Shown here: positions 1 through 64,000 of the stretch, piece by piece
Position numbering within the stretch: position 1 is the stretch's first letter
Layout: each line of letters opens with the position of its first letter
Source: Stappia sp. 28M-7
Lineage (GTDB): Bacteria > Pseudomonadota > Alphaproteobacteria > Rhizobiales > Stappiaceae
Assembly (NCBI RefSeq): GCF_014252955.1
Contig: NZ_JACMIA010000001.1
Span: 1 to 64,000, forward strand
DNA length: 64,000 bases
Reading direction: 5' to 3'
Program-made: the position numbers and the translations under genes
The notes under the pieces: model-generated
What the model was told of the DNA's origin: nothing
Databases searched by the model: none
Seen by the model: only the letters and a program-made list of their open reading frames with translations

Positions 1-29
1 AAATTCCCAAATACAGCCTGAACGTTACG

Positions 30-54
30 AAGCCCGGTCCCAGCCGGGCTTTTT
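30..54 (+). terminator. Intrinsic terminator of a gene left of the window
   Basis: A 7-bp GC stem (AGCCCGG / CCGGGCT, 31-37 and 44-50) with a short loop is followed directly by a run of T. It reads as a Rho-independent terminator for a plus-strand gene ending before the window. A second, outer pairing of TTCCCAAA (4-11) with TTTGGGAA (58-65) encloses it. Confidence 0.75.
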
Positions 55-555
55 GCGTTTGGGAAATCGGTCGTCTCTGACGGCCACCGAGACGACGAAA
101 CCGTTCGGCCGACAGGCCCATTGCGCCCAACCTCGCTGAGGTAGGGCGATCTGCCGACTGTCGCAGCGGGTCTTCACGTCGCCAAAATCCAGTTCAAGGG
201 ACCGGACAGGCTGGCGGCGTTGGGCGCCCAGGTCAGCCGCACCTGCTGGAATGCTGCAACGTCATCCGCCCGGCTTCACGTGTCGGCCGAGCCAGAGCGC
301 CTGTGCCGGCTTCTCCCGGCCTTTCTGTCAGTGCGCACAGGAAGCGATAGTCCCGGTTCAGAAGCATGGGGGGCGGATTTTCGGCCGGCCCGGCATCTCG
401 GGCTGATGCCGGGCGACCCGATTGCCCATTGAAACTCCACCAAGGATACCGGCGGCGACGATCCGCCCTTCTGTGAGGTCGCGATCACCACCAGGGTTCG
501 CCCGCACTCCGGTGCCGCGTGGCGGGTCGGAATTGCGGGCGGCAGGGACTTTGCC
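55..555. other. Gene-free stretch
   Basis: About 500 bases lie between the terminator and the stop codon of the minus-strand secreted-protein gene. Short open frames exist on both strands, but none has a ribosome binding site plus a recognisable product. One short inverted repeat is present (GTCGTCTC at 70-77 against GAGACGAC at 89-96). A degraded gene cannot be excluded without a search. Confidence 0.5.
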
Positions 556-2730
556 TTAGCCCCGCCGTGCCACACAGGCGAACCTGCGGGCTCCCAGCTT
601 CTTGGCGACCGCTTTCCTGCCGCAGATGCACCTGCTGCCGCGAACCGTGCCGCCCTGGCAGACCACGTTCTGCCTTCTGGGGGCAGGGTTCACCCGGGAC
701 GGCGGTCTGGTTTTCGTTTTCGCCCGCGGATCGGTGCGCACGGCCTGCTTCTTCTGACAGGCGAAGGCGGCCTTCCCGATTTTCACAAGGTTGCGGTTGG
801 GCCCGCAGCGGCACTTTCCGTTGGCGACCCTGCCGCCCCTGCAGACGATCTCGACCCTTCTGGGGGTGGGGTTGGTCCGGGCAGGCCGCCTCGGTTCGGG
901 CGGCTTGGCGACCGCAATGCACTGATAGGACGCGTTTCCGGTCTTCCTGCGGATCTTGTTCTGGCCGCACTGGCAGGTGCCCCTGGCGATCCGGCCACCG
1001 ACGCAGACGAGCCGTGGCTGCGGCGGCGTCGGGTTGGTGCGGGCCGGCGCCGGCGCCTTGTCGGGAGCCTTAGGGGGCGCGTGCGTGGGATTGGGGTCCG
1101 CAGTCAGGACGCCGACACCACCGCCAACGGCGGGGTTCACCCGGGGGTCGGGCTTGGGGAGGTCGTGACCAGGGTCCCTCCGGCTGCCGGTCAGGTCGCC
1201 GATGCCGCTGCTGTGCCCGGCGGCTTTCGCGCATTGGAAGGTACGGGCCGTGAAGGCATGGTCGAGCGGGTCTCCGGGCGACACCGTCCGCAGCGTGCAA
1301 CCGGCCTCGATCGTGTCGGTAATGTCGAAATTGATCAGCGTTGCGGCGCGATAATGGCTGCTGGCCACCTGCTCGGGCTGGAGAACGCCTGAGAAGTTGC
1401 CGAGCGCCCCGCAGTCCAGCGAGTAATGGATGTTGTCCGCCTTGGGCGCGTCGAACCAGACCAGCGCCTTCGCATCGCGCGGGCACGTGTAGCTCTGCGC
1501 GAGCGGGCCGTTGTCGACAAACTGAAAATTGCCCTGGAACGAGGTTATCTTCGGCGTGTCGTCGTCGTCGTCGGTGCCGCTCGGCGATGCCAGTCCGCCG
1601 CCGCCCGCCCCGGTGCAGTGCAGGGTGATGTCTTTCCAGCCGGTCTCCTGGTTGAAGGTCTCGTTGACGAGATCGCGCGCGTTGAACTGGACGCTCGTCG
1701 TCCCGTCGACCTCGACCCAGCGCTCATGAACAGCCCTGAAATACCCGCCGTCGTGTTGGGCCTGTGCGTCGATGTCCTCGCTCGCAATGGCGCCGTCGCC
1801 GCGCTGTTCCCACAGCCTGAAGGACACCGGGCCTTCCTGGTTTGTCTCCATGGTCACCCGCAGCTTGGCCTTCTTGCAGCGGGTGCCGGGTGTCGGCTCG
1901 GTATAGGCGTTGGAGTAGGTGGTCAGCGTCAGGCGGATGTCGTTGACCGTCATCGGGCCCTGGTCGAAGGCGAGATCCTGGTTGTCCGGCGTATTGGGTG
2001 TATCGGTGCCGCTCGTCCTTGGAATGCCGCCGGTATCGCTCGGCGGCTTGGAATCGGGGACGGGGGGCTTCGAATTCTGGCCGAGGCACTCGATCTTGAG
2101 GCCGACGAAGCCGAAGGCGGTGGCCCGGCCGAAGTCGCCATAGCCCTCGTATTCGTTCAGATAATAGGGAAAGCGTTTGCGACGCTTTTCCCTGGCATCG
2201 GCATGTATGGCCAGCGGCAGCGGGTAGCTGAAGCTGTGCCCTTGCTCGGTTTCGGTCCAATTGGCATTGCAGCGATTGACGATCGCCTGCTCGTCGGTTT
2301 GGTTTAGCCTCGTGAATTCGTCGATGAGGATGTTCGCCGGGCCGGAAACCGATGTTCTGGAGTCGATGATGGCTTCTATGGGGTTTGGCTGGTTGCCGTG
2401 GGGTGTCTTGATGTATGTCGAGAAGACATCGCGAACTGCTCCATTGGTCAGATTGCGTCCGATGCGATAGAACTCGATATAGCCGCGTGACATCTCGATG
2501 GTGACATGGATGGGGATCGTTCGCGGATGGTCGCTGATCCGGGTCCACATGCCGTTTTCTTGTTCGACGAGGATCGTCTCCACATTGAAACCACCGCTGA
2601 TCTCGATGTTGTTGAATCGAGGCGCCGCCGCCGCTGCTGGCGTCGCCAGCACGCCTGCAGCGCACAGGAACAGTGCCGCGGGCGACATCCTCCGGAGCAA
2701 ACTTGAGGTCAACGGGCTTTCAGCAGACAT
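556..2730 (-). CDS. Secreted protein with three C-terminal cysteine-rich modules, function unknown
   Basis: A 724-residue exported protein of unknown function. The start at 2730 is chosen over an upstream in-frame one because a GAGGA ribosome site lies just before it and because it exposes a normal signal peptide: basic residues, a hydrophobic stretch, then an Ala-rich cleavage region near residue 36. The middle holds two beta-rich segments with paired cysteines and an Asp run (DDDDD). The last ~150 residues are three copies of a ~35-residue module of form C-x-GG-x(5)-G-x-C-x-CG-x(10)-G-x(4)-C, joined by Pro/Arg-rich linkers. It lies downstream of an AraC gene on the same strand and carries the leader element also found before the autotransporter. 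Surface or periplasmic binding is a guess; no catalytic motif is seen. Confidence 0.7.
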   Translation of the reverse strand: MSAESPLTSSLLRRMSPAALFLCAAGVLATPAAAAAPRFNNIEISGGFNVETILVEQENGMWTRISDHPRTIPIHVTIEMSRGYIEFYRIGRNLTNGAVRDVFSTYIKTPHGNQPNPIEAIIDSRTSVSGPANILIDEFTRLNQTDEQAIVNRCNANWTETEQGHSFSYPLPLAIHADAREKRRKRFPYYLNEYEGYGDFGRATAFGFVGLKIECLGQNSKPPVPDSKPPSDTGGIPRTSGTDTPNTPDNQDLAFDQGPMTVNDIRLTLTTYSNAYTEPTPGTRCKKAKLRVTMETNQEGPVSFRLWEQRGDGAIASEDIDAQAQHDGGYFRAVHERWVEVDGTTSVQFNARDLVNETFNQETGWKDITLHCTGAGGGGLASPSGTDDDDDTPKITSFQGNFQFVDNGPLAQSYTCPRDAKALVWFDAPKADNIHYSLDCGALGNFSGVLQPEQVASSHYRAATLINFDITDTIEAGCTLRTVSPGDPLDHAFTARTFQCAKAAGHSSGIGDLTGSRRDPGHDLPKPDPRVNPAVGGGVGVLTADPNPTHAPPKAPDKAPAPARTNPTPPQPRLVCVGGRIARGTCQCGQNKIRRKTGNASYQCIAVAKPPEPRRPARTNPTPRRVEIVCRGGRVANGKCRCGPNRNLVKIGKAAFACQKKQAVRTDPRAKTKTRPPSRVNPAPRRQNVVCQGGTVRGSRCICGRKAVAKKLGARRFACVARRG
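559..1014 (-). repeat. Three tandem Cys-rich modules (protein repeat)
   Basis: Within the secreted protein, modules start near residues 573, 627 and 688. Each has four cysteines in the order C-GG-C-CG-C and a conserved K-x-G before the last Cys. Linkers of 19-26 residues are rich in Pro, Arg and Thr (RTNPTP twice). The final module ends the protein. Confidence 0.8.
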
Positions 2731-2760
2731 AGGCTCGTCCTCGCTATCCAGCGTTGCTGC

Positions 2761-2819
2761 GCGAGGATATTGCGTTGCGAATGCCCGGGCTTGGGGGATG
2801 CGGCAAGGGTGAGAGCCGC
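2761..2819 (-). promoter_or_regulatory. Leader element, copy A (secreted-protein gene)
   Basis: This sequence, starting 30 bases upstream of the secreted-protein start codon, matches 7292-7349 upstream of the autotransporter at roughly 46 of 58 positions. Fully conserved blocks on the sense strand are CGGCTCTC, CCCCAAGC and TATCCTCGC, in the same order and spacing. It fills most of the 100-base gap after the AraC stop codon. It may be a promoter, operator or structured 5' leader; the sequence alone does not decide which. Confidence 0.6.
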
Positions 2820-2830
2820 ACCGCGCACTG

Positions 2831-3817
2831 TCAGGTGGGTGGAGCCACCGGTCTGGATCTGCGCACATCCGACGGCGTCATCTTGTAGCGACGGCGGAAG
2901 GCCTGATTGAACCACGACAGATCGCCGAAGCCGGACTGATAGGCGATGGCGGTGATGCTGTGGTGGTTGAGGCGAGGATCGCAAAGCAGTTCGTGGGCTC
3001 GCTCCAGCCTTGCCGCAAGGACGTAGTCCGTGAAATTCGCGCTGGACGCGTAGAACAGGTTGCGAATGGCGCGCGGCGAGAAGCCGTGCCGGGCGGCAAT
3101 CCACTCCAGCGAGAGATCGGGATGGGAGAGATTTGCCCAGATGTCGTCCTTGATGCGGGCGAGCCGTGCCGCCCGCGCGCTGTCCTTGGTTGCCTCGATG
3201 GCATCCCGGGTGGGGTCGACGGCCAGAATGAACAGGTCTGTCAGCGTTTTCCTGGCCTGGAGGAGCACCTCGCCGTCGAGCGGCCCGATATCGCTGGCGA
3301 GCGTCCTCGCATAGCCGCACAGGAGGTCGAGCGCGGCAGACTGCGGCACGCCGTGATCGAGCGCATGGTCGAGATCGCCGACGGCCGCGGCAATATGTGC
3401 GCGCGAGACGCAAATGACCTGGCTATGGCTCGTCAGCGACCAGGCGCTGTATCTCTCGTCGTTGCCCCTGAGATGCGCCGGCCCTCCCGGCCCCACGGTA
3501 ACTTCATCGCGTCCATGGCGGCGGTCGTGCAGCCGCATCTGGATCGGGTGTCCCCCGCGATGGACCAGCAGGCACAGGTCGTCGTTTCCGTCGAGTGCGA
3601 CATGGTTTTTCTGGCGCATGTTCGACATGCCGGACATCGTCTGGAAGCTGGCATAGGCGTTCGGCATGATGCGGAGCGAAAAGTCGAACGCCATTCGCTC
3701 GTCTTCATGGCGATCCATGAAAAAGCTGATGCTCGGCTCGAGAGCTTCCAGCAGCTTGGCTATTTCGCACGGGCCAGCTTCCGTGAATGACAGTCGATGA
3801 AAGTTGCCTTCGGTCAA
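2831..3817 (-). CDS. AraC-family transcriptional regulator
   Basis: A 328-residue DNA-binding regulator. The last ~100 residues form the two helix-turn-helix motifs of AraC/XylS proteins, including the typical SGFGDLSWFNQAFRR stretch before the end; the N-terminal ~200 residues are a divergent effector-binding domain. The start is a TTG preceded by GGAG at good spacing. It lies upstream of, and on the same strand as, the secreted-protein gene, so that gene is a plausible target. It resembles the AraC protein at 30313-31287 in architecture and in the C-terminal signature. The effector is unknown. Confidence 0.85.
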   Translation of the reverse strand: MTEGNFHRLSFTEAGPCEIAKLLEALEPSISFFMDRHEDERMAFDFSLRIMPNAYASFQTMSGMSNMRQKNHVALDGNDDLCLLVHRGGHPIQMRLHDRRHGRDEVTVGPGGPAHLRGNDERYSAWSLTSHSQVICVSRAHIAAAVGDLDHALDHGVPQSAALDLLCGYARTLASDIGPLDGEVLLQARKTLTDLFILAVDPTRDAIEATKDSARAARLARIKDDIWANLSHPDLSLEWIAARHGFSPRAIRNLFYASSANFTDYVLAARLERAHELLCDPRLNHHSITAIAYQSGFGDLSWFNQAFRRRYKMTPSDVRRSRPVAPPT

Positions 3818-4120
3818 ATCCGCTCACTCCATTTAGAGTGCTGCCATGCTGACATGGCTGTCACCAGACGAGACGAACCGAGTGAACCGGCGGAGCATGG
3901 CCGCTGTCGGCAGAAATGAGGGCGATTTTGTCGCCTCATGCGTGCCGCGCGGTGCATGCTTCCCCCTTGCGTATCCAGGAGCGTGCACAGGGTAACGCAG
4001 GGGCATCCATCGGGGCAATGCTCGCATGAGTTGCCGGGGCGCGCGGTCGTGCGGCCCCGTAACGTCGCTCAGCAGGAGTGGGAAGATCATCGCCTGCCGT
4101 TCGGGCAAGGACACCTGCGA
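3818..4120. other. Intergenic region upstream of the AraC gene
   Basis: About 300 bases with no convincing gene; a 93-codon minus-strand frame here has no recognisable product. It holds the AraC promoter side and, at 4035-4059, a 6-bp CGGGGC/GCCCCG stem that could help end transcription of the autotransporter gene, although no T run follows it. Confidence 0.4.
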
Positions 4121-7100
4121 TCAGAAGCGTATGTTCAGCTTGAGGCTGGCCGTGTGATCCTGAAGCCCGGAGCCGAGGAGCGCCCCGTAGGCAAGGCCCA
4201 TTGTGGTGTTCTGCGTGAGGTTCACATCCAGGCCCGTGTCGAACACGAACGTGTCCTGCGCCAGCGGAACGCCCGCGATGACGAAGGGAGCGCCGCCCGA
4301 AGCGAAGGCGAACTGCGATGTCGGGGTGCTGCCGAACGCATGCCGCCAGCCCACCGTGCCGCGCAAGGTTGCCTGCGTCCCGCCCAGGCTGACATCGGTC
4401 TCCGCGCGAAGGCCGACCGTGGTGAAGGTCGCATCGACAGCGCTTGAGGCGGCGGTCAGGGCTGCTGCGCCACCGCTTTCGGTGAACCCGTCGGTAGACA
4501 GATGCACATAGGCGAGATTGGCGAAGGGCTCGAAGCGGGCCGCGCCTGCCTCGAAACGATAGCTCGCCTCGCCCCAGGCTTGCAGGGTTCGCGCGCTGTA
4601 GGATGCGCTGAGACTGTCCGTGAATCCGGTGAAGGCTACCGAGCGGGACGTGTCGAGCTGGTGCCAGCTATGGGCAAGACCGCCGGTCAGCGCGAAGGCA
4701 TTCCATTCGCCGCCGCCATACAGTCCGAGCGTGTAGGTATCGGCCGTTCCAGAGGAGGACCGGTCGTCGACGCTGAAGCTCGACCGGGAATAGCCGCCCA
4801 GCACGCCGAGGCGCACACCGTCCCAGACCTGCGCGTCGCCGCCCATCAGGAAGCCGCCGATAGTGCGGTCCATTGTGGCTGCATTCCCGTCGCCGTCCCA
4901 CTGGCTCCAGGAGCCGAAGCCCTGTCCCCAAAGACCGAAACTCTCGGAGATGCGATCCTCGATCCGGGTGTTCCTGCCGGAGCCGACGCCGCCGCGCGCT
5001 GAACGCAGGCGGCCCATCGCCGCTTCGCGCGGGAAGCGGCTGTCCTCGAGGAGCGCGGTATGCGCGGAGGCATGCACCTCGCCCGAAAGCAGGTCGAGGG
5101 CGATGGGGGCCTCCGCGACGGCCAGTGCCAGGACGGCGTTGAACACGCTGTTTCCCGCACCGAGCGAGTAGGCGCCGCTTCCGGCCGCGCATTGATTGGC
5201 GGTCATGCCGGCGAGGCAGAAGCTGGTTGCTGCCGCCGAGGTCAGATAGACGTTGCTTGGGTCGTAGGAGAGCGTGAAACCGAGGAAGGCGTAGGTGTCG
5301 GTGACGGCATCGAAAGCGCCGCTGACGCCGGCACCCGTCGTAAGGATGGTGTAGGTGCCCGGCAGGTAGGTCGAGCCGTCGTCGGTACCGTTCTCAGGCG
5401 TGACATGAACCGTGCCGCCATTGATGGTTGCCGTCCCGGTGACATTGAGCACGTCGTTGTTGAGGCCGGCAACGAAGCCGGCATCGTCGAGTTCGATCGC
5501 GAAGACCGATCCTGTATCGAAACTGGCGGAGGCGGCGGTCATCACGCCGATGGAGTTGCCCGGAGCCAGGGTGCCGCCGGAATTGACGGTGACGGCGCCT
5601 GCCGTGCCATCGCCGCCGAAGGTGCCCCCGGTGACCAGCACGTCGCCGACCAGGCCCATGTTGCGCAGCGTCCCGCTGGAGACGGTGGTGCCTCCCGAAT
5701 AGCTGTTGATGCCGCGCAGGGTCGTCATGCCGGAGCCGATGTGGTTGACCGCGGCGGAGCCGGTGATGGCGACGTTCGCGCCCGCCACCGTGCCGTCACT
5801 GGTGAAGTAATAGTCGGCATCGCTGTGATTGAAATTGATCACCGCCGTGCCGGCCCCGCCATCGACCGTGATGGCGTCGACCACGCCCGCTGCGCCGCCC
5901 GTCCCGATATTGAGCGTGCCGGTGGTGGGAACGACATTGGCCAGCGTCAGTTGGCCGGAGCCGACCACGATACGCCCGCCATTGGAGAGATTGAGCGTGC
6001 CGTCGCCCTGCCATCCGACATAGTTTGCGCCGGTGGTGGTCCAGCTGGAGCCGGTCCCGTCGATCGTCACCGTGCCGACGCCGCCCGCCGCTGCGGCGAC
6101 ATAGCCTGCCGAGCTGCCTACCGAGCCGCCGCCCGAGATCTCCAGCGTGCCGACGCCGCGATTGCCGACACGCAGATTGCTGGAGTTGTTCCACGTTGCG
6201 CCGTTGACGGTGACGGTCCCGACGCCGTCGCTCTCGGAGCCGATCGAGGCCACGGTGCTGTTGACCGTGCCGCCGTTGGCGACGTGCACTGCGCCGGTGC
6301 CGGACTCGCCGACAACCAGGGTGGCGCTGCTCCAGACGGATCCCAGGTCGTTCACAGTGACCGTGCCGCTGCTCGTGGCGGCGCTCCCGACATTCGCATT
6401 GCCATTGGTGACCGCGCCGAGCCCGGAAATATCCAGCCTGCCGGTGCCATCGTTGCCGACATCGAGCGTGTTGGCGATGGTCCAGGTCCCGCGATCCACC
6501 GTCACGGTGCCGACGCTGCCGTCTGAAACCCCGATCACGCCGGTGTTGCTGCTGACCGTGCCCTGATTGGTGACGTTCAGGGAGCCCTGCCCCTGATCGC
6601 CGACATAGAGACTGGCCGAATTCGTCCAGGTGGACCCCGCGCCGTTGACATTCACGTGGCCGATGCTGCCCGCGATGTCGCCGATGCGCGCCGAGCTGTT
6701 GCTCACATCGCCGGTGTTCGTGATGTTCAGCGTGGCTTCGCCGCGGCCTCCGACGATCAAGCCTGCGGCATTGACCCAGGCCGCGTTCGCGCCGTTCACG
6801 TTGACGACGCCCTCGCTGCCGACCGTGTCGGCCATATAGGCCGATCCGTTCTGCACCACGGCGCCATTGGTGATGTTCAGGTTGCCCGCGCCGGCGCTTC
6901 CGACATACAGAGCGGCATTCTGAAGGTCCCAGGTCGAGCCCAGGTCATCGACCGTTACGGTGCCGGTGCCGCCATTGCCGATTCGCCCGACGTCGCTGCC
7001 GACGTCGCCGCCATTGGTGATGGTCAATGTGCCGGAGCCGACCTGGCCGACCGTGAGAGCCGCGCCGATGTTCCACGGATCGGGCTGCGTTCCGCCGCCC

Positions 7101-7264
7101 CCGCCGATGACGGTTTCGCTCGCGCCGCCTTCGATGACCTGCTGCGCATGGACCGGATGGCTGACGAGTACGCTCAAAGTCGTCGAGCTCAGCAGTGCTC
7201 CGAGAGCTGTTCCCAGGAGCTTTCCGCTTGCGTTGACAAATGAACTTCCACCGATCATCGGCAT
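4121..7264 (-). CDS. Type V autotransporter with beta-barrel domain
   Basis: A 1047-residue self-secreting surface protein. A long signal sequence ends near residue 40 (HPVHAQQ). The passenger begins with about seven ~50-residue Gly/Thr/Asn-rich repeats (residues ~75-420), followed by the passenger-associated segment around SGGTTVSSGTL and NSGGTLAPGNSIG, which normally guides beta-helix folding. The last ~270 residues are an outer-membrane beta-barrel ending in phenylalanine, as expected for Bam-dependent insertion. Two start codons two residues apart are possible: ATG at 7264 or ATG at 7258. The AGGGG ribosome site fits 7258 better (9-base spacing). No protease triad is seen in the passenger, so adhesion or biofilm roles are inference. 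The leader element at 7292-7349 precedes it. Confidence 0.92.
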   Translation of the reverse strand: MPMIGGSSFVNASGKLLGTALGALLSSTTLSVLVSHPVHAQQVIEGGASETVIGGGGGTQPDPWNIGAALTVGQVGSGTLTITNGGDVGSDVGRIGNGGTGTVTVDDLGSTWDLQNAALYVGSAGAGNLNITNGAVVQNGSAYMADTVGSEGVVNVNGANAAWVNAAGLIVGGRGEATLNITNTGDVSNSSARIGDIAGSIGHVNVNGAGSTWTNSASLYVGDQGQGSLNVTNQGTVSSNTGVIGVSDGSVGTVTVDRGTWTIANTLDVGNDGTGRLDISGLGAVTNGNANVGSAATSSGTVTVNDLGSVWSSATLVVGESGTGAVHVANGGTVNSTVASIGSESDGVGTVTVNGATWNNSSNLRVGNRGVGTLEISGGGSVGSSAGYVAAAAGGVGTVTIDGTGSSWTTTGANYVGWQGDGTLNLSNGGRIVVGSGQLTLANVVPTTGTLNIGTGGAAGVVDAITVDGGAGTAVINFNHSDADYYFTSDGTVAGANVAITGSAAVNHIGSGMTTLRGINSYSGGTTVSSGTLRNMGLVGDVLVTGGTFGGDGTAGAVTVNSGGTLAPGNSIGVMTAASASFDTGSVFAIELDDAGFVAGLNNDVLNVTGTATINGGTVHVTPENGTDDGSTYLPGTYTILTTGAGVSGAFDAVTDTYAFLGFTLSYDPSNVYLTSAAATSFCLAGMTANQCAAGSGAYSLGAGNSVFNAVLALAVAEAPIALDLLSGEVHASAHTALLEDSRFPREAAMGRLRSARGGVGSGRNTRIEDRISESFGLWGQGFGSWSQWDGDGNAATMDRTIGGFLMGGDAQVWDGVRLGVLGGYSRSSFSVDDRSSSGTADTYTLGLYGGGEWNAFALTGGLAHSWHQLDTSRSVAFTGFTDSLSASYSARTLQAWGEASYRFEAGAARFEPFANLAYVHLSTDGFTESGGAAALTAASSAVDATFTTVGLRAETDVSLGGTQATLRGTVGWRHAFGSTPTSQFAFASGGAPFVIAGVPLAQDTFVFDTGLDVNLTQNTTMGLAYGALLGSGLQDHTASLKLNIRF
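6007..7042 (-). repeat. Seven ~50-residue passenger repeats
   Basis: Each unit follows the pattern G-x-L-x-I-x-N-G-G ... I-G ... G-T-V-T-V-x-G-x-G-S-x-W ... L-x-V-G-x-x-G. Units are 48-50 residues and clearly diverged, so the array is old rather than a recent expansion. Repeats of this type are expected to build successive turns of a right-handed beta-helix. Confidence 0.8.
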
Positions 7265-7291
7265 TTACCCCTGGCATCTTGCTCTGCGGCG

Positions 7292-7349
7292 CGAGGATAA
7301 GTGCATCGCGAAGGCGGGTGCTTGGGGAATCAGGCAGGGGCGAGAGCCG
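7292..7349 (-). promoter_or_regulatory. Leader element, copy B (autotransporter gene)
   Basis: Second copy of the element at 2761-2819, beginning 27 bases upstream of the autotransporter start. The CGGCTCTC, CCCCAAGC and TATCCTCGC blocks are identical in the two copies, with a single one-base length difference between them. Confidence 0.6.
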
Positions 7350-7450
7350 TTTTCGGGGTGGCAGACGTTATTTCGGTGCCGAAGTGCGTGAGCTCGGAGC
7401 CGGCTTCGTCCTTCGCCAATGACCCGTGTGCTCTGCTCGCCGGGAGCTCT

Positions 7451-7478
7451 GGCCGGGCGGGATTTTCCCCGCCCGGCC
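7451..7478 (-). terminator. Strong stem-loop after the acetyltransferase gene
   Basis: GGCCGGGCGGG (7451-7461) pairs with CCCGCCCGGCC (7468-7478) around a short ATTTTC-type loop, only five bases beyond the acetyltransferase stop codon. There is no T run on the minus strand, so it may work as a 3' end stabiliser or an atypical terminator. Confidence 0.5.
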
Positions 7479-7483
7479 GTCCG

Positions 7484-7936
7484 CTAGCCGATCAGCCAAA
7501 GGCGGGCGTTTTCGAACGCGTTCCCGTCGTCGTCGACGGGGCGGCGGGAAATCTCCTGGAACCCCAGGCGCTTGTAGAAGGCCATCGCCTGCCGGTTACC
7601 GGTGTAGACCTCAAGCGTCAGCTCGCCCTTGAGCGTCAGGGCGTGGGCAATCAGCTGACGTCCAAGCCCGGCCCCTTGCCGGTCGGGCGACACGAAAATG
7701 GCGCCGACAAACGTACCGAGCAGGCTGATGAAGCCGCAGGGATCACCGCCCATGCAGGCGACCCAGGTCTCGGATTGCGGGAGATATCGGTCTTCGATAA
7801 GCGCTTTTTGCTCGCGCAAGCGCTGCTCCCCGACAAAGGGATGGGCCAGCAGCGAGGCTTCGAGCCAGATGTGCGACAGCTTTTTCGTATCCGTGGCCGG
7901 GTCATAGGGCCGGATGACGGCGTCATGGGTTTTCAT
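7484..7936 (-). CDS. GNAT-family N-acetyltransferase
   Basis: A 150-residue acetyl-CoA-dependent transferase. Residues ~70-115 contain the acetyl-CoA loop (VSPDRQGAGLGRQLI, a Q/R-x-x-G-x-G/A type motif), and the C-terminal half has the common GNAT strand LEVYTGNRQAMAFYKRLGF with its conserved Asn, Ala and Tyr. GGAG lies six bases before the ATG. The substrate cannot be read from the sequence; small-molecule or protein amino groups are both possible. A strong hairpin follows the stop codon. Confidence 0.9.
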   Translation of the reverse strand: MKTHDAVIRPYDPATDTKKLSHIWLEASLLAHPFVGEQRLREQKALIEDRYLPQSETWVACMGGDPCGFISLLGTFVGAIFVSPDRQGAGLGRQLIAHALTLKGELTLEVYTGNRQAMAFYKRLGFQEISRRPVDDDGNAFENARLWLIG

Positions 7937-8110
7937 GACAACTCCGAAGGATGGTTATGCCGAGAGGTGCGGCGACTTTTCCAAGTGCCGTTCGAGACCG
8001 CCGGGAGCGGTTGCGTTAGCTGCCTCTGCGCATAAATCTCCTTCTGCTGCTGCGCTTTTTCTAGGCTTGCCGGAATCTGCCGTCAATGTCTGGAAAGGGA
8101 CGCTCTCCCG

Positions 8111-8699
8111 TCAGGCGGCGCCGTGGTGCCCGTAGCACGGGGCCAGCGCAGATATGGCCTCGAAAGCCGCCTGCTTGCCGCTTTGCTTTCGGGCTTCGCC
8201 GAGGGAGAGACCTTCCGCCACGACCGCCTCGATTCGTGTCACGCCGATGAATGCGAACATCGACCGAAGATAGGCTTCCGCATGCTCGCACGGGGCCAGG
8301 GAACCGCCTTGCCGGTACTGTCCGCCGCGCGCCACGGCAAGGATGATCCGCTTGTCCCGCGCCAGCCCTTCGACGCCCGTCTCGGTATAGCGGAAGGTCT
8401 TTCTCGCGATGACGATCCGGTCGATCCACGCCTTGAGCTGGCTCGAAATAGTCAGGTTGTAGAATGCGACGCCGATGACGATGACGTCGGCGTTCATGAA
8501 CTCGTCCAGGATTTCTTCGCCGAGCGCGATCTCCTGCGCCATCGCCGGTCAGATGCGGAACGGGAGCGGCGACCAGATCGCGATAGGCGACGTCGGTCTC
8601 CGGATTAAGGTCTTGCAGCCTTTGAACGGTCGCCCGGGACAGCTCCCGGCTCACCGAGTGCGCGCCGAGAATGCTGGAATCGACATGAAGCAATTTCAT
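8111..8699 (-). pseudogene. azoR: FMN-dependent NADH-azoreductase, disrupted by an internal out-of-frame deletion
   Basis: The N-terminal ~50 residues ([12 protein letters not shown]... to PHLTG) and the C-terminal ~135 residues ([16 protein letters not shown] onward, with [20 protein letters not shown] and GLSLG) are both typical AzoR, but they lie in different frames. The join is at about 8537-8560. The segment between PHLTG and the EEIL helix is roughly 10 codons, whereas intact AzoR proteins have about 25-30, so bases were lost as well as the frame changed. An in-frame ATG at 8542 could still give a 143-residue C-terminal fragment, but that lacks the first flavin-binding strand and phosphate loop. 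A sequencing error alone would not explain the missing codons. The 170-base gap downstream holds nothing recognisable. Confidence 0.75.
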
Positions 8700-8740
8700 G
8701 GGGGGATCTTTCTTGAAACGTCTGGACCGGTGTTGCGCTG

Positions 8741-9223
8741 TCAGGAGCTCGCAAGCGGCTTCAGGCCGAGCGCCTGCAGCTGCATCACGATCAGTCCGAG
8801 GAAGATCAGGCCGACGCCGACCAGGCGGGAGAGCGTGACGGGCTTTTGAGGCAGGCCGACAAGGCCCCACTGGTCGATGATGATCGACGCCAGCATCTGG
8901 CCGGCGATGACCGCCATCATGAAGCCGGCGGCGCCGAGCTTCGGCGCAAGCATGAGCGCGCCGGTTATGTAGACGACGCCGACAATGCCGCCGATCCATA
9001 TCCAGCGCGGCGCCTGCACCAGGCCGGACAGGGTTGGCGCTCCCACCTTCGCGAGCGCCATGACGGGCACGATGCAGGCGAAGCTGACGCAAAGGGAGAT
9101 GAGCGTGCCCCAAAGCGGATGACCGAGCGACCGCCCGAGGGCGGCATTCGCCCCCGCCTGAAACGGCACAACGGCACCTGTGATGATGGCTGCGAGAATG
9201 AGAAGCAGTGAGTTGGTGTGCAT
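8741..9223 (-). CDS. DMT-superfamily inner-membrane protein, YdcZ/DUF606 type
   Basis: A 160-residue membrane protein with about five hydrophobic helices covering nearly its whole length. The early motif [11 protein letters not shown] and the later [23 protein letters not shown] are characteristic of the DUF606 (YdcZ) branch of drug/metabolite transporters. GGAGG precedes the ATG. It is divergent from a LysR gene across a 72-base gap, which suggests control by that regulator. The transported compound is unknown. Confidence 0.88.
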
Positions 9224-9251
9224 GGATGAACCTCCGATGCGCACCAGATGC

Positions 9252-9289
9252 GATATTTGATTTGTGGATGGAAATTCCGATAAAATATC
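9252..9289. promoter_or_regulatory. Spaced dyad between DMT gene and LysR gene
   Basis: GATATTT (9252-9258) and AAATATC (9283-9289) form a perfect inverted repeat in the short divergent intergenic region. LysR proteins often bind AT-rich dyads in just this position. The LysR start codon lies only a few bases beyond, with no clear ribosome site. Confidence 0.45.
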
Positions 9290-9295
9290 CGCAAC

Positions 9296-10210
9296 ATGCA
9301 TGACATGAATACTCTTAGGGGCATCGACCTCAACCTGCTGGTGGTTCTCGACGCGCTGCTGGCCGAGCGGCATGTGTCGCGCACGGCCGCTCGGCTGAAC
9401 ATGAGCCAGCCGGCCGTGAGCCACGCGCTCGCACGCCTGCGGCATCTCTTCGATGATCCCCTGCTGATCCGCCGCTCCGGGCGGCTCGTGCCGAGTGCCA
9501 GGGCGCGCGAAATCGCGCCCGTCCTGACCGAGGCCCTGCGACAGGTGCGGGAGGTACTGGGACCGGGCGGCTTCGATCCCGCCAGCGAGAAGCGGGCATT
9601 CCGTCTGGCGATGTCGGATTACGGCTCTGCGGTCGTCCTTCCCGATCTTTTGAAAAAACTGCGCCGCGAAGCGCCGGGGATCGATCTGGCGATAACCCAG
9701 TCGAGCCGCGAGGCGATGGTTCAGCTGGTTCTGGATGGGGAGTGCGATCTGGCACTGGGCGTCTTTCCCGATCTTCCCGAACGGATCGAGGCCGAGCAGC
9801 TTTTCCTGGAGCACTTCGCGTGCCTCGCGGACCGGGAGGGGCTGGCGGGGGGCGGCCGTCTCGATCTGGAGGCTTATCTCGCCCGGCCCCATATGCTCGT
9901 GGCGCTGAAGGACGAAGCGAATACCGAGATCGAGATGGCCTTGCGCGCCATCGGCCATGTGCGCCGCGTCGCCGTCACGCTGCCGCATTGGGGAAATGCG
10001 CCGCGGCTGATCCAGGGCACGGATCTTGTCCTGACCGTCGCGCGGAAGGCCCTGGGGCGCCATGAGCGCGACCCGGCGCTCGTCATCTTCGAGCCGCCGT
10101 TTTCGATCCCGTCCTTTCCGTTCGTTCAGGTCTGGCATGAGCGGCGCAGCGGCGATCCCGCGCATCTGTGGCTGCGCAATGCCGTCGCGCGCGTCTCGAG
10201 GTCCCTTTAG
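9296..10210 (+). CDS. LysR-family transcriptional regulator
   Basis: A 304-residue regulator with an N-terminal winged helix-turn-helix (residues ~8-67: [28 protein letters not shown]-type signature and [11 protein letters not shown]) and a periplasmic-binding-like effector domain. Starts at 9296 or 9305 are both possible; neither has a good ribosome site, so translation may be leaderless. It probably controls its own promoter and the divergent DMT transporter. The effector is unknown. It converges with pdxY across a 45-base C-rich gap containing short CCCCG repeats. Confidence 0.92.
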
Positions 10211-10255
10211 CGTCCGGCCGATCGACCGCCCCGCGCCCCGCCCCGCTCCGCTCCG

Positions 10256-11104
10256 CTACAACGGGGCGAGCATCAAAAGCGCACGGCGGAAGTCCGGCTC
10301 GCTGAGAACCACCTCGCCGGCGCCGAGCGTGCGGGCGTGGTTCAGGGCGCGGGAGGTGAGGTGCTGGGCGGTCTCGACCGCCTGCGGCAGGGGCAACCCG
10401 CGCGCCAGCCCCGCGACGACCAACCCGGAAAACAGGTCTCCCGTTCCGGGAAGGGCGATGGGCAGATGCGCCACCGGATGGCGGCTTGCACCCCCTGCAC
10501 CGAGAACGACGCTCTCGATATGGCCGGCGGGGCTGTCTTCCAGCGCGCAGCCCGTCGCGATCAGATGGGCGCCGGGCGCCATGCGCAGGCGGGTTTGGGC
10601 TGCTTCGAGGTCGGCCAGGGTCGCGATTTCCTGCCCGGTCAGCCAGCTCAGCTCGAACGGGTTCGGGGTTGCGATGTCGGCCAGCGGCAGCAAGCGGTCG
10701 CGCATCACGTCCGCGATGGTTTCCGGCACATAGAGGCCGGGACCGGCATCACCCATGACCGGGTCGCAGACATATCTGAGGCGAGGGTTGATCGCCTTGG
10801 CTTCCGCAACGAAATCCGCCGCCATCAGCGCCACATCGAGCGAGCCGATATAGCCGGTCAGGATAAAGTCCGCCCGCTCAGGCAAGCTGCGCTCGCGTGC
10901 GCCCTGCAACAGGTCGCAGAAGAAGTCCGGCGGCAGCGCCCGGCCGCGCAGCGTCGGATAATCGGGCGTGTTGGAGAAGATCACGGTCGGGATTGCCGCC
11001 ACTTCCAGCCCCGCGGCCTGCATCGGGAACAGGGCTGCGGAATTGCCCACATGGCCGAAGACGACCTGGCTCTGGATCGAGATCACGAAAGGCGGCCGGG
11101 TCAT
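10256..11104 (-). CDS. pdxY: Pyridoxal kinase
   Basis: A 282-residue ribokinase-like kinase that phosphorylates pyridoxal to pyridoxal 5'-phosphate in the vitamin B6 salvage pathway. Recognisable features are the N-terminal SIQSQVVFGHVGNSAA segment that binds the pyridoxal ring, DPVMGDAGPGLYV in the middle, TPNPFE, and the catalytic GTGDLFSG anion hole with its Asp near the C-terminus. Its start overlaps the stop of the upstream amidotransferase gene by four bases (ATGA), so the two are translated together. A PdxR-type regulator is divergent from the pair, which supports the B6 assignment. PdxY and PdxK activities cannot be separated by sequence alone. Confidence 0.93.
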   Translation of the reverse strand: MTRPPFVISIQSQVVFGHVGNSAALFPMQAAGLEVAAIPTVIFSNTPDYPTLRGRALPPDFFCDLLQGARERSLPERADFILTGYIGSLDVALMAADFVAEAKAINPRLRYVCDPVMGDAGPGLYVPETIADVMRDRLLPLADIATPNPFELSWLTGQEIATLADLEAAQTRLRMAPGAHLIATGCALEDSPAGHIESVVLGAGGASRHPVAHLPIALPGTGDLFSGLVVAGLARGLPLPQAVETAQHLTSRALNHARTLGAGEVVLSEPDFRRALLMLAPL

Positions 11105-11799
11105 GCCGGCAGCTCCTGCAGCCAGGCGCGGAGCATGGACTGGCCGGCGCGTCTCAGCGCCGGTCCGTGCGTTCCGGCATCGCGGCGCAGGCTGGCCGGA
11201 TTGATGCCGGCCTGGGCCAGCTCCACACTATGGCCGATCAGCCAACGCTCGAAGGCAGGCAGTTCGCCGGCTTCGGGGTGGAATTGCAGGCCCAGAAGCG
11301 CCGGCCCCATCGCAAAGGCCTGGGCCGGGCAGGCCGCAGTGCCGGCGAGATTGTCCGCACCGGCAGGCGTCTCGAACGCCTCGCCGTGCCAGTGGAGCAC
11401 CGGCACGCCCTCAAGGGCAGAGAGTGGCCCTTCCCGCGCGGCCTCCGTCAGCGCCAAGGGAGCAAAGCCGATTTCCTTGCGCGGCATTGCGGCAACCCTT
11501 GCACCGAGCGCCGCCGCCATCAGCTGCGCCCCCAGGCAGATGCCGAGCGTCGGGCGCCGGGCGGCAAGGCGCGGGACCAGCCAGTCGCGCTCCGCCGTCA
11601 TGGACGGATAGGCATCGCCGTCGTTCACGCCGATCGGGCCGCCGAGCACCACCACGAGATCGGCACCGAGCGGATCCGGCAAGGGATCGATGCCGGCCTC
11701 CGCATGAACGAGATTGTAGTCTTGGTCCTCGAGCACGGCGCCGAAGCTGCCGAGGTCCTCGAAGGCAAGATGGCGCAGGATCAGGGCTGTTTTCGACAT
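11101..11799 (-). CDS. Class I glutamine amidotransferase-like protein
   Basis: A 232-residue free-standing glutaminase domain resembling GMP-synthase amidotransferases. The nucleophile is Cys88 in LGICLGAQL, with the partner His and Glu in LQFHPEAGE near residue 176, so hydrolysis of glutamine looks intact. The start is placed at 11799 behind AAGGGGA. It is the first gene of a two-gene operon with pdxY and faces pdxR across 89 bases. It is not PdxT by sequence, and no synthase partner is nearby, so the amide acceptor is unknown; in-context roles in B6 or glutamyl-compound metabolism are inference. Confidence 0.85.
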   Translation of the reverse strand: MSKTALILRHLAFEDLGSFGAVLEDQDYNLVHAEAGIDPLPDPLGADLVVVLGGPIGVNDGDAYPSMTAERDWLVPRLAARRPTLGICLGAQLMAAALGARVAAMPRKEIGFAPLALTEAAREGPLSALEGVPVLHWHGEAFETPAGADNLAGTAACPAQAFAMGPALLGLQFHPEAGELPAFERWLIGHSVELAQAGINPASLRRDAGTHGPALRRAGQSMLRAWLQELPA

Positions 11800-11842
11800 G
11801 CGGGTCCCCTTGCATTTGCAAGCCTGTCTCGCGAATATCCGG

Positions 11843-11862
11843 CCTGTACAAAAGTGCCAGTT
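11843..11862. promoter_or_regulatory. Candidate PdxR operator between amidotransferase and pdxR
   Basis: The divergent gap contains an imperfect dyad around CTGTAC-AAAA-GTGCCAG near 11845-11861, close to the pdxR start. MocR proteins usually bind repeats in such divergent promoters. The match is weak, so this is a pointer only. Confidence 0.3.
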
Positions 11863-11888
11863 TCTTAAATTCAGATAGGCCGGTTGGC

Positions 11889-13337
11889 GTGGCATCCGAT
11901 CCGCTTGCCCTGGAGATCGACAAAGACCTGCACGGCCCGCTGTTCCTGGCGATTGCCGAGGCGATCACCCGCGACATCATGCGCGGGCGGCTGCGACCCG
12001 GCGCCCGCCTGCCGGGAACGCGGGCGCTGGCGCGCGAACTCGGCGTTCATCGCAACACGGTCGATGCCGCTTATCAGGATCTGTTGACGCAGGGTTGGCT
12101 GCACGCGGAGCCCGCGCGAGGAACCTTCGTCGCGCAGGATCTGCCCGAAGGCATGGCAGAGCCGGTGGCCGTCCCCATTCCCGCACACGCGCCCGCCCGC
12201 CGGCCGCCGCTTGCCTTCACCGACGGGGCACCTGATCCCAAGCTGGTGCCCGACAAGGCTCTGGCGCGCGCCTTCCGCCGCGCCCTGCTTTCGCCGGCCT
12301 TTCGCAGTGGGGCAGATTATGGCGATGCGCGCGGCACGCCCGTCTTGCGCCAGGCGCTTGCCTCCCACCTTGCCTCGGATCGGGGCGTGGTCGCCGACCC
12401 GGCTCGGCTGCTGATCACGCGTGGCAGCCAGATGGCCCTGTTCCTTGCGGCGAAGGCGGCCTTGAACCCGGGCGAGGTCATCGCCGTGGAGGAGCCCGGC
12501 TACCCGCTTGCCTGGGAGGCGTTCCGGGCCGCAGGCGTTGTCGTCGAGGGCGTTCCCATCGATGCGGGCGGCCTGTCGGTTGCCGCATTGGAGGCGGCGG
12601 TCGCCCGCGATCCGCGCATCAAGGCGGTCTATGTCACGCCCCATCACCAGTATCCGACGACGGTGACCATGGGCGCGGCGCGGCGGCTGCAGCTTCTGGA
12701 GCTGGTCGAGCGGCACGGGCTCACGCTGATCGAGGACGACTACGACCACGAATATCGCTTCGAGGGCCGCCCGGTGCTGCCGCTTGCCGCCCGTGCTCCG
12801 GCGGATCTGCCGCTGATCTATGTGGGCTCGCTGTCCAAGCTGCTCTCGCCGGGCATCCGGCTGGGCTATGCCGTGGCCCCGGAACCCTTGCTTGGCCGCA
12901 TGGCGGCCGCGCGCGCGGCAATCGACCGGCAGGGCGATGCGCCGCTGGAAGCGGCCTTGGCGGAGCTGATCCACGACGGCGATCTCGGCCGCCATGCGCG
13001 AAAGGCGCGCCGCATCTATCGCGCTCGCCGTGATGTCCTGGCCTCGGCCCTCTCGGAACGGTTCGGGACACGGATCGACTTCGACGTGCCGGCGGGCGGA
13101 CTGGCGTTATGGCTGCGTTGCCGGGATGTGTCGGCGGAAAGCTGGGCGGCGCGGGCCGGAGAGGCCGGGCTGGCCCTGCTTCCCGGGACCCGCTTCGCCC
13201 TGGAGCGCTCGGCGCCGCAAGCCTTTCGTCTCGGCTATGCGGCGCTGGGCGAGGCTCAGATCGCCCGGGCGGTGGAGATCCTTGCCCGCAGCTGGCCCGA
13301 CGCTGCCGCGTCTGCCGGGACCGGCAGGCGGGAGTGA
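11889..13337 (+). CDS. pdxR: MocR/GntR-type regulator PdxR with aminotransferase domain
   Basis: A 482-residue fusion of an N-terminal GntR winged helix (residues ~15-83) and a class I aminotransferase-like domain that binds pyridoxal phosphate as effector rather than catalyst. The PLP lysine is Lys317 in [11 protein letters not shown], and EDDYDHEY carries the usual Asp/Tyr PLP contacts. The start is taken as GTG 11889, placed just before the conserved N-terminus; open frame continues upstream without homology. PdxR proteins control vitamin B6 genes, and this one is divergent from the pyridoxal kinase operon. Its 3' end overlaps the convergent bioB gene by 82 bases. Confidence 0.88.
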
Positions 13338-14293
13338 GCCGGCGCGACATGCATTCCAAGCCGCGCCAACAGCTCCCGGTCCTTCCACGCGGCCGGGTTG
13401 CCGGTGGTCAGCAGCTGGTCGCCGACGAAGATGGAGTTTGCCCCGGCAAGGAAGCACAGCGCCTGCAGCTCGTCGCTCATTCCCGTGCGGCCGGCCGACA
13501 GGCGCACAACGGAGGCCGGCATCAGGATGCGTGCCAGCGCCACGAGGCGGACGAGCGCAAACGGGTCGACCGGCTGAGCCGTGTCCTGCACCGGCACGCC
13601 TTCGATCTCGTTCCACAGGTTGATCGGCACGCTGTCGGGATGCGCCGGCAATGTCGCCAGCGTCACCAGCATGGCGATGCGATCCTCCTGTGTCTCGCCC
13701 ATTCCGACAATGCCGCCGCAACAGACCCTGATCCCGCCCTTGCGGACGTGGCCGACGGTTTCCAGCCGGTCGTCCATCGTCCGTGTCGAGGCGATCTGCC
13801 GGTAATAGTCGGGCGAGGTGTCGATGTTGTGGTTGTAGAAATCGAGCCCGGCCGCCTTGAGCCGCGCCACCTGGTCGGGCTTCAGCATTCCCAGCGTCAT
13901 GCAGGTTTCCAGCCCCAGCTCCGAGACGCCTCGCACCATGTCGCACAGCGTGTCCATGTCGCGATCCTTGGGGCTGCGCCAGGCGGCCCCCATGCAGAAG
14001 CGCTGGGCGCCCGCGGCCTTGGCGCGGCGGGCGGCCGCCAGCACCTCGTCGGTCTCCATCAGCTTCGTCGCCTTCACCCCTGTCCGGTGATGGGCCGATT
14101 GCGAGCAATAGCCGCAATCCTCGGGGCAGCCACCGGTCTTGATGCTGAGGAGGCTCGCCGTCTCGATCGCCGCAGGGTCGAAATGCGCCCGGTGCAGGGC
14201 CTGCGCACGGTAGATCAGGTCGGGGAAGGGCAGGCGATGGATCGCCCGGGCTTCTTCCATCGACCAGTCGGTCCTGATTTCGGCGCCGGTCAT
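13256..14293 (-). CDS. bioB: Biotin synthase
   Basis: A 345-residue radical SAM enzyme that inserts sulfur into dethiobiotin to make biotin. The SAM-cluster cysteines are Cys56, Cys60 and Cys63 (CPEDCGYC). Other family hallmarks are [20 protein letters not shown] and the late Arg in VRLSAGR, which binds the second Fe-S cluster. It overlaps bioY by four bases (ATGA), forming a bioYB operon under BioR boxes. No bioF, bioD or bioA is present in the window, so in this neighbourhood the cell either takes up biotin or converts imported dethiobiotin, or has those genes elsewhere. Confidence 0.97.
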
Positions 14294-14847
14294 CTTGCGG
14301 CGCCTTTCAGGCGGCCGAGGCCGGTTGCCAGCGTGGCGGCGAGTGCGATCTTGACCAGGTCGCCGAGGATGAACGGGGCGAAGCCGGCGGCGATCAGGCC
14401 GGATACGGGAACGAAAAGGGCGAGCCAGATCAGGCCGAACGCATAGACCACGGCAAGGCCGGCGAGCATCGCCAGGAGCCGACCCGCAAGGCCGCGCCCT
14501 TCGGCCAGCCGCCCGGCCACGAGGGTCGCCAGCAGGTAGCCGGCGAGATAGCCGCCGGTCGGTCCCGCCATGTAGGCAAGCCCGATCCCGCGTTCCGGCG
14601 AGCCGGAAAACACCGGCAGGCCCATCGCCCCGGCGCCGAGATAGGCGGCCATGGCGGCAAAGCCGAGCCGGGGGCCGAGAGCTGCCGCCAGGAAAAACAC
14701 GGCCAATGTATGCAGCGTCATCGGCACGGGCCAGAACGGGATCTGCACCTTGGCACCGATGGTGATCAGCGCCGCGCCGCAAAGCGAAATCACGACACCG
14801 CGCCAAAGCGATGCCGAGCGCGTCAAGGAGGGGATCAGCAATGCCAT
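14290..14847 (-). CDS. bioY: Biotin transporter BioY
   Basis: A 185-residue integral membrane S component that binds biotin for import, either alone or with a shared ECF module. About six hydrophobic helices are visible, with the BioY signature segments [16 protein letters not shown] and [22 protein letters not shown] precedes the ATG. It is first in the bioYB operon. BioR boxes lie 30-80 bases upstream. No ecfA or ecfT gene is nearby. Confidence 0.95.
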
Positions 14848-14877
14848 GAGAACGTCCTCGAAAGATAGGTTCAGGTC

Positions 14878-14887
14878 CTATCTATAA
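14878..14887 (-). promoter_or_regulatory. BioR box 1 (bioYB promoter)
   Basis: CTATCTATAA matches the BioR consensus TTATMKATAA at nine of ten positions and lies about 30 bases upstream of bioY. It overlaps an inverted repeat AGATAGG/CCTATCT (14863-14883). Confidence 0.75.
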
Positions 14888-14919
14888 TTCTGGAGGTGTT
14901 CTCGTCTGATCAACTCAGA

Positions 14920-14929
14920 TTATAGATAA
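14920..14929 (-). promoter_or_regulatory. BioR box 2 (bioYB promoter)
   Basis: TTATAGATAA is a perfect match to the BioR consensus and sits directly after the bioR stop codon, upstream of bioY. Two boxes about 42 bases apart suggest tight repression of the transporter-synthase operon. Confidence 0.85.
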
Positions 14930-15598
14930 TCATCCAGGAATTTCATAAGTCTCTCTGGCGTCGGTGTTTTTTGATGTCGGCTTGCGCTTCCCGATCCAGC
15001 CGACATGGCGGGCCAGCGTCGAGCAGGCGAACTCCGTGCGTCCGTCCCTCAAGGCAGTCAGGATGGTGCGGTGGTCGTGGTCCGTGCGCGCTTCCCAGTC
15101 GCTGCGCCAGGCCGCGAACAGGAACCTTGCGCTGGCGGCGTGCAGGCCGTCGATGGTCTGCAGCAGGCGCGGCATGCGGCATGGGGCGAGGATCAGCCGG
15201 TGGAACCTGCGGTTCGCGGCCTCCCAGTCGCGGACGTTGCCGGCGCGGTCTCCATGCCGGGTAACCTCTTCTGCTTCCGCAAGAATCGCGCGCGTCAGGT
15301 TCGGTGCGGCGTGCCGCAAGGCCAGCGATTCGAGACTGGCTCGCATCTCGGCGACTTCGCGCAATTCGGCGACGTCGAAGTCCGTGACGCGAAAGCCCCG
15401 CCAGGGCTCGCTCTCCGCCAGACCCTGGGTCTGCAGGGCGCGAAACGCCTCGCGCACCGGCACATGGCTGGTGCCGAACTCCGTCGCGACATGGTCCTGT
15501 CGCAATCGTGCCCCGGGTTGGATCTCGCCGGAGATGATCCGGTCCGCAAGGATGCGTGCGATGCGCTCGGAAATGGGGTCTTCTGTCGCTGCGGTCAT
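14930..15598 (-). CDS. bioR: GntR-family repressor of biotin genes, BioR
   Basis: A 222-residue FadR-subfamily GntR protein with a winged helix at residues ~10-70 (GARLRQDHVATEFGTSHVPVREAFRAL) and an all-helical C-terminal domain. BioR of Alphaproteobacteria represses biotin synthesis and uptake genes; the assignment here rests on the adjacent bioYB operon and three boxes matching its known site. One box lies four bases upstream of its own ATG, replacing a normal ribosome site, so its mRNA may be leaderless and self-repressed. Confidence 0.9.
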   Translation of the reverse strand: MTAATEDPISERIARILADRIISGEIQPGARLRQDHVATEFGTSHVPVREAFRALQTQGLAESEPWRGFRVTDFDVAELREVAEMRASLESLALRHAAPNLTRAILAEAEEVTRHGDRAGNVRDWEAANRRFHRLILAPCRMPRLLQTIDGLHAASARFLFAAWRSDWEARTDHDHRTILTALRDGRTEFACSTLARHVGWIGKRKPTSKNTDARETYEIPG

Positions 15599-15601
15599 GG
15601 A

Positions 15602-15611
15602 TTATAGATAA
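15602..15611 (-). promoter_or_regulatory. BioR box 3 (bioR autoregulation)
   Basis: A perfect TTATAGATAA only four bases upstream of the bioR start codon. Binding here would block transcription start of bioR itself. Confidence 0.85.
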
Positions 15612-15670
15612 TCTGCGACGCGCATCGTGTCGATCCCGATGTCCGCCACGGGGCGACCCGAGGGGTTGTC

Positions 15671-16714
15671 TCAGGTGCTGCCGCGGGTGACGAGCTCATA
15701 GCCGACATCCCGCAGCGGGATGTCGGCATCCGGCTGCAGGATCCTCTGCACGAGCATTTCCGCCGCATTCCAGCCGATCTGGTAGCCGTTCGTGCGAATC
15801 GTGGTCAGTCCGGGATGCACCTCAGCCGCGATCTCGAAATCGCCGAAACCCGCCACGGCCATCTGTCGGGGCACGGCGATCCCCTGCCGCTGGCATTCGA
15901 ACAGCGCCCCCACCGCCAGAATGTCCGAAGCGCACAGGACGGCGTCGATATCGTATTTGCTTTGAAGCATCTGCAGGCCGACGGCCCCGCCCCGGAAGCT
16001 GGAGGCATCCTGATAGAGGTCCTGCGCCTCGAGCGGCGACACGATCTGGCCGCTCGGCAGTCCGGCGGCCTTGAGCTCGTCCTTCAGGCCGGCCAGGCGC
16101 TCGACGTAGCGCGTCAGGCCGATGGCCGGGTAGTCGATATAGCCGATCTTGCGATAGCCGCGCTCGATGAGGTGCGCGGTAATTTCCCGAGCGGCTTCGT
16201 AGTTGCGAAACCCGGTCGCCATGTCCAGGAACGGGCCCTTGGTCTCCCAGGTCTCGACGACGGGAACGCCGGCCGCCTTCAGCAGATCCACCGTTTCCTG
16301 CCCGTGACGGGTGCCCGTCAGCACGATCCCGTCCGGGCGGCGCTGGATGAACGCCTTGACGACGGCGGTCTCGTCCTCGAGCGAATAGCCGGTATTGGCG
16401 ATCATGAAGTGATAGGAGGCCTGGCGCAGGTAGTCGGCCATGCCCTGAATGCTCGTGGCGTTGTTCGAGTTTCGCAGCGACGGCACGACGATGCCGATCA
16501 TGTTGGTCTTTCCCGACGCCAGGTTTCCGGCAACGCTGTTGGGCAGGAAACCGAGGCGCGCGCCCGCCTTGAGCACGTTTTCGCGCGTGCGCGGGGAGAC
16601 CGATTCCGGTCGCTTGTACACCCGCGATACGGTCATGAGAGACACGCCGGCCTCGCGGGCCACGTCGGCCATGGTCGCCCAGCCCATCCCTCTGCGGATT
16701 GAATTGTCAGCCAT
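15671..16714 (-). CDS. LacI-family transcriptional repressor
   Basis: A 347-residue repressor. Residues ~14-60 form the LacI helix-turn-helix and hinge (MADVAREAGVSLMTVSRVYKRPE), and the rest is a sugar-binding-like effector domain with the usual NMIGIVVPSL start and AVAGFGDFE near residue 280. It is divergent from the peptidase-transporter operon, and a LacI-type palindrome lies between them, so it most likely represses that operon and itself. Some LacI proteins of this type bind non-sugar ligands; the effector here is unknown. Confidence 0.93.
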   Translation of the reverse strand: MADNSIRRGMGWATMADVAREAGVSLMTVSRVYKRPESVSPRTRENVLKAGARLGFLPNSVAGNLASGKTNMIGIVVPSLRNSNNATSIQGMADYLRQASYHFMIANTGYSLEDETAVVKAFIQRRPDGIVLTGTRHGQETVDLLKAAGVPVVETWETKGPFLDMATGFRNYEAAREITAHLIERGYRKIGYIDYPAIGLTRYVERLAGLKDELKAAGLPSGQIVSPLEAQDLYQDASSFRGGAVGLQMLQSKYDIDAVLCASDILAVGALFECQRQGIAVPRQMAVAGFGDFEIAAEVHPGLTTIRTNGYQIGWNAAEMLVQRILQPDADIPLRDVGYELVTRGST

Positions 16715-16747
16715 TTGGCCTCCGTCGAATCTTATCGCGCAACCTAC

Positions 16748-16776
16748 TTGACAACGCCGTCGCTTTGAAGGGAAAT
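16748..16776 (+). promoter_or_regulatory. Promoter of the peptidase-Dpp operon
   Basis: A perfect TTGACA (16748-16753) is followed at 17-base spacing by a weak GGAAAT -10. The LacI palindromes at 16782-16800 would overlap the expected transcription start, the classic position for repression. Confidence 0.5.
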
Positions 16777-16781
16777 GTGAA

Positions 16782-16800
16782 CGCTAACGTTAGCGCTAAC
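16782..16800. promoter_or_regulatory. LacI operator: two overlapping palindromes
   Basis: CGCTAACGTTAGCG (16782-16795) is a perfect palindrome, and GTTAGCGCTAAC (16789-16800) is a second one sharing its right half. The CG/GC centre and the GTTAGC arms are typical of LacI-family operators. The pair lies 27 bases before the peptidase start codon. Confidence 0.8.
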
Positions 16801-16826
16801 ATAACTACGAAAAGAGAGGGGGCGTG

Positions 16827-18101
16827 ATGCAGACGGCGGATGAGCTGGCGCAGAAGGTCGGCGACTGGGTGGAGCAGGATCGCGACGAGATCGTTGCATT
16901 CCTGAGCAGGTTTCTGCAGGCGAAGTCCCCGAACCCGCCGGGCGACACGCGCGAGGCCAGTGCCTGCGTCGAGCAGTTTCTCGCAGCCGCCAGCCTGCCC
17001 TACCGGATTCTATCCGGCCAGGATCACCTGCCCAACATCGTCGGCACGCTGGACAGTGGCCGGCCGGGCAAGCATCTCGTGCTCAACGGGCACATGGATG
17101 TGTTTCCCGCGATCGAGGACATTCCGGGCGAGCGCAGCCAGTGGAGTGGCGAAGTGGTCGACGGCCGCGTGTACGGGCGCGGCGCGGCCGACATGAAGTG
17201 CGGAACGACCGCCGCGCTGTTTGCCTATCGGTATGTCGCGCGTCTCCTCGAGCAGCTTTCGGGTCGCCTGACCCTGACCGTCGTGTCCGACGAGGAAACC
17301 GGCGGGCGCTGGGGCACGGGCTATCTCATGCAGACCATTCCCGACGAGGTGCTCGGAGATTGCTGCCTCGACGGAGAGCCGAGCGGGCTTGCCACCTTGC
17401 GGTTCGGCGAGAAGGGCGCGCTGCGAGCGGTCCTGACGACGAAGACCCGAGGCGGTCACGGCGCCTACCCTCACATGAGCGACAGCGCCATCAAGATCGC
17501 GGCCGAGCTGGTGCGCGAGCTGGAGACGCTGGCGGACCTGACGCCGGACCTGCCGGAGCACATTCTCGATGTTCTCTCCAGGCCGGAGATCCGGGAGGCG
17601 ACCGACAAGAGCCTGGGGGCCGGCGCGTGCGATGTCGTCGGCAAGGCGACGGTGAACATCGGCGTCATTCGCGGCGGTCTGAAGGTGAACATGCTGCCGG
17701 ACGAGTGCGTTCTCGAGGTCGAGATCAGGATGCCGCCGGGCTTGCAGCGTTCGCTCGTCGAGCGGGAGCTGCTGTCGATCGTAGCTAGATATCCGACGAC
17801 GACCTGCGAGATCCGAGACCATCACAGCTACGATTCAAGCTGGTGCGATCCGCAACACGAGATGGTCGCGATCCTTCAGCAATCGGCCGAGGCGGTCACC
17901 GGTCTGCGGCCCCAACCCATCATCAGTCTGGGCGGTTCCGATACCCGGTATTGGCGGCATCGCGGCATCCCGGCCTACCTCTACGGACCCTCGCCAAAGA
18001 CGATGGGCCGGCGAGACGAGCATGTCACCATCGAAGAGCTGATCACTGTGGTGAAGGTCCACGCCATGAGCGCGGTCCGCTACCTCAATCAGGCGCAATA
18101 G
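16827..18101 (+). CDS. M20-family metallopeptidase (ArgE/DapE/CPG2 type)
   Basis: A 424-residue dinuclear-zinc amidohydrolase that cleaves an amide bond in a small acylated amino acid or dipeptide. The metal ligands and base are visible: His89 and Asp91 in GHMDVFP, bridging Asp122 in GAADMKCG, Glu156/Glu157 in SDEETGG, and a late His region near YGPSPKTMGRRDEHV. The dimerisation domain starts near residue 195. The ATG at 16827 is preferred over GTG 16824 because it is better spaced from AGAGAGGGGG. It is first in an operon with a binding protein, FAD oxidase, DUF1028 protein and ABC transporter, so it probably processes the imported substrate in the cytoplasm. Confidence 0.92.
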   Translation: MQTADELAQKVGDWVEQDRDEIVAFLSRFLQAKSPNPPGDTREASACVEQFLAAASLPYRILSGQDHLPNIVGTLDSGRPGKHLVLNGHMDVFPAIEDIPGERSQWSGEVVDGRVYGRGAADMKCGTTAALFAYRYVARLLEQLSGRLTLTVVSDEETGGRWGTGYLMQTIPDEVLGDCCLDGEPSGLATLRFGEKGALRAVLTTKTRGGHGAYPHMSDSAIKIAAELVRELETLADLTPDLPEHILDVLSRPEIREATDKSLGAGACDVVGKATVNIGVIRGGLKVNMLPDECVLEVEIRMPPGLQRSLVERELLSIVARYPTTTCEIRDHHSYDSSWCDPQHEMVAILQQSAEAVTGLRPQPIISLGGSDTRYWRHRGIPAYLYGPSPKTMGRRDEHVTIEELITVVKVHAMSAVRYLNQAQ

Positions 18102-18121
18102 TCGAAAAAGAGGGGAACGAT

Positions 18122-19699
18122 ATGAAGAAAATCGGCCTGTTTACACTGGGGTTGACCGCCTCGGTCCTTGCACTGGCGACCGGTGCTCTCGCGGAAAATT
18201 CGGTCACGGTGCTCGTTCGCAACGACTCCGTCGGCTTCGATCCTCACAAGGTCACCGGCCGAGGGGCCGCGGAAGTCCTGTTCATGATGACCGACACGCT
18301 GGTGTCGGTCGAAGACGACCAGCAAACGCTGCACCCGCTGCTCGCCAAGTCGTGGGACGTGTCGGAAGACGGGCTCGAATACACCTTTCACCTGCGCGAC
18401 GATGTTGCCTTCTGCAACGGCAAGAAGCTGACCGCCGCCGATGTCGTCTACTCCTTCAACCGCCTGCTCGATCCCGCGACGCGCTCTCCCACGGCCTGGC
18501 GCCTCGGCGAGGTCAAGGAGATCGTGGCGGCCGACGACCACACGGTGCGCTACACGCTCGAGCGGCCGCACAATGAGCTGCTGCTTCATCTTGCGCAGAG
18601 CTTCGGCGCGATCATCGACAAGGACGACGTCGAAAAGCTCGGTGCCGACTTCGGCGTCAAGGGCCTGAACGGCACGGGGCCGTTCTGCTGGGCGAGCTGG
18701 ATGCCGCGCGATCACTTCAAGCTGACGCGCCACGACGCCTACACCTGGGGGCCGGAATTCTACGACAATACCGGGCCTGCGCTGGTCGACTCCGTGATCT
18801 GGAAGGTGGTTCCGGAAGAAGGCGCGATCCTGGCCTCCCTGCAGACGGGCGCCGGCGACATCTCCTATGTGATGCCCGAATGGGCCATCGAGCAGTTGCG
18901 GGCCGCGCCCAACCTGACGATCGCCGAGCCGCGCGTTTCCAACTACTCCGCCTATCTCGGTCTGCGTCCGTTCCGCGAGATGACCAGCGACCGCCGCGTT
19001 CGCCAGGCCATGAACCACGCCGTCGACCGGGAAGCGCTGGCGGCCAGCATGTGGTTCGGCCAGGCAACGCCGGCAACGACGCTGATCAGCCCGAAGACGA
19101 TCGACTATTCGGGCGAGTACCAGGCCTCCTACGATCCCGACAAGGCCCGTGCGCTGCTGGACGAAGCGGGCTGGAAACTGGCGGATGATGGCTTCCGCTA
19201 CAAGGACGGCAAGCGTCTGGCTCCCGGCATTCTTGCGGCCGGAACATCGGGCTGGCGCTCGCGCCTCGAGGCCATCCAGGGCTACATGAAGCAGGTCGGC
19301 ATCGATCTGCAGCTCCAGCTGGTCGAGCCGGCCGCGGCCATGGCGCAGATCAACAGTTCCCCGGACTTCGACGGATATGCGCTCTTTGCGCCCTATGCGA
19401 CGGCCGGCGAGGCGCTGATGGTCTTCCAGTCCGACAATATCCCCGCCCCGAACCGGTTCCACTGGGACAGCGCGGAAACCGACGCTCAGCTGGAAAAGGG
19501 CCAGACCGCTCTGTCGGCCGAAGAAAAAAGCGCTGCCTACGCCGCGATCCAGAAGACCATCGTCGAGGAAGCCCTGGTGATCCCTCTGGTTCACGAGAAG
19601 CTGTTCCTGTTCTCCACCGACAGGGTCAAGGGCGTCCGGGTGCATGGCATCTACAACAGCGCGCTCTACAAGGGCCTCGACATTGAGGTCGTGAAATGA
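18122..19699 (+). CDS. ABC transporter substrate-binding protein, family 5 (peptide type)
   Basis: A 525-residue periplasmic binding protein. A Sec signal peptide ends at about residue 24 (GALAENS), and no lipobox Cys is present. The mature chain has the family-5 fold seen in DppA/OppA: N-terminal LVRNDSVGFDPHK, LAKSWDVSEDGLEYTFHLRDDV near residue 75, and RRVRQAMNHAVDREALA near residue 290. AGAGGGGAAC precedes the ATG. It is the capture component for the permeases and ATPases downstream (21741-25556). Ligand identity is unknown; dipeptides, opines or acylated amino acids are all possible. Confidence 0.93.
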   Translation: MKKIGLFTLGLTASVLALATGALAENSVTVLVRNDSVGFDPHKVTGRGAAEVLFMMTDTLVSVEDDQQTLHPLLAKSWDVSEDGLEYTFHLRDDVAFCNGKKLTAADVVYSFNRLLDPATRSPTAWRLGEVKEIVAADDHTVRYTLERPHNELLLHLAQSFGAIIDKDDVEKLGADFGVKGLNGTGPFCWASWMPRDHFKLTRHDAYTWGPEFYDNTGPALVDSVIWKVVPEEGAILASLQTGAGDISYVMPEWAIEQLRAAPNLTIAEPRVSNYSAYLGLRPFREMTSDRRVRQAMNHAVDREALAASMWFGQATPATTLISPKTIDYSGEYQASYDPDKARALLDEAGWKLADDGFRYKDGKRLAPGILAAGTSGWRSRLEAIQGYMKQVGIDLQLQLVEPAAAMAQINSSPDFDGYALFAPYATAGEALMVFQSDNIPAPNRFHWDSAETDAQLEKGQTALSAEEKSAAYAAIQKTIVEEALVIPLVHEKLFLFSTDRVKGVRVHGIYNSALYKGLDIEVVK

Positions 19700-21000
19700 G
19701 CGATGCGCTGTCGGCTGATTTCAAGCCGGAGCCATACTGGTGGGAGGATGTTCCGCGGCGCGGTGCCGCGGAGCATCCCCTTCCCGACGAAACCGATGTC
19801 GTCGTTGTCGGGTCTGGTTATGCCGGCCTGTCCTGCGCCATCGAGCTTGCGCGACAGGGGCGCTCGGTAACCGTCCTGGAGGCCAGAAGTCTCGGCTTCG
19901 GCGCCAGCAGCCGCAGCGTTGGCATGATCGGCGGCCGCTTGCGACAGTCTTTCCCGGTGCTGTCGCGCCGCTTCGGACCTGCAAAGGCGCGCGAGCTTCT
20001 CGAGGAGACTTCCGGGGCCTATAGCTGGTTCTTGAACTTCGTCCCGGACGAAGGCATCGAATGCGACCTCAGGCAGTCGGGGCGTCTGATCTGCGCCTGG
20101 ACCGAAAAGGACCTGGCCGGCATCCGCCGGCAGAGCGAAACCCTGGCGACATTCGACATCCGCTCGCAGGTGCTCGAAAAGGACCAGCTGCAATCACACG
20201 TCCGCACGCCGCTCTACCACGGCGCGCTTCTTCTGCCCGATGACGGCGGCGTCCATCCGGCCCGCTATCATGAAGGGCTGCTGGCCAGCGCGACCCGGCG
20301 AGGGGTGGCGCTGATGGCGCACACGCCGGTGGTCGGGGTCGACAGGGCCGGTCCGGGTTTCGTTGTCCGCACGGCGCGAGGGCACATCAAGGCCGCGACC
20401 GTCGTTCTGGCGACGAACGCCTATACCGATACCGCGTTTTCATGGTTTCGCCGGCGGGTGATCCCGGTCGGCAGCCATATGGTTGCGACGGAACCGCTCG
20501 AGGTCTCCGCCATCGACGCCCTGCTGCCGACCGAAAGCCTGGTGAACGACACGCGCAGCCTCGCCTATGCCATCCGCAAGAGCCCCGACGGGCGCCGGCT
20601 TCTGGTCGGCGGCAGGGCCCTGTCGAGAAACAATTTCGACGCGCGGCACATCGCGACGCGGCTCATGGCCGTTCTCCGCCAGGTTCTGCCCGATCTGCCG
20701 CCCTTGAAGGCGAGCCACGCATGGGAAGGAAACGTCGCCTTCACCATGGATCGTGTCCCGCATATCGGCGTGCATGACGGCGTTCACTACGTGACCGGCT
20801 GCAATGGTTCGGGCGTCGTCATGGCCTCGTATCTGGGGATGCGGATTGCCAGGCTCGCCAACGGCGACGACGCGCCATGCGCCTTCAACGGCAACGCTTT
20901 CAAGGCGCCGCCCTTCTACCGCGGCAACGCCTGGTTCATGCCCGTGATCGCCACCGCGATGGGGATCGACGACCGGCTGCGCGCACTGCTCAACAGATAG
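19696..21000 (+). CDS. FAD-dependent amine/amino-acid oxidoreductase (DAO family)
   Basis: A 434-residue flavoenzyme of the D-amino-acid oxidase superfamily, of the branch that includes gamma-glutamylputrescine oxidase and glycine-oxidase-like proteins. The FAD dinucleotide motif is VVVGSGYAGLSCAIELA at residues ~36-52, and a second FAD contact, VTGCNGSGVVMASYLG, lies near the end. ATGA overlap with the binding-protein gene shows translational coupling. It probably oxidises a C-N bond of the imported compound or of the product of the M20 peptidase; electron acceptor and substrate are not visible. Confidence 0.9.
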   Translation: MSDALSADFKPEPYWWEDVPRRGAAEHPLPDETDVVVVGSGYAGLSCAIELARQGRSVTVLEARSLGFGASSRSVGMIGGRLRQSFPVLSRRFGPAKARELLEETSGAYSWFLNFVPDEGIECDLRQSGRLICAWTEKDLAGIRRQSETLATFDIRSQVLEKDQLQSHVRTPLYHGALLLPDDGGVHPARYHEGLLASATRRGVALMAHTPVVGVDRAGPGFVVRTARGHIKAATVVLATNAYTDTAFSWFRRRVIPVGSHMVATEPLEVSAIDALLPTESLVNDTRSLAYAIRKSPDGRRLLVGGRALSRNNFDARHIATRLMAVLRQVLPDLPPLKASHAWEGNVAFTMDRVPHIGVHDGVHYVTGCNGSGVVMASYLGMRIARLANGDDAPCAFNGNAFKAPPFYRGNAWFMPVIATAMGIDDRLRALLNR

Positions 21001-21024
21001 ACTGACCACACAGGAAGCGACGAA

Positions 21025-21702
21025 ATGACTTTTTCTCTCATCGCCCGCGACGAAGCGACAGGCATGTTCGGGATCGGGATCACCACATCCTCGATCGCGG
21101 TTGGCAATCGTTGCCCGTGGGCGCGCGCCAAGGTGGGGGCCGTAACCTCCCAGCACCGCAGCGACATCCGGCTCGGGCCCAAGGGGCTGGACCTGCTCGA
21201 ACAGGGCCTGAACGCCGAGGAGACCGTCAAGCGCCTCATCGACGAAAGCGAGTTCCCCGACCAGCGCCAGGTCGCAGCCATCGACAGGAACGGCGGCACG
21301 GCCTTTTATTGCGGCCCGAAAATCCCGTCCATCAATTCGGGCTATCAGGGCAGGAACTGCGTCTCGACGGGAAATGTCATCGCCAATGCCGACGTGCCGA
21401 AGGCCATGGTAAAGGCCTATGAGGCATCGCTGGATCTGGAGTTTGCGGAGCGGCTTCTGGCGGCCATCGATGCGGGGCTTGCCGCCGGCGGCGAGACGCA
21501 GCCGCTGTATTCGGCAGCGCTTCTCATCGTCGACGAGCAGGACTGGCCGCTGGTCGACCTGCGTGTCGACTACGAGCCGAGCCCTGAAAAGAAGCTGCGC
21601 GCGCTGTGGGAGACCTACAAGCCGCAGACCCAGCATTTCATCACCCAGGTGCTGCGTCCCAACGACGTGAAGCCGTCGGTCCGCGCCACCGAGCCGACCT
21701 GA
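21025..21702 (+). CDS. DUF1028 family protein (Ntn-hydrolase-like fold)
   Basis: A 225-residue member of DUF1028, a family predicted to have an Ntn-hydrolase fold but with no firmly known reaction. The diagnostic N-terminus is MTFSLIARDEATGMFGIG, followed by AVGNRCPWARAKVGAVTSQ and a C-terminal LRVDYEPSPEKKLRALWETY. AGGAAG lies before the start. DUF1028 genes often accompany peptide transporters and amino-acid catabolic genes, as here. A role in amide hydrolysis is inference. Confidence 0.88.
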   Translation: MTFSLIARDEATGMFGIGITTSSIAVGNRCPWARAKVGAVTSQHRSDIRLGPKGLDLLEQGLNAEETVKRLIDESEFPDQRQVAAIDRNGGTAFYCGPKIPSINSGYQGRNCVSTGNVIANADVPKAMVKAYEASLDLEFAERLLAAIDAGLAAGGETQPLYSAALLIVDEQDWPLVDLRVDYEPSPEKKLRALWETYKPQTQHFITQVLRPNDVKPSVRATEPT

Positions 21703-21740
21703 GCGCTTGGTCGCCATAGAGTGTCCGGGAGACCACACGC

Positions 21741-22682
21741 ATGCTGAGATACGCTTTTCAACGCCTGGTGCTGGCTGTTCCGGTCACTCTCGGGGTGTTG
21801 GTGATCGGGTTCACATTGCTGAACCTCGTGCCTTCCGACCCGGCGACGGTGCGCGCTGGGCCGGCGGCAAGTGCCGAGGTCATCGCCCAGATCCGAACGG
21901 AGATGGGGCTTGACCGACCCTTGTGGGAGCAATTCCTGCGCTATGTCGGGAACGTCCTGACGGGCGACCTCGGCACGTCGCTCGTCAACAACATGTCCGT
22001 CGCGGACGAGCTGTCGCGGGCCTTCGGCGCCACGCTTGAACTCGTCGTCCTTTGCCTGGTCTGGGCTCTTCCGACGGCGATCCTCCTCGGTGTTCTGGCG
22101 GCCTCGCGGCGCGGAACGATCTGGGACCGGGTGATCATGGGCGGATCGGTCGCCGGCGTTTCGCTGCCGGTCTTCCTGATCGGCATGATCCTGCTGTGGG
22201 TGTTCGGCTACAAGCTGCAGCTGCTGCCCTTCACCGGGCGCGGCGGCCCGTTGTGGACGCTGGACGGCTTTCGGCACGCGGTCCTTCCCTCCGTCTGCCT
22301 CGGGCTGATCTTCATCGGGCCCGTGGCGCGCATGACCCGCACGTCGATGCTGGAAACGCTGAAGGCCGACCATGTGCGAACGGCCCGGGCCAAGGGCTTG
22401 AGCGAACGCGTCGTGACGTTTCGCCATGGGCTGCGCAACGCGCTGATCCCCGTGACGACGCTTGTCGGCCTGCAGATCGGCTATCTGCTCGGCGGGGCCA
22501 TCGTAACCGAGACGATTTTCTCCTGGCCAGGCGTCGGACGGCTTGCCGTAGGAGCCATCGTCGCCAACGACATACCCGTCGCGCAGGGCGCAATCATTGC
22601 GCTTTCCCTCGGCTTTATCGCCATGAACCTTATCGTTGATCTGCTCTACGCAGTGCTCGACCCAAGGGTGCAAGCGAAATGA
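21741..22682 (+). CDS. ABC transporter permease, DppB-like
   Basis: A 313-residue inner-membrane permease with about six helices. The N-terminal helix (LRYAFQRLVLAVPVTLGVLVIGFTLLNL region) and the GRTARAKGLSERVV-type EAA loop near residue 215 (TARAKGLSERVVTFRHGLRNALIP) are characteristic of the DppB/OppB half. It pairs with the DppC-like protein that starts inside its last codons (ATGA overlap). Confidence 0.94.
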   Translation: MLRYAFQRLVLAVPVTLGVLVIGFTLLNLVPSDPATVRAGPAASAEVIAQIRTEMGLDRPLWEQFLRYVGNVLTGDLGTSLVNNMSVADELSRAFGATLELVVLCLVWALPTAILLGVLAASRRGTIWDRVIMGGSVAGVSLPVFLIGMILLWVFGYKLQLLPFTGRGGPLWTLDGFRHAVLPSVCLGLIFIGPVARMTRTSMLETLKADHVRTARAKGLSERVVTFRHGLRNALIPVTTLVGLQIGYLLGGAIVTETIFSWPGVGRLAVGAIVANDIPVAQGAIIALSLGFIAMNLIVDLLYAVLDPRVQAK

Positions 22683-23548
22683 CGTCTCCCATCCCTTCCG
22701 AAACCGCGGCGGGCTTTCCAGGGCGCCACCTGCTGGTGTCGCTCGGCCGCGACCCGGTGTCGTGCATTGCCCTTGCCACGCTGTCGGCGCTGTTTCTCGG
22801 GGCTGTCCTGGCGCACTGGATCGCGCCGTACGATCCCCTCGCAATCGACATGATGAAGGTGCTCAAGGCACCGTCCCTTGAGCACCTGTTCGGCACCGAC
22901 GGCCAGGGGCGCGACATCTTCAGCCGCAGCCTCTACGGCCTCAGGGTGACGATCCTGCTGGGTTTCTCGGCGATTTTCGTCGGCGGAACCGTCGGCACGG
23001 TGATCGGGCTGGTGGCCGGCTTCTACCCGAAGGCGGACACGATCCTGATGCGGTTGATGGATGTGATCCTCTCGTTTCCGGCAATCCTGTTCGGCCTCGC
23101 CATCGCCGCGATCATCGGTTCGGGAACGACTGCCGTCATCATCGCCCTGTCTGTGTCGACGACGCCGCTGGTCGCGCGCATTGCACGCGGTGCCGCGCTG
23201 ATGGCGCTGGCCCACGACTACGTCAGCAGCGGCCGCGCCATCGGGCTGAACGACTGGGCCCTGCTCTGGCGCTACGTGCTTCCCAATTGCATCTCCACGA
23301 TCGTGGTGTTCCTGACCCTGCGGCTCGGCCAGGCGATCCTGCTGGGCGCCTCGCTCAGCTTCCTCGGCCTTGGAACGCAGCCTCCCGCCCCGGAGCTCGG
23401 CACCATGGCGGCGCAGGGCATCGGCTTCTTCTTCTTTGCCCCCCATGTGACGCTGATCCCGAGCTTCGTGATCTTCTTCCTTGTCCTGTCGATGAACATT
23501 CTCGGGGATTCATTGCGCGACATTCTCGACCCGCGCCTGCGAAGCTGA
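22679..23548 (+). CDS. ABC transporter permease, DppC-like
   Basis: A 289-residue second permease half. It has the N-terminal cytoplasmic tail, a first helix near residue 30, the FGTDGQGRDIFSRSLYG motif of DppC/OppC proteins at ~65-80, and an EAA loop (SGRAIGLNDWALLWRYVLPN) near residue 185. It overlaps the DppB-like gene by four bases. Confidence 0.94.
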   Translation: MTSPIPSETAAGFPGRHLLVSLGRDPVSCIALATLSALFLGAVLAHWIAPYDPLAIDMMKVLKAPSLEHLFGTDGQGRDIFSRSLYGLRVTILLGFSAIFVGGTVGTVIGLVAGFYPKADTILMRLMDVILSFPAILFGLAIAAIIGSGTTAVIIALSVSTTPLVARIARGAALMALAHDYVSSGRAIGLNDWALLWRYVLPNCISTIVVFLTLRLGQAILLGASLSFLGLGTQPPAPELGTMAAQGIGFFFFAPHVTLIPSFVIFFLVLSMNILGDSLRDILDPRLRS

Positions 23549-23556
23549 GGACGACC

Positions 23557-24570
23557 ATGACCAACCATGCAGATAGTCCCGGTGCCGCGGCCGCGCCCGT
23601 TCTCGACATCCGGGATTTCACCATCGAGCTCGTGACGGGCAAGATGGTATCCCCGATCGTCGACGGGGCCAGCTTTCAGGTCCATGAAGGCAGGACGCTC
23701 GGCATCGTGGGCGAGTCCGGCTGCGGCAAAAGCATGCTGTCGCTCGGGATCATGAAGCTTATCCCCACCCCGCCGGCCAAGATCGCCGAGGGGCAGGTCC
23801 TGCTCGACGGAAGCGATCTGGTTCCGCTGTCCGACAAGCAGATGGAGCAGGTGCGCGGCAACCGCATCTCGATGATCTTTCAGGAGCCGATGACCAGCCT
23901 GAACCCGGTCTACACGGTCGGCTACCAGATCGGCGAAGCGCTGCGGGCCCATTCCTCGCTCAGCTCTGCCGCGGCGCGCCAGAAAGCCATCGAGCTGCTG
24001 CGGAAGGTCGGCATTCCGAACCCGGAAAAGCGGGTCGACGAGTACCCGCACAGCCTTTCGGGAGGCATGCGGCAGCGGGTGATGATCGCGATCGCGCTCG
24101 CCTGCGAGCCGCGTGTCCTGATCGCCGACGAGCCGACCACGGCGCTCGACGTGACGATCCAGGCCCAGATCCTCGACCTGATGCGCTCGCTGAAGACGGA
24201 GTCGGGCACCGCGATCATGCTGATTTCCCACGATCTCGGCGTTATCGCCGAGATGGCCGACGACGTGATCGTCATGTATGCGGGGCGCATCATCGAGCAG
24301 GCGCCGGTTCACAGCCTGTTTGCCGCGCCGTCCCATCCATACACCCAGGGCCTTCTCGCATCGATACCGGCTGTTGAGGGCGAGCAGCACCGGCTTCAGC
24401 CGGTTCCCGGCACCGTGCCGCCGCCGCACGACCGGCCGAAGGGATGCGCCTTCCATCCACGCTGCAGCTTCAGCGACGAAAAATGCCGTGCGGAAAGGCC
24501 GCCGCTGGAAGAAAAGCTGGCAGGACATAGGGTTGCGTGCTGGCACGCCGGACCGGGAGCGAGCGCATGA
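23557..24570 (+). CDS. ABC transporter ATP-binding protein, DppD-like
   Basis: A 337-residue ATPase. Walker A is GESGCGKS near residue 52, the signature is LSGGMRQR near residue 168, and Walker B is VLIADEPT followed by ISHDLG. The C-terminal oligopeptide-permease extension carries clustered cysteines ([14 protein letters not shown]), which in relatives can bind an Fe-S cluster. Start ATG 23557 lies eight bases after the permease stop, behind GAGGACG. Confidence 0.94.
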
Positions 24571-25556
24571 CCGCACAAAACGAAACGCCCTTGCTTGAAG
24601 TCCGCAACCTGACCAAGCACTTCAATGTCGGCGGGGGCGGCCTGTTCCGCCGCGACACGCAGACGGTCAAGGCCCTCGACGACGTCAGCTTCACGGTCGG
24701 CAAGGGCAAGACCTTTGCCATCGTCGGAGAAAGCGGCTGCGGCAAGTCCACGCTCGGGCGCAGCCTGCTGCGGCTGGAGCAGCCCACCGGCGGCCAGGTT
24801 CGCCTCGACGGGACCGACGTCACCACGGCGTCGGCGGCAACATTGCGCGCCATGCGGCGCAAGATGCAGATCGTCTTCCAGGACCCGTTTTCCTCGCTGC
24901 ATCCCAAGATGACCGCCGGGCAGCTGGTCGCCGAACCGATGCTGCTCCACAGGATCGCGACCCGAAAGGACGTGCGCGAGCGCGTTGCGCGGCTGTTCGA
25001 ACTGGTCGGGCTGGCGCCCTATCAGATGGACCGCTATCCCCACCAGTTCAGCGGCGGGCAGCGCCAGCGCATCGCCATTGCCCGGGCGCTTGCCGTGGAC
25101 CCGAGCCTGATCGTGTGCGACGAGCCGGTTTCGGCGCTCGACGTCTCGATCCAGGCGCAGATCATCAACCTTCTGACCGACCTTCAGGAAAAGCTCGGGG
25201 TCAGCTACGTCTTCATTTCCCATGATCTCGGCGTGGTGCGCTACATCAGCCATGAGATCGCGGTGATGTATCTCGGCAGGATTGTCGAGCAGGGGCCGAA
25301 GGACGAGCTTTTTTCCTCGCCCAAGCACCCCTACACGAAGGCGCTGCTGTCCGCCGTGCCGCGGCCCGATCCCACGTATCGCTCGCGCCGGATCGTGCTC
25401 AAGGGCGACCTGCCGAACCCGCTCGACCCGCCGCCGGGTTGCAGCTTTTCCAGCCGCTGCGCCCATGTTTGCGCAACGTGCCGCGAGGTCGAACCCCAGC
25501 TGGATGCGGTCTCCCCGCAGCACCGCGCGGCGTGCCATTTCTGGCGCGAGGTGTAG
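24567..25556 (+). CDS. ABC transporter ATP-binding protein, DppF-like
   Basis: A 329-residue partner ATPase. Walker A is GESGCGKS, the signature is FSGGQRQR, and Walker B is LIVCDEPVSALDVS. It ends with the CSFSSRCAHVCATCREVEP cysteine segment. The start at 24567 gives an ATGA overlap with the DppD-like gene; an upstream start is ignored because it precedes the conserved N-terminus. It is the last gene of the LacI-associated operon. Confidence 0.94.
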   Translation: MTAQNETPLLEVRNLTKHFNVGGGGLFRRDTQTVKALDDVSFTVGKGKTFAIVGESGCGKSTLGRSLLRLEQPTGGQVRLDGTDVTTASAATLRAMRRKMQIVFQDPFSSLHPKMTAGQLVAEPMLLHRIATRKDVRERVARLFELVGLAPYQMDRYPHQFSGGQRQRIAIARALAVDPSLIVCDEPVSALDVSIQAQIINLLTDLQEKLGVSYVFISHDLGVVRYISHEIAVMYLGRIVEQGPKDELFSSPKHPYTKALLSAVPRPDPTYRSRRIVLKGDLPNPLDPPPGCSFSSRCAHVCATCREVEPQLDAVSPQHRAACHFWREV

Positions 25557-25587
25557 TCTGTCCCCGCGCCGGAAGCCTTGGGAAAGT

Positions 25588-25706
25588 CGAGACGGATTTT
25601 GCAAAATTCCGTCTCGAAATCGCGAAATTTCGAGAACGGCCTCTCAATCCCGGCGGATCGGAGCGTTCCTTGCAAAAACTCCGGCCCCTTTTGCCAGGGA
25701 CCGGAG
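25588..25706. repeat. Cluster of three hairpins in a convergent intergenic region
   Basis: Between dppF-like and the VWA gene stand three inverted repeats. Hairpin 1: CGAGACGGA...TCCGTCTCG (25588-25616) around the palindrome TTTTGCAAAA. Hairpin 2: TCTCGAAAT/ATTTCGAGA (25612-25635), which shares its left arm with hairpin 1, so the two exclude each other. Hairpin 3: CTCCGGCCCCT/AGGGACCGGAG (25679-25706, one mismatch). Beyond lie short GAAACGGGG repeats (25731-25755). No long T run follows, so a simple terminator does not explain it all. Confidence 0.6.
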
Positions 25707-25775
25707 GAGGCGAGCGGAAGAAGAGCCCGGGAAACGGGGGCGGTGAAACGGGGATAGAGCGGGGATAAGCCGGGC

Positions 25776-28313
25776 TCAGCCCTGCCAGGTCCATCGCATC
25801 CCGGTGCGCGAGGTGCAGGCGCCGCTGCCGCCGCCGCCGAGCGCGGCCATCAACGGGGCCGGAAGCTGGATCGAGAAGTGGCTGACCTCGTGCAGCTCGG
25901 TCTCCGAGACGACGGTCAGTTCCAGGCGCACGTCGACCTGGCCGGTCGGCCCCATCGGCTGGCCGACCAGGGCCGCCTGCCAGGTACCCGGTCCGGTGCG
26001 CGACCAGTCGATCTGCTTTGGCGCCTCGGCCATCAGCGGGCCGGGATGGAACGGATCGGAGAAGGTCATCTCGCGGGTGCCGGAGCGGCGCTCGAACCCG
26101 GCGCCGCGGATCTGCTCGGCGATCATCGCCGGACAGCCCTCCACGGCGGTCTGGCCGACCGTCACCGTCCAGCGGCCGTTGCGCGGCTGGATATCCCCGC
26201 CCCGGCTGGAACCTGTCCCCGCACCTGCGCTTGCACCGGCGCCGGCAGCCGCGCCTGCGCTTGCCGCCGAGGCGGTGCTGCGCGGCACGGCGGAGGGGGC
26301 CGGTGCGGCGCTGGCCGTGGCGATCCGCAGCGAGGAGCGCACCACCTCGAAGGCGCCGAGATAGGCAACGTCCGTGCTGGTCACCCGGCACAGCCCGCCG
26401 GCCGGGGTGTCGGTGCAGGGGCCGCTGGCGGCCATCCACTGGCGCGGGTTCAGCATGATCTGCTGCAGCTCGGTGCCGGCGTTCCGCAACAGGGTGGCGG
26501 AGGGAAGACGGGCCTTCGCCCCTGCGGCGGTCTCGTAGAAGAAAGGTGGCTCGATCTGCCAGCCCTGAGGCAGGATCAGCGCCAGCCCGGTCGCCGGGTC
26601 GTGATAGGCGCAGCCCGACGGGGCCTGGCAGGTCATGCCCTGGCTCTCCTGCGCCAGGGTGCTGCCGCCCGAGGGGCCGGCATCGCCGCGCTGTCCCGGC
26701 GGGTTCTGCTCTGCCTCGCCGCCGCCGACCAGCGGGATGACGAAGTCGTTGGGCTGCCCCGGCACGATCTCGACCACGCCGCGGAACTCGGTCTCGCCCG
26801 GTCCCATTGTCGAGACCTCGTAGCGGCCCGGCTCGAACTCGCCCTCGCCGATCACCATGTCCGTCTGCGGCGCCCAGGCTTCCGGGCTCATGTCGGGATC
26901 GAGCGGCACGGCCGACCAGGACAGCGGCGTCGGCGGGAAGCCGTCCGGCAGGCGGAAGGTGGCGCGCACCATCGGCAGCGCGTCCTGTCCGGGCGCGGCC
27001 TGCGTTGCCGCGAAGGCGCGCTCCGCCAGCTCCGTGCTGGTCGTCAGGTCGGCATCCTCGTAAGGCACCCCGACGCCGAAGGTCCGGGAGAACAGGATCT
27101 CCTTCTGGTTGGCCGACAGGTAGCGCAGCTCGTAAAGGCCGGGTTCGGCCGGAGCCTTCAGGCCCATGCGCCCGTTCTTGCTGAGCGCATAGCCCCAGTC
27201 GCCTTGGTAAGTGCTGGCAGGATCGCCCGGCCGCGCGATGACGATGCGCTGCTGGACCTGGTCCGGACCGCGCCAGGTGAAGGGAAACCGCTTGCCCGGC
27301 TCCACCGAGCCGATGGGGTCGAACCCGTTCGACGCGGCAACCACCTCGACCGGCTGGCGGGCGATGATGCCCTGGCCGGTGACGAAGAGGATCAGGTCGT
27401 AGTCGCCGGGCTCCGCCGGGGCCTGCCTGGTGAACGGGTTATTGCCGGTGTTGCCGCTGCCGCCGATCACACCGAAGGACGGGCTGACATCGGGCTCTGC
27501 CGCACCGCGCCGGGTGAAGCCCGCATAGTCGACGGGCCGCGCCGTGCCCTTGTACGAAATCCGGTAAGTGTGTCCGGCCTCGGCCTTCGGGCCGATGTCG
27601 AAGAACGCCTCCTGAACGGCCGGCTCTGGCTCTGGTTCCGGCATCGGCTCGGCCGCGGCGATCTGGTTGAGCGCGTCGGTGAGCTCGGCGCCGGACTGCG
27701 GGCGCAGCAGCTGCCCGCCGGTCTGGTCGGGCACGCAGGCCAGCGCATCGGCCTCCTGCTCGCTCAGGCCGAAGCCGACCACATGGGCGCGGATCTTGAT
27801 GCCTTCCTGCGCCAGCTGGGCGGCGACCGCGCAAGGATCGGCTTCGCAGGTCTCCAGCCCGTCGGTGACCAGAATGATGTCGGCCTCCTCGGCCGTCGGC
27901 GGGATCTCGCCGGCCGCGATCCGCAGGCTTTCGGAAATCGGCGTCATGCCGCGCGGGTTGATGCGGTTGAGCCGCTGCGACAGGGCGCGGGCGTCCTGGC
28001 TCCCCGGCCGGGCGATGATCTCGATGTCGGAGCAGTCGCCGCGCCGGTTGTGGCCATAGGCGATGACGCCGAGCGGGATGGACGCATCGCGCGTGGCGAA
28101 GAACTGCCCCATCACGTCGCGCGCCACCTCGATCTTGGTGATGCCGCCGTCGAGCTGGCCCCACATCGAGCCGGAGGCATCGAGAATGAGGATGGCCGCC
28201 TTGCCGGATTGCCCGGGTTGCGATGAAGACGATTGGGCGTTCGCTGCCTGCGTGATGGCAAGCGCACCGAGCGTTGCGGCGGCGAGTGCCGCCCGGATGC
28301 CGGACTGTGTCAT
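25776..28313 (-). CDS. Secreted von Willebrand factor A-domain protein
   Basis: An 845-residue exported protein. The signal peptide ends after ANA (residue ~26). A VWA domain follows at ~38-220 with an intact metal site: Asp45, Ser47, Ser49 (DASGS), a Thr/Met loop NPRGMTPISES, and VTDGLET. Several beta-sandwich segments with a repeated APAEPG(D/L)Y motif follow, then an Ala/Ser/Gly-rich linker near residue 700 and a C-terminal domain with paired Cys. GGAGGAAG marks the start at 28313. Such proteins bind ligands at the metal site outside the cytoplasm; the partner is unknown. It follows two other envelope genes on the same strand and ends in a hairpin-rich gap. Confidence 0.88.
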   Translation of the reverse strand: MTQSGIRAALAAATLGALAITQAANAQSSSSQPGQSGKAAILILDASGSMWGQLDGGITKIEVARDVMGQFFATRDASIPLGVIAYGHNRRGDCSDIEIIARPGSQDARALSQRLNRINPRGMTPISESLRIAAGEIPPTAEEADIILVTDGLETCEADPCAVAAQLAQEGIKIRAHVVGFGLSEQEADALACVPDQTGGQLLRPQSGAELTDALNQIAAAEPMPEPEPEPAVQEAFFDIGPKAEAGHTYRISYKGTARPVDYAGFTRRGAAEPDVSPSFGVIGGSGNTGNNPFTRQAPAEPGDYDLILFVTGQGIIARQPVEVVAASNGFDPIGSVEPGKRFPFTWRGPDQVQQRIVIARPGDPASTYQGDWGYALSKNGRMGLKAPAEPGLYELRYLSANQKEILFSRTFGVGVPYEDADLTTSTELAERAFAATQAAPGQDALPMVRATFRLPDGFPPTPLSWSAVPLDPDMSPEAWAPQTDMVIGEGEFEPGRYEVSTMGPGETEFRGVVEIVPGQPNDFVIPLVGGGEAEQNPPGQRGDAGPSGGSTLAQESQGMTCQAPSGCAYHDPATGLALILPQGWQIEPPFFYETAAGAKARLPSATLLRNAGTELQQIMLNPRQWMAASGPCTDTPAGGLCRVTSTDVAYLGAFEVVRSSLRIATASAAPAPSAVPRSTASAASAGAAAGAGASAGAGTGSSRGGDIQPRNGRWTVTVGQTAVEGCPAMIAEQIRGAGFERRSGTREMTFSDPFHPGPLMAEAPKQIDWSRTGPGTWQAALVGQPMGPTGQVDVRLELTVVSETELHEVSHFSIQLPAPLMAALGGGGSGACTSRTGMRWTWQG

Positions 28314-28336
28314 GATCTTCCTCCTCATGGGGCCGC

Positions 28337-29023
28337 TCAGTCGCGGGCGAGCCTCAGGGCCGGACGCAGCACGTTCTCGGCGCGCGGGATGGCGATGCGG
28401 GCCGAAAAGGGTACGGCCTCGTCGGTGGGCAGCTGCCGATAGCTGCCCTCGACGGTGACCGATCCGTCGACGAGAAGCCCGTCGCGCAGGTCGAAGGAGA
28501 CAGAGCCGCCGTCCACCGTGCCGGTGGCCAGGGTGACGGGCACGTCCGCATCGTTGCGCTGCACCAGCTTGAAGACGCCGAGGAAGGCGCCGTCGGGCGC
28601 ACCGGCCATCCCCGCCTCGCCGACGATGGCGCCGGATGTGGCGTCGCTGTCGCCGAGGCGGACCAGCACCATGCACAGCATGGTCAGGGCCGGCGCGTCG
28701 TCGAACACCATGCCCTGGACGCCGACGACGAGGCCGCCGCCTGCATCCGTGCCGTAGAGCCCGCCGCCCGCAAAGCCGGCAGCGAGCCCGCCGGAAATCT
28801 CGCCCCTGGTGACCGGAGCGTCCGGCTTGGTCTCCACAAAGGTGCGGAACTGCGAGATGTCGAAGCCGGGCGGCGGCATTTCGCAGGCAGCCGGCCCGAG
28901 CGTGTCGAACACGAAGTCGGCTTGCGGTGCGACCTGGGGGGCGGGCTGTGCCTGGGCGGCGGTCGCCGCAAGCAGGGCGAGGGCTGCGATGCCGCCGCAG
29001 GCAAGACGTGATCTGGAAATCAT
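28337..29023 (-). CDS. Secreted protein of unknown function
   Basis: A 228-residue protein with a clear signal peptide (cut near residue 26, AQAQ). The mature part is one domain rich in Gly, Asp and Val, with Cys pairs near residues 47 and 115. No family is recognised. It lies 23 bases upstream of the VWA gene on the same strand and is probably co-transcribed, so the two exported proteins may act together. GAAGGA precedes the ATG at 29023. Confidence 0.75.
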   Translation of the reverse strand: MISRSRLACGGIAALALLAATAAQAQPAPQVAPQADFVFDTLGPAACEMPPPGFDISQFRTFVETKPDAPVTRGEISGGLAAGFAGGGLYGTDAGGGLVVGVQGMVFDDAPALTMLCMVLVRLGDSDATSGAIVGEAGMAGAPDGAFLGVFKLVQRNDADVPVTLATGTVDGGSVSFDLRDGLLVDGSVTVEGSYRQLPTDEAVPFSARIAIPRAENVLRPALRLARD

Positions 29024-29063
29024 TTCATGGATCCTTCGGGTGGGATGGTGCGCCCCCGTTTGC

Positions 29064-29131
29064 GGTCCGGTTCCGACAGTTGCGTCCCTGCTTTGCCAAC
29101 CTAAAAGGCAAATGCCGGCTCCAACCGGACC
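29064..29131 (-). repeat. Nested inverted repeats between two VWA-cluster genes
   Basis: Outer arms GGTCCGGTT (29064-29072) and AACCGGACC (29123-29131) are perfect partners. Inside them TTTGCC (29092-29097) pairs with GGCAAA (29107-29112). The structure fills the gap between the membrane-protein stop (29164) and the next start (29023). It may end or pause transcription after the membrane gene, or regulate the downstream pair. Confidence 0.5.
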
Positions 29132-29163
29132 AAAGCGATGTTCGTATGCGGTAGCTGCCGCGC

Positions 29164-30162
29164 TCAGGCCTGCGGCTGTGCCGGTCCCGGCTCGGCGGGC
29201 GGGGTGGAGGACGGTGCCGGCGACCACAACCCGCTCTTCTGCTTGATGGCGTCGAACTTCTTCGACACCTGCGACAGCTTGGCGTCCCAGGCGGGATCGG
29301 GCGTCTGGCCGGCGGTGACCTTGAAGAAGACCTGCATCATGCAGGCGATGGCGAAGGGCTCGATCAGGGCGGCCTTGACCGCCCAGGCGAAGATCAGCGC
29401 GAAGACGATGCCGCCCGCCGACCACGCGCCGGGGATCAGGTAGACGACCGCCGCGGCCGGGGCGAGCATGACCAGGAACACCAGGAACGACAGGCCGTAG
29501 ACGATGAAGGTGAGCACGGCGGCGTTCTTCATCATCCGCCCGGCATTCTGGCCGTAGAGGACCAGGGCGGTGCGGGCGGAGGCCCAGGGATTGTCGCTGC
29601 GGGTGCGGATCGCATGGGCCAGGATCACCTCGTCGACGAGGCCGATGGCGATGCGCAGGAAGGCGCGCACGAGCCCCATGATCTGCTGGACGCCGGGAAT
29701 GGGCAGGAAGGAGGCGATGCCCTGGATCAGCCCGGTCACGGCGGCGAGCACGCCCTTGACCAGCTGGTCGATGGCGAAAAGCACGCTCGCCTCGGCGAAG
29801 CGGGCGGTCACCACCTGCCGGGCATGGGCGATCTGGCCCTGGCCGTCCGGCATCTGCTTGCCGTCGATGAGCTCGACCAGAACGGCGATGTGCCCGGCCT
29901 TGACCACATAGAGAATGTATTCGCGCAGGAGATAGAGGATGCCGGCCGTCAGGCCGAACCCGGCGACGCCGCCCCACAGGGTCGAGCTGGCGCGGAACTC
30001 CTCGTCACCGAAGCCGCCGATGCCCCAGCCGATGCCGGCGCCCGTGCCGGTGACGATGACATAGGCGCAGGCGATGCCGAAATAGACCACCATCCGCAAG
30101 ACGATGAAGGGCGCGGTCTTCGCCATCAGGCCGAGCGACCGGCCAATACTGAAATCCCACAT
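29164..30162 (-). CDS. Multi-pass inner-membrane protein, function unknown
   Basis: A 332-residue membrane protein with about six hydrophobic segments. Residues ~95-115 are a soluble loop (VELIDGKQMPDGQGQIAHARQVV), and the C-terminal 40 residues are a soluble Pro-rich tail (PAPSSTPPAEPGPAQPQ). No transporter motif is recognised. It is upstream of, and on the same strand as, the secreted 228-residue and VWA proteins, from which it is separated by nested inverted repeats. Joint function in the envelope is inferred from position only. Confidence 0.75.
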   Translation of the reverse strand: MWDFSIGRSLGLMAKTAPFIVLRMVVYFGIACAYVIVTGTGAGIGWGIGGFGDEEFRASSTLWGGVAGFGLTAGILYLLREYILYVVKAGHIAVLVELIDGKQMPDGQGQIAHARQVVTARFAEASVLFAIDQLVKGVLAAVTGLIQGIASFLPIPGVQQIMGLVRAFLRIAIGLVDEVILAHAIRTRSDNPWASARTALVLYGQNAGRMMKNAAVLTFIVYGLSFLVFLVMLAPAAAVVYLIPGAWSAGGIVFALIFAWAVKAALIEPFAIACMMQVFFKVTAGQTPDPAWDAKLSQVSKKFDAIKQKSGLWSPAPSSTPPAEPGPAQPQA

Positions 30163-30312
30163 TCAAGGGTCTCCCGCAGCTGATGTGGTCGTGAATCGCA
30201 GCGCTCGCGTGCCGGGCGCGAAGCGAAGGTAGCCGCTTCGCAGGCCGCGCTCTTGGGGCCGGCGGTAGCGGATGCGGGCCAGGCGGCACAGCACCGGCCG
30301 CCGGCGATGGCC

Positions 30313-31287
30313 TCAATTCGCGGCGAAGGCGGCGGCGAGCGCGGCGGCGCGGACCTCTTTCGGCGTCTGGCCGAAGGCGCGGCGGAAGCTGGCATTGAAC
30401 CAGGACAGGTCGCTGAAGCCGGAGGACAGCGCGATCTCGCTGATGCCGAGCATGCTCTGGGCCGGATCGCACAGGCGCCGATGGGCCAGCAGCAACCGCC
30501 GCTGGGCGACATAGTCGCGAAAGCTCGTTCCTTCGCCGGCAAACAGAGAGCGGATGTAGCGCGGCGAGATGGAATGGCGCGTGGCGATCCACTCGCTGCC
30601 GAGGCGCGGCGAGACGAGGTTCTGCTCGATGTCCGCCTTGATCGCCTTGAGCCGGGCGGCGCGCACGCCGCGCCCCTTGGCGATCTCCTCGGCCTCGCGC
30701 GAGGCGCCCATCGCCATGATCGTCAGGTCGTGGATGTGGCTGGAGCAGGTGGCGACCTCTTCGGCCGGCAGCAGCGCCAGTTCCTCGTGCAGCGAACGGG
30801 CGTAGCGCAGCAGCAGCCGCCATTGCGGCGTCACCGGCTGCACCTCCCGCAGGGCGCCGTTGAGGCTGGTGCCGGCGGAGGCGAGAAAGGCGCGCGGGAT
30901 CGACAGGTAGAAGGCGTCGTTGCGCTCGCCGTGGAACTCGGCCGAGCCCGGCAGCTCGTTGGGGTCGAGATAGACGGAGCCGGGCGTGCACACGACATTG
31001 CTGCCGCCCTGCTGGTACATGGAAAAGCCGCCGGACAGCGGCACATGCACCATGACGTTGTCGCCGGTTTCCGCCGCCAGCGCCTTGGTGCGCACCACGC
31101 CGCAGCGCGAATGCATGGTCTGGCCGGTCATCAGGCCGGGCAGCAGGCCGATGGTCGTGTGCGAGTGGAAGGCGGTGTCGTCGGTCGGGGTGATCTGGAG
31201 CCGGCACATGGAGGCAACGGCGTCCTGGAAGGCTGCCACCCTGACATCCGGATCGAAATCGCTGGCGGAGAGGGTGAGGACCGACAT
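30313..31287 (-). CDS. AraC-family transcriptional regulator
   Basis: A 324-residue regulator with a cupin-like N-terminal effector domain (GLLPGLMTGQTMHSR ... VHVPLSGGFSMYQQGG) and the two-HTH AraC domain in the last ~100 residues (SPRYIRSLFAGEGTSF and SSGFSDLSWFNASFRRAFG). It closely parallels the AraC protein at 2831-3817 in domain plan. Neighbours on the same strand are the VWA cluster downstream and the TRAP operon upstream. A terminator separates it from the TRAP genes, so it is probably its own transcription unit. Target genes are not evident. Confidence 0.9.
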   Translation of the reverse strand: MSVLTLSASDFDPDVRVAAFQDAVASMCRLQITPTDDTAFHSHTTIGLLPGLMTGQTMHSRCGVVRTKALAAETGDNVMVHVPLSGGFSMYQQGGSNVVCTPGSVYLDPNELPGSAEFHGERNDAFYLSIPRAFLASAGTSLNGALREVQPVTPQWRLLLRYARSLHEELALLPAEEVATCSSHIHDLTIMAMGASREAEEIAKGRGVRAARLKAIKADIEQNLVSPRLGSEWIATRHSISPRYIRSLFAGEGTSFRDYVAQRRLLLAHRRLCDPAQSMLGISEIALSSGFSDLSWFNASFRRAFGQTPKEVRAAALAAAFAAN

Positions 31288-31362
31288 GCTCTACCAATAG
31301 GTGTGCCCGACCGCCCTGTCCAGCGTCTGGCTTCCGTAGGGGAGCGTGACGGCGGGGCTGCG

Positions 31363-31400
31363 AAAAAAAGGCAGGCACCCGCGATCTGCAGGCGCCTGCC
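31363..31400 (-). terminator. Intrinsic terminator of the TRAP operon
   Basis: On the minus strand GGCAGGCGCC pairs with GGTGCCTGCC and is followed directly by seven T. It lies about 50 bases after the stop codon of the large TRAP permease gene. Confidence 0.85.
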
Positions 31401-31446
31401 AGTCCGAGGGAGGCGGCGGGAGGACAGGTGGGAGGCTGCCGCGCCC

Positions 31447-32748
31447 TCAGTTCATCAGCCGGGGCAGCCAGAGCACGATGTCCGGCCACAGGGTGATCAG
31501 CGTCAGCAGCCCCATCAGCAGCAGGAAGAACGGGAAGGTCGCCTTCGCCACGGTGAGGATGTTGGCGCCCGTCACGCTCTGCATCACGAACAGGTTGAAG
31601 CCGACCGGCGGGGTGATCTGCGCCGCCTCGATCAGGATCGTGATGAAGATGCCGAACCAGATCAGATCGACGCCCGCCGTCTGCACCATCGGCAGCATCA
31701 CCGAGGAGGTGAGCACGATGATCGAGATCCCTTCCAGGAAGCAGCCGAGGACGAGGATCAGCAGGCCGAGCACCGCCAGCAGCGCGTAGGGCGACAGGTT
31801 CAGCGCATCGACCCAGCCGGCGAGCTGGCGCGGCAGGTCGACGAAGGCGACGGCGATGGACAGGCATGCGGCGCAGGCGATGATGAAGGAGATCATGCAG
31901 GACGTGCGCACGGCCGCCATGACGCCGTCCATGAAGGTGGCCCGTGTCAAGGTGCCGCTCAGCGCTGACAGGGCGAGGGCGCCGATCACGCCGATCACCG
32001 CCGCTTCCGTCGGGGTGGCAAAACCGCCGTAGATCGAGCCGATCACCAGCGCGATGAGGCCGACGGCAGGGGCCAGGTTGCGCAGGCCCGCCAGCTTGGC
32101 GCGCCAGCTCGGCGCGGTCTCCGGCTCCGGCATCTTGTCGCGGTTGATGAGGCTCCAGATCGCCGTGTAGCCCATGAACAGGGCGATCAGCAGCAGGCCG
32201 GGCACCACCCCGGCGATGAACAGGCGGCCGATCGACTGTTCCGCCGTCACGCCGTAGACGATCATGATGATCGAGGGCGGGATCAGCAGGCCGAGCGTGC
32301 CGGAGCCCGCCAGCGTTCCGATGGTCATGTTGGCGGGATATTCGCGCTTCGACAGTTCGGGAACCGTCATGCGGCCGATGGTGGCGCAGGTGACCGCCGA
32401 GGACCCGGTGATCGCCGCCAGCACGCCGCAGCCCAGGATGTTGACGTGGAGCAGGCCGCCGGGCAGGCGCCCGACCAGCGGGGCCAGCCCGCGGAACATC
32501 CTGACCGACAGGTTCGAGCGGAAGAGGATCTCTCCCATCCACACGAACAGCGGCAGCGAGGTCAGCGCCCAGCCCCAGCTGCTGTCCCAAAGGGTCGAGG
32601 CGATCAGCGAGCCGGTGGGCGCGGAGGTGAACAGCGCCATCATCGCCATGCCGACGGCCAGCAGCGTGACGGAGACCCACACGCCGGCGGCCAGCAGCCC
32701 GAAGATGAGGACCGCCAGGGTGATGGCGGAGACGAAGATCATGTCCAT
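31447..32748 (-). CDS. TRAP transporter large permease (DctM type)
   Basis: A 433-residue membrane subunit with about twelve helices, the ion-coupled channel of a tripartite ATP-independent transporter. The motifs FLGCFLEGISIIVLTSSVMLP-like region near residue 340 and TPPVGFNLFV near the end are typical of DctM. It takes up organic acids or related anions delivered by the DctP-like protein encoded upstream. It begins six bases after the small-permease stop, within a dctPQM-ordered operon. Confidence 0.94.
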   Translation of the reverse strand: MDMIFVSAITLAVLIFGLLAAGVWVSVTLLAVGMAMMALFTSAPTGSLIASTLWDSSWGWALTSLPLFVWMGEILFRSNLSVRMFRGLAPLVGRLPGGLLHVNILGCGVLAAITGSSAVTCATIGRMTVPELSKREYPANMTIGTLAGSGTLGLLIPPSIIMIVYGVTAEQSIGRLFIAGVVPGLLLIALFMGYTAIWSLINRDKMPEPETAPSWRAKLAGLRNLAPAVGLIALVIGSIYGGFATPTEAAVIGVIGALALSALSGTLTRATFMDGVMAAVRTSCMISFIIACAACLSIAVAFVDLPRQLAGWVDALNLSPYALLAVLGLLILVLGCFLEGISIIVLTSSVMLPMVQTAGVDLIWFGIFITILIEAAQITPPVGFNLFVMQSVTGANILTVAKATFPFFLLLMGLLTLITLWPDIVLWLPRLMN

Positions 32749-32754
32749 GATGGC

Positions 32755-33273
32755 CTACTCCGCGTGGCTGTCTTCGGGATGGGTGTCGCTGTCGTAGCTC
32801 GGCACGTTGCCGCGCAGCACCTGCACCAGGTCGTCGAGGATCGCGACGGCGAAGAGCACGACGCCGACCGAAACGCCGGCCTGCGGGATCCAGAAGGGCA
32901 TGGCCAGCAGGCCCGGACTGACATCGTTGTAGCTGTAGGACTGAAAGGTCAGCTCGATGACGTGCCAGGCGAGAAAGCACACCGCGGCGCCGGCGACGAG
33001 GCAGTTGAAGACCTCGAAGACCCGCTTCGGCCCGGCCGGCAGGTGGCTGACCACCAGCGTGATGCGCACATGGGCGCCATGCCGGAACGTGTGCGCCAGA
33101 CCGAAGAAGGTGGCGGCGGCCAGACACAGTCCGGCCGCCTCGGTGGAATCGACGGTGACCGACATGGTGCGGGCCACCACCTGCACGACGATCGTCACGC
33201 CGATGCCGATCAGGAACAAGGCTGCCAGATAGCCGGCCGCCTCATAGAGGCTGTCGAGGACGCGTCGGATCAT
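32755..33273 (-). CDS. TRAP transporter small permease (DctQ type)
   Basis: A 172-residue four-helix membrane protein that scaffolds the large TRAP permease. The middle contains GAHVRITLVVSHLP, a common DctQ signature, and the C-terminus is a short acidic tail (DSDTHPEDSHAE). It sits between the binding-protein and large-permease genes. Confidence 0.92.
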   Translation of the reverse strand: MIRRVLDSLYEAAGYLAALFLIGIGVTIVVQVVARTMSVTVDSTEAAGLCLAAATFFGLAHTFRHGAHVRITLVVSHLPAGPKRVFEVFNCLVAGAAVCFLAWHVIELTFQSYSYNDVSPGLLAMPFWIPQAGVSVGVVLFAVAILDDLVQVLRGNVPSYDSDTHPEDSHAE

Positions 33274-33306
33274 GAGCCGATTCCTCCCTCCTTGGCTGTG
33301 GCCGGA

Positions 33307-34296
33307 TCAGTCGAGCGATGCCTGGTAGGCCTCGTAGACCGCCTTTTCCGCGTCGGAGGCGCGGGTCATCCAGTTGGCGACCATCTCCTTGCCGATCTCG
33401 TCGATGCGGTCGAGCACGTCCTGCGGCGCCTGGTTGATGGTGATGCCGTGCTCCTTGAGGACGTTCTCGCGCTCCTCGCTGGCGGCCTTGGCCAGTTCCC
33501 AGCCGCGTGCGGTCGCCGCCTCGCCTTCTTCCAGGACGATCTTGCGGATGTCATCGGGAAGGGCGCGCAGGGCCCGCTCGTTGACGATCACGGCGTTCTT
33601 GTTGTGCATCGTGCCGGTATAGGTGAACACGTCGAGGTAATCCCAGACCTGCACGTCGGTGCCCGACTGCGCGCTGGTCCAAAGCGCCTCGATCATGCCG
33701 GTGGCGAAGGCCTGCGGCACTTCGGCAAAGGGCAGGATGATGGCCTGGGTGCCGAGCTTCTCGCCCATGACCTGGGTCTGCTGGGAGTAGATGCGCAGCT
33801 TCACGCCGTTCAGGTCGTCGAGCGAGTTGATCGGCTCGGCGGTGAAGAAGCCCTGGCCCGGCCAGGCGACATAGGTGATGACGCGCATGCCGTTGCGGCC
33901 GAACCACTCGTCGTAGAACGGCTTTTGGGCCTCCATCAGCTTCCACGACTTGTCGAAGGTCGGCACGACGCCGGGAATGTTGTCGAGATTGAACATCTCC
34001 TGCTCGTTGCCGTAGACGCCCATGCGGATCTCGCCGATCTGCACCTGGCCCGACTGCACCGCGCGCTTGATGTTGTCGAGCTTGATGAGGCTGTCATGGG
34101 AGCGCAGGTCGATCTTCAGCTCGCCCTTGGTCCTCTCCTCCACCGCCGCGATGAACTGGCGGATGTTCTTGGTGAAAAAGCTGGTTTCCGGATAGCCCGA
34201 GGCCATCGTCCACTGGGTTGCCGCAAGGGCGGGGCCGGCGAGGGCGAGCGTGGCCGAAGCCAGGGCGGCCGCGCGAAGCAGGGACTTCAGGGACAT
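33307..34296 (-). CDS. TRAP transporter substrate-binding protein (DctP type)
   Basis: A 329-residue periplasmic receptor. A signal peptide ends near residue 25 (GPALAATQW). The helical core contains the conserved binding Arg region, VKLRIYSQQTQVMGEKLG at about residue 150, which fixes a carboxylate of the ligand, and Asn/Trp contacts in EALWTSAQSG. The start at 34296 is behind GGAGAAC. First gene of the TRAP operon; the promoter contains two TGTCATATG repeats likely bound by the neighbouring GntR regulator. The ligand is a carboxylate of unknown identity. Confidence 0.94.
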   Translation of the reverse strand: MSLKSLLRAAALASATLALAGPALAATQWTMASGYPETSFFTKNIRQFIAAVEERTKGELKIDLRSHDSLIKLDNIKRAVQSGQVQIGEIRMGVYGNEQEMFNLDNIPGVVPTFDKSWKLMEAQKPFYDEWFGRNGMRVITYVAWPGQGFFTAEPINSLDDLNGVKLRIYSQQTQVMGEKLGTQAIILPFAEVPQAFATGMIEALWTSAQSGTDVQVWDYLDVFTYTGTMHNKNAVIVNERALRALPDDIRKIVLEEGEAATARGWELAKAASEERENVLKEHGITINQAPQDVLDRIDEIGKEMVANWMTRASDAEKAVYEAYQASLD

Positions 34297-34603
34297 TCTT
34301 GTTCTCCGTCTGTTGGGATGATGGGCGCCTGCGGGCACTGCCCGGCGCGTGGGCAATTGGCTTGCCTCTCGCTTTACGTATGCAGACTGTCATATGTTGT
34401 CATATGTGTCAAAACCGTAAAACGCGGTTTTGGCGATTCCTGCGATTTTGTCGATGGATCGGGCGATGGAGCGCAGACGCGCAGCCGGCATCGGCCGGCC
34501 GCAGGCAGCCGGAGGCATCAGGCGCAGGAAAGGGCAGGCGAAACGGTCTTTCCGGGAACGGACGCGCGCTGGCGGGCGCTACCGCCGCGCGCCGGTCCGC
34601 GCG
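34297..34603. other. Intergenic region between TRAP operon and GntR gene
   Basis: About 300 bases without a gene. It holds the TRAP promoter with its operator (34388-34406) and, next to it, a hairpin CAAAACCG/CGGTTTTG (34410-34432) that could end GntR transcription. The remaining ~170 bases, GC-rich, show nothing recognisable. Confidence 0.5.
34388..34406 (-). promoter_or_regulatory. Candidate GntR operator at TRAP promoter
   Basis: TGTCATATG occurs twice ten bases apart, which also creates the dyad ATATG-TTGT-CATAT. The core TATGTTGTCATA (34393-34404) is the exact reverse complement of the core upstream of the hydantoinase genes at 40877-40888. Confidence 0.65.
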
Positions 34604-35296
34604 TCAGACGGCCGACTGGCGGTAGCGCATCAGGCTGCCCGACAGGTGGCGGCGCATGGCATCGCGTGCGGCGGCCGGGTCCTGGGCCTCGATCGCCTCG
34701 AGAATGGCGCGGTGCTCGTCCTGCAGCTTTTCGGTATAGGCGCCGGTCCGCGCCTTGCCGCCGATGGCATTGACGCGCAGGCGCGGGATGATCTGCGGCC
34801 CGAGAAAGGTCAGGAACTTCTCGAAATACGGGTTGTTGGTGGCCCGGGCGATGGCCAGGTGGAACTCGAAGTCCATCGGTCCGCTCTGGCCGGTGTCGTC
34901 GGCGGACAGGCTATCCAGCGCGTCGCGGATCCGGGTCAGCTGCTCCTCGCTGCGCCGCTCCGCCGCCATGGCGGCTGCCTCCAGCTCGACGCTGAGGCGC
35001 AGCTCCAGGATCTGCAGGATCTCCTGCACCGCCGCATCGGGAAGCGGCGAGATCTCGAAAGGCTGCAGGCGCGGGGCGTCGTCGACGAAGACGCCGATGC
35101 CCTGGCGCGACTTCAGCACCCCGTCGGCGCGCAGCGAGGCGACCGCCTCGCGCACCACCGTGCGGCTGACGCCGAACTCGGCGCACAGGTCGCTTTCGGA
35201 GGGGATGCGCTCGCCGGGAAGATAAACCTTGTCGTCGATCTTCTGCAGGATCTGCTTCTTCAGCTGCGATGAAAGGCTTTCCCGTCTCCCGAGCAT
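34604..35296 (-). CDS. FadR-subfamily GntR transcriptional regulator
   Basis: A 230-residue regulator. The winged helix occupies residues ~8-75 (GERIPSESDLCAEFGVSRTVVREAVASL), and the C-terminal helical domain has the FCD metal/ligand pattern (FEFHLAIARATNN and DEHRAILEAI with conserved His). Start 35296 follows AAGGA. It stands between the TRAP operon and the RidA/aminotransferase/hydantoinase genes. Related sites before TRAP, before the hydantoinase genes and before its own gene suggest it controls uptake and breakdown of one compound, probably a carboxylate. Confidence 0.93.
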   Translation of the reverse strand: MLGRRESLSSQLKKQILQKIDDKVYLPGERIPSESDLCAEFGVSRTVVREAVASLRADGVLKSRQGIGVFVDDAPRLQPFEISPLPDAAVQEILQILELRLSVELEAAAMAAERRSEEQLTRIRDALDSLSADDTGQSGPMDFEFHLAIARATNNPYFEKFLTFLGPQIIPRLRVNAIGGKARTGAYTEKLQDEHRAILEAIEAQDPAAARDAMRRHLSGSLMRYRQSAV

Positions 35297-35332
35297 TCTT
35301 ATTCCTTTTTGCGTCGCGCTATGCCTGTTGGG

Positions 35333-35346
35333 CATCATATAACAGA
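35333..35346 (-). promoter_or_regulatory. Candidate GntR operator at its own promoter
   Basis: On the minus strand TCTGTTATATGATG matches ACTGTCATATGTTG of the TRAP promoter at 11 of 14 positions. It lies about 40 bases upstream of the GntR start codon. Confidence 0.4.
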
Positions 35347-35392
35347 CCACATGGCCGTGCCAGCAATTGCAACCTGCTTTGGCGGTTTCCCC

Positions 35393-35854
35393 TCAGTCAT
35401 CCACCAGCAGGATGGCCTCCACCTCGACGCTCATGTCGTGCGGCAGCGAGGCGACGCCGACCGCACTGCGCGCATGGTGCCCCGCCTCGCCCAGCACCTG
35501 CAGGAAGAGGTCGGAGCAGCCGTCGATCACCTTGGGGTGGTCGCGGTAGCCGGGAACGGCGTTGACCATCCCCAGCAGCTTGACCACGGCGCGGATGCGG
35601 CCGAGATCGCCCAGCTCCGCCTGTGCGGCGGCAAGCAGCTGCAACCCGGCCGAGCGGGCATGGTCGTGCGCCTCGGCCGTCGTCACGCTCTCGCCGACGC
35701 GTCCCGAGGCGACCTGCCCGTCGGCGCTGGCTCCGCCCCGTCCCGACAGGAACAGGAGGGGGCCGGCCCGCCGGGCGGGACTATAGGAGCCGGCAGCCTC
35801 GCGCACCGGCGGCAGCTCCAGCCCGAGGTCGCGCAGCCGCTCCAGCGGGCTCAC
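35393..35854 (-). CDS. RidA-family protein
   Basis: A 153-residue protein of the YjgF/YER057c/UK114 family, of the longer subgroup with GYRDHPKVIDGCSDLFLQVLGEAGHHARSAVGVASLP. RidA proteins hydrolyse reactive enamines or imines released by PLP enzymes. The C-terminal Arg of the SAVG motif region is kept as Ala-Arg-Ser, as in relatives. Start is GTG 35854, giving a GTGA overlap with the aminotransferase gene upstream, so the two are coupled; clearing an intermediate of that enzyme is a reasonable inference. Confidence 0.88.
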   Translation of the reverse strand: MSPLERLRDLGLELPPVREAAGSYSPARRAGPLLFLSGRGGASADGQVASGRVGESVTTAEAHDHARSAGLQLLAAAQAELGDLGRIRAVVKLLGMVNAVPGYRDHPKVIDGCSDLFLQVLGEAGHHARSAVGVASLPHDMSVEVEAILLVDD

Positions 35855-37077
35855 GCCTCGTCTCCGAGCGCTGCGACCGCCTCGCGGATGCGCGTGCAGG
35901 CGCTGGCGAGCAGCGGGCGCGCGGCGGCGAAGGAGAGACGCACGTAAGGCGACAGGCCGAAGGCGGAGCCCGGTACGGTGGCAACGCCGGCCGCCTCCAG
36001 CAGGTACTGGGAAACATCCGCGTCGCCGGCAAGCCGCCTCCCGTCCGGCCGCAGCCGGCCGATCAGGCCCTTGCACTCGAGGAAGGCGTAGAAGGCGCCT
36101 TCCGGCTTGCGCAGCCTGAGGCCGGGAATGCCGGACAGACCGTCGATCACCAGATCGCGCCGGGCGGTGTATTCGCGGCCCGCCTCGGCCACGAAGCCCT
36201 GCGGCCCGTTCAGTGCGGCGACGGCGGCCGCCTGGGCGACCGAGCAGGGGTTGGACGTGCTCTGCGACTGGATCTTGGCCATCACCTTGATCAGGCCGGC
36301 AGGTCCGGCCGCATAGCCGATCCGCCAGCCGGTCATCGCATAGGCCTTAGAGACGCCGTTGACCGTCACCGTGCGATCGCGCAAGCGCGGGCAGGCGGCG
36401 AGGAAGGGCGTCGCCTCGGCCCCGTCATGCAGGATGTGCTCGTAGATCTCGTCCGACAGGATCAACACCCGCGGGTGCCGCTCGAGCATCGCCCCCAGCG
36501 CCTCCAACTCGGAGCGGGAGAAGGCGGCGCCCGACGGATTGCCCGGCGAGTTGAGGAACAGCCAGCGCGTCTTCGGGGTGATCGCCGCTTCCAGCTGCTC
36601 CGGCGTCGGCTTGAACTCCGCCTCGATCGGGCATTCCACCACCTTCGGCACGCCGCCCAGCAGCAGCGCCATGTCGGTATACGAGACCCAGTAGGGCGCC
36701 GGCACCAGCACCTCGTCGCCCGGCTCCAGCGTTGCCATCAGGGCATTGAAGATGACCTGCTTGGCGCCGTTGCCGGCCGAGATCTCCTGGCGGGAGAAGA
36801 GCAGGCCGTTCTCGCGCGCGAATTTGCCGATGATCGCGTCCTTGAGCTCCGTCGTGCCGTCGGCGGCGGTGTAGCGGGTCGCGCCCGCCCGCATCGCCGC
36901 CTCCGCCGCGTCCAGGATATGGGCGGGCGTGTCGAAGTCCGGCTCGCCGACGCTGAGGTCGACGACATCGGCCCCGCCGGCGCGCAATTCGCGCGCCCGC
37001 ACCGAGATGGCCATGGCCGGCGACAGCTTGATCAGGCTGGCGCGTTCGGCCTCGTAGGTCATGGCGACCCCGCTCAT
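35851..37077 (-). CDS. Aspartate/aromatic-type aminotransferase, class I/II (PLP)
   Basis: A 408-residue PLP aminotransferase of the AspC subgroup Ib found in many alphaproteobacteria. The PLP lysine is Lys244 in VSKAYAMTGWRIGYA; NSPGNPSG near residue 177 and SDEIYEH near residue 208 supply the PLP Asn, Asp and Tyr; a carboxylate-binding Arg is in YVRLSFA near the end. It overlaps the hydantoinase B gene (TGA/ATG region at 37074-37077) and the RidA gene, forming one operon. It may transaminate the amino acid released by the hydantoinase or ring-opening step. The exact substrate is not decidable from sequence. Confidence 0.92.
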   Translation of the reverse strand: MSGVAMTYEAERASLIKLSPAMAISVRARELRAGGADVVDLSVGEPDFDTPAHILDAAEAAMRAGATRYTAADGTTELKDAIIGKFARENGLLFSRQEISAGNGAKQVIFNALMATLEPGDEVLVPAPYWVSYTDMALLLGGVPKVVECPIEAEFKPTPEQLEAAITPKTRWLFLNSPGNPSGAAFSRSELEALGAMLERHPRVLILSDEIYEHILHDGAEATPFLAACPRLRDRTVTVNGVSKAYAMTGWRIGYAAGPAGLIKVMAKIQSQSTSNPCSVAQAAAVAALNGPQGFVAEAGREYTARRDLVIDGLSGIPGLRLRKPEGAFYAFLECKGLIGRLRPDGRRLAGDADVSQYLLEAAGVATVPGSAFGLSPYVRLSFAAARPLLASACTRIREAVAALGDEA

Positions 37078-38711
37078 TTGCTCGCCACGTATTCGAACGC
37101 CTCGTCGCGGGCCGCTGCATCCGGGTCCCGCTTGTCCGGGGCACCGAAGCCGCCGCCGCCGGGAAGCGAGAGGATCAGCCGCCGGTCGGCCGGCACATGC
37201 TGGCGTCCCTTGGAGGCAAGGCGGGTGCCGTCGTCCAGCGTCACCGAGCCCGGTTCGCCGTCATGGCCGCCGTCGCGTCCGCGCGCGGGATGGTCGATGC
37301 GGTCGAACATGGCGTTGAAGTGGAACTCGTGGCCGGCCGCCGCGCCGATCTCGACCACCTGGCCGAGGCCGCCGCGATACTGGCCGGCGCCGCCAGACCC
37401 GTCGCGCAGCTCCTTGCGCCAGAAGATCACCGGGCCGACATGCTCGGTCGCCTCGATCGACATGGAGTGCACGCCGCTGGGGAAGGCGGTGGCGCTGAGG
37501 CCGTCGAGGCTGGCCCGGGCGCCGGCGCCACCGCTGTTGAACAGCAGCACCTCGGCCCGCCGGCCGCCGTCGGCGGGGGCGTGTGCGCCCTGCAGCGGAC
37601 GCGCGCTGACATGCAGGTTCCACAGCGCGCCGGAGCCTTCCGCCGGCACGCGGCCGGGCAGCATCTTGTGCACCGCGCCGAGCACCGCGTCGGGAATGAA
37701 ATGCCCGAGCACGTGGCGCACCGCCACCGGAGCGGGATGCTGCGCGTTGAGGATGCAGCCCTTCGGCGCGGCGAAGTGGAACGGGGCGAGCGAGCCGTGA
37801 TTGTTGGGAATGTCCGGGGCCAGCGCGCATTTCAGCCCGTAGCAGGCATAGGCCTTGGAGTAGATCATCGGCACGTTGATGCCGAGGGGGCTCGGACCGG
37901 AGGTGCCGTCGAAATCGGCAAGGATGTGGTCGTCATGCACGTCGATGCGCACGGCCAGATCGACCGGGCTGCCGTAGCCGTCGACGCGCATCACATTGTC
38001 GTACGAGCCCTTCGGCAGCGCCGCGATCCGCTCCAGCGTCGCGTTGTAGCTGCGGTCGAAGACGAAGTCGGCGAGCTCCTCCAGATCGGCAAGGCCGAAC
38101 TCGCCCATCATGTCCATCAGCCGCCGGTGGCCGGTCTCGTTGCAGGCCGCCAGCGAGAAGATGTCGCCGACCACCTGGTCCGCCTCGCGCACGTTGTGGC
38201 GCAGGATGTTGACGAGGTCGCGGTTGACGGTGCCGCGTTCGACGAACTTCATGATCGGGATGAAGATGCCTTCCTCGTAGACCTCGTTGGCATCCGGGCC
38301 GAAGCCGCGTCCGCCCACGTCCACCACATGCGCGGTGCAGGCGAAGAAGCCGACCAGCGCGCCGCCGCGGAAGGACGGGGTCACCATGGTGATGTCGAGG
38401 AGGTGGCCGGTGCCCTTCCACGGATCGTTGGTGATGTAGACATCGCCTTCGAAGATGTTGTCCGGGCCGATGTCGTTGATGAAATGGCCGACGGCCTCGG
38501 CCATCGCGTTGACGTGGCCCGGCGTGCCGGTGACCGCCTGGGCGATCATCTTGCCGCCGCGGTTGAACACGCCGGCGGACAGGTCGCCGGACTCGCGCAC
38601 GCTGGTGCTGAACGCGGTGCGGATGAGCGTGACGGCCTGTTCCTCGACCACCGAGATGAGGCGGTTCCACATGACCTGCATGCGGACGTCGGAGAGCGAA
38701 TTTCCGGTCAT
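37074..38711 (-). CDS. hyuB: Hydantoinase/oxoprolinase B-subunit protein
   Basis: A 545-residue partner of the HyuA-type ATPase. Family hallmarks are AFSTSVRESGDLSAGVFNRGGKMIAQ at ~30-55, GTPGHVNAM, GDVYITNDPWKGTGHLLDITMVTP near residue 100, and the C-terminal LPGGGGFGAP. With subunit A it opens a cyclic amide (hydantoin, oxoproline, N-methylhydantoin or similar) at the cost of ATP. AAGGAAA precedes the ATG at 38711. It is directly downstream of the A gene and overlaps the aminotransferase gene. Confidence 0.93.
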   Translation of the reverse strand: MTGNSLSDVRMQVMWNRLISVVEEQAVTLIRTAFSTSVRESGDLSAGVFNRGGKMIAQAVTGTPGHVNAMAEAVGHFINDIGPDNIFEGDVYITNDPWKGTGHLLDITMVTPSFRGGALVGFFACTAHVVDVGGRGFGPDANEVYEEGIFIPIMKFVERGTVNRDLVNILRHNVREADQVVGDIFSLAACNETGHRRLMDMMGEFGLADLEELADFVFDRSYNATLERIAALPKGSYDNVMRVDGYGSPVDLAVRIDVHDDHILADFDGTSGPSPLGINVPMIYSKAYACYGLKCALAPDIPNNHGSLAPFHFAAPKGCILNAQHPAPVAVRHVLGHFIPDAVLGAVHKMLPGRVPAEGSGALWNLHVSARPLQGAHAPADGGRRAEVLLFNSGGAGARASLDGLSATAFPSGVHSMSIEATEHVGPVIFWRKELRDGSGGAGQYRGGLGQVVEIGAAAGHEFHFNAMFDRIDHPARGRDGGHDGEPGSVTLDDGTRLASKGRQHVPADRRLILSLPGGGGFGAPDKRDPDAAARDEAFEYVASK

Positions 38712-38725
38712 GGCTTGTGTTTCCT

Positions 38726-40810
38726 TCACGCTTTCGAGCGGACGAGCAGACATCCGTCCGCCTGGAAGACCGCTTCCTGTCCGTCCGTGATGATCGTGGT
38801 GGTCTCGTTTTCGGTGATGACGGCGGGGCCGGCGATGCAGTCGCCCGGCGCCAGCTCGGCACGGGCGACGACAGCGGCAGTGACGAAGCCGGCGGTGCGG
38901 GCCTCGAACATCTGCCGCGTCGCGGCCGCCTCCAGCCGCCGCTTCGCCTCCAGGCGCGGAACGCGCGGGGCCGGATAGGCCTCGGAGCTCGCCCGCAGCG
39001 ACCAGCTGACGATCTCGATGTCGAGCTTGTCGATCAGCCGGCCGAACAGCTGCTCGTAGACCTCCTCGAAGCCCTTGCGGAACACGTCGACCTCGCCGGC
39101 GGCATAGTCGCGCACATCCACCGCAACCGGCACTTCCCAGCCCTGGCCGGCGTAGCGCATGTAGGCGGTGCATTCGAGGCTCGGCACCGCGTCGGGCGCG
39201 CCGGAGCGCACGAAGGCGGTCGCCTCCTCGGCGAGGTCCTTCAGCACGGCGTTGACCTTGCCGGCATCGAAGGCGCTGAGGCGCAGGAAGGCGCTGCGCA
39301 CGGACTCGAAGCCGAAGGGCGCGCGCAGGAAGCCGATGGCCGAGCCGACGCCCGCTCCCGGCGGCACCAGCAGTTCGCTGATGCCGAGCTTCTCGCACAG
39401 CCGGCCGGCATGCAGGGGCGCGGCGCCGCCGAAGGCGATCATCGTGTAGTCGGCGAGCTCCATGCCGTTTTCCACCGCATGCATGCGCGCCGCATTGCTC
39501 ATGTTCTCGTCGACCACCTCGCACAGGCCGAAGGCGGCCGTGGTGCCGTCGATGTCGAGCGGGCGGGCGAGATCGCGCTCGATGGCGCCCGTTGCCGCGC
39601 CCGTGTCCAGCGTCATCGAGCCGCCGGCGAACCCGTCCGCCGCCAGCTTGCCGAGCAGCAGGTCGGCATCGGTCACCGTCGGCTTGTCGCCGCCGCGGCC
39701 GTAGCAGGCGGGGCCAGGCTCGGAACCGGCGCTGTGCGGGCCGACGCGGATCTGGCGCATGGCATCGACGGCGGCGATGGAGCCGCCGCCCGCGCCGATC
39801 TCGACCATCTCGATCACCGGGATCGAGATCGGCATGCCGCTGCCCTTCTTGAAGCGGTAGGTGCGCGCCACCTCGAAGGTCTTCGCGGTCTTCGGCACCT
39901 GGTTGTCGATCAGGCAGATCTTGGCGGTGGTGCCGCCCATGTCGTAGGAGAGCACGCGCTCCAGCCCATGCTGGCGGGCGATGTGGGCTGCGAAGATCGC
40001 GCCGCCCGCCGGTCCCGATTCCAGCAGGCGGACGGGGAACTCGATGGCGCTCTCCACGCTGATGATGCCGCCGCCCGAATGGATCATGAAGACCGGGCAG
40101 GTGGTGCCGGCGGCCTTCAGGCTGTCGGTCAGCCGGCGCAGGTAAGAGGCCATCAGCGGCTTCACATAGGCATTGGCGCAGACCGTGTTGAAGCGCTGGA
40201 ACTCGCGCATCTGCGGCGAGACCTCGCTCGAGATCGAGACGAAGAGGTCCGGCCGGCGGGCCAGCAGCGCGTCGCGGATCCGCCGCTCGTGCGCGCCGTT
40301 GACATAGGAGTGGATCAGGCCGACGGCGATGCTCTCGAAGCCGCCTGCCAGCACGCGCTCGACCAGGGCGTCGAGCTCGGCCTCGTCGATCTCCTTCAGC
40401 ACGTTGCCGTGGGCGTCGATGCGCTCGTCGAGGACGAAGCGCTCGTTGCGCGGCACCAGGGGCGCCGGCAGCACGATGTCGAGGTCGTACTGCTCGAAGC
40501 GGTTTTCGGTCCGCATCTCGATGACGTCCCGGAAGCCCTTGGTGGTGATGAAGGCGGTGCGCGCGCCGCGCCGCTCGATCAGGGCGTTGGTGGCCAGCGT
40601 CGTGCCGTGGATGAGCGTGTCGATCTGGTCGAGCGCGATGCCGGCACGTTCGGCGACCAGCCGCACGCCGTCGACGATGCCCTGTTCCGGTGCCGTGTAG
40701 TTGGTCAGCACCTTGGCAGAGTGCATGGCATCGCCAACTTCCATGGCAACATCGGTGAAGGTTCCGCCGATGTCGGCCCCTACCCGGATCTGCTTGCCGT
40801 CCTTCGTCAT
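38726..40810 (-). CDS. hyuA: Hydantoinase/oxoprolinase A-subunit protein (ASKHA ATPase)
   Basis: A 694-residue ATP-binding subunit. The phosphate loops of the acetate/sugar kinase fold are VGADIGGTFTDVAM (~9-22), IHGTTLATNALIERRG (~67-82) and YDMGGTTAKICLI (~280-292). It works with the B subunit encoded 14 bases downstream. The upstream gap has a TTGACA -35 and a GntR-type operator. Cyclic-amide substrate is not identifiable; the neighbouring aminotransferase, RidA and TRAP uptake genes suggest a carboxylated ring compound. Confidence 0.93.
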   Translation of the reverse strand: MTKDGKQIRVGADIGGTFTDVAMEVGDAMHSAKVLTNYTAPEQGIVDGVRLVAERAGIALDQIDTLIHGTTLATNALIERRGARTAFITTKGFRDVIEMRTENRFEQYDLDIVLPAPLVPRNERFVLDERIDAHGNVLKEIDEAELDALVERVLAGGFESIAVGLIHSYVNGAHERRIRDALLARRPDLFVSISSEVSPQMREFQRFNTVCANAYVKPLMASYLRRLTDSLKAAGTTCPVFMIHSGGGIISVESAIEFPVRLLESGPAGGAIFAAHIARQHGLERVLSYDMGGTTAKICLIDNQVPKTAKTFEVARTYRFKKGSGMPISIPVIEMVEIGAGGGSIAAVDAMRQIRVGPHSAGSEPGPACYGRGGDKPTVTDADLLLGKLAADGFAGGSMTLDTGAATGAIERDLARPLDIDGTTAAFGLCEVVDENMSNAARMHAVENGMELADYTMIAFGGAAPLHAGRLCEKLGISELLVPPGAGVGSAIGFLRAPFGFESVRSAFLRLSAFDAGKVNAVLKDLAEEATAFVRSGAPDAVPSLECTAYMRYAGQGWEVPVAVDVRDYAAGEVDVFRKGFEEVYEQLFGRLIDKLDIEIVSWSLRASSEAYPAPRVPRLEAKRRLEAAATRQMFEARTAGFVTAAVVARAELAPGDCIAGPAVITENETTTIITDGQEAVFQADGCLLVRSKA

Positions 40811-40875
40811 GTTCGCCGCGTCTCCCGCTTGCCTTGGGCTGGACCGGCCCCTCCCCGGAGCCGATCGTGTTACTT

Positions 40876-40905
40876 GTATGACAACATACTACATGGAAAT
40901 GTCAA
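40876..40905 (-). promoter_or_regulatory. Promoter and GntR-type operator of the hydantoinase operon
   Basis: On the minus strand TTGACA (40905-40900) is a perfect -35. Downstream, GTATGACAACATAC (40876-40889) is a dyad overlapping the -10 region. Its core TATGACAACATA is the exact complement of the TRAP-promoter core. A repressor bound here would block RNA polymerase. Confidence 0.65.
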
Positions 40906-40914
40906 GACGTCTGA

Positions 40915-43506
<2,592 letters not shown>

Positions 43507-43536
43507 CACGCGCTGCCCGACAGGTACCCGAAACGA

Positions 43537-43573
43537 AAAGGCCCGCGGGAGACGCTCTCCCGCGGGCCTTTTT
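43537..43573. terminator. Bidirectional intrinsic terminator
   Basis: AAAGGCCCGCGGGAG pairs with CTCCCGCGGGCCTTT around ACGCT, with T runs on both strands. It ends kdgD from the left and the GntR gene from the right. Confidence 0.92.
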
Positions 43574-43592
43574 GCGTGCGCGCTGCGGCTGG

Positions 43593-44276
43593 TCAGTCGT
43601 CCCGGCTTGAGGGCTGGGGCTCGGCGCGCTGCAGCCGCTCCACCAGCGAGACCGAGCCGCGCATGATGTGGTCCTTCAGGAAGGTCTGCGCCTCGGCGAT
43701 GTTCCCCTCGCGGCACAGTTTCAGGATGTGCCGGTGCTCGGCATCCATCGCCTCGCTGCCGATGGTGAAGCGCATCGGCACGGGAAAGTGCCGATAGGTG
43801 TTCATGTAGAGCTTTTCGAGAATGTCCAGGCTCTGCGGCCGGTCCGCCGCCGTGTAGAGCGCGCGGTGGAACGCCCAGTTCATCCGCGTCCAGTGGGTCT
43901 GGGTGGACTTGTCGAGCATCTGGTCGAGGATCTCCTCGGCCGCGGCGAGATCCTCCGGCCGCATCGCCGGGATCGCGATGCCGATCAGCCAGGGCTCGAG
44001 CAGCGCCCGCAGCTCGTACATCTCGCTCAAGGCCTCGATCGACACGCCGCTGACCACCGCGCCCTTATGCGCCTCGACCTTCACAAGGCCTTCCGCCTCG
44101 AGCTGGTTCAGCGCCTCGCGCACCGGCACCCGGCTCACCCCCAGCCGCGCGGCGAGCTTTTCCTGCTTCAGCTTCTCGCCGCTCGCCAGTTCGCCGGACA
44201 GGATCATCGAGCGTATCCGCTCGGTGACCTGCATGGTGACCGTCTTTCGGGCGATCAGGTGTGTCGCGTCATCCAT
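43593..44276 (-). CDS. GntR-family (FadR/VanR-type) regulator
   Basis: A 227-residue regulator with a winged helix at ~12-75 (SGEKLKQEKLAARLGVSRVPVREALNQL) and an FCD ligand domain carrying the conserved Asp/His pattern (NWAFHRALYTAADRP, EHRHILKLC). Start 44276 is chosen behind TGGAG. It converges with kdgD and is divergent from the Ntn-hydrolase/Dpp operon. The dyad at 44368-44390 suggests control of that operon, of itself, or both; control of kdgD is also possible. Confidence 0.92.
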   Translation of the reverse strand: MDDATHLIARKTVTMQVTERIRSMILSGELASGEKLKQEKLAARLGVSRVPVREALNQLEAEGLVKVEAHKGAVVSGVSIEALSEMYELRALLEPWLIGIAIPAMRPEDLAAAEEILDQMLDKSTQTHWTRMNWAFHRALYTAADRPQSLDILEKLYMNTYRHFPVPMRFTIGSEAMDAEHRHILKLCREGNIAEAQTFLKDHIMRGSVSLVERLQRAEPQPSSRDD

Positions 44277-44367
44277 CAACGGGCTCCAGGCTCTTCTCAC
44301 CGCCGCACCACTATCCCAGTCCGGGCCGTTTCGCACCAGCCGCAGGTCGCATCGGACCGGATTTGAT

Positions 44368-44390
44368 ATGGTACTTTATTTTGTATCCAA
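44368..44390. promoter_or_regulatory. Candidate GntR operator between regulator and Ntn hydrolase
   Basis: TGGTAC (44369-44374) and GTATCCA (44383-44389) form an imperfect dyad in an AT-rich stretch, resembling TGGTATACAA-like sites of FadR-type GntR proteins. A TTATAC box follows at 44397-44402. Confidence 0.45.
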
Positions 44391-44404
44391 TATTCATTAT
44401 ACAC

Positions 44405-45508
44405 ATGACGCGAGCATGTCGGGAACCCCGGATCGGAGGGCGCTGGGTCTTGTGCACCGTCTTGAGCAACAACGAGGGAGCGTGCGGCATAGGCGCCTCG
44501 GCGGATCTGCTGGCGGCCGGCGCCCCCACCCTCGATGCACTGGAAGTCGGTGTGCGTCTGGTCGAGGCCGATCCGTCCGTATGGACCGTCGGGCGCGGCG
44601 GCTGGCCCAATCTTCTCGGTGTGGTCGAGCTGGACGCCTCGGTGATGGACGGCGATACGCTGCGCAGCGGCGCGGTCGGCGCCATCACCGGCTTCCTGCA
44701 TCCGGTCTCCATCGCCCGCCGCCTGCTGGAGGAGCTGCCCCATGAGTTTCTCGTCGGCGAGGGCGCCATGCGCTTCGCCCGCGAGATCGGCGCCGAACGC
44801 GGCGAACTGCTGGCCGACCATGCCCGCGTCGCCTGGCGCTCCTGGTTCGAGGAGAGCTTGCGCGAGGACGAGCGCGCGGCCTGGCCGACGACAGACCTGC
44901 GCAAGCTGTGCTGGCAGTCGATGGACCCGGAGATCGGCAAGGACACCACGGTCTTTCTCGGCCTCGACGGCCGCGGGAGCATCGCCACCGCCACCAGCAC
45001 CTCCGGCTGGGGCTGGAAATATCCCGGCCGCCTCGGCGACAGCCCGGTGATCGGCGCCGGCTCCTATGCGGACAGCCGCTACGGCGCCTGCGCATGCACC
45101 GGCGTCGGCGAGATGACCATCCGCTGCGGCACCGCGCGGGCCGTCGTCCTCTACATGAAGATGGGATTGACCGTTGCGCAGGCGGTGGATGCCGCCGTCG
45201 ACGACATGCGCGCCCTCAAGGGCGGCCTGGTCGGGCGCGTCACCATCCATGCCATCGACAAGGCCGGCGAACACGCCGTCGTCGCCGTCAACGGCGAGCC
45301 CGGCAACCACTACTGGCTCTGGCGCGAGGGGTTTGCCGCCCCGCAGCGGCACGAGGCCCGCATCGTCACCCTTCATCCCCACACCGGCTCGGCGGCGACC
45401 ACCCATGCCCGCGCCGAGCGGCATGCGCGCGCCGCCGCCGCCGCCCTCAAGGCGCTGGGCGGGACGGCCGCGTCCGCCGACCCGCAATTCTCAGGAGACC
45501 CCGAATGA
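44405..45508 (+). CDS. Aspartylglucosaminidase-like Ntn hydrolase (isoaspartyl peptidase/asparaginase family)
   Basis: A 367-residue precursor expected to cut itself between Asp180 and Thr181 (IGKDTTVFLGLDGRG), exposing Thr181 as nucleophile. The segments STSGWGWKYPGRLGDSPVIGAG and ACACTGVGE line the active site in this family. Substrates in the family are beta-aspartyl peptides, asparagine or glycoasparagine. ATG 44405 lacks a ribosome site; TTG 44450 is well placed behind CGGAGGG and may be the true start (352 residues). It heads an operon with a class V aminotransferase and a peptide-type ABC transporter, so hydrolysis of an imported beta-aspartyl compound is a reasonable inference. Confidence 0.88.
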   Translation: MTRACREPRIGGRWVLCTVLSNNEGACGIGASADLLAAGAPTLDALEVGVRLVEADPSVWTVGRGGWPNLLGVVELDASVMDGDTLRSGAVGAITGFLHPVSIARRLLEELPHEFLVGEGAMRFAREIGAERGELLADHARVAWRSWFEESLREDERAAWPTTDLRKLCWQSMDPEIGKDTTVFLGLDGRGSIATATSTSGWGWKYPGRLGDSPVIGAGSYADSRYGACACTGVGEMTIRCGTARAVVLYMKMGLTVAQAVDAAVDDMRALKGGLVGRVTIHAIDKAGEHAVVAVNGEPGNHYWLWREGFAAPQRHEARIVTLHPHTGSAATTHARAERHARAAAAALKALGGTAASADPQFSGDPE

Positions 45509-46695
45509 CTGTCATCGACCAGGCGCCCGTCAACCCGCTGTTCGCCGAGGATCCGGACGGGATCGCCGGCACCACGCTGGCCGATGTCGGCCGCCTGTTC
45601 CCGATCAAGCAGAAGCGCACCTATCTCAACAACGCCTCCATCGGCGCGCTGAGCCTGCCGGTGGTCGCCGCCGTCGAGCGCTTCCTCGGCAATTGCCGCG
45701 ACAATGGCCGCAACGACTATCCCCGCTGGTGCAGCCATGCGGACGAGGTGATCAAGTCGCGGGTGGGCCAGCTGATCGGCGCCCGCCACAGCGAGATCGC
45801 CTTCGTCAAGAACACCACGGAAGGCCTCGTCAACGTCGCCAACGGCCTGGCCTGGCGGGAGGGCGACAATGTCGTCCTGCCGGATATCGAATATCCCTCC
45901 AACGTCTATTGCTGGATGAAGCTGGCGACCCGGGGCGTCAACATCCGCTGGGTGAAGAACCGCGGCGGGCGGATCCTCGTCGACGACATCCGCGAGGCGA
46001 TCGACGCGCGCACGCGCCTCGTCTCGCTGAGCTCGGTGCAGTTCTCCAACGGCTTCCGCCAGGACCTGGAGGCGACCGCGACGCTGTGCCGGGAAAAGGG
46101 CGTGCTGCTCAACCTCGACGCCATCCAGTGGGTCGGCGCGCTGGAGATGGATGTCGAGCGCTACGGCATCGACTTCATGTCCTTCGGCGGCCACAAGTGG
46201 ATGCTGGCGCCCGTCGGTACCGGCATCTTCTACTGCCGCGATGCGGTGCTCGACCAGCTGGAGCCGACCTCGGTCGGCTACCACACGGTCGACCGCGGCG
46301 AGGCGCATATGGACTATGTGCTGGACTATCGTCCCGGCGCCGGGCGCTTCGAGGAGGCGTTGGTCAACTTCCCCGGCATCTGGGGCCTGGATGCGGCCGT
46401 GCGCATGCAGCTCGCGCTGACGCCGCGCGCCATCGAGGCGCATATCCTGTCGCTCACCGCCCGCGCCGCCGAAGGCCTGCGGGCCAAGGGCTACGAGATC
46501 CACAGCCCGTTCGGCGAGGGCGAGCGCTCGGGAAATCTTTCCTTCAGCCATCCGGCCTTCGCGCCGGAAGAGCTCGACAAGCGACTGGGCGGGGCCGGTG
46601 TCGACCTTGCCCAGCGGGGCGGCCGCCTGCGGATCTCGCCCAGCTACTACAACGACGCCGACGAGATCGACCGTCTCGTCGACGTGTTGCCGTGA
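45505..46695 (+). CDS. Class V PLP aminotransferase (cysteine desulfurase-like fold)
   Basis: A 396-residue PLP enzyme. The PLP lysine is Lys231 in SFGGHKWMLAPVGTG, preceded by Asp205-Ala-Ile-Gln208, the PLP-stacking DxxQ motif. There is no catalytic Cys loop of desulfurases, so an epimerase, lyase or transaminase role is more likely; isopenicillin-N-epimerase-like annotation would be expected from homology. ATGA overlap with the Ntn-hydrolase gene indicates coupled translation and probably a shared pathway. Confidence 0.9.
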   Translation: MTVIDQAPVNPLFAEDPDGIAGTTLADVGRLFPIKQKRTYLNNASIGALSLPVVAAVERFLGNCRDNGRNDYPRWCSHADEVIKSRVGQLIGARHSEIAFVKNTTEGLVNVANGLAWREGDNVVLPDIEYPSNVYCWMKLATRGVNIRWVKNRGGRILVDDIREAIDARTRLVSLSSVQFSNGFRQDLEATATLCREKGVLLNLDAIQWVGALEMDVERYGIDFMSFGGHKWMLAPVGTGIFYCRDAVLDQLEPTSVGYHTVDRGEAHMDYVLDYRPGAGRFEEALVNFPGIWGLDAAVRMQLALTPRAIEAHILSLTARAAEGLRAKGYEIHSPFGEGERSGNLSFSHPAFAPEELDKRLGGAGVDLAQRGGRLRISPSYYNDADEIDRLVDVLP

Positions 46696-46738
46696 CCCCA
46701 TCAAAGATAAAAAGAACCAGCCAGAAGGAAGCCTCATC

Positions 46739-48289
46739 ATGGAAATGACACGTCGCAGCTTTGCCCTGACGGGCCTGACAGCCCTGACGGGCCTTGCCCT
46801 CGGCGGCACCTCGCTCAGCGCCTTTGCCGCCGGCAAGGCCGGGACCCTGCGCTACGGCACGGTGACCGAGGTCACCAACATCGATCCGCACATCTATGCC
46901 GGCAACTCCTGGAAGGTGCTGATCGGTGTTCTCTACTCTCCCCTCGTCACCTTCGACACCAAGGGCGAGATCGTGCCGGCGGTGGCCGAAAGCTGGGAGC
47001 AGCCGGATGCGGCGACCATCGTCTTCCGCCTGCGCGAGGGCGTGACCTTCCATGACGGCAGCGCGCTGACCGCGGACGACGTCGTCTTCTCGCTGGAGCG
47101 CATCCGCGACGAGGCGACCGGCGCGACGCTGCGCGGCTATCTGGTCGATTGCACCATCGCCAAGGTCGACGAGCGCACGGTCGAGGTGAAGAAGTCGGAG
47201 CCCGACGCCTCGCTCCTGTCCGTGCTGGCGCTGCCCGAGGCGGCGATGGTGTCGAAGGCCTGGGTGGAGTCCGGCGTCAACATCAAGTCGCAGGCCAACG
47301 GCACCGGCCCCTTCACGCTGGCCGAATACGAGTCCGGCGTGCGCGCCCGCCTTGCTGCCAACCCCTCCTACTTCATCGAGGGCGAGCCGAAGCTCGAGAC
47401 GGTCGACTTCCGCATGATCAAGAGCGACGATGCGCGCGTCTCCGCCCTGCGGTCCGGCCAGCTCGACATGATCGACTTCGTGCCGTGGAAGGACATCGAC
47501 ATGCTGGCGCGCATGCCGAACTTCGAGGTGGACTCCGCCTCCGGCGCCTTCATGAGCGTGTGGTTCAATGCCACCAAGGCGCCGTTCGACGATCCGCGGG
47601 TGCGCCGGGCGATGGCCTTCGCCGTCGACCGCGAGGCGATCTCGCGCGCCGCCTTCTTCGGCCACGGCACGCCGATCTTCTCGGTGCCGACGCCGCCGGA
47701 CTCGCCCTATTTCAATGCCGACCTGAAGGGCGCCGTCTCCCTCGACCTCGAAAAGGCGAAGGCGCTTCTGGCCGAGGCCGGCCACGGCGAGGGCCTCGAC
47801 ATGGAGTTGATCGTCTACCAGGGCCTCGGCATCTACACGACGACCGCCCAGATCCTGCAGGCCAACCTCAAGGAGATCGGCGTCAACGTCTCGATCCGCC
47901 TGGTGGAATGGTCCGATCTGGTCTCGCGCAAGAACGGCGCGGACTACGACGCGATGATCTACGGCGTCTCCATGAAGCTGAACGACCCGGACGCCTACAG
48001 CTACTATCTCGGCTCGGAATCCGCATACTGGGCCAAGCCCATCGGCTACCGGGACGAGACGCTGGAGGCGCTGCTCGACGAGGGCCGCCAGCTCACCGAC
48101 CAGGGCGCGCGCAAGGCCGTCTACGCCAAGGCGGAGGAGCGGATCCTCGAGACGATGCCGTGGATCTTCATCAACTACCGCGAACAGGCCCAGGCCTATA
48201 CGCGCAAGGTGAAGGGCTATGTGCATCTCGGCGGCGCGCTGAGCGAGGCAGCCCCGGCCATCTCGCTGCCGAAGATCGCCCTCGACTGA
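46739..48289 (+). CDS. ABC transporter substrate-binding protein, family 5, with Tat-like signal
   Basis: A 516-residue periplasmic receptor of the DppA/OppA fold. The N-terminus has twin arginines (TRRSFALTG) and then a hydrophobic stretch, so export by Tat is likely; cleavage is near residue 30 (AFAAGKA). Family markers are NIDPHIYAG, FHDGSALTADDVVFSLERI and DPRVRRAMAFAVDREAI. AAGGAAG precedes ATG 46739. It feeds the permeases and fused ATPase downstream. The ligand is unknown. Confidence 0.93.
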   Translation: MEMTRRSFALTGLTALTGLALGGTSLSAFAAGKAGTLRYGTVTEVTNIDPHIYAGNSWKVLIGVLYSPLVTFDTKGEIVPAVAESWEQPDAATIVFRLREGVTFHDGSALTADDVVFSLERIRDEATGATLRGYLVDCTIAKVDERTVEVKKSEPDASLLSVLALPEAAMVSKAWVESGVNIKSQANGTGPFTLAEYESGVRARLAANPSYFIEGEPKLETVDFRMIKSDDARVSALRSGQLDMIDFVPWKDIDMLARMPNFEVDSASGAFMSVWFNATKAPFDDPRVRRAMAFAVDREAISRAAFFGHGTPIFSVPTPPDSPYFNADLKGAVSLDLEKAKALLAEAGHGEGLDMELIVYQGLGIYTTTAQILQANLKEIGVNVSIRLVEWSDLVSRKNGADYDAMIYGVSMKLNDPDAYSYYLGSESAYWAKPIGYRDETLEALLDEGRQLTDQGARKAVYAKAEERILETMPWIFINYREQAQAYTRKVKGYVHLGGALSEAAPAISLPKIALD

Positions 48290-48331
48290 GGACCGTCCTC
48301 GCCTGACCGGCTCGTCCGGCATCGCAGACCC

Positions 48332-48372
48332 GCCCGCCGCGCCCCCGCCCTTGACCGGCTGACGCGGCGGGC
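48332..48372 (+). repeat. Inverted repeat between binding-protein and permease genes
   Basis: GCCCGCCGCG (48332-48341) and CGCGGCGGGC (48363-48372) are perfect partners with a 21-base loop. Such structures after a binding-protein gene often reduce or stabilise the mRNA so that the receptor is made in excess over the permeases. Confidence 0.5.
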
Positions 48373-48393
48373 TCCGTTCAACGGGAGCGTTCC

Positions 48394-49347
48394 ATGCTGA
48401 GGTTCCTCGGCCACCGGCTTTCCTCCGCCCTGCTGACGCTGGCCATCGCCGCCGTGGCGGTGTTCCTCGTCGCCCGCATGATCCCCGGCGATCCGGTGAT
48501 GATCATGCTGGGCGAGGCCACCGGCGGCGATCCGGCGGCGGTTGCGCGCATGCGCAACGAACTGGGCCTCGACCGGTCCCTCTTCGTCCAGTTCGGCAAC
48601 TGGGCGATGCGCCTGCTGCAGGGCGACTTCGGCGTCTCCATCCGCTCCGGCGAGCCGGTGCTCGACGACCTGCTGCTGCGCATCCCCCGCAGCCTGGAAC
48701 TCATCGCCGGCGGCTTGCTGGTCGCCGTCCTGCTCGGCCTGCCGCTCGGCATCCTGTCGGCGCGCAACCGCGGCCGCCTGTCCGGTGCGATCAGCTCCAT
48801 CGTCTCGGTGATCGGCTTTTCCGCGCCCGTCTTCGTCTCGGGCGTCATCCTCGTGGTCGTCTTCGGCGTCTGGCTGCAGGTGCTGCCCTCCTCGGGCTAC
48901 GTGCCCTTCGCCGACGATCCCCTGCTGCACCTGTCCTGTCTCGTCCTGCCCTCGCTGGCCATCGGGCTCAACTTCATGGGCGTGGTCGCCCGCGTCACCC
49001 GCGCCAGCCTGATCGACACGATGGACAACGACTATGTGGCGCTCGCCCGTGCCAAGGGCCTGTCGCGGGGGCGGGCGATGATCCGCCACGCGCTGCCCAA
49101 TGCCATGGTGCCGGTGATCGCCATCATCGGCATCCGCGCCGGCAACCTGCTCGGCGGCACGGTCATCGTCGAGGCGCTGTTCGACTGGCCGGGCCTCAGC
49201 TCGCTGCTGGTCAGCGCCTCCTTCTCGCGCGACTACCCGGTGATCCAGGGCAGCCTGATCGCCATCTTCGCGATCTTCATCCTCATCAGCCTGCTGATCG
49301 ACCTCGCCCAGAGCTTCTTCGACCCGCGCGTGAGGGCCACCGCATGA
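48394..49347 (+). CDS. ABC transporter permease, DppB-like
   Basis: A 317-residue membrane subunit with six helices, beginning LRFLGHRLSSALLTLAIAAV, with the usual large periplasmic loop and the EAA loop YVALARAKGLSRGRAMIRHALPN near residue 220. GGGAG precedes the ATG after a 104-base gap containing the inverted repeat. It overlaps the DppC-like gene by four bases. Confidence 0.94.
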   Translation: MLRFLGHRLSSALLTLAIAAVAVFLVARMIPGDPVMIMLGEATGGDPAAVARMRNELGLDRSLFVQFGNWAMRLLQGDFGVSIRSGEPVLDDLLLRIPRSLELIAGGLLVAVLLGLPLGILSARNRGRLSGAISSIVSVIGFSAPVFVSGVILVVVFGVWLQVLPSSGYVPFADDPLLHLSCLVLPSLAIGLNFMGVVARVTRASLIDTMDNDYVALARAKGLSRGRAMIRHALPNAMVPVIAIIGIRAGNLLGGTVIVEALFDWPGLSSLLVSASFSRDYPVIQGSLIAIFAIFILISLLIDLAQSFFDPRVRATA

Positions 49348-50191
49348 CGACCACCTTCCTCTCGACCTTCCTGCGCGAGCTGGGCAGCCGGCGGAACCTG
49401 GCCGCCTCCGCCGCCCTGCTGTTCCTGCTCGTCGTCGCGGTGCTGTCCGCTGCCGCGCCCCTGCTGCCGATCCAGGATCCGCTGGCCATCGACACGCTCA
49501 ACATCCTCTCCGGCCCCTCGCAGGCGCACTGGCTGGGCACCGACGAGCTCGGCCGCGACATCCTCTCGCGCATCATCCATGGCGGGCGCATCTCGCTCGG
49601 CGTCGCCCTGTCGGCGGTGCTGCTCGCCGGCGTGCTCGGCACGTTGCTCGGCGTGCTGATCGGCTTTTGCGGCCCACGCGTCGAGGCGGTCGCCATGCGG
49701 CTGATCGATGTCTTCGTGTCGCTGCCGGAAATCTTCGTCGCGCTGATCGCGCTGGCGCTGCTCGGCGGTGGCCTCGGCACGCTGATCGGCACGATCGGGC
49801 TGATCTACTGCCCGCAATTCGCCCGCGTCGTCTACAACATGACCCGCTCGATCCGCGCCCGCGAGCATGTGCTGGCGGCGCGCTCGCTCGGCGCCGGCCG
49901 GCTCTGGCTGATCCGCCACGAGGCGCTGCCGAACCTTTATTCGATCATCGCCGTGCAGGCCTCGGTCACCTTCTCCTTCGCGCTGCTGATGGAGGCGGGG
50001 CTGAGCTTCCTCGGTCTCGGCGTGCAGCCGCCGACCCCGTCCTGGGGCCAGATGGTCGGCATTCTCAAGAACTACATCTACATCAATCCCTGGTCGGCCG
50101 TGTTCCCGGGTCTTGCCCTGTTCTTCGTGGTGCTGGCGGTCAATCTCGTCGGCGACCTGCTGCAGGACGTCCTCAATCCGGAGCTGCGCAA

Positions 50192-50195
<4 letters not shown>
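49344..50195 (+). CDS. ABC transporter permease, DppC-like
   Basis: A 283-residue permease half with the LGTDELGRDILSRIIHGGRISLG motif near residue 58 and the EAA loop AARSLGAGRLWLIRHEALPN near residue 175. ATGA overlaps join it to the DppB-like gene upstream and the ATPase gene downstream. Confidence 0.94.
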
Positions 50196-51946
<1,751 letters not shown>

Positions 51947-52089
51947 GTCGAGGGGGCGAGGGGGGCGTCGCGTTAGCCCGGCTCATCTTTCCCTGACGAA
52001 AACTCAGCAGCCGACGGCCTTCGTCCGTGCTCAACTGACCTTCGGCGGCTCGGCACCCAGGCGGACCGCGGTCAAGGACAGTTGCGCAT

Positions 52090-52683
52090 ATGGATCCCAC
52101 CTCTCTGATGGCGCTTGCCATCTATGCCTTCGTGATGTCGATCACGCCGGGCCCCAACAACCTGATGCTGACGACCTCCGGCCTCGTTTTCGGCATGGCC
52201 CGCACCTGGCCGCATATCCTGGGCATTCCCTTCGGCGTCGCGGTGCAGCTGAGCGCGGTCGGTGCGGGTCTTGGCGCCATCTTCGCGCTGGAGCCGCGGC
52301 TGCAGGTGGCGCTGAAGGTCATCGGCACGCTCTATCTGCTGTGGCTGGCGGCAAAGCTCTGGCGCGCGGGCGAATTGCGCGATGCCTCCATGGCCCGGCC
52401 CATCGGCTTCTTCCAGGCCGCCGCCTTCCAGTTCGTCAATCCGAAGGCCTGGTTGATCGCCGGCACGGTGATCGCCGCCTTCGTCGCGCCCGGCGAGGGC
52501 TATGCCGGCCGGCTGGCGATGGTCTGCCTCGTCTTCACCGTGATCGGCATTCCCTGCATGTCGGTCTGGGCAGCCTTCGGCGCGGGGCTGCGGCAAGTGC
52601 TCAAGGACCGGCGCAAGCTGCTGCTGGTCAACCGGACGATGGCCGCGCTCGCAGCCCTCACCGCCGTCCTGTTCTGGCTGTGA
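52090..52683 (+). CDS. LysE/RhtB-family amino-acid exporter
   Basis: A 197-residue inner-membrane exporter with about six helices. The diagnostic N-terminal segment MSITPGPNNLMLTTSGLVFG and the later AAAFQFVNPKAWLIA identify the LysE/RhtB family, which pumps amino acids or homoserine lactone-like compounds out of the cell. It is followed after 13 bases by two cupin genes, probably co-transcribed. The 143-base gap upstream shows no clear promoter. Confidence 0.92.
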   Translation: MDPTSLMALAIYAFVMSITPGPNNLMLTTSGLVFGMARTWPHILGIPFGVAVQLSAVGAGLGAIFALEPRLQVALKVIGTLYLLWLAAKLWRAGELRDASMARPIGFFQAAAFQFVNPKAWLIAGTVIAAFVAPGEGYAGRLAMVCLVFTVIGIPCMSVWAAFGAGLRQVLKDRRKLLLVNRTMAALAALTAVLFWL

Positions 52684-52696
52684 GAGAGTGATCCCG

Positions 52697-53131
52697 ATGA
52701 CCCGCGAAACCGCACCCCTTGTCGCTTCCGCCGTCTCGCTGACCGAGGCTGGCGCCGACAATCTCTACGCCTGGGGCGAGGGCTGCCTCGGCTGGCGCCT
52801 GCTGGATCAGGAGGGCCTGCAGCTGCGCCAGGAGCTGATGCAGCCGGGCACCAGCGAGACGCCGCACCTGCACCGCCGCGCCCGCCAGGTCTTCTACGTG
52901 CTGGAGGGCGAGATGACCCTGCGCATGCCGGAAGGGACGCTGCGCGCCCGCCCGCGCCAGGCGATCCACGTTCCGCCCGGCCGCCCCCATTGGGTGCGCA
53001 ACGACGGGCCCGGCGATCTGGTCTTCCTGCTCGCCTCCGCGCCCTCCACCGCCGGCGACCGTATCGAGGTCGAAACCGCCGGCTGGGCGCCCCTTCCTCC
53101 CGATGATGCAAACGAGAGAGATGACCGATGA
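52697..53131 (+). CDS. Single-domain cupin protein
   Basis: A 144-residue beta-barrel protein. The metal-binding cupin motif is HLHRRARQVFYVLEGEMTLRM near residues 57-78, with a second motif HVPPGRPHWVRN near 97. Functions of such small cupins vary (isomerase, dioxygenase, sensor) and none is decided here. ATG 52697 is preferred over GTG 52688. It overlaps the next cupin by four bases. Confidence 0.85.
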   Translation: MTRETAPLVASAVSLTEAGADNLYAWGEGCLGWRLLDQEGLQLRQELMQPGTSETPHLHRRARQVFYVLEGEMTLRMPEGTLRARPRQAIHVPPGRPHWVRNDGPGDLVFLLASAPSTAGDRIEVETAGWAPLPPDDANERDDR

Positions 53132-53640
53132 CCTCCCCGATCGTGCGGCCCCCGATTGTGCGGCCCGATGCCCTGCCGCTCCAGACCCAGCGCCATGGCG
53201 AGACCTTCGAGGCCGACACGGCCGCCATCGCCGCGCCGCTCGGCGCCCGCCATCTCGGCGCGCGCTATGTCGAGGTGCCGGCCGGCAAGAAGGCCTGGCC
53301 GTTTCATTGCCACCACGCCAATGACGAGATGTTCGTGATCTTCGCCGGCTCCGGCCGGCTGCGCTACGGGGGCGATGAACACCCGGTCAGTGCCGGCGAT
53401 GTCGTCGTCTGCCCGGCCGGCGGGCCGCAGACCGCGCACCAGCTGATCGCCGGGCCGGACGCGCCGCTGCGCTATCTCGCCATCAGCAGCATGCGCGAGC
53501 CGGATGTGATGGAATATCCCGACAGCGGCAAGCTGGTGGTGTTTGCCGGCTCCGCCCCCGGCGGCGACAAAGCCGCGCGGCGGCTGGATCTGGTGCTGCG
53601 CGGCGATGCGACCGCCGGTTACTGGGACGGCGAGGCCTGA
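53128..53640 (+). CDS. Cupin protein, DUF-type with HCHHANDE motif
   Basis: A 170-residue cupin with the metal motif FHCHHANDEMFVIFAG near residues 58-73 and a conserved AGDVVVCPAGGPQTAHQ near residues 90-108. Such proteins are often annotated as auxin-binding-like or mannose-6-phosphate isomerase-like, without proven roles. ATGA overlap with the preceding cupin suggests they work together. Its end overlaps the convergent LysR gene by 22 bases. Confidence 0.85.
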   Translation: MTSPIVRPPIVRPDALPLQTQRHGETFEADTAAIAAPLGARHLGARYVEVPAGKKAWPFHCHHANDEMFVIFAGSGRLRYGGDEHPVSAGDVVVCPAGGPQTAHQLIAGPDAPLRYLAISSMREPDVMEYPDSGKLVVFAGSAPGGDKAARRLDLVLRGDATAGYWDGEA

Positions 53641-54590
53641 CCCGCCTCGGCCAGCAGCCAGGCGCGCACGTTGCGGATCCGCCGGTCGCGCTCCAGCGCC
53701 GGCGGATAGCACAGATAGTAGCCGGCATTGGCCGGCACCTTGTGGGCGAACAGCGGCGTGAGCCGCCCGGCGGCGATGTCCTGCCCGGCGATCTCGATCC
53801 CGGCCAGGGTCACGCCGGCCCCGTCGATGGCGGCCTTGAGGCCGAGCCCGGCGGAATCGACGACGGTCACCGCCGCCGGCTGCAACGGCCCGCCCGGCAG
53901 CGACGCGTTCCAGCGGGCGAAATTCTCCCGCCGGTTCTGCGACAGGAAGAGGTTCGTGCGGCCGACACGGGCGCGCAACTCGTCCTCCCCGCCCGTCGCC
54001 ATGCCGGGCGCGCCGAGCAGCCCCACCGTCTCCTCGAACAATCGCTCCGCGACGACGCCCGGCCAGTGGCCGTCGCCATGCCGCACGGCCGCATCCGCCG
54101 CCCCGGCCGAGAGGTCGGCCCGGTCCTGCCCGGTCGAGATCAGCAGCTCGAACCCGGCCCGGGCGAAAGGATAGCGGCTCAGCCGCGGCGACAGCCAGTG
54201 CGCGGCGAAGGTCGGCAGCATCGACAGGCGCAAGGGGCCGAGCTTGCGCTCGCTCCTGACCAGCCCGACCGCCCCGGCGATCCGGCCGAAGCCCGCCGTC
54301 AGTTCCGGCGACAGCATGCGTCCGGTTTCCGTCAGCTCCAGCCGCGGCCCGACCCGCCGCATCAGCTCGACGCCCAGCACCGTTTCCAGCACGCGCAGCT
54401 GGTGGCTCACCGCCGACGGCGTCACGCCGATCTCGCCCGCCGCCTCCTTGATCGACAGATGGCGCGCCGCCGCCTCGAAGGCGCGCAGCGCCGTCAGCGG
54501 CACACCGAGTCGCACGGGGCGGCCTGCCTCCTGCGGCGGCGAGAGGGCAGGCGAGGGAGAGGGTGAGGGGGAAGGGGCATGCTGGAGCAT
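53619..54590 (-). CDS. LysR-family regulator, GcvA-like
   Basis: A LysR protein of about 323 residues. The winged helix begins at LTALRAFEAAARHLSIKEAAGEIGVTPSAVSHQLR, the GcvA-like form of the signature, and is preceded by an unusual Pro/Ser-rich run encoded by a purine-rich repeat; a GTG nearer the helix could be the true start. ATG 54590 is used here rather than 54650, since the latter lies inside the MocR operator. It is divergent from the MocR gene and convergent with the cupins, either of which it may control. Confidence 0.88.
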   Translation of the reverse strand: MLQHAPSPSPSPSPALSPPQEAGRPVRLGVPLTALRAFEAAARHLSIKEAAGEIGVTPSAVSHQLRVLETVLGVELMRRVGPRLELTETGRMLSPELTAGFGRIAGAVGLVRSERKLGPLRLSMLPTFAAHWLSPRLSRYPFARAGFELLISTGQDRADLSAGAADAAVRHGDGHWPGVVAERLFEETVGLLGAPGMATGGEDELRARVGRTNLFLSQNRRENFARWNASLPGGPLQPAAVTVVDSAGLGLKAAIDGAGVTLAGIEIAGQDIAAGRLTPLFAHKVPANAGYYLCYPPALERDRRIRNVRAWLLAEAGQASPSQ

Positions 54591-54643
54591 CTGGGGTCCG
54601 ATCCGGTCAGGCAGGACTTTCACGATCCGGGATGCTATTGGCT

Positions 54644-54684
54644 GTGACACTTTGTTAAAACAGGAAAAGTGTCACGGTACACTT
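54644..54684. promoter_or_regulatory. MocR operator: three ACACTT half-sites
   Basis: GTGACACTTT (54644-54653) and AAAGTGTCAC (54666-54675) are a perfect 10-bp inverted repeat. A third copy, ACACTT (54679-54684), pairs again with the AAGTGT of the second. The cluster ends 13 bases before the MocR start, on top of its ribosome site region, and also faces the LysR gene. Confidence 0.75.
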
Positions 54685-54697
54685 GAGGAGATTTCGC

Positions 54698-56086
54698 ATG
54701 CGCCTGCGTTCGCCCTGGCAGCCCCGCCTGGCGGAAGGGGCCGGCCCGCCCGGCGAACGGCTCGCCGCCGCCCTGTCGCAGGACATCCTGTCGGGCGCGC
54801 TTGAGGTCGGCGCGCGCCTTCCCGCGCAGCGCGATCTCGCCTGGCGCCTCGGCATCGGGCTCGGCACCGTGACCAAGGCTTATGCCGTGCTGGAACGGCG
54901 CGGGTTGCTGCGCTCGGTGCGCGGCTCGGGCAGCTTCGTCGCCGCCACCGAGGCGCGCAAGGGTCCGCTCGTCGACCTGTCGCGCAACGCCCCGCCCTCC
55001 GGCGTCAGCGAACGGCTGCTCGCCCGCACCCTGGCCGCCGTCTCCCGTAGGCTCGATGCGGATGTGTTCAACGCCTATCCGCCGGTCGCCGGCCATGCCC
55101 GCTACCGCAACGAGATGGCCCGCTGGTTCCGCCGCCTCGGCATGGAGGCCGACCCGCAGTGCCTGCTGCTGGCGGGCGGCGCCCAGCATGCGTTGGCGGT
55201 TGCGCTCTCCACCCTTTGCGGTCCCGGCGGCACGCTGCTGGTCGAGGCGCAGACTTATCCCGGCGTCCTCGCGCTCGCCCGGCATATGGGCCTGCGCGTG
55301 CTCGCCGTTGCGATGGACGCCGAAGGCATGCTGCCCGATGCGCTGGACGAGGTGCTGGACGGCTTGCGGTCGGAGGGCGGCATCGCGGTCTACCTGACCC
55401 CGACCATGCAGAACCCGACCACCGGCTCGATGGGGCGCGGCCGGCGCGAGGCGATCGTCGCGGTCTGCCGTGCGCGCGACGCAATGCTGGTGGAGGACGA
55501 TGTCTACACGCTGGCGCCGGAGGCCGAGTTCCCCCCGCTCGCCGGCCTTGCGCCCGAGCGCGTCGTCTACATCAACAGCCTGTCGAAGACCCTGAACCCC
55601 TCCTTGCGCGTCGGCGGTCTGGTGGTGCCCCCGGCCCTTGTCGCCCGCACGGAAGCGGCACTTCACGCCAGCGGGCTGATGATCTCGCCGCTCGGCTGCG
55701 TGGTGATGGAACAATGGGTGCTCGACGGCACCGCCGAGGCGATCGGCACCGCCATCCGTGAGGAGGCCGCGCGCCGCCGGGCGCTGGCCGGGGCGATCCT
55801 CGGCCCCGCGATGCGCGACGCGCGCCATGTTGGCTATCACGTCTGGCTGCCGCTCCTCGCCGGGCAGGCCGCGGTGCTGGAGGCCGCCGCCCGGGCGCTG
55901 GGCATCCTCGTCACCCCGCCCGCCTCCACCGCCGCCGCGCCCGGCACCCCGGCGAATGAGGCCTCCTGCGGCGTGCGGCTGTGCCTCGGCGCGCCCGCCA
56001 TGGACGAGCTGGAGACGGCGCTGCGCGCCATTGCCGGCCTCGTCGAAAATCTCGAGGCAGGCGCGCCACCGCCCGTCCTAGCCTGA
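54698..56086 (+). CDS. MocR-type regulator (GntR HTH plus aminotransferase-like domain)
   Basis: A 462-residue regulator. The GntR winged helix occupies ~15-85 (SGALEVGARLPAQRDLAWRLGIGLGTVTKAYAVL), and the rest is an aminotransferase-like domain with PLP lysine Lys297 in INSLSKTLNPSLR. PLP or a PLP-amino acid adduct is the expected effector. ATG 54698 follows GAGGAG. It probably regulates itself and the divergent genes through the ACACTT repeats. It is a second, distinct MocR paralogue from PdxR, with lower similarity in the linker and effector parts. Confidence 0.92.
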   Translation: MRLRSPWQPRLAEGAGPPGERLAAALSQDILSGALEVGARLPAQRDLAWRLGIGLGTVTKAYAVLERRGLLRSVRGSGSFVAATEARKGPLVDLSRNAPPSGVSERLLARTLAAVSRRLDADVFNAYPPVAGHARYRNEMARWFRRLGMEADPQCLLLAGGAQHALAVALSTLCGPGGTLLVEAQTYPGVLALARHMGLRVLAVAMDAEGMLPDALDEVLDGLRSEGGIAVYLTPTMQNPTTGSMGRGRREAIVAVCRARDAMLVEDDVYTLAPEAEFPPLAGLAPERVVYINSLSKTLNPSLRVGGLVVPPALVARTEAALHASGLMISPLGCVVMEQWVLDGTAEAIGTAIREEAARRRALAGAILGPAMRDARHVGYHVWLPLLAGQAAVLEAAARALGILVTPPASTAAAPGTPANEASCGVRLCLGAPAMDELETALRAIAGLVENLEAGAPPPVLA

Positions 56087-56623
56087 CGCGCGCGCTCCGG
56101 CGGCGAAGGCGTCGAACAGCATTCGCCCTTCGCGCCAGACCCCGAGACCGCTCGCTCCGTTGATGTGGCCCCTGGCGCCGATCTCGACGAGCCCGGCCCC
56201 CCAGTCCCGCGCCCGCCGGCGGGCATGCTCCGTCGTGCCGTAGGGATCGTCGCTGCTGGCGATGATCAGCACCGGGAACGGCAGCGCCCGCGCCGGCACG
56301 TCGCGAAAGCTCGCTGCTTGAGTTGGAAAGGCCGGCCCGTCCGGGTCCGGCACGGCGACCAGGAAGGCCCCGCGCACGCGGCCCGAAAGCCTCTCAGCCG
56401 CATGGGCGACCAGCAGGCAGGCGAGGCTGTGCGCGATCAGCAGCGGCGGCCGCGAAAAGTTGCTGAGCGCCCGCTCCAGCGCGCCCGTCCACTCGGCAAG
56501 CTCCGGCCGGTCCCAGTCGGCCGGGGCAAAGCGCGCCAGCCCGGCATCCTCCGCTTCCCAAAGGCTCTGCCAATGCGCCTCGCCCGATCCGCCGATGCCG
56601 GGAAGAACCAGTCCGTCTGTCAT
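56078..56623 (-). CDS. RBBP9/YdeN-family alpha/beta hydrolase
   Basis: A 181-residue small serine hydrolase. The N-terminus LVLPGIGGSGEAHWQSLWE is the family mark, nucleophile Ser66 is in IAHSLACLL, and the Asp and His are in ASSDDPYG and GHINGASGLG. Substrate unknown. Its 3' end overlaps the MocR gene by nine bases. Confidence 0.9.
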   Translation of the reverse strand: MTDGLVLPGIGGSGEAHWQSLWEAEDAGLARFAPADWDRPELAEWTGALERALSNFSRPPLLIAHSLACLLVAHAAERLSGRVRGAFLVAVPDPDGPAFPTQAASFRDVPARALPFPVLIIASSDDPYGTTEHARRRARDWGAGLVEIGARGHINGASGLGVWREGRMLFDAFAAGARASG

Positions 56624-56838
56624 TGCGCGCCCGTCCCCTGGTTGCCGCGATGAGGAGACTACAGGCCCCTGGCCAACGAAGGAAACTGAAGGGATTTCAG
56701 GCGAGGGGGAGCATTTCTCACGACCTTCCGGCTGCTGTGCTTTGGCGCGAAGTGTCCCTCATCCGTCCTGCCTGCGCATTTCGCCCTTTCAGGGCGGCGC
56801 TATCCTGCGGATACTGTCGTTGTCAGGAGATACGGAAA
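56624..56838. promoter_or_regulatory. Divergent promoter region with small palindromes
   Basis: The 215-base gap between the hydrolase and isochorismatase genes contains CGCCCT/AGGGCG (56782-56796) and TATCC-TGC-GGATA (56801-56813), the latter about 25 bases before the isochorismatase start and a possible operator. Nothing else is recognised. Confidence 0.4.
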
Positions 56839-57405
56839 ATGTCCGCAGATACCGCTCTCATCGTCGTCGATGCCCAGGAGTCCTTTCGCCACCGGTCCTA
56901 CTTCCGCGAAGACGGGCTCGGCCTCTATCTGGAGCGCCAGCAGGCGCTGATCGACGGCGCCGCCGCCGCCGGCATCCCGATGGTGCAGGTCTTCCATGTG
57001 GAAGAGACCGGCCCGTTCTCGGAAGGCTCCGGCTTCGTCGTGCCGCTGTCCCCGCTGCGCCTTACCGCCGATGCGGTCTTCCGCAAGCGGCGCCACAGCG
57101 CGCTGGTCGGCAGCGGCCTTGATGTCTGGCTGACCGAGCGCGGCATCCGCCGGCTGATCGTCTCGGGCATCCGCACCGAGCAGTGCTGCGAGACCACCAC
57201 GCGCCATGCCTCGGATCTCGGATACGAGGTCGATTTCGTCGGCGAGGCGACGCTGACCTTCCCGATGGTCGATGCGGCGGGGCGCGAGTGGAGCGCCGCC
57301 GAAATCCGCGCCCGCAGCGAGCTGGTGCTTGCCGGCCGCTTCGCCCGCATCGCCACGGTGGAGGAGGCGCTGGCTGCCGCCACGGCGGGCCGGCTCGCCG
57401 CATGA
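56839..57405 (+). CDS. Isochorismatase-family cysteine hydrolase
   Basis: A 188-residue hydrolase. The catalytic triad is visible as Asp11 (IVVDAQESF), a Lys in FRKRRHSAL near residue 83, and Cys116 in GIRTEQCCETTTRHASD. Relatives include nicotinamidases, isochorismatases and other amidases. AGGAGA precedes the ATG. It overlaps the AraC gene downstream by four bases, a pairing common in this family, where the regulator senses a ligand related to the substrate. Confidence 0.9.
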   Translation: MSADTALIVVDAQESFRHRSYFREDGLGLYLERQQALIDGAAAAGIPMVQVFHVEETGPFSEGSGFVVPLSPLRLTADAVFRKRRHSALVGSGLDVWLTERGIRRLIVSGIRTEQCCETTTRHASDLGYEVDFVGEATLTFPMVDAAGREWSAAEIRARSELVLAGRFARIATVEEALAAATAGRLAA

Positions 57406-58403
57406 ACGAGGCAGCGCGCGTGCGGACCATACCCGTCTTCGTCGTGGTTCCCCCGCGCGCGCTGCTGCTCGACATTGCCGGCCCGGTCGAGGTGCTGCGC
57501 AAGGCCAACATGGAGCAGGCGCAGCTGCGCTTCGACGTCGCCTATGTCGGCCCGGCAGCGGACGTTACCAGCTCCGTCGGCCTTGCCGTCACCGGCATCG
57601 CGCCGCTGCCCGATGCCTTGCCCGTCGGGGCTATGGTGGTGGTCTCGGGCGCGGCCGACAGGCCGCTGGGGAGCGAGACCGATACGCGCAAGGACGACGC
57701 GCCGCTGGAGGCGGAGATCGCCGGCTGGCTGCGCCGGGTGGTGCGCCCCGGCATCCGGCTGGTGACGATCTGTTCCGGCGCGCTGCTTGCCGCCCGTGCC
57801 GGCCTGCTGGAAGGCTGCGAATGCACCACCCATCACGCGGCGATCGAGGATCTGCGCCGCGCCGCGCCCACCGCGCGGGTGCGCGACAACCGCCTGTTCG
57901 TGGAGGACGGCGAGCGGCTGACCAGCGCCGGCATCACCGCCGGCATCGATCTGATGCTGGCCATCGTCGCGCGCGAGGCCGGCCACGACGTGGCGCTGGC
58001 GGTCGCGCGCTATCTCGTCGTCTATCTGCGGCGCGGCGGCGCCGACCCGCAGCTTTCGCCCTGGCTGGAAGGGCGCAACCATATCCATCCTGCCATCCAC
58101 CGGGTGCAGGACGCGGTCGCCGGCGATCCGGCCCGCGCCTGGACCGTCGCCGCGCTCGCCCGCCTTGCCGCCACCAGCCCGCGCAACCTCTCGCGCCTGT
58201 TCAACGAGCATACCGGGCTCAGCGTCACCGACTTCGTCAACCGCATGCGCATCGCGCTGGCGCGCGAGATGGTGCTCGGCTCGCGGCTCGACATGGAGGA
58301 GATCGCCGCGCGTGCCGGCTTTTCCTCCGCCCGCCAGTTCCGCCGCGCCTGGAACCGGCTGCATCCCGCCTCGCCGACCAGCCTGCGCGCTGCCGCCTCC
58401 TGA
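57402..58403 (+). CDS. AraC-family regulator with DJ-1/PfpI-like (GlxA-type) domain
   Basis: A 333-residue regulator. The N-terminal ~190 residues are a DJ-1/PfpI-like domain (VVPPRALLLDIAGPVEVLRKAN; VTICSGALLAARAGLLEGCECTTHHAAIEDL with the usual Cys). The C-terminal ~100 residues are the double HTH AraC domain (AATSPRNLSRLFNEHTG ... RAGFSSARQFRRAWNR). It is co-translated with the isochorismatase-like gene and probably activates it. Confidence 0.93.
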   Translation: MNEAARVRTIPVFVVVPPRALLLDIAGPVEVLRKANMEQAQLRFDVAYVGPAADVTSSVGLAVTGIAPLPDALPVGAMVVVSGAADRPLGSETDTRKDDAPLEAEIAGWLRRVVRPGIRLVTICSGALLAARAGLLEGCECTTHHAAIEDLRRAAPTARVRDNRLFVEDGERLTSAGITAGIDLMLAIVAREAGHDVALAVARYLVVYLRRGGADPQLSPWLEGRNHIHPAIHRVQDAVAGDPARAWTVAALARLAATSPRNLSRLFNEHTGLSVTDFVNRMRIALAREMVLGSRLDMEEIAARAGFSSARQFRRAWNRLHPASPTSLRAAAS

Positions 58404-58415
58404 GGGCGGAGCGGC

Positions 58416-59444
58416 TTAGAGCGCGTGCGGCCGCCCCTCGGCGATCTCCAGCGCCCTGAGCGCGAAGCGCTCGGCGAGCGGGGCCAGTTTCGCGGCCTCC
58501 GGATCGGAGGCATTGCCGAGCCGTGCCCGTTCGGCGATGCCGACGAAGATCACGGCGAAGCGGTAGAGCGCGAAGGCCTTGTGGAAGGGCAGGAGCGGGG
58601 GCGAGCCGGGGGCCGCCTGCATGTAGCAGGCGACGAACTCGTCCTCCTGTGGCAATTGCATCGCGGCAAGGTCGATGCCCAGCAGCCCGCCATATTCCTC
58701 AGGCGCGGTGTGCCAGGGCATGCAGCAGAAGCCGAGGTCGGCCAGCGGATGGCCGAGCGTCGACAGCTCCCAGTCGAGGATCGCCACCACCTTGGGTTCG
58801 CTTGGGTGGAACATCAGGTTGCCGAGCCGGAAATCGCCATGGCACAGCGACACGCGCCCGTCGTCCGCCGGCTGGTTGGCGCTCAGCCAGTCGAACAGCA
58901 CCTCGATGGCGGGGATGGGTGCCAGCTCCGACTGGCGATATTGCCGGTCCCATCGGCTGATCTGCCGCTCGAAATAGTTGCCCGGCTTGCCGTAGTCGCC
59001 AAGGCCGACCTCCTCCGGCACGATGGCGTGCATCGCCGCCATCGCCTCGGCCGCCGCCATCCAGATGGCGCGGCGCTCGCTTGCCGGGAGTTCCTGCAGC
59101 GAGGTGTCGGTGAAGACGCGCCCCTCGACCCGTTCCATCAGGTAGAACGGCGTGCCGATCACCTCGGCGTCCTCGCAATAGAGCACCGGCCTCGGCACCG
59201 GCACGCCGGTCGGCGCCAGCGCCTGCAGCACCCGATATTCCCGGTCGATGGCATGGGCCCCGCGCAGGATCGGCCCGCCCGGCTGCTTGCGCAGCACGTA
59301 GCGTTCGTGTCCCCGGTCCAGGAAGAAGGACGGGTTGGACTGGCCGCCGCCGATCCGCTCCAGCGTTGTCCCCGTTTCCGCGGGGCCGAGCTCGGCATCG
59401 AGCCGCGCGGCGAGCCTCCCCGTATCGAAGCCGGGTCCGCTCAT
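58416..59444 (-). CDS. APH-like phosphotransferase (ACAD10/LvaA-like)
   Basis: A 342-residue small-molecule kinase of the aminoglycoside phosphotransferase fold. The catalytic loop is CHGDFRLGNLMF near residue 205, and the metal loop is ILDWELSTLGHPLADLGF near 224. LERIGGGQSNPSFFL is the nucleotide loop near the start. Members next to acyl-CoA dehydrogenases phosphorylate the 4-hydroxyl of acyl-CoAs (LvaA, ACAD10/11 N-terminal part). ATGA overlap with the dehydrogenase gene upstream supports this role. Confidence 0.88.
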   Translation of the reverse strand: MSGPGFDTGRLAARLDAELGPAETGTTLERIGGGQSNPSFFLDRGHERYVLRKQPGGPILRGAHAIDREYRVLQALAPTGVPVPRPVLYCEDAEVIGTPFYLMERVEGRVFTDTSLQELPASERRAIWMAAAEAMAAMHAIVPEEVGLGDYGKPGNYFERQISRWDRQYRQSELAPIPAIEVLFDWLSANQPADDGRVSLCHGDFRLGNLMFHPSEPKVVAILDWELSTLGHPLADLGFCCMPWHTAPEEYGGLLGIDLAAMQLPQEDEFVACYMQAAPGSPPLLPFHKAFALYRFAVIFVGIAERARLGNASDPEAAKLAPLAERFALRALEIAEGRPHAL

Positions 59445-60658
59445 TCTCCGGTCTCCCAGCGCCAGGCGTCGCGCCCGTCCTTTTCCAGGTGCCGATAGAG
59501 CACCATCTTGTGCACCTCGTCGGCGCCGTCGACCAGCCGCGCCTGGCGGGCGTAGCGGTAGATCCATTCCAGCACGGTGTCCTTGGAATAGCCGCGCGCG
59601 CCGTTGATCTGGATCGCCGTGTCGGCCGCCTTGTGCAGCAGGTTGGCGACATGCACCTTGGCCATCGACACTTCCTTCTGGGCGTAGCCGCCCCGGTCGA
59701 TCTCCCAGGCGGCCTTCATCACCAGCATGCGGCCGATCTCGATCTGCATCGCCAGTTCGCCGAGCATCACCTGCACGCTTTCCCGGTCGGCCAGCCGCAC
59801 GCCGAAGCCCATCCGCTTGCTGGCGTATTCGCGGGCGATCTCGACGCAGCGCTTCGACAGGCCGAGCCAGCGCATGCAGTGGGTCAGGCGCGCCGGCCCG
59901 AGCCGCGTCTGTGTCGCCTTCAGGCCCCGTCCTTCGCCGATCAGCACGTTCTCCGCCGGGATGCGAAGCCCGTCGAAGCGCAGCTCGCAATGCCCGCCAT
60001 GCTCTTCCGGTCCCATGATCGGAATGCGCCGGATGATTTCCCAGCCCGGCTGGTCGCGGTGGAACAGGAAGGCGGTGTGGCCGGCGCGTGCATCGTCCGA
60101 GGTGCGGGCGATCAGCACGAAATGCGCCGCATCCTCCGCGCCGGTGATGAACCACTTGTGCCCGGTGACCACATAGTCGTCGCCCTCGCGCACGGCGCGG
60201 GTCTGCATCATGCCGGGGTCGGAGCCCCCGCCCGGATGCGGCTCGGTCATCACGAAGGCCGAGCGCACCTTGCCCTGCGCGATCGGCGCCAGCCACCGCT
60301 CCTTCTGCTCCGGCGTGCCGAGCGCTTCCAGCATCATCATGTTGCCGTCGTCGGGCGCGGCGGAGTTGAAGACGACCGGCCCGAAGATCGACCGGTTCAT
60401 CTCCTCGTAGCACACGGCCATCCCCATCTTGCCGACGCCGCGCCCGCCGTTCTCGCGCGACAGCTGCAGGCACCACAGGCCCTGCTCGCGGGCCTTGGAG
60501 CGCATCTTCGCCAGCACATCCGGGGCGATGTTCTCGTGCGCGTCGTAGGAGGCCGGATCGCTCTCCAGCGGGATCAGGTGCTCCTCGACGAAGGCGGCGA
60601 TCTCGGCGCGCAGGCCGGCGATCTCGGGGGAAAGGGTGAAATCCATGAATGCCCTCAC
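59441..60658 (-). CDS. Acyl-CoA dehydrogenase-family protein (ACAD11/LvaC-like)
   Basis: A 405-residue flavoprotein of the acyl-CoA dehydrogenase superfamily. The FAD/substrate motif VMTEPHPGGGSDPGMMQTRA is near residue 135, and INGARGYSKDTVLEWIYRYARQ near the end is typical of the ACAD10/11 branch. With the kinase downstream it may eliminate phosphate from a 4-phosphoacyl-CoA, as known for that branch, instead of or besides classical dehydrogenation. Overlaps the SDR gene by four bases. Confidence 0.9.
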   Translation of the reverse strand: MRAFMDFTLSPEIAGLRAEIAAFVEEHLIPLESDPASYDAHENIAPDVLAKMRSKAREQGLWCLQLSRENGGRGVGKMGMAVCYEEMNRSIFGPVVFNSAAPDDGNMMMLEALGTPEQKERWLAPIAQGKVRSAFVMTEPHPGGGSDPGMMQTRAVREGDDYVVTGHKWFITGAEDAAHFVLIARTSDDARAGHTAFLFHRDQPGWEIIRRIPIMGPEEHGGHCELRFDGLRIPAENVLIGEGRGLKATQTRLGPARLTHCMRWLGLSKRCVEIAREYASKRMGFGVRLADRESVQVMLGELAMQIEIGRMLVMKAAWEIDRGGYAQKEVSMAKVHVANLLHKAADTAIQINGARGYSKDTVLEWIYRYARQARLVDGADEVHKMVLYRHLEKDGRDAWRWETGE

Positions 60659-61401
60659 AATCCAGAAACCAGATGACCGCCGTCCACCGCAATGACCGAG
60701 CCCGTCATGTAGGCGGACCGGTCGCTGGCCAGCAGCAGCAGCGGTGCGTCGAGATCGCCCTGCGATCCCAGCCGCCGCTGCGGGATGCGGCCGATCAGCG
60801 CCTTGCCCGCCTCGGTGGCGAAGAATTCGGCATTGATCGGCGTCTCAATATAGCCCGGGCACAGCGCGTTGACGCGAATGCCGTAGCGCGCCCACTCCAG
60901 CGCCAGCGCCTTGGTCAGCTGTACCAGCCCTGCCTTGGAAGCGGTATAGGCGGCAAGATGGCCGGAGACGCGCAGGCCCAGGATCGAGGCGATGTTGACG
61001 ATGGAGCCGCCGCCCGCCTCGCGCATGCCAGCCGCCGCCGCCCGCGCCACCGCGAAGGCGCCGGTCAGGTTGGTGTCGATGACGCCGGCAAACTCCTCCG
61101 CCGTCATGGAAAGCGCGGCGCCCGCGCCGGAAACGCCCGCATTGTTGATAAGGATGTCGAAGGGCGCGCGCCCGGCGAACAGCGCCGCGACGCTGTCCGC
61201 GTCGGCGACATTCATCTCCGCCGCCTCGGCGTCGTGCCCCGCCTCGCGCAGGGCGGCGGCATTCGCCTCCACCTTGTCGAGACGCCGCGCCGCCAGCGTC
61301 ACGCTGGCGCCGGCCTCCGCCAGCACCTTGGCGAAATGCTCGCCGAGCCCGCTCGAGGCGCCGGTGACCAGCGCCCGCTTTCCGTCAAGCCGCAAGTCCA
61401 T
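60655..61401 (-). CDS. Short-chain dehydrogenase/reductase
   Basis: A 248-residue NAD(P)-dependent oxidoreductase with the TGASSGLGEHFA cofactor loop near residue 16, the NNAGV strand near 88, catalytic Ser in GGSIVNIASILG, and the YTASKAG motif (Tyr155/Lys159 region). It may oxidise or reduce a 3-hydroxyacyl-CoA or a related alcohol in the operon. The ATGA overlap with the acyl-CoA dehydrogenase gene shows tight coupling. Confidence 0.93.
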   Translation of the reverse strand: MDLRLDGKRALVTGASSGLGEHFAKVLAEAGASVTLAARRLDKVEANAAALREAGHDAEAAEMNVADADSVAALFAGRAPFDILINNAGVSGAGAALSMTAEEFAGVIDTNLTGAFAVARAAAAGMREAGGGSIVNIASILGLRVSGHLAAYTASKAGLVQLTKALALEWARYGIRVNALCPGYIETPINAEFFATEAGKALIGRIPQRRLGSQGDLDAPLLLLASDRSAYMTGSVIAVDGGHLVSGL

Positions 61402-61410
61402 GACCGCCCC

Positions 61411-63144
61411 TCACGCCTCGCCGCGCCGCTTGCGCTCGGCATCGTCCCAGGCAGTCAGCGCCTGGTAGTCGGGCACGAAGCCGAGGCCCTTGCGCGCGTC
61501 GGAGGAGACCGCGTCCTGCGACGTCACCACGTCGATCACCGCCGGCGCGTTGGCCAGCCCCCGGCGGATGGCGTCCGCCAGGTCGTCCGGGTTCTCCACC
61601 CGCTCGCCATGGGCGCCGAGCGCGCGGGCCATCGCCGCATAGTCGGAATGGCGCAGCACCGTGCCGACCACCCGGCCGCCGTAATTGTATTCCTGATCGT
61701 AGCGTTCAATGTTCCAGGCCGCGTTGTTGGAGACGATGACGACGATCTTCGCACCGTGCCGCACGGCGGTGTCGATCTCCATGGCGTTGATGCCGTAGGC
61801 GCCGTCGCCCGTTACGGTGATCACCTGCCGGTCCGGGCAGGCAAGGGCGGCTGCGACCGCGAAGGGCACGCCGACGCCCAGGCACCCGAAGGCGCCGGCA
61901 TCGAAATAGGTCGAGGCGGACAGCCCGACGCGGGCGAAGCTCAGGAGGTCGCCGCCGTCGGCAACGGCGATGTAGTTGGGCTCGGCCACGTCCTTCAGCA
62001 CCTCGAAGATCGCCATCGGATGGATCTTGCCGTCCTTGCCGGTGCGCGGTGCCGGGGTCTTGTCCCCGGCCTCGATCCGGGCGCGGTGCTTGGCGCGCAG
62101 GCCGTCCAGCCAGGCGCCGTCGCGGCTGCCCGCGTCATTGCCGAGCGCCTCGCTCAGCGCATCGAGCGCCAGATCCACCGAGGCGAGCAGCTCCGGATCG
62201 CCGCGCCGGTTGTCCAGCAGCTCGCCGTCCGTGTCGGCGATGCGGATGAAGCGGGCGTGCGGGAAGACCGCCGGAGAGCCGAAGCCGAGCTGGTAGTCGA
62301 GCTTGCGCCCCAGCGTGATGACGAGGTCGGCCTCGCTCATCGCCGCTGCGCGCACCGCGCCCACCACCGAGGGATGGTCGGCCGGCACCAGGCCGCGGCT
62401 TTCTTGCGTGTCGAGATAGAGCGCGTCGGCCGCATCGAGGAAGCGCACCAGCGCCGTGCCGGCATCGCGCGCGCCCCGGCCGCTGATCACCAGCGGGCGC
62501 CGCGCCGTGCGGATCGCCTCGGCGGCTTGCCTGATGCGGTCGGGATGCGGCACGAGCCGGCGCGGGGTGAGCGGGCGCAGCCAGTCGTCCGGCACCAGAT
62601 TGGCGGCGACGCGGGTGCGCAGCACGTCGGTCGGCACCTCGATATAGGCCGGTCCCGGCTCGCCGGCCGCGCCGAAGGCGCGTGCCATCGCCTCGTCCAG
62701 CTCGCGCAGCACCTGGTCGGCAACGCGCGCGGTGCGGGCGTAGCGGGTGACCGGGCGCAGGATGTCGACATGCGGGATGTCCTGCAGCGGGCCCATGTTG
62801 GCCTGCGGCCGCGAGGTGCAGCCGCCGATCAGCAGCACCGGCGTGCGGGCGAGCGAGGCATTGGCCATGCCGGTCACGCAATTGGTGACGCCGGGCCCGG
62901 CAGTGGCCATCGCCACGCCCAGTCCGCCGGTCAGCTCCGCATGGGCCTGTGCCATGTGGATGGCCGCGCCCTCGTCGCGCACGTCGATGATCTCGACGCC
63001 GCGCCGGCCGAGGTGATCCCAGATCGGCTGGATATGCCCGCCCTGCAGGCCGAAGACGCGGGTGACGCCGCGCCGTTGCAGCGCTTCCGCGATCCAGGCG
63101 GCGACGCTGTCCTCGTCGCGGTTGAGGTCCTGCTGCTCGCTCAT
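61411..63144 (-). CDS. Thiamine-diphosphate-dependent enzyme (acetolactate synthase-like)
   Basis: A 577-residue TPP enzyme with three domains. The catalytic Glu is Glu58 in [12 protein letters not shown], and the TPP/Mg motif [29 protein letters not shown] is near residue 445-475. The active-site segment [15 protein letters not shown] near residue 32 differs from true acetolactate synthase. A carboligase, decarboxylase or acyl-CoA lyase role is possible; the acyl-CoA neighbours hint at 2-hydroxyacyl-CoA lyase or a similar reaction, but this is inference. Confidence 0.88.
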
Positions 63145-63185
63145 CGTCTCTCTCCCTGATCTTGTCGTGTCTTGTCGCGTGTCGC

Positions 63186-63206
63186 GCCGGCGCCTCCCGC
63201 GCCGGC
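63186..63206 (-). repeat. Short hairpin between ligase and TPP enzyme genes
   Basis: GCCGGCGC and GCGCCGGC flank a five-base loop, 42 bases upstream of the TPP-enzyme start. On the coding strand two TCTTGTCG-type repeats (63160-63177) lie between it and the start. It may pause transcription or tune translation in the 67-base gap. Confidence 0.4.
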
Positions 63207-63211
63207 TGCGG

Positions 63212-64000
63212 TCAGTTTCCGTCCCCGCTCAGCATGTCGCGCAGCACCCGGTGCAGGATCTTGCCGGTCGCCGTGCGCGGCATGTCGGCCTGGTCCAGCA
63301 CCACGATCTTGCGCGGGCGCTTGTAGCCGGCGAGCTTGCCGCGCGACCATTCGATGATCTCGTCCGGAGTGACGGCCGGGTCGCGCAGCACCACCGCGGC
63401 GGCGACGCGCTCGCCCCAGGTGTCGTCCGGGCAGCCGACCACGGCTACGTCGCTGATCGCCGGATGGCCGGCCAGCACCGCCTCCACCTCGGACGGATAG
63501 ACGTTCTCGCCGCCGGAAATGATCATGTTCTTCTTGCGGTCGATCAGGCGGATGTAGCCCTCGGTATCGCGCAAGGCCATGTCGCCGACCGACAGGTAAG
63601 GCCCGCGCAGCGCCTCGGCGGTCTTGTCCGGCAGGTTCCAGTAGCCGTCGAAGGCATAAGGCCCGCAGGAGAACAGCTCGCCCGGTTCGCCGTCCGGCAC
63701 CTCGTTGCCGTTCTCGTCGAGCAGGCGGATCGGCGCGGAGCCGACCACCTCGCGGCCGACCGTGCCGAGATGGTCGAACTGCTCGTTTGGGTGCAGCATG
63801 GTCACCCAGCCGGCCTCGGTCGAGCCGTAGAGCTCGAACAGCCCGGAATTGGGGAACATCTCCATCACCTGCCGCTTGGTCTCGGCGCGCGCCGGGGCGG
63901 AGGAGATCATCAGCTTCTCCACCCGCTCGAAGCCGGCGGTGCCGCGCTGGGCCGGCGGCACGTCCAGCATCAGCGAGAAGTGCGTCGGCACCAATGAGGT
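63212..64000 (-). CDS. AMP-dependent acyl-CoA synthetase, C-terminal part (cut by window end)
   Basis: The visible 262 residues are the C-terminal half of an acyl-CoA ligase whose start lies beyond the window; the frame stays open to the last base. The adenylate motif is [12 protein letters not shown], the hinge is [22 protein letters not shown], and the catalytic Lys is in [10 protein letters not shown] near the C-terminus. It activates a carboxylic acid to its CoA ester and is the first visible step of the acyl-CoA operon. Confidence 0.93.

Follow-up and report, generated by a model that had tools for sequence, protein, structure and literature searches.

The window, i.e. the whole stretch of 64,000 nucleotides of Stappia sp. 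28M-7 that was analysed, contains two genes for surface proteins (targets 1 and 2), each preceded by a copy of the same element (A and B, respectively). The gene of an AraC-family regulator, ar1, lies between A and B on the same strand, and was absent from the original prediction for this locus. A second AraC-family gene, ar2, is found further along in the window. The features are as follows.

556–2730, minus strand: target 1, exported protein of 724 residues, downstream of A, no Pfam or NCBIfam hit
2764–2769, minus strand: −10-like box TATCCT of A, 20 bp 3′ of CCCAAG (offset 26 from CCCAAG)
2790–2805, minus strand: proximal half-site of A, TGCCG-N5-CCCAAG, out-of-sample PWM rank 2 of 127,962
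2807–2818, minus strand: distal block of A, CGGCTCTCACCC, probable distal half-site, kept in the three Stappia-type genomes, Aquamicrobium and G401
2831–3817, minus strand: ar1, AraC-family regulator (Pfam HTH_18), putative binder of both elements
4121–7264, minus strand: target 2, autotransporter of 1,047 residues, downstream of B (Pfam Autotransporter beta-domain, E = 1.4e-68; T5SS repeats)
7294–7299, minus strand: −10-like box TATCCT of B, 21 bp 3′ of CCCAAG
7321–7336, minus strand: proximal half-site of B, TGCCT-N5-CCCAAG, out-of-sample PWM rank 3 of 127,962
7338–7349, minus strand: distal block of B, CGGCTCTCGCCC
30252–30290, minus strand: putative ar2 operator, two direct half-sites 21 bp apart (in 30274–30290 and 30252–30267), PWM rank 1
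30313–31287, minus strand: ar2, second AraC-family regulator (HTH_18 and AraC_binding_2), 40% identical to ar1 over the aligned part

By Pfam the two targets are different, unrelated genes, which agrees with the original prediction. The protein encoded by target 1 ends in C-terminal Cys-rich repeats of the CxGG type, which were judged by eye, as were the signal peptides of both targets. Target 1 has orthologues in the genomes G002 and G012 and a homologue in Aquamicrobium (L097:8087-9928), with which it shares an N-terminal stretch of 209 residues that is 65% identical.

The C-terminal double HTH of ar1 is clearly recognized by the HTH_18 model (E = 3.8e-17, 62.8 bits, with a cut-off of 33.6). 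For an N-terminal AraC_binding-type domain ar1 gives no Pfam hit; ar2 matches AraC_binding_2, with an E-value of 8.3e-7. The best NCBIfam models for ar1 are those of the rhizobactin regulator RhrA (84 bits) and of FeaR (71.4 bits), yet these scores are far below the curated cut-offs of 500 and 199, respectively, and ar1 is therefore assigned to neither.

Element A spans positions 2760–2818 and element B positions 7290–7349, both on the minus strand and separated by 4.5 kb. The two copies align with 47 of 60 columns identical, one column being a 1-base gap, and the blocks CGGCTCTC, CCCCAAGC and TATCCTCGCG are the same in both. The shared element of about 58 bp in the same orientation, with its three identical blocks, is thus real: the local alignment score of A and B is 37, higher than that of any of 4,941 pairs of 110-mers drawn at random from the window, the best of which scored 28. 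A 30-base pattern comprising the first two blocks, with at most three mismatches allowed, matches twice in the window versus not at all in 100 shuffles. In the complete genome of 5.13 Mb it again matches only A and B (reversed control, 0), so that the check for further copies that had been proposed for this genome yields none at the sensitivity used. With two copies, the element does not have the many copies per genome of a dispersed intergenic repeat. The distance of 27–30 bases to the start codons given originally needs a small correction: A ends 29 bp upstream of its ATG (2728–2730), within that range, and B ends 25 bp upstream of its ATG (7262–7264), outside it. The TATCCT boxes are 33 bp (A) and 29 bp (B) away from the start codons. 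Compared to A, element B has one extra base ahead of TATCCT, and the 1-bp gap needed to align the copies is located 5′ of this box.

Upstream of the proximal half-site, the best score for a distal half-site falls at a spacing of 15 bp in A, and at 13 bp in B as well as in Aquamicrobium and G401. The distal half-site of B scores weakly (2.1), the lowest value among A, B and their orthologues. Since the spacing is 13–15 bp and not 21–22 bp, and the score of B is weak, the role of the distal half-site in A and B is uncertain. The spacer between CCCAAG and the −10 box (2771–2780 and 7302–7311, minus strand) is partly conserved in the ar1 branch, with a TCGCnAYGCA-like sequence, and this conservation extends to Aquamicrobium and G401.

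Conservation of the element in relatives, which the original prediction proposed to check, is observed in Stappia-type genomes (the present genome, G002 and G012), in Aquamicrobium and in G401. The 30-base pattern is present in 3 of 101 genomes, which are the three Stappia-type genomes with two copies each. They represent 3 of the 14 same-genus genomes in this search, and single genomes elsewhere also carry the element. A search of 61 genomes finds the ar1 orthologue (88–100% identity), the exported protein (92–100%) and the autotransporter (at least 90%) in the same three genomes only; the next ar1 relative among the matches listed is at most 40% identical, and G071 has a single match to the exported protein, short and weak. 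Weaker relatives of the autotransporter are common (30 of the 61 genomes). Downstream of each of the near ar1 orthologues found, in G002, G012, the Aquamicrobium genome L097 and G401, the element is present.

Of the 62 columns of the element, 55 do not vary among the three Stappia-type genomes, for A as well as for B. In the 60 bp directly 5′ of the element the corresponding numbers are 40/60 for A and 24/60 for B, and in the next 60 bp upstream they are 54/60 for A, where this is araC coding sequence, and 40/60 for B. The downstream coding sequences have 48/60 (A side) and 49/60 (B side) invariant columns. Element A is conserved no more than the neighbouring coding DNA, whereas B is clearly above its intergenic flank; judged by these flank and coding controls, conservation argues strongly for B and neither way for A.

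An order-wide scan for the pattern is positive for 7 of 397 genomes, among them G401; three of the seven (G283, G395 and G217) have a single hit with three mismatches; these three hits are taken as chance, because the reversed control matched 2 of the same 397 genomes. Among 151 genomes in the neighbourhood of G401, only G401 itself has the element at two mismatches or fewer. A profile built from the sequences of the six copies alone gives no further convincing copy among the matches listed for 61 genomes, in a search with strict filters and at most 74 candidates scored per genome, from which weak copies could escape. One weak profile hit (G002:C1:3299486-3299539 and G012:C12:293526-293578, E about 1e-3) was rejected as chance, as it falls inside the ORF of a small exported protein in both genomes.

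The motif TGCCG-N5-CCCAAG recurs on the 3′ side of more distant AraC homologues, usually accompanied by a direct repeat upstream. A PWM of 19 columns was derived from 27 sites of other species, leaving out the sites of the Stappia-type (same-genus) genomes, of the ar1 orthologues and of L098. When applied to both strands of the window (127,962 positions), it ranks the ar2 operator first, A second and B third. The rank of B is the strongest point of this test, because B is not located behind an araC stop codon. In a set of 43 homologues (44 minus L096, a duplicate of L038), 37 have a site with a score of at least 8 within 130 nt of the stop codon; in 100 shuffled sets this number averages 0.81 and never exceeds 4. 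Including L100 and L109, with sites at 164 and 182 nt from the stop codon, the total becomes 39 of 43. As 27 of the 43 served to train the PWM, the fair figure is that for the homologues outside the training set, i.e., 12 of 16.

The positions of the −10-like box, TAnnnT, lie outside the PWM. Counted from the first C of CCCAAG, the box begins at offset 26 in 28 of the 37 homologues and at offset 27 in three; elsewhere in offsets 10–59 it occurs twice. Of the 24 rows that extend far enough, 23 have the distal direct repeat at 21 or 22 bp upstream; L098, with 13 bp, is the exception. The motif, its fixed geometry, its position behind homologous araC genes and its travel with the regulator are directly apparent from the sequences. 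Behind the 39 sites, the genes encode an MWDFS-type membrane protein (21), a VWA protein (10), a CxGG exported protein (4), an autotransporter (2), an OmpA-like protein (1) and an unclassified protein (1), where the classes were assigned by motif and the exported and autotransporter rows were labelled by hand. A regulon cannot be delimited from the half-site alone: the loose pattern TDCCKNNNNNCCCAAGM has 8 matches in the genome, three of them being the window sites, versus 9 in the control, and a broader regulon based on it was rejected.

Several further arrangements were observed in the course of these comparisons. In the window, positions 25776–31287 (minus strand) comprise ar2, its own site, an MWDFS membrane protein without a Pfam family and an exported VWA protein, and an arrangement like that of ar2 recurs behind many of the homologues examined. 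The same order of araC, operator and VWA gene, with a 22-bp spacing, is present in Balneatrix alpica (L103), which we take to be outside the Alphaproteobacteria; a transfer across classes is possible. More distant AraC genes also lie a few kb or less from autotransporter genes (G001:C28, G001:C26, G013:C1, G014:C90, G015:C2, G010:C1 and G006:C35), and control of autotransporters by a nearby AraC gene may be common in this family.

The presence of the site correlates with the second HTH helix of the regulator. This helix has the sequence DLSWFN in all 39 homologues with a site, versus SYF at that place in all four without one. Among 27 further loci, retrieved by a protein search with ar2, all ten with DLSWFN have a site within 300 nt, with TA at offset 26 or 27, although only three of them (L151, L153 and L157) are new, the other seven being genomes or sites already represented. 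Of the 17 loci with other helices one reaches the threshold (L160, DLSYFN, score 11.5), and L170, with DISWFN, has no site. The first homologue scan was queried with the peptide FGDLSWFN, by which the association is partly built in; for this reason, and because the residues track relatedness, the link between DLSWFN and the site is a clade-level correlation. The two loci with DLSYFN in place of DLSWFN, L160 and L158, show weaker similar sites, scoring 11.5 and 6.5, in which the offset of TA is unchanged; this may reflect a sister site code.

Taken together, the shared element is very probably an activator-dependent promoter, consisting of a binding site for ar1 (2831–3817) and a −10 box. We infer that ar1 binds the element, that it activates rather than represses, and where transcription starts. 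In the proposed mechanism, ar1 would bind the proximal half-site TGCCK-N5-CCCAAG, which would stand in for a −35 box, and would also contact the less certain distal half-site CGGCTCTCRCCC. The bound regulator could then recruit sigma-70 RNA polymerase to TATCCT, 20–21 bp downstream, with transcription starting about 25 nt ahead of each start codon. Because the element precedes both surface genes, ar1 alone would turn on the pair, and the two surface proteins would be expected to rise together. Such an architecture combines two of the three options of the original prediction, which had listed a promoter, a regulator site or an mRNA structure: a regulator site at the −35 place followed by a −10-like TATCCT supports the first two jointly, and the third is poorly supported.

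Two class II features can be compared with this scheme. The proximal site is located at the −35 position with a fixed distance to the −10 box, as observed for 31 of the 37 homologues and for A and B (20 and 21 bp). A second direct-repeat half-site about 21–22 bp upstream is absent from A and B, which have spacings of 15 and 13 bp. Such a second half-site is not strictly required, since a single site suffices for AggR of enteroaggregative E. coli (PMC6392122).

The same operator could also be used for repression, in which case ar1 would occlude the promoter until it is released by a ligand. The site does occupy the −35 place, from which repression is possible. However, a canonical sigma-70 promoter, with a TTGACA-like −35 box 16–18 bp before the −10 box, does not occur in positions 2600–7600, and the promoter should therefore need an activator; this is a weak argument, because shuffled sequences are expected to contain just 0.5 such promoters in 5 kb. 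In addition, the geometry is close to that of AggR-activated promoters, whose site is located 21–22 bp before the −10 box (PMC6392122). Repression is accordingly considered unlikely.

A structured mRNA leader or attenuator that coordinates both genes is far less probable still. A partly conserved helix can be drawn, with 96.2% of the cells paired (5 of 500 shuffles are as high) and a covariation score matched by 21 of 500 shuffles; two of the 13 predicted pairs show a two-sided change, and every slid version of the structure is lower on both measures. These values derive, however, from just six sequences of three related genomes, and the structure was obtained from the same alignment. Moreover, no Rfam family matches at gathering scores, the folding z-scores are −1.35 and +0.43, and the conserved blocks are located upstream of the putative transcription start.

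The two conserved boxes about 20 bp apart could in principle form a promoter for an alternative (ECF-type) sigma factor, with CCCCAAGC as the −35 and TATCCTCGC as the −10 element. This is highly improbable, as the boxes follow an AraC gene across families, their spacing is 1 bp longer in B than in A, and the direct repeat 21–22 bp upstream in the homologues resembles the dimeric sites of AraC-family regulators. A non-functional remnant of a recent duplication or of a dispersed mobile repeat, which two similar copies at a distance of 4.5 kb might suggest, can hardly be reconciled with only two copies in 5.13 Mb, with 55/62 invariant element columns versus 24/60 just upstream of B in three genomes, and with the presence of the element behind the regulator in two other lineages.

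The element accompanies ar1, while the gene behind it varies between lineages. In an Aquamicrobium MAG (L097), a relative of ar1 with 76% identity is followed by the element, starting 12 bp past the stop codon, and then by the homologue of the exported protein. This genome contains a single copy of the element and no match to the autotransporter, in a search run without a positive control. In G401, which belongs to another family, the element lies between a regulator 68% identical to ar1 and, downstream, a homologue of the autotransporter (72%); the exported protein has no match within 16 kb around this locus. The −10 boxes are TATTCC in Aquamicrobium and TATCCC in G401, and not TAnnnT. In the regulator tree the Stappia-type, Aquamicrobium and G401 sequences are grouped with full support (100/100); the placement of L098 is unsure.

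This distribution suggests that the regulator and its switch spread horizontally as a unit. In the Stappia lineage, the switch may have reached the second gene by copying, or two units may have fused with the loss of one araC gene. A broader scenario is conceivable, although it falls somewhat short of being probable. It would involve a proteobacterial, mostly alphaproteobacterial, clade of AraC proteins with an operator fixed behind their own stop codon. Regulator and switch would travel from genome to genome as one cassette, which would acquire varying envelope genes (autotransporter, CxGG exported protein, VWA protein or MWDFS membrane protein). Within the ar1 branch, the distance between the half-sites would have changed to about 13 bp, implying a different dimer geometry, and the switch would have been copied to a second, unrelated surface gene, leaving one regulator for both.

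An unexplained repeat becomes a testable regulator-site pair, which would place two surface proteins of Stappia-type bacteria under joint control. The accompanying sequence rule, i.e., a regulator with a DLSWFN helix, TGCCG-N5-CCCAAG soon after its stop codon and a −10 box at a fixed offset, predicts a direct target for many AraC regulators. The natural exchange of targets behind one switch also provides a clean case for how local regulons assemble.

The proposed mechanism belongs to a known kind, the AraC-family class II promoter; for the ar1 regulator-site pair itself, no description was found among the open-licence PMC papers listed. AggR promoters of enteroaggregative E. coli have one activator site 21–22 bp before the −10 box, which is said to overlap the −35 region with a proposed contact to sigma domain 4, and AggR controls surface fimbriae (PMC6392122). 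The distance is closely similar at the present locus, where CCCAAG ends 20–21 bp before TATCCT. In contrast, the AggR site is A/T-rich and ends in TATC, unlike TGCCG-N5-CCCAAG. A second comparison is offered by MtlR, a regulator of the AraC/XylS type, at the PmtlE promoter of Pseudomonas fluorescens, which has two direct-repeat blocks of 15 bp at −72 to −58 and −50 to −36 (PMC4514859). This amounts to a spacing of 22 bp, like that of the ar2-type operators, whereas the half-sites of the ar1-type elements are only 13–15 bp apart. The MtlR binding site is, however, described there as being upstream of the −35 region, and motif and target are different (PMC4514859). The least ordinary points of the ar1 elements are the short spacing of the half-sites and the exchange of target genes.
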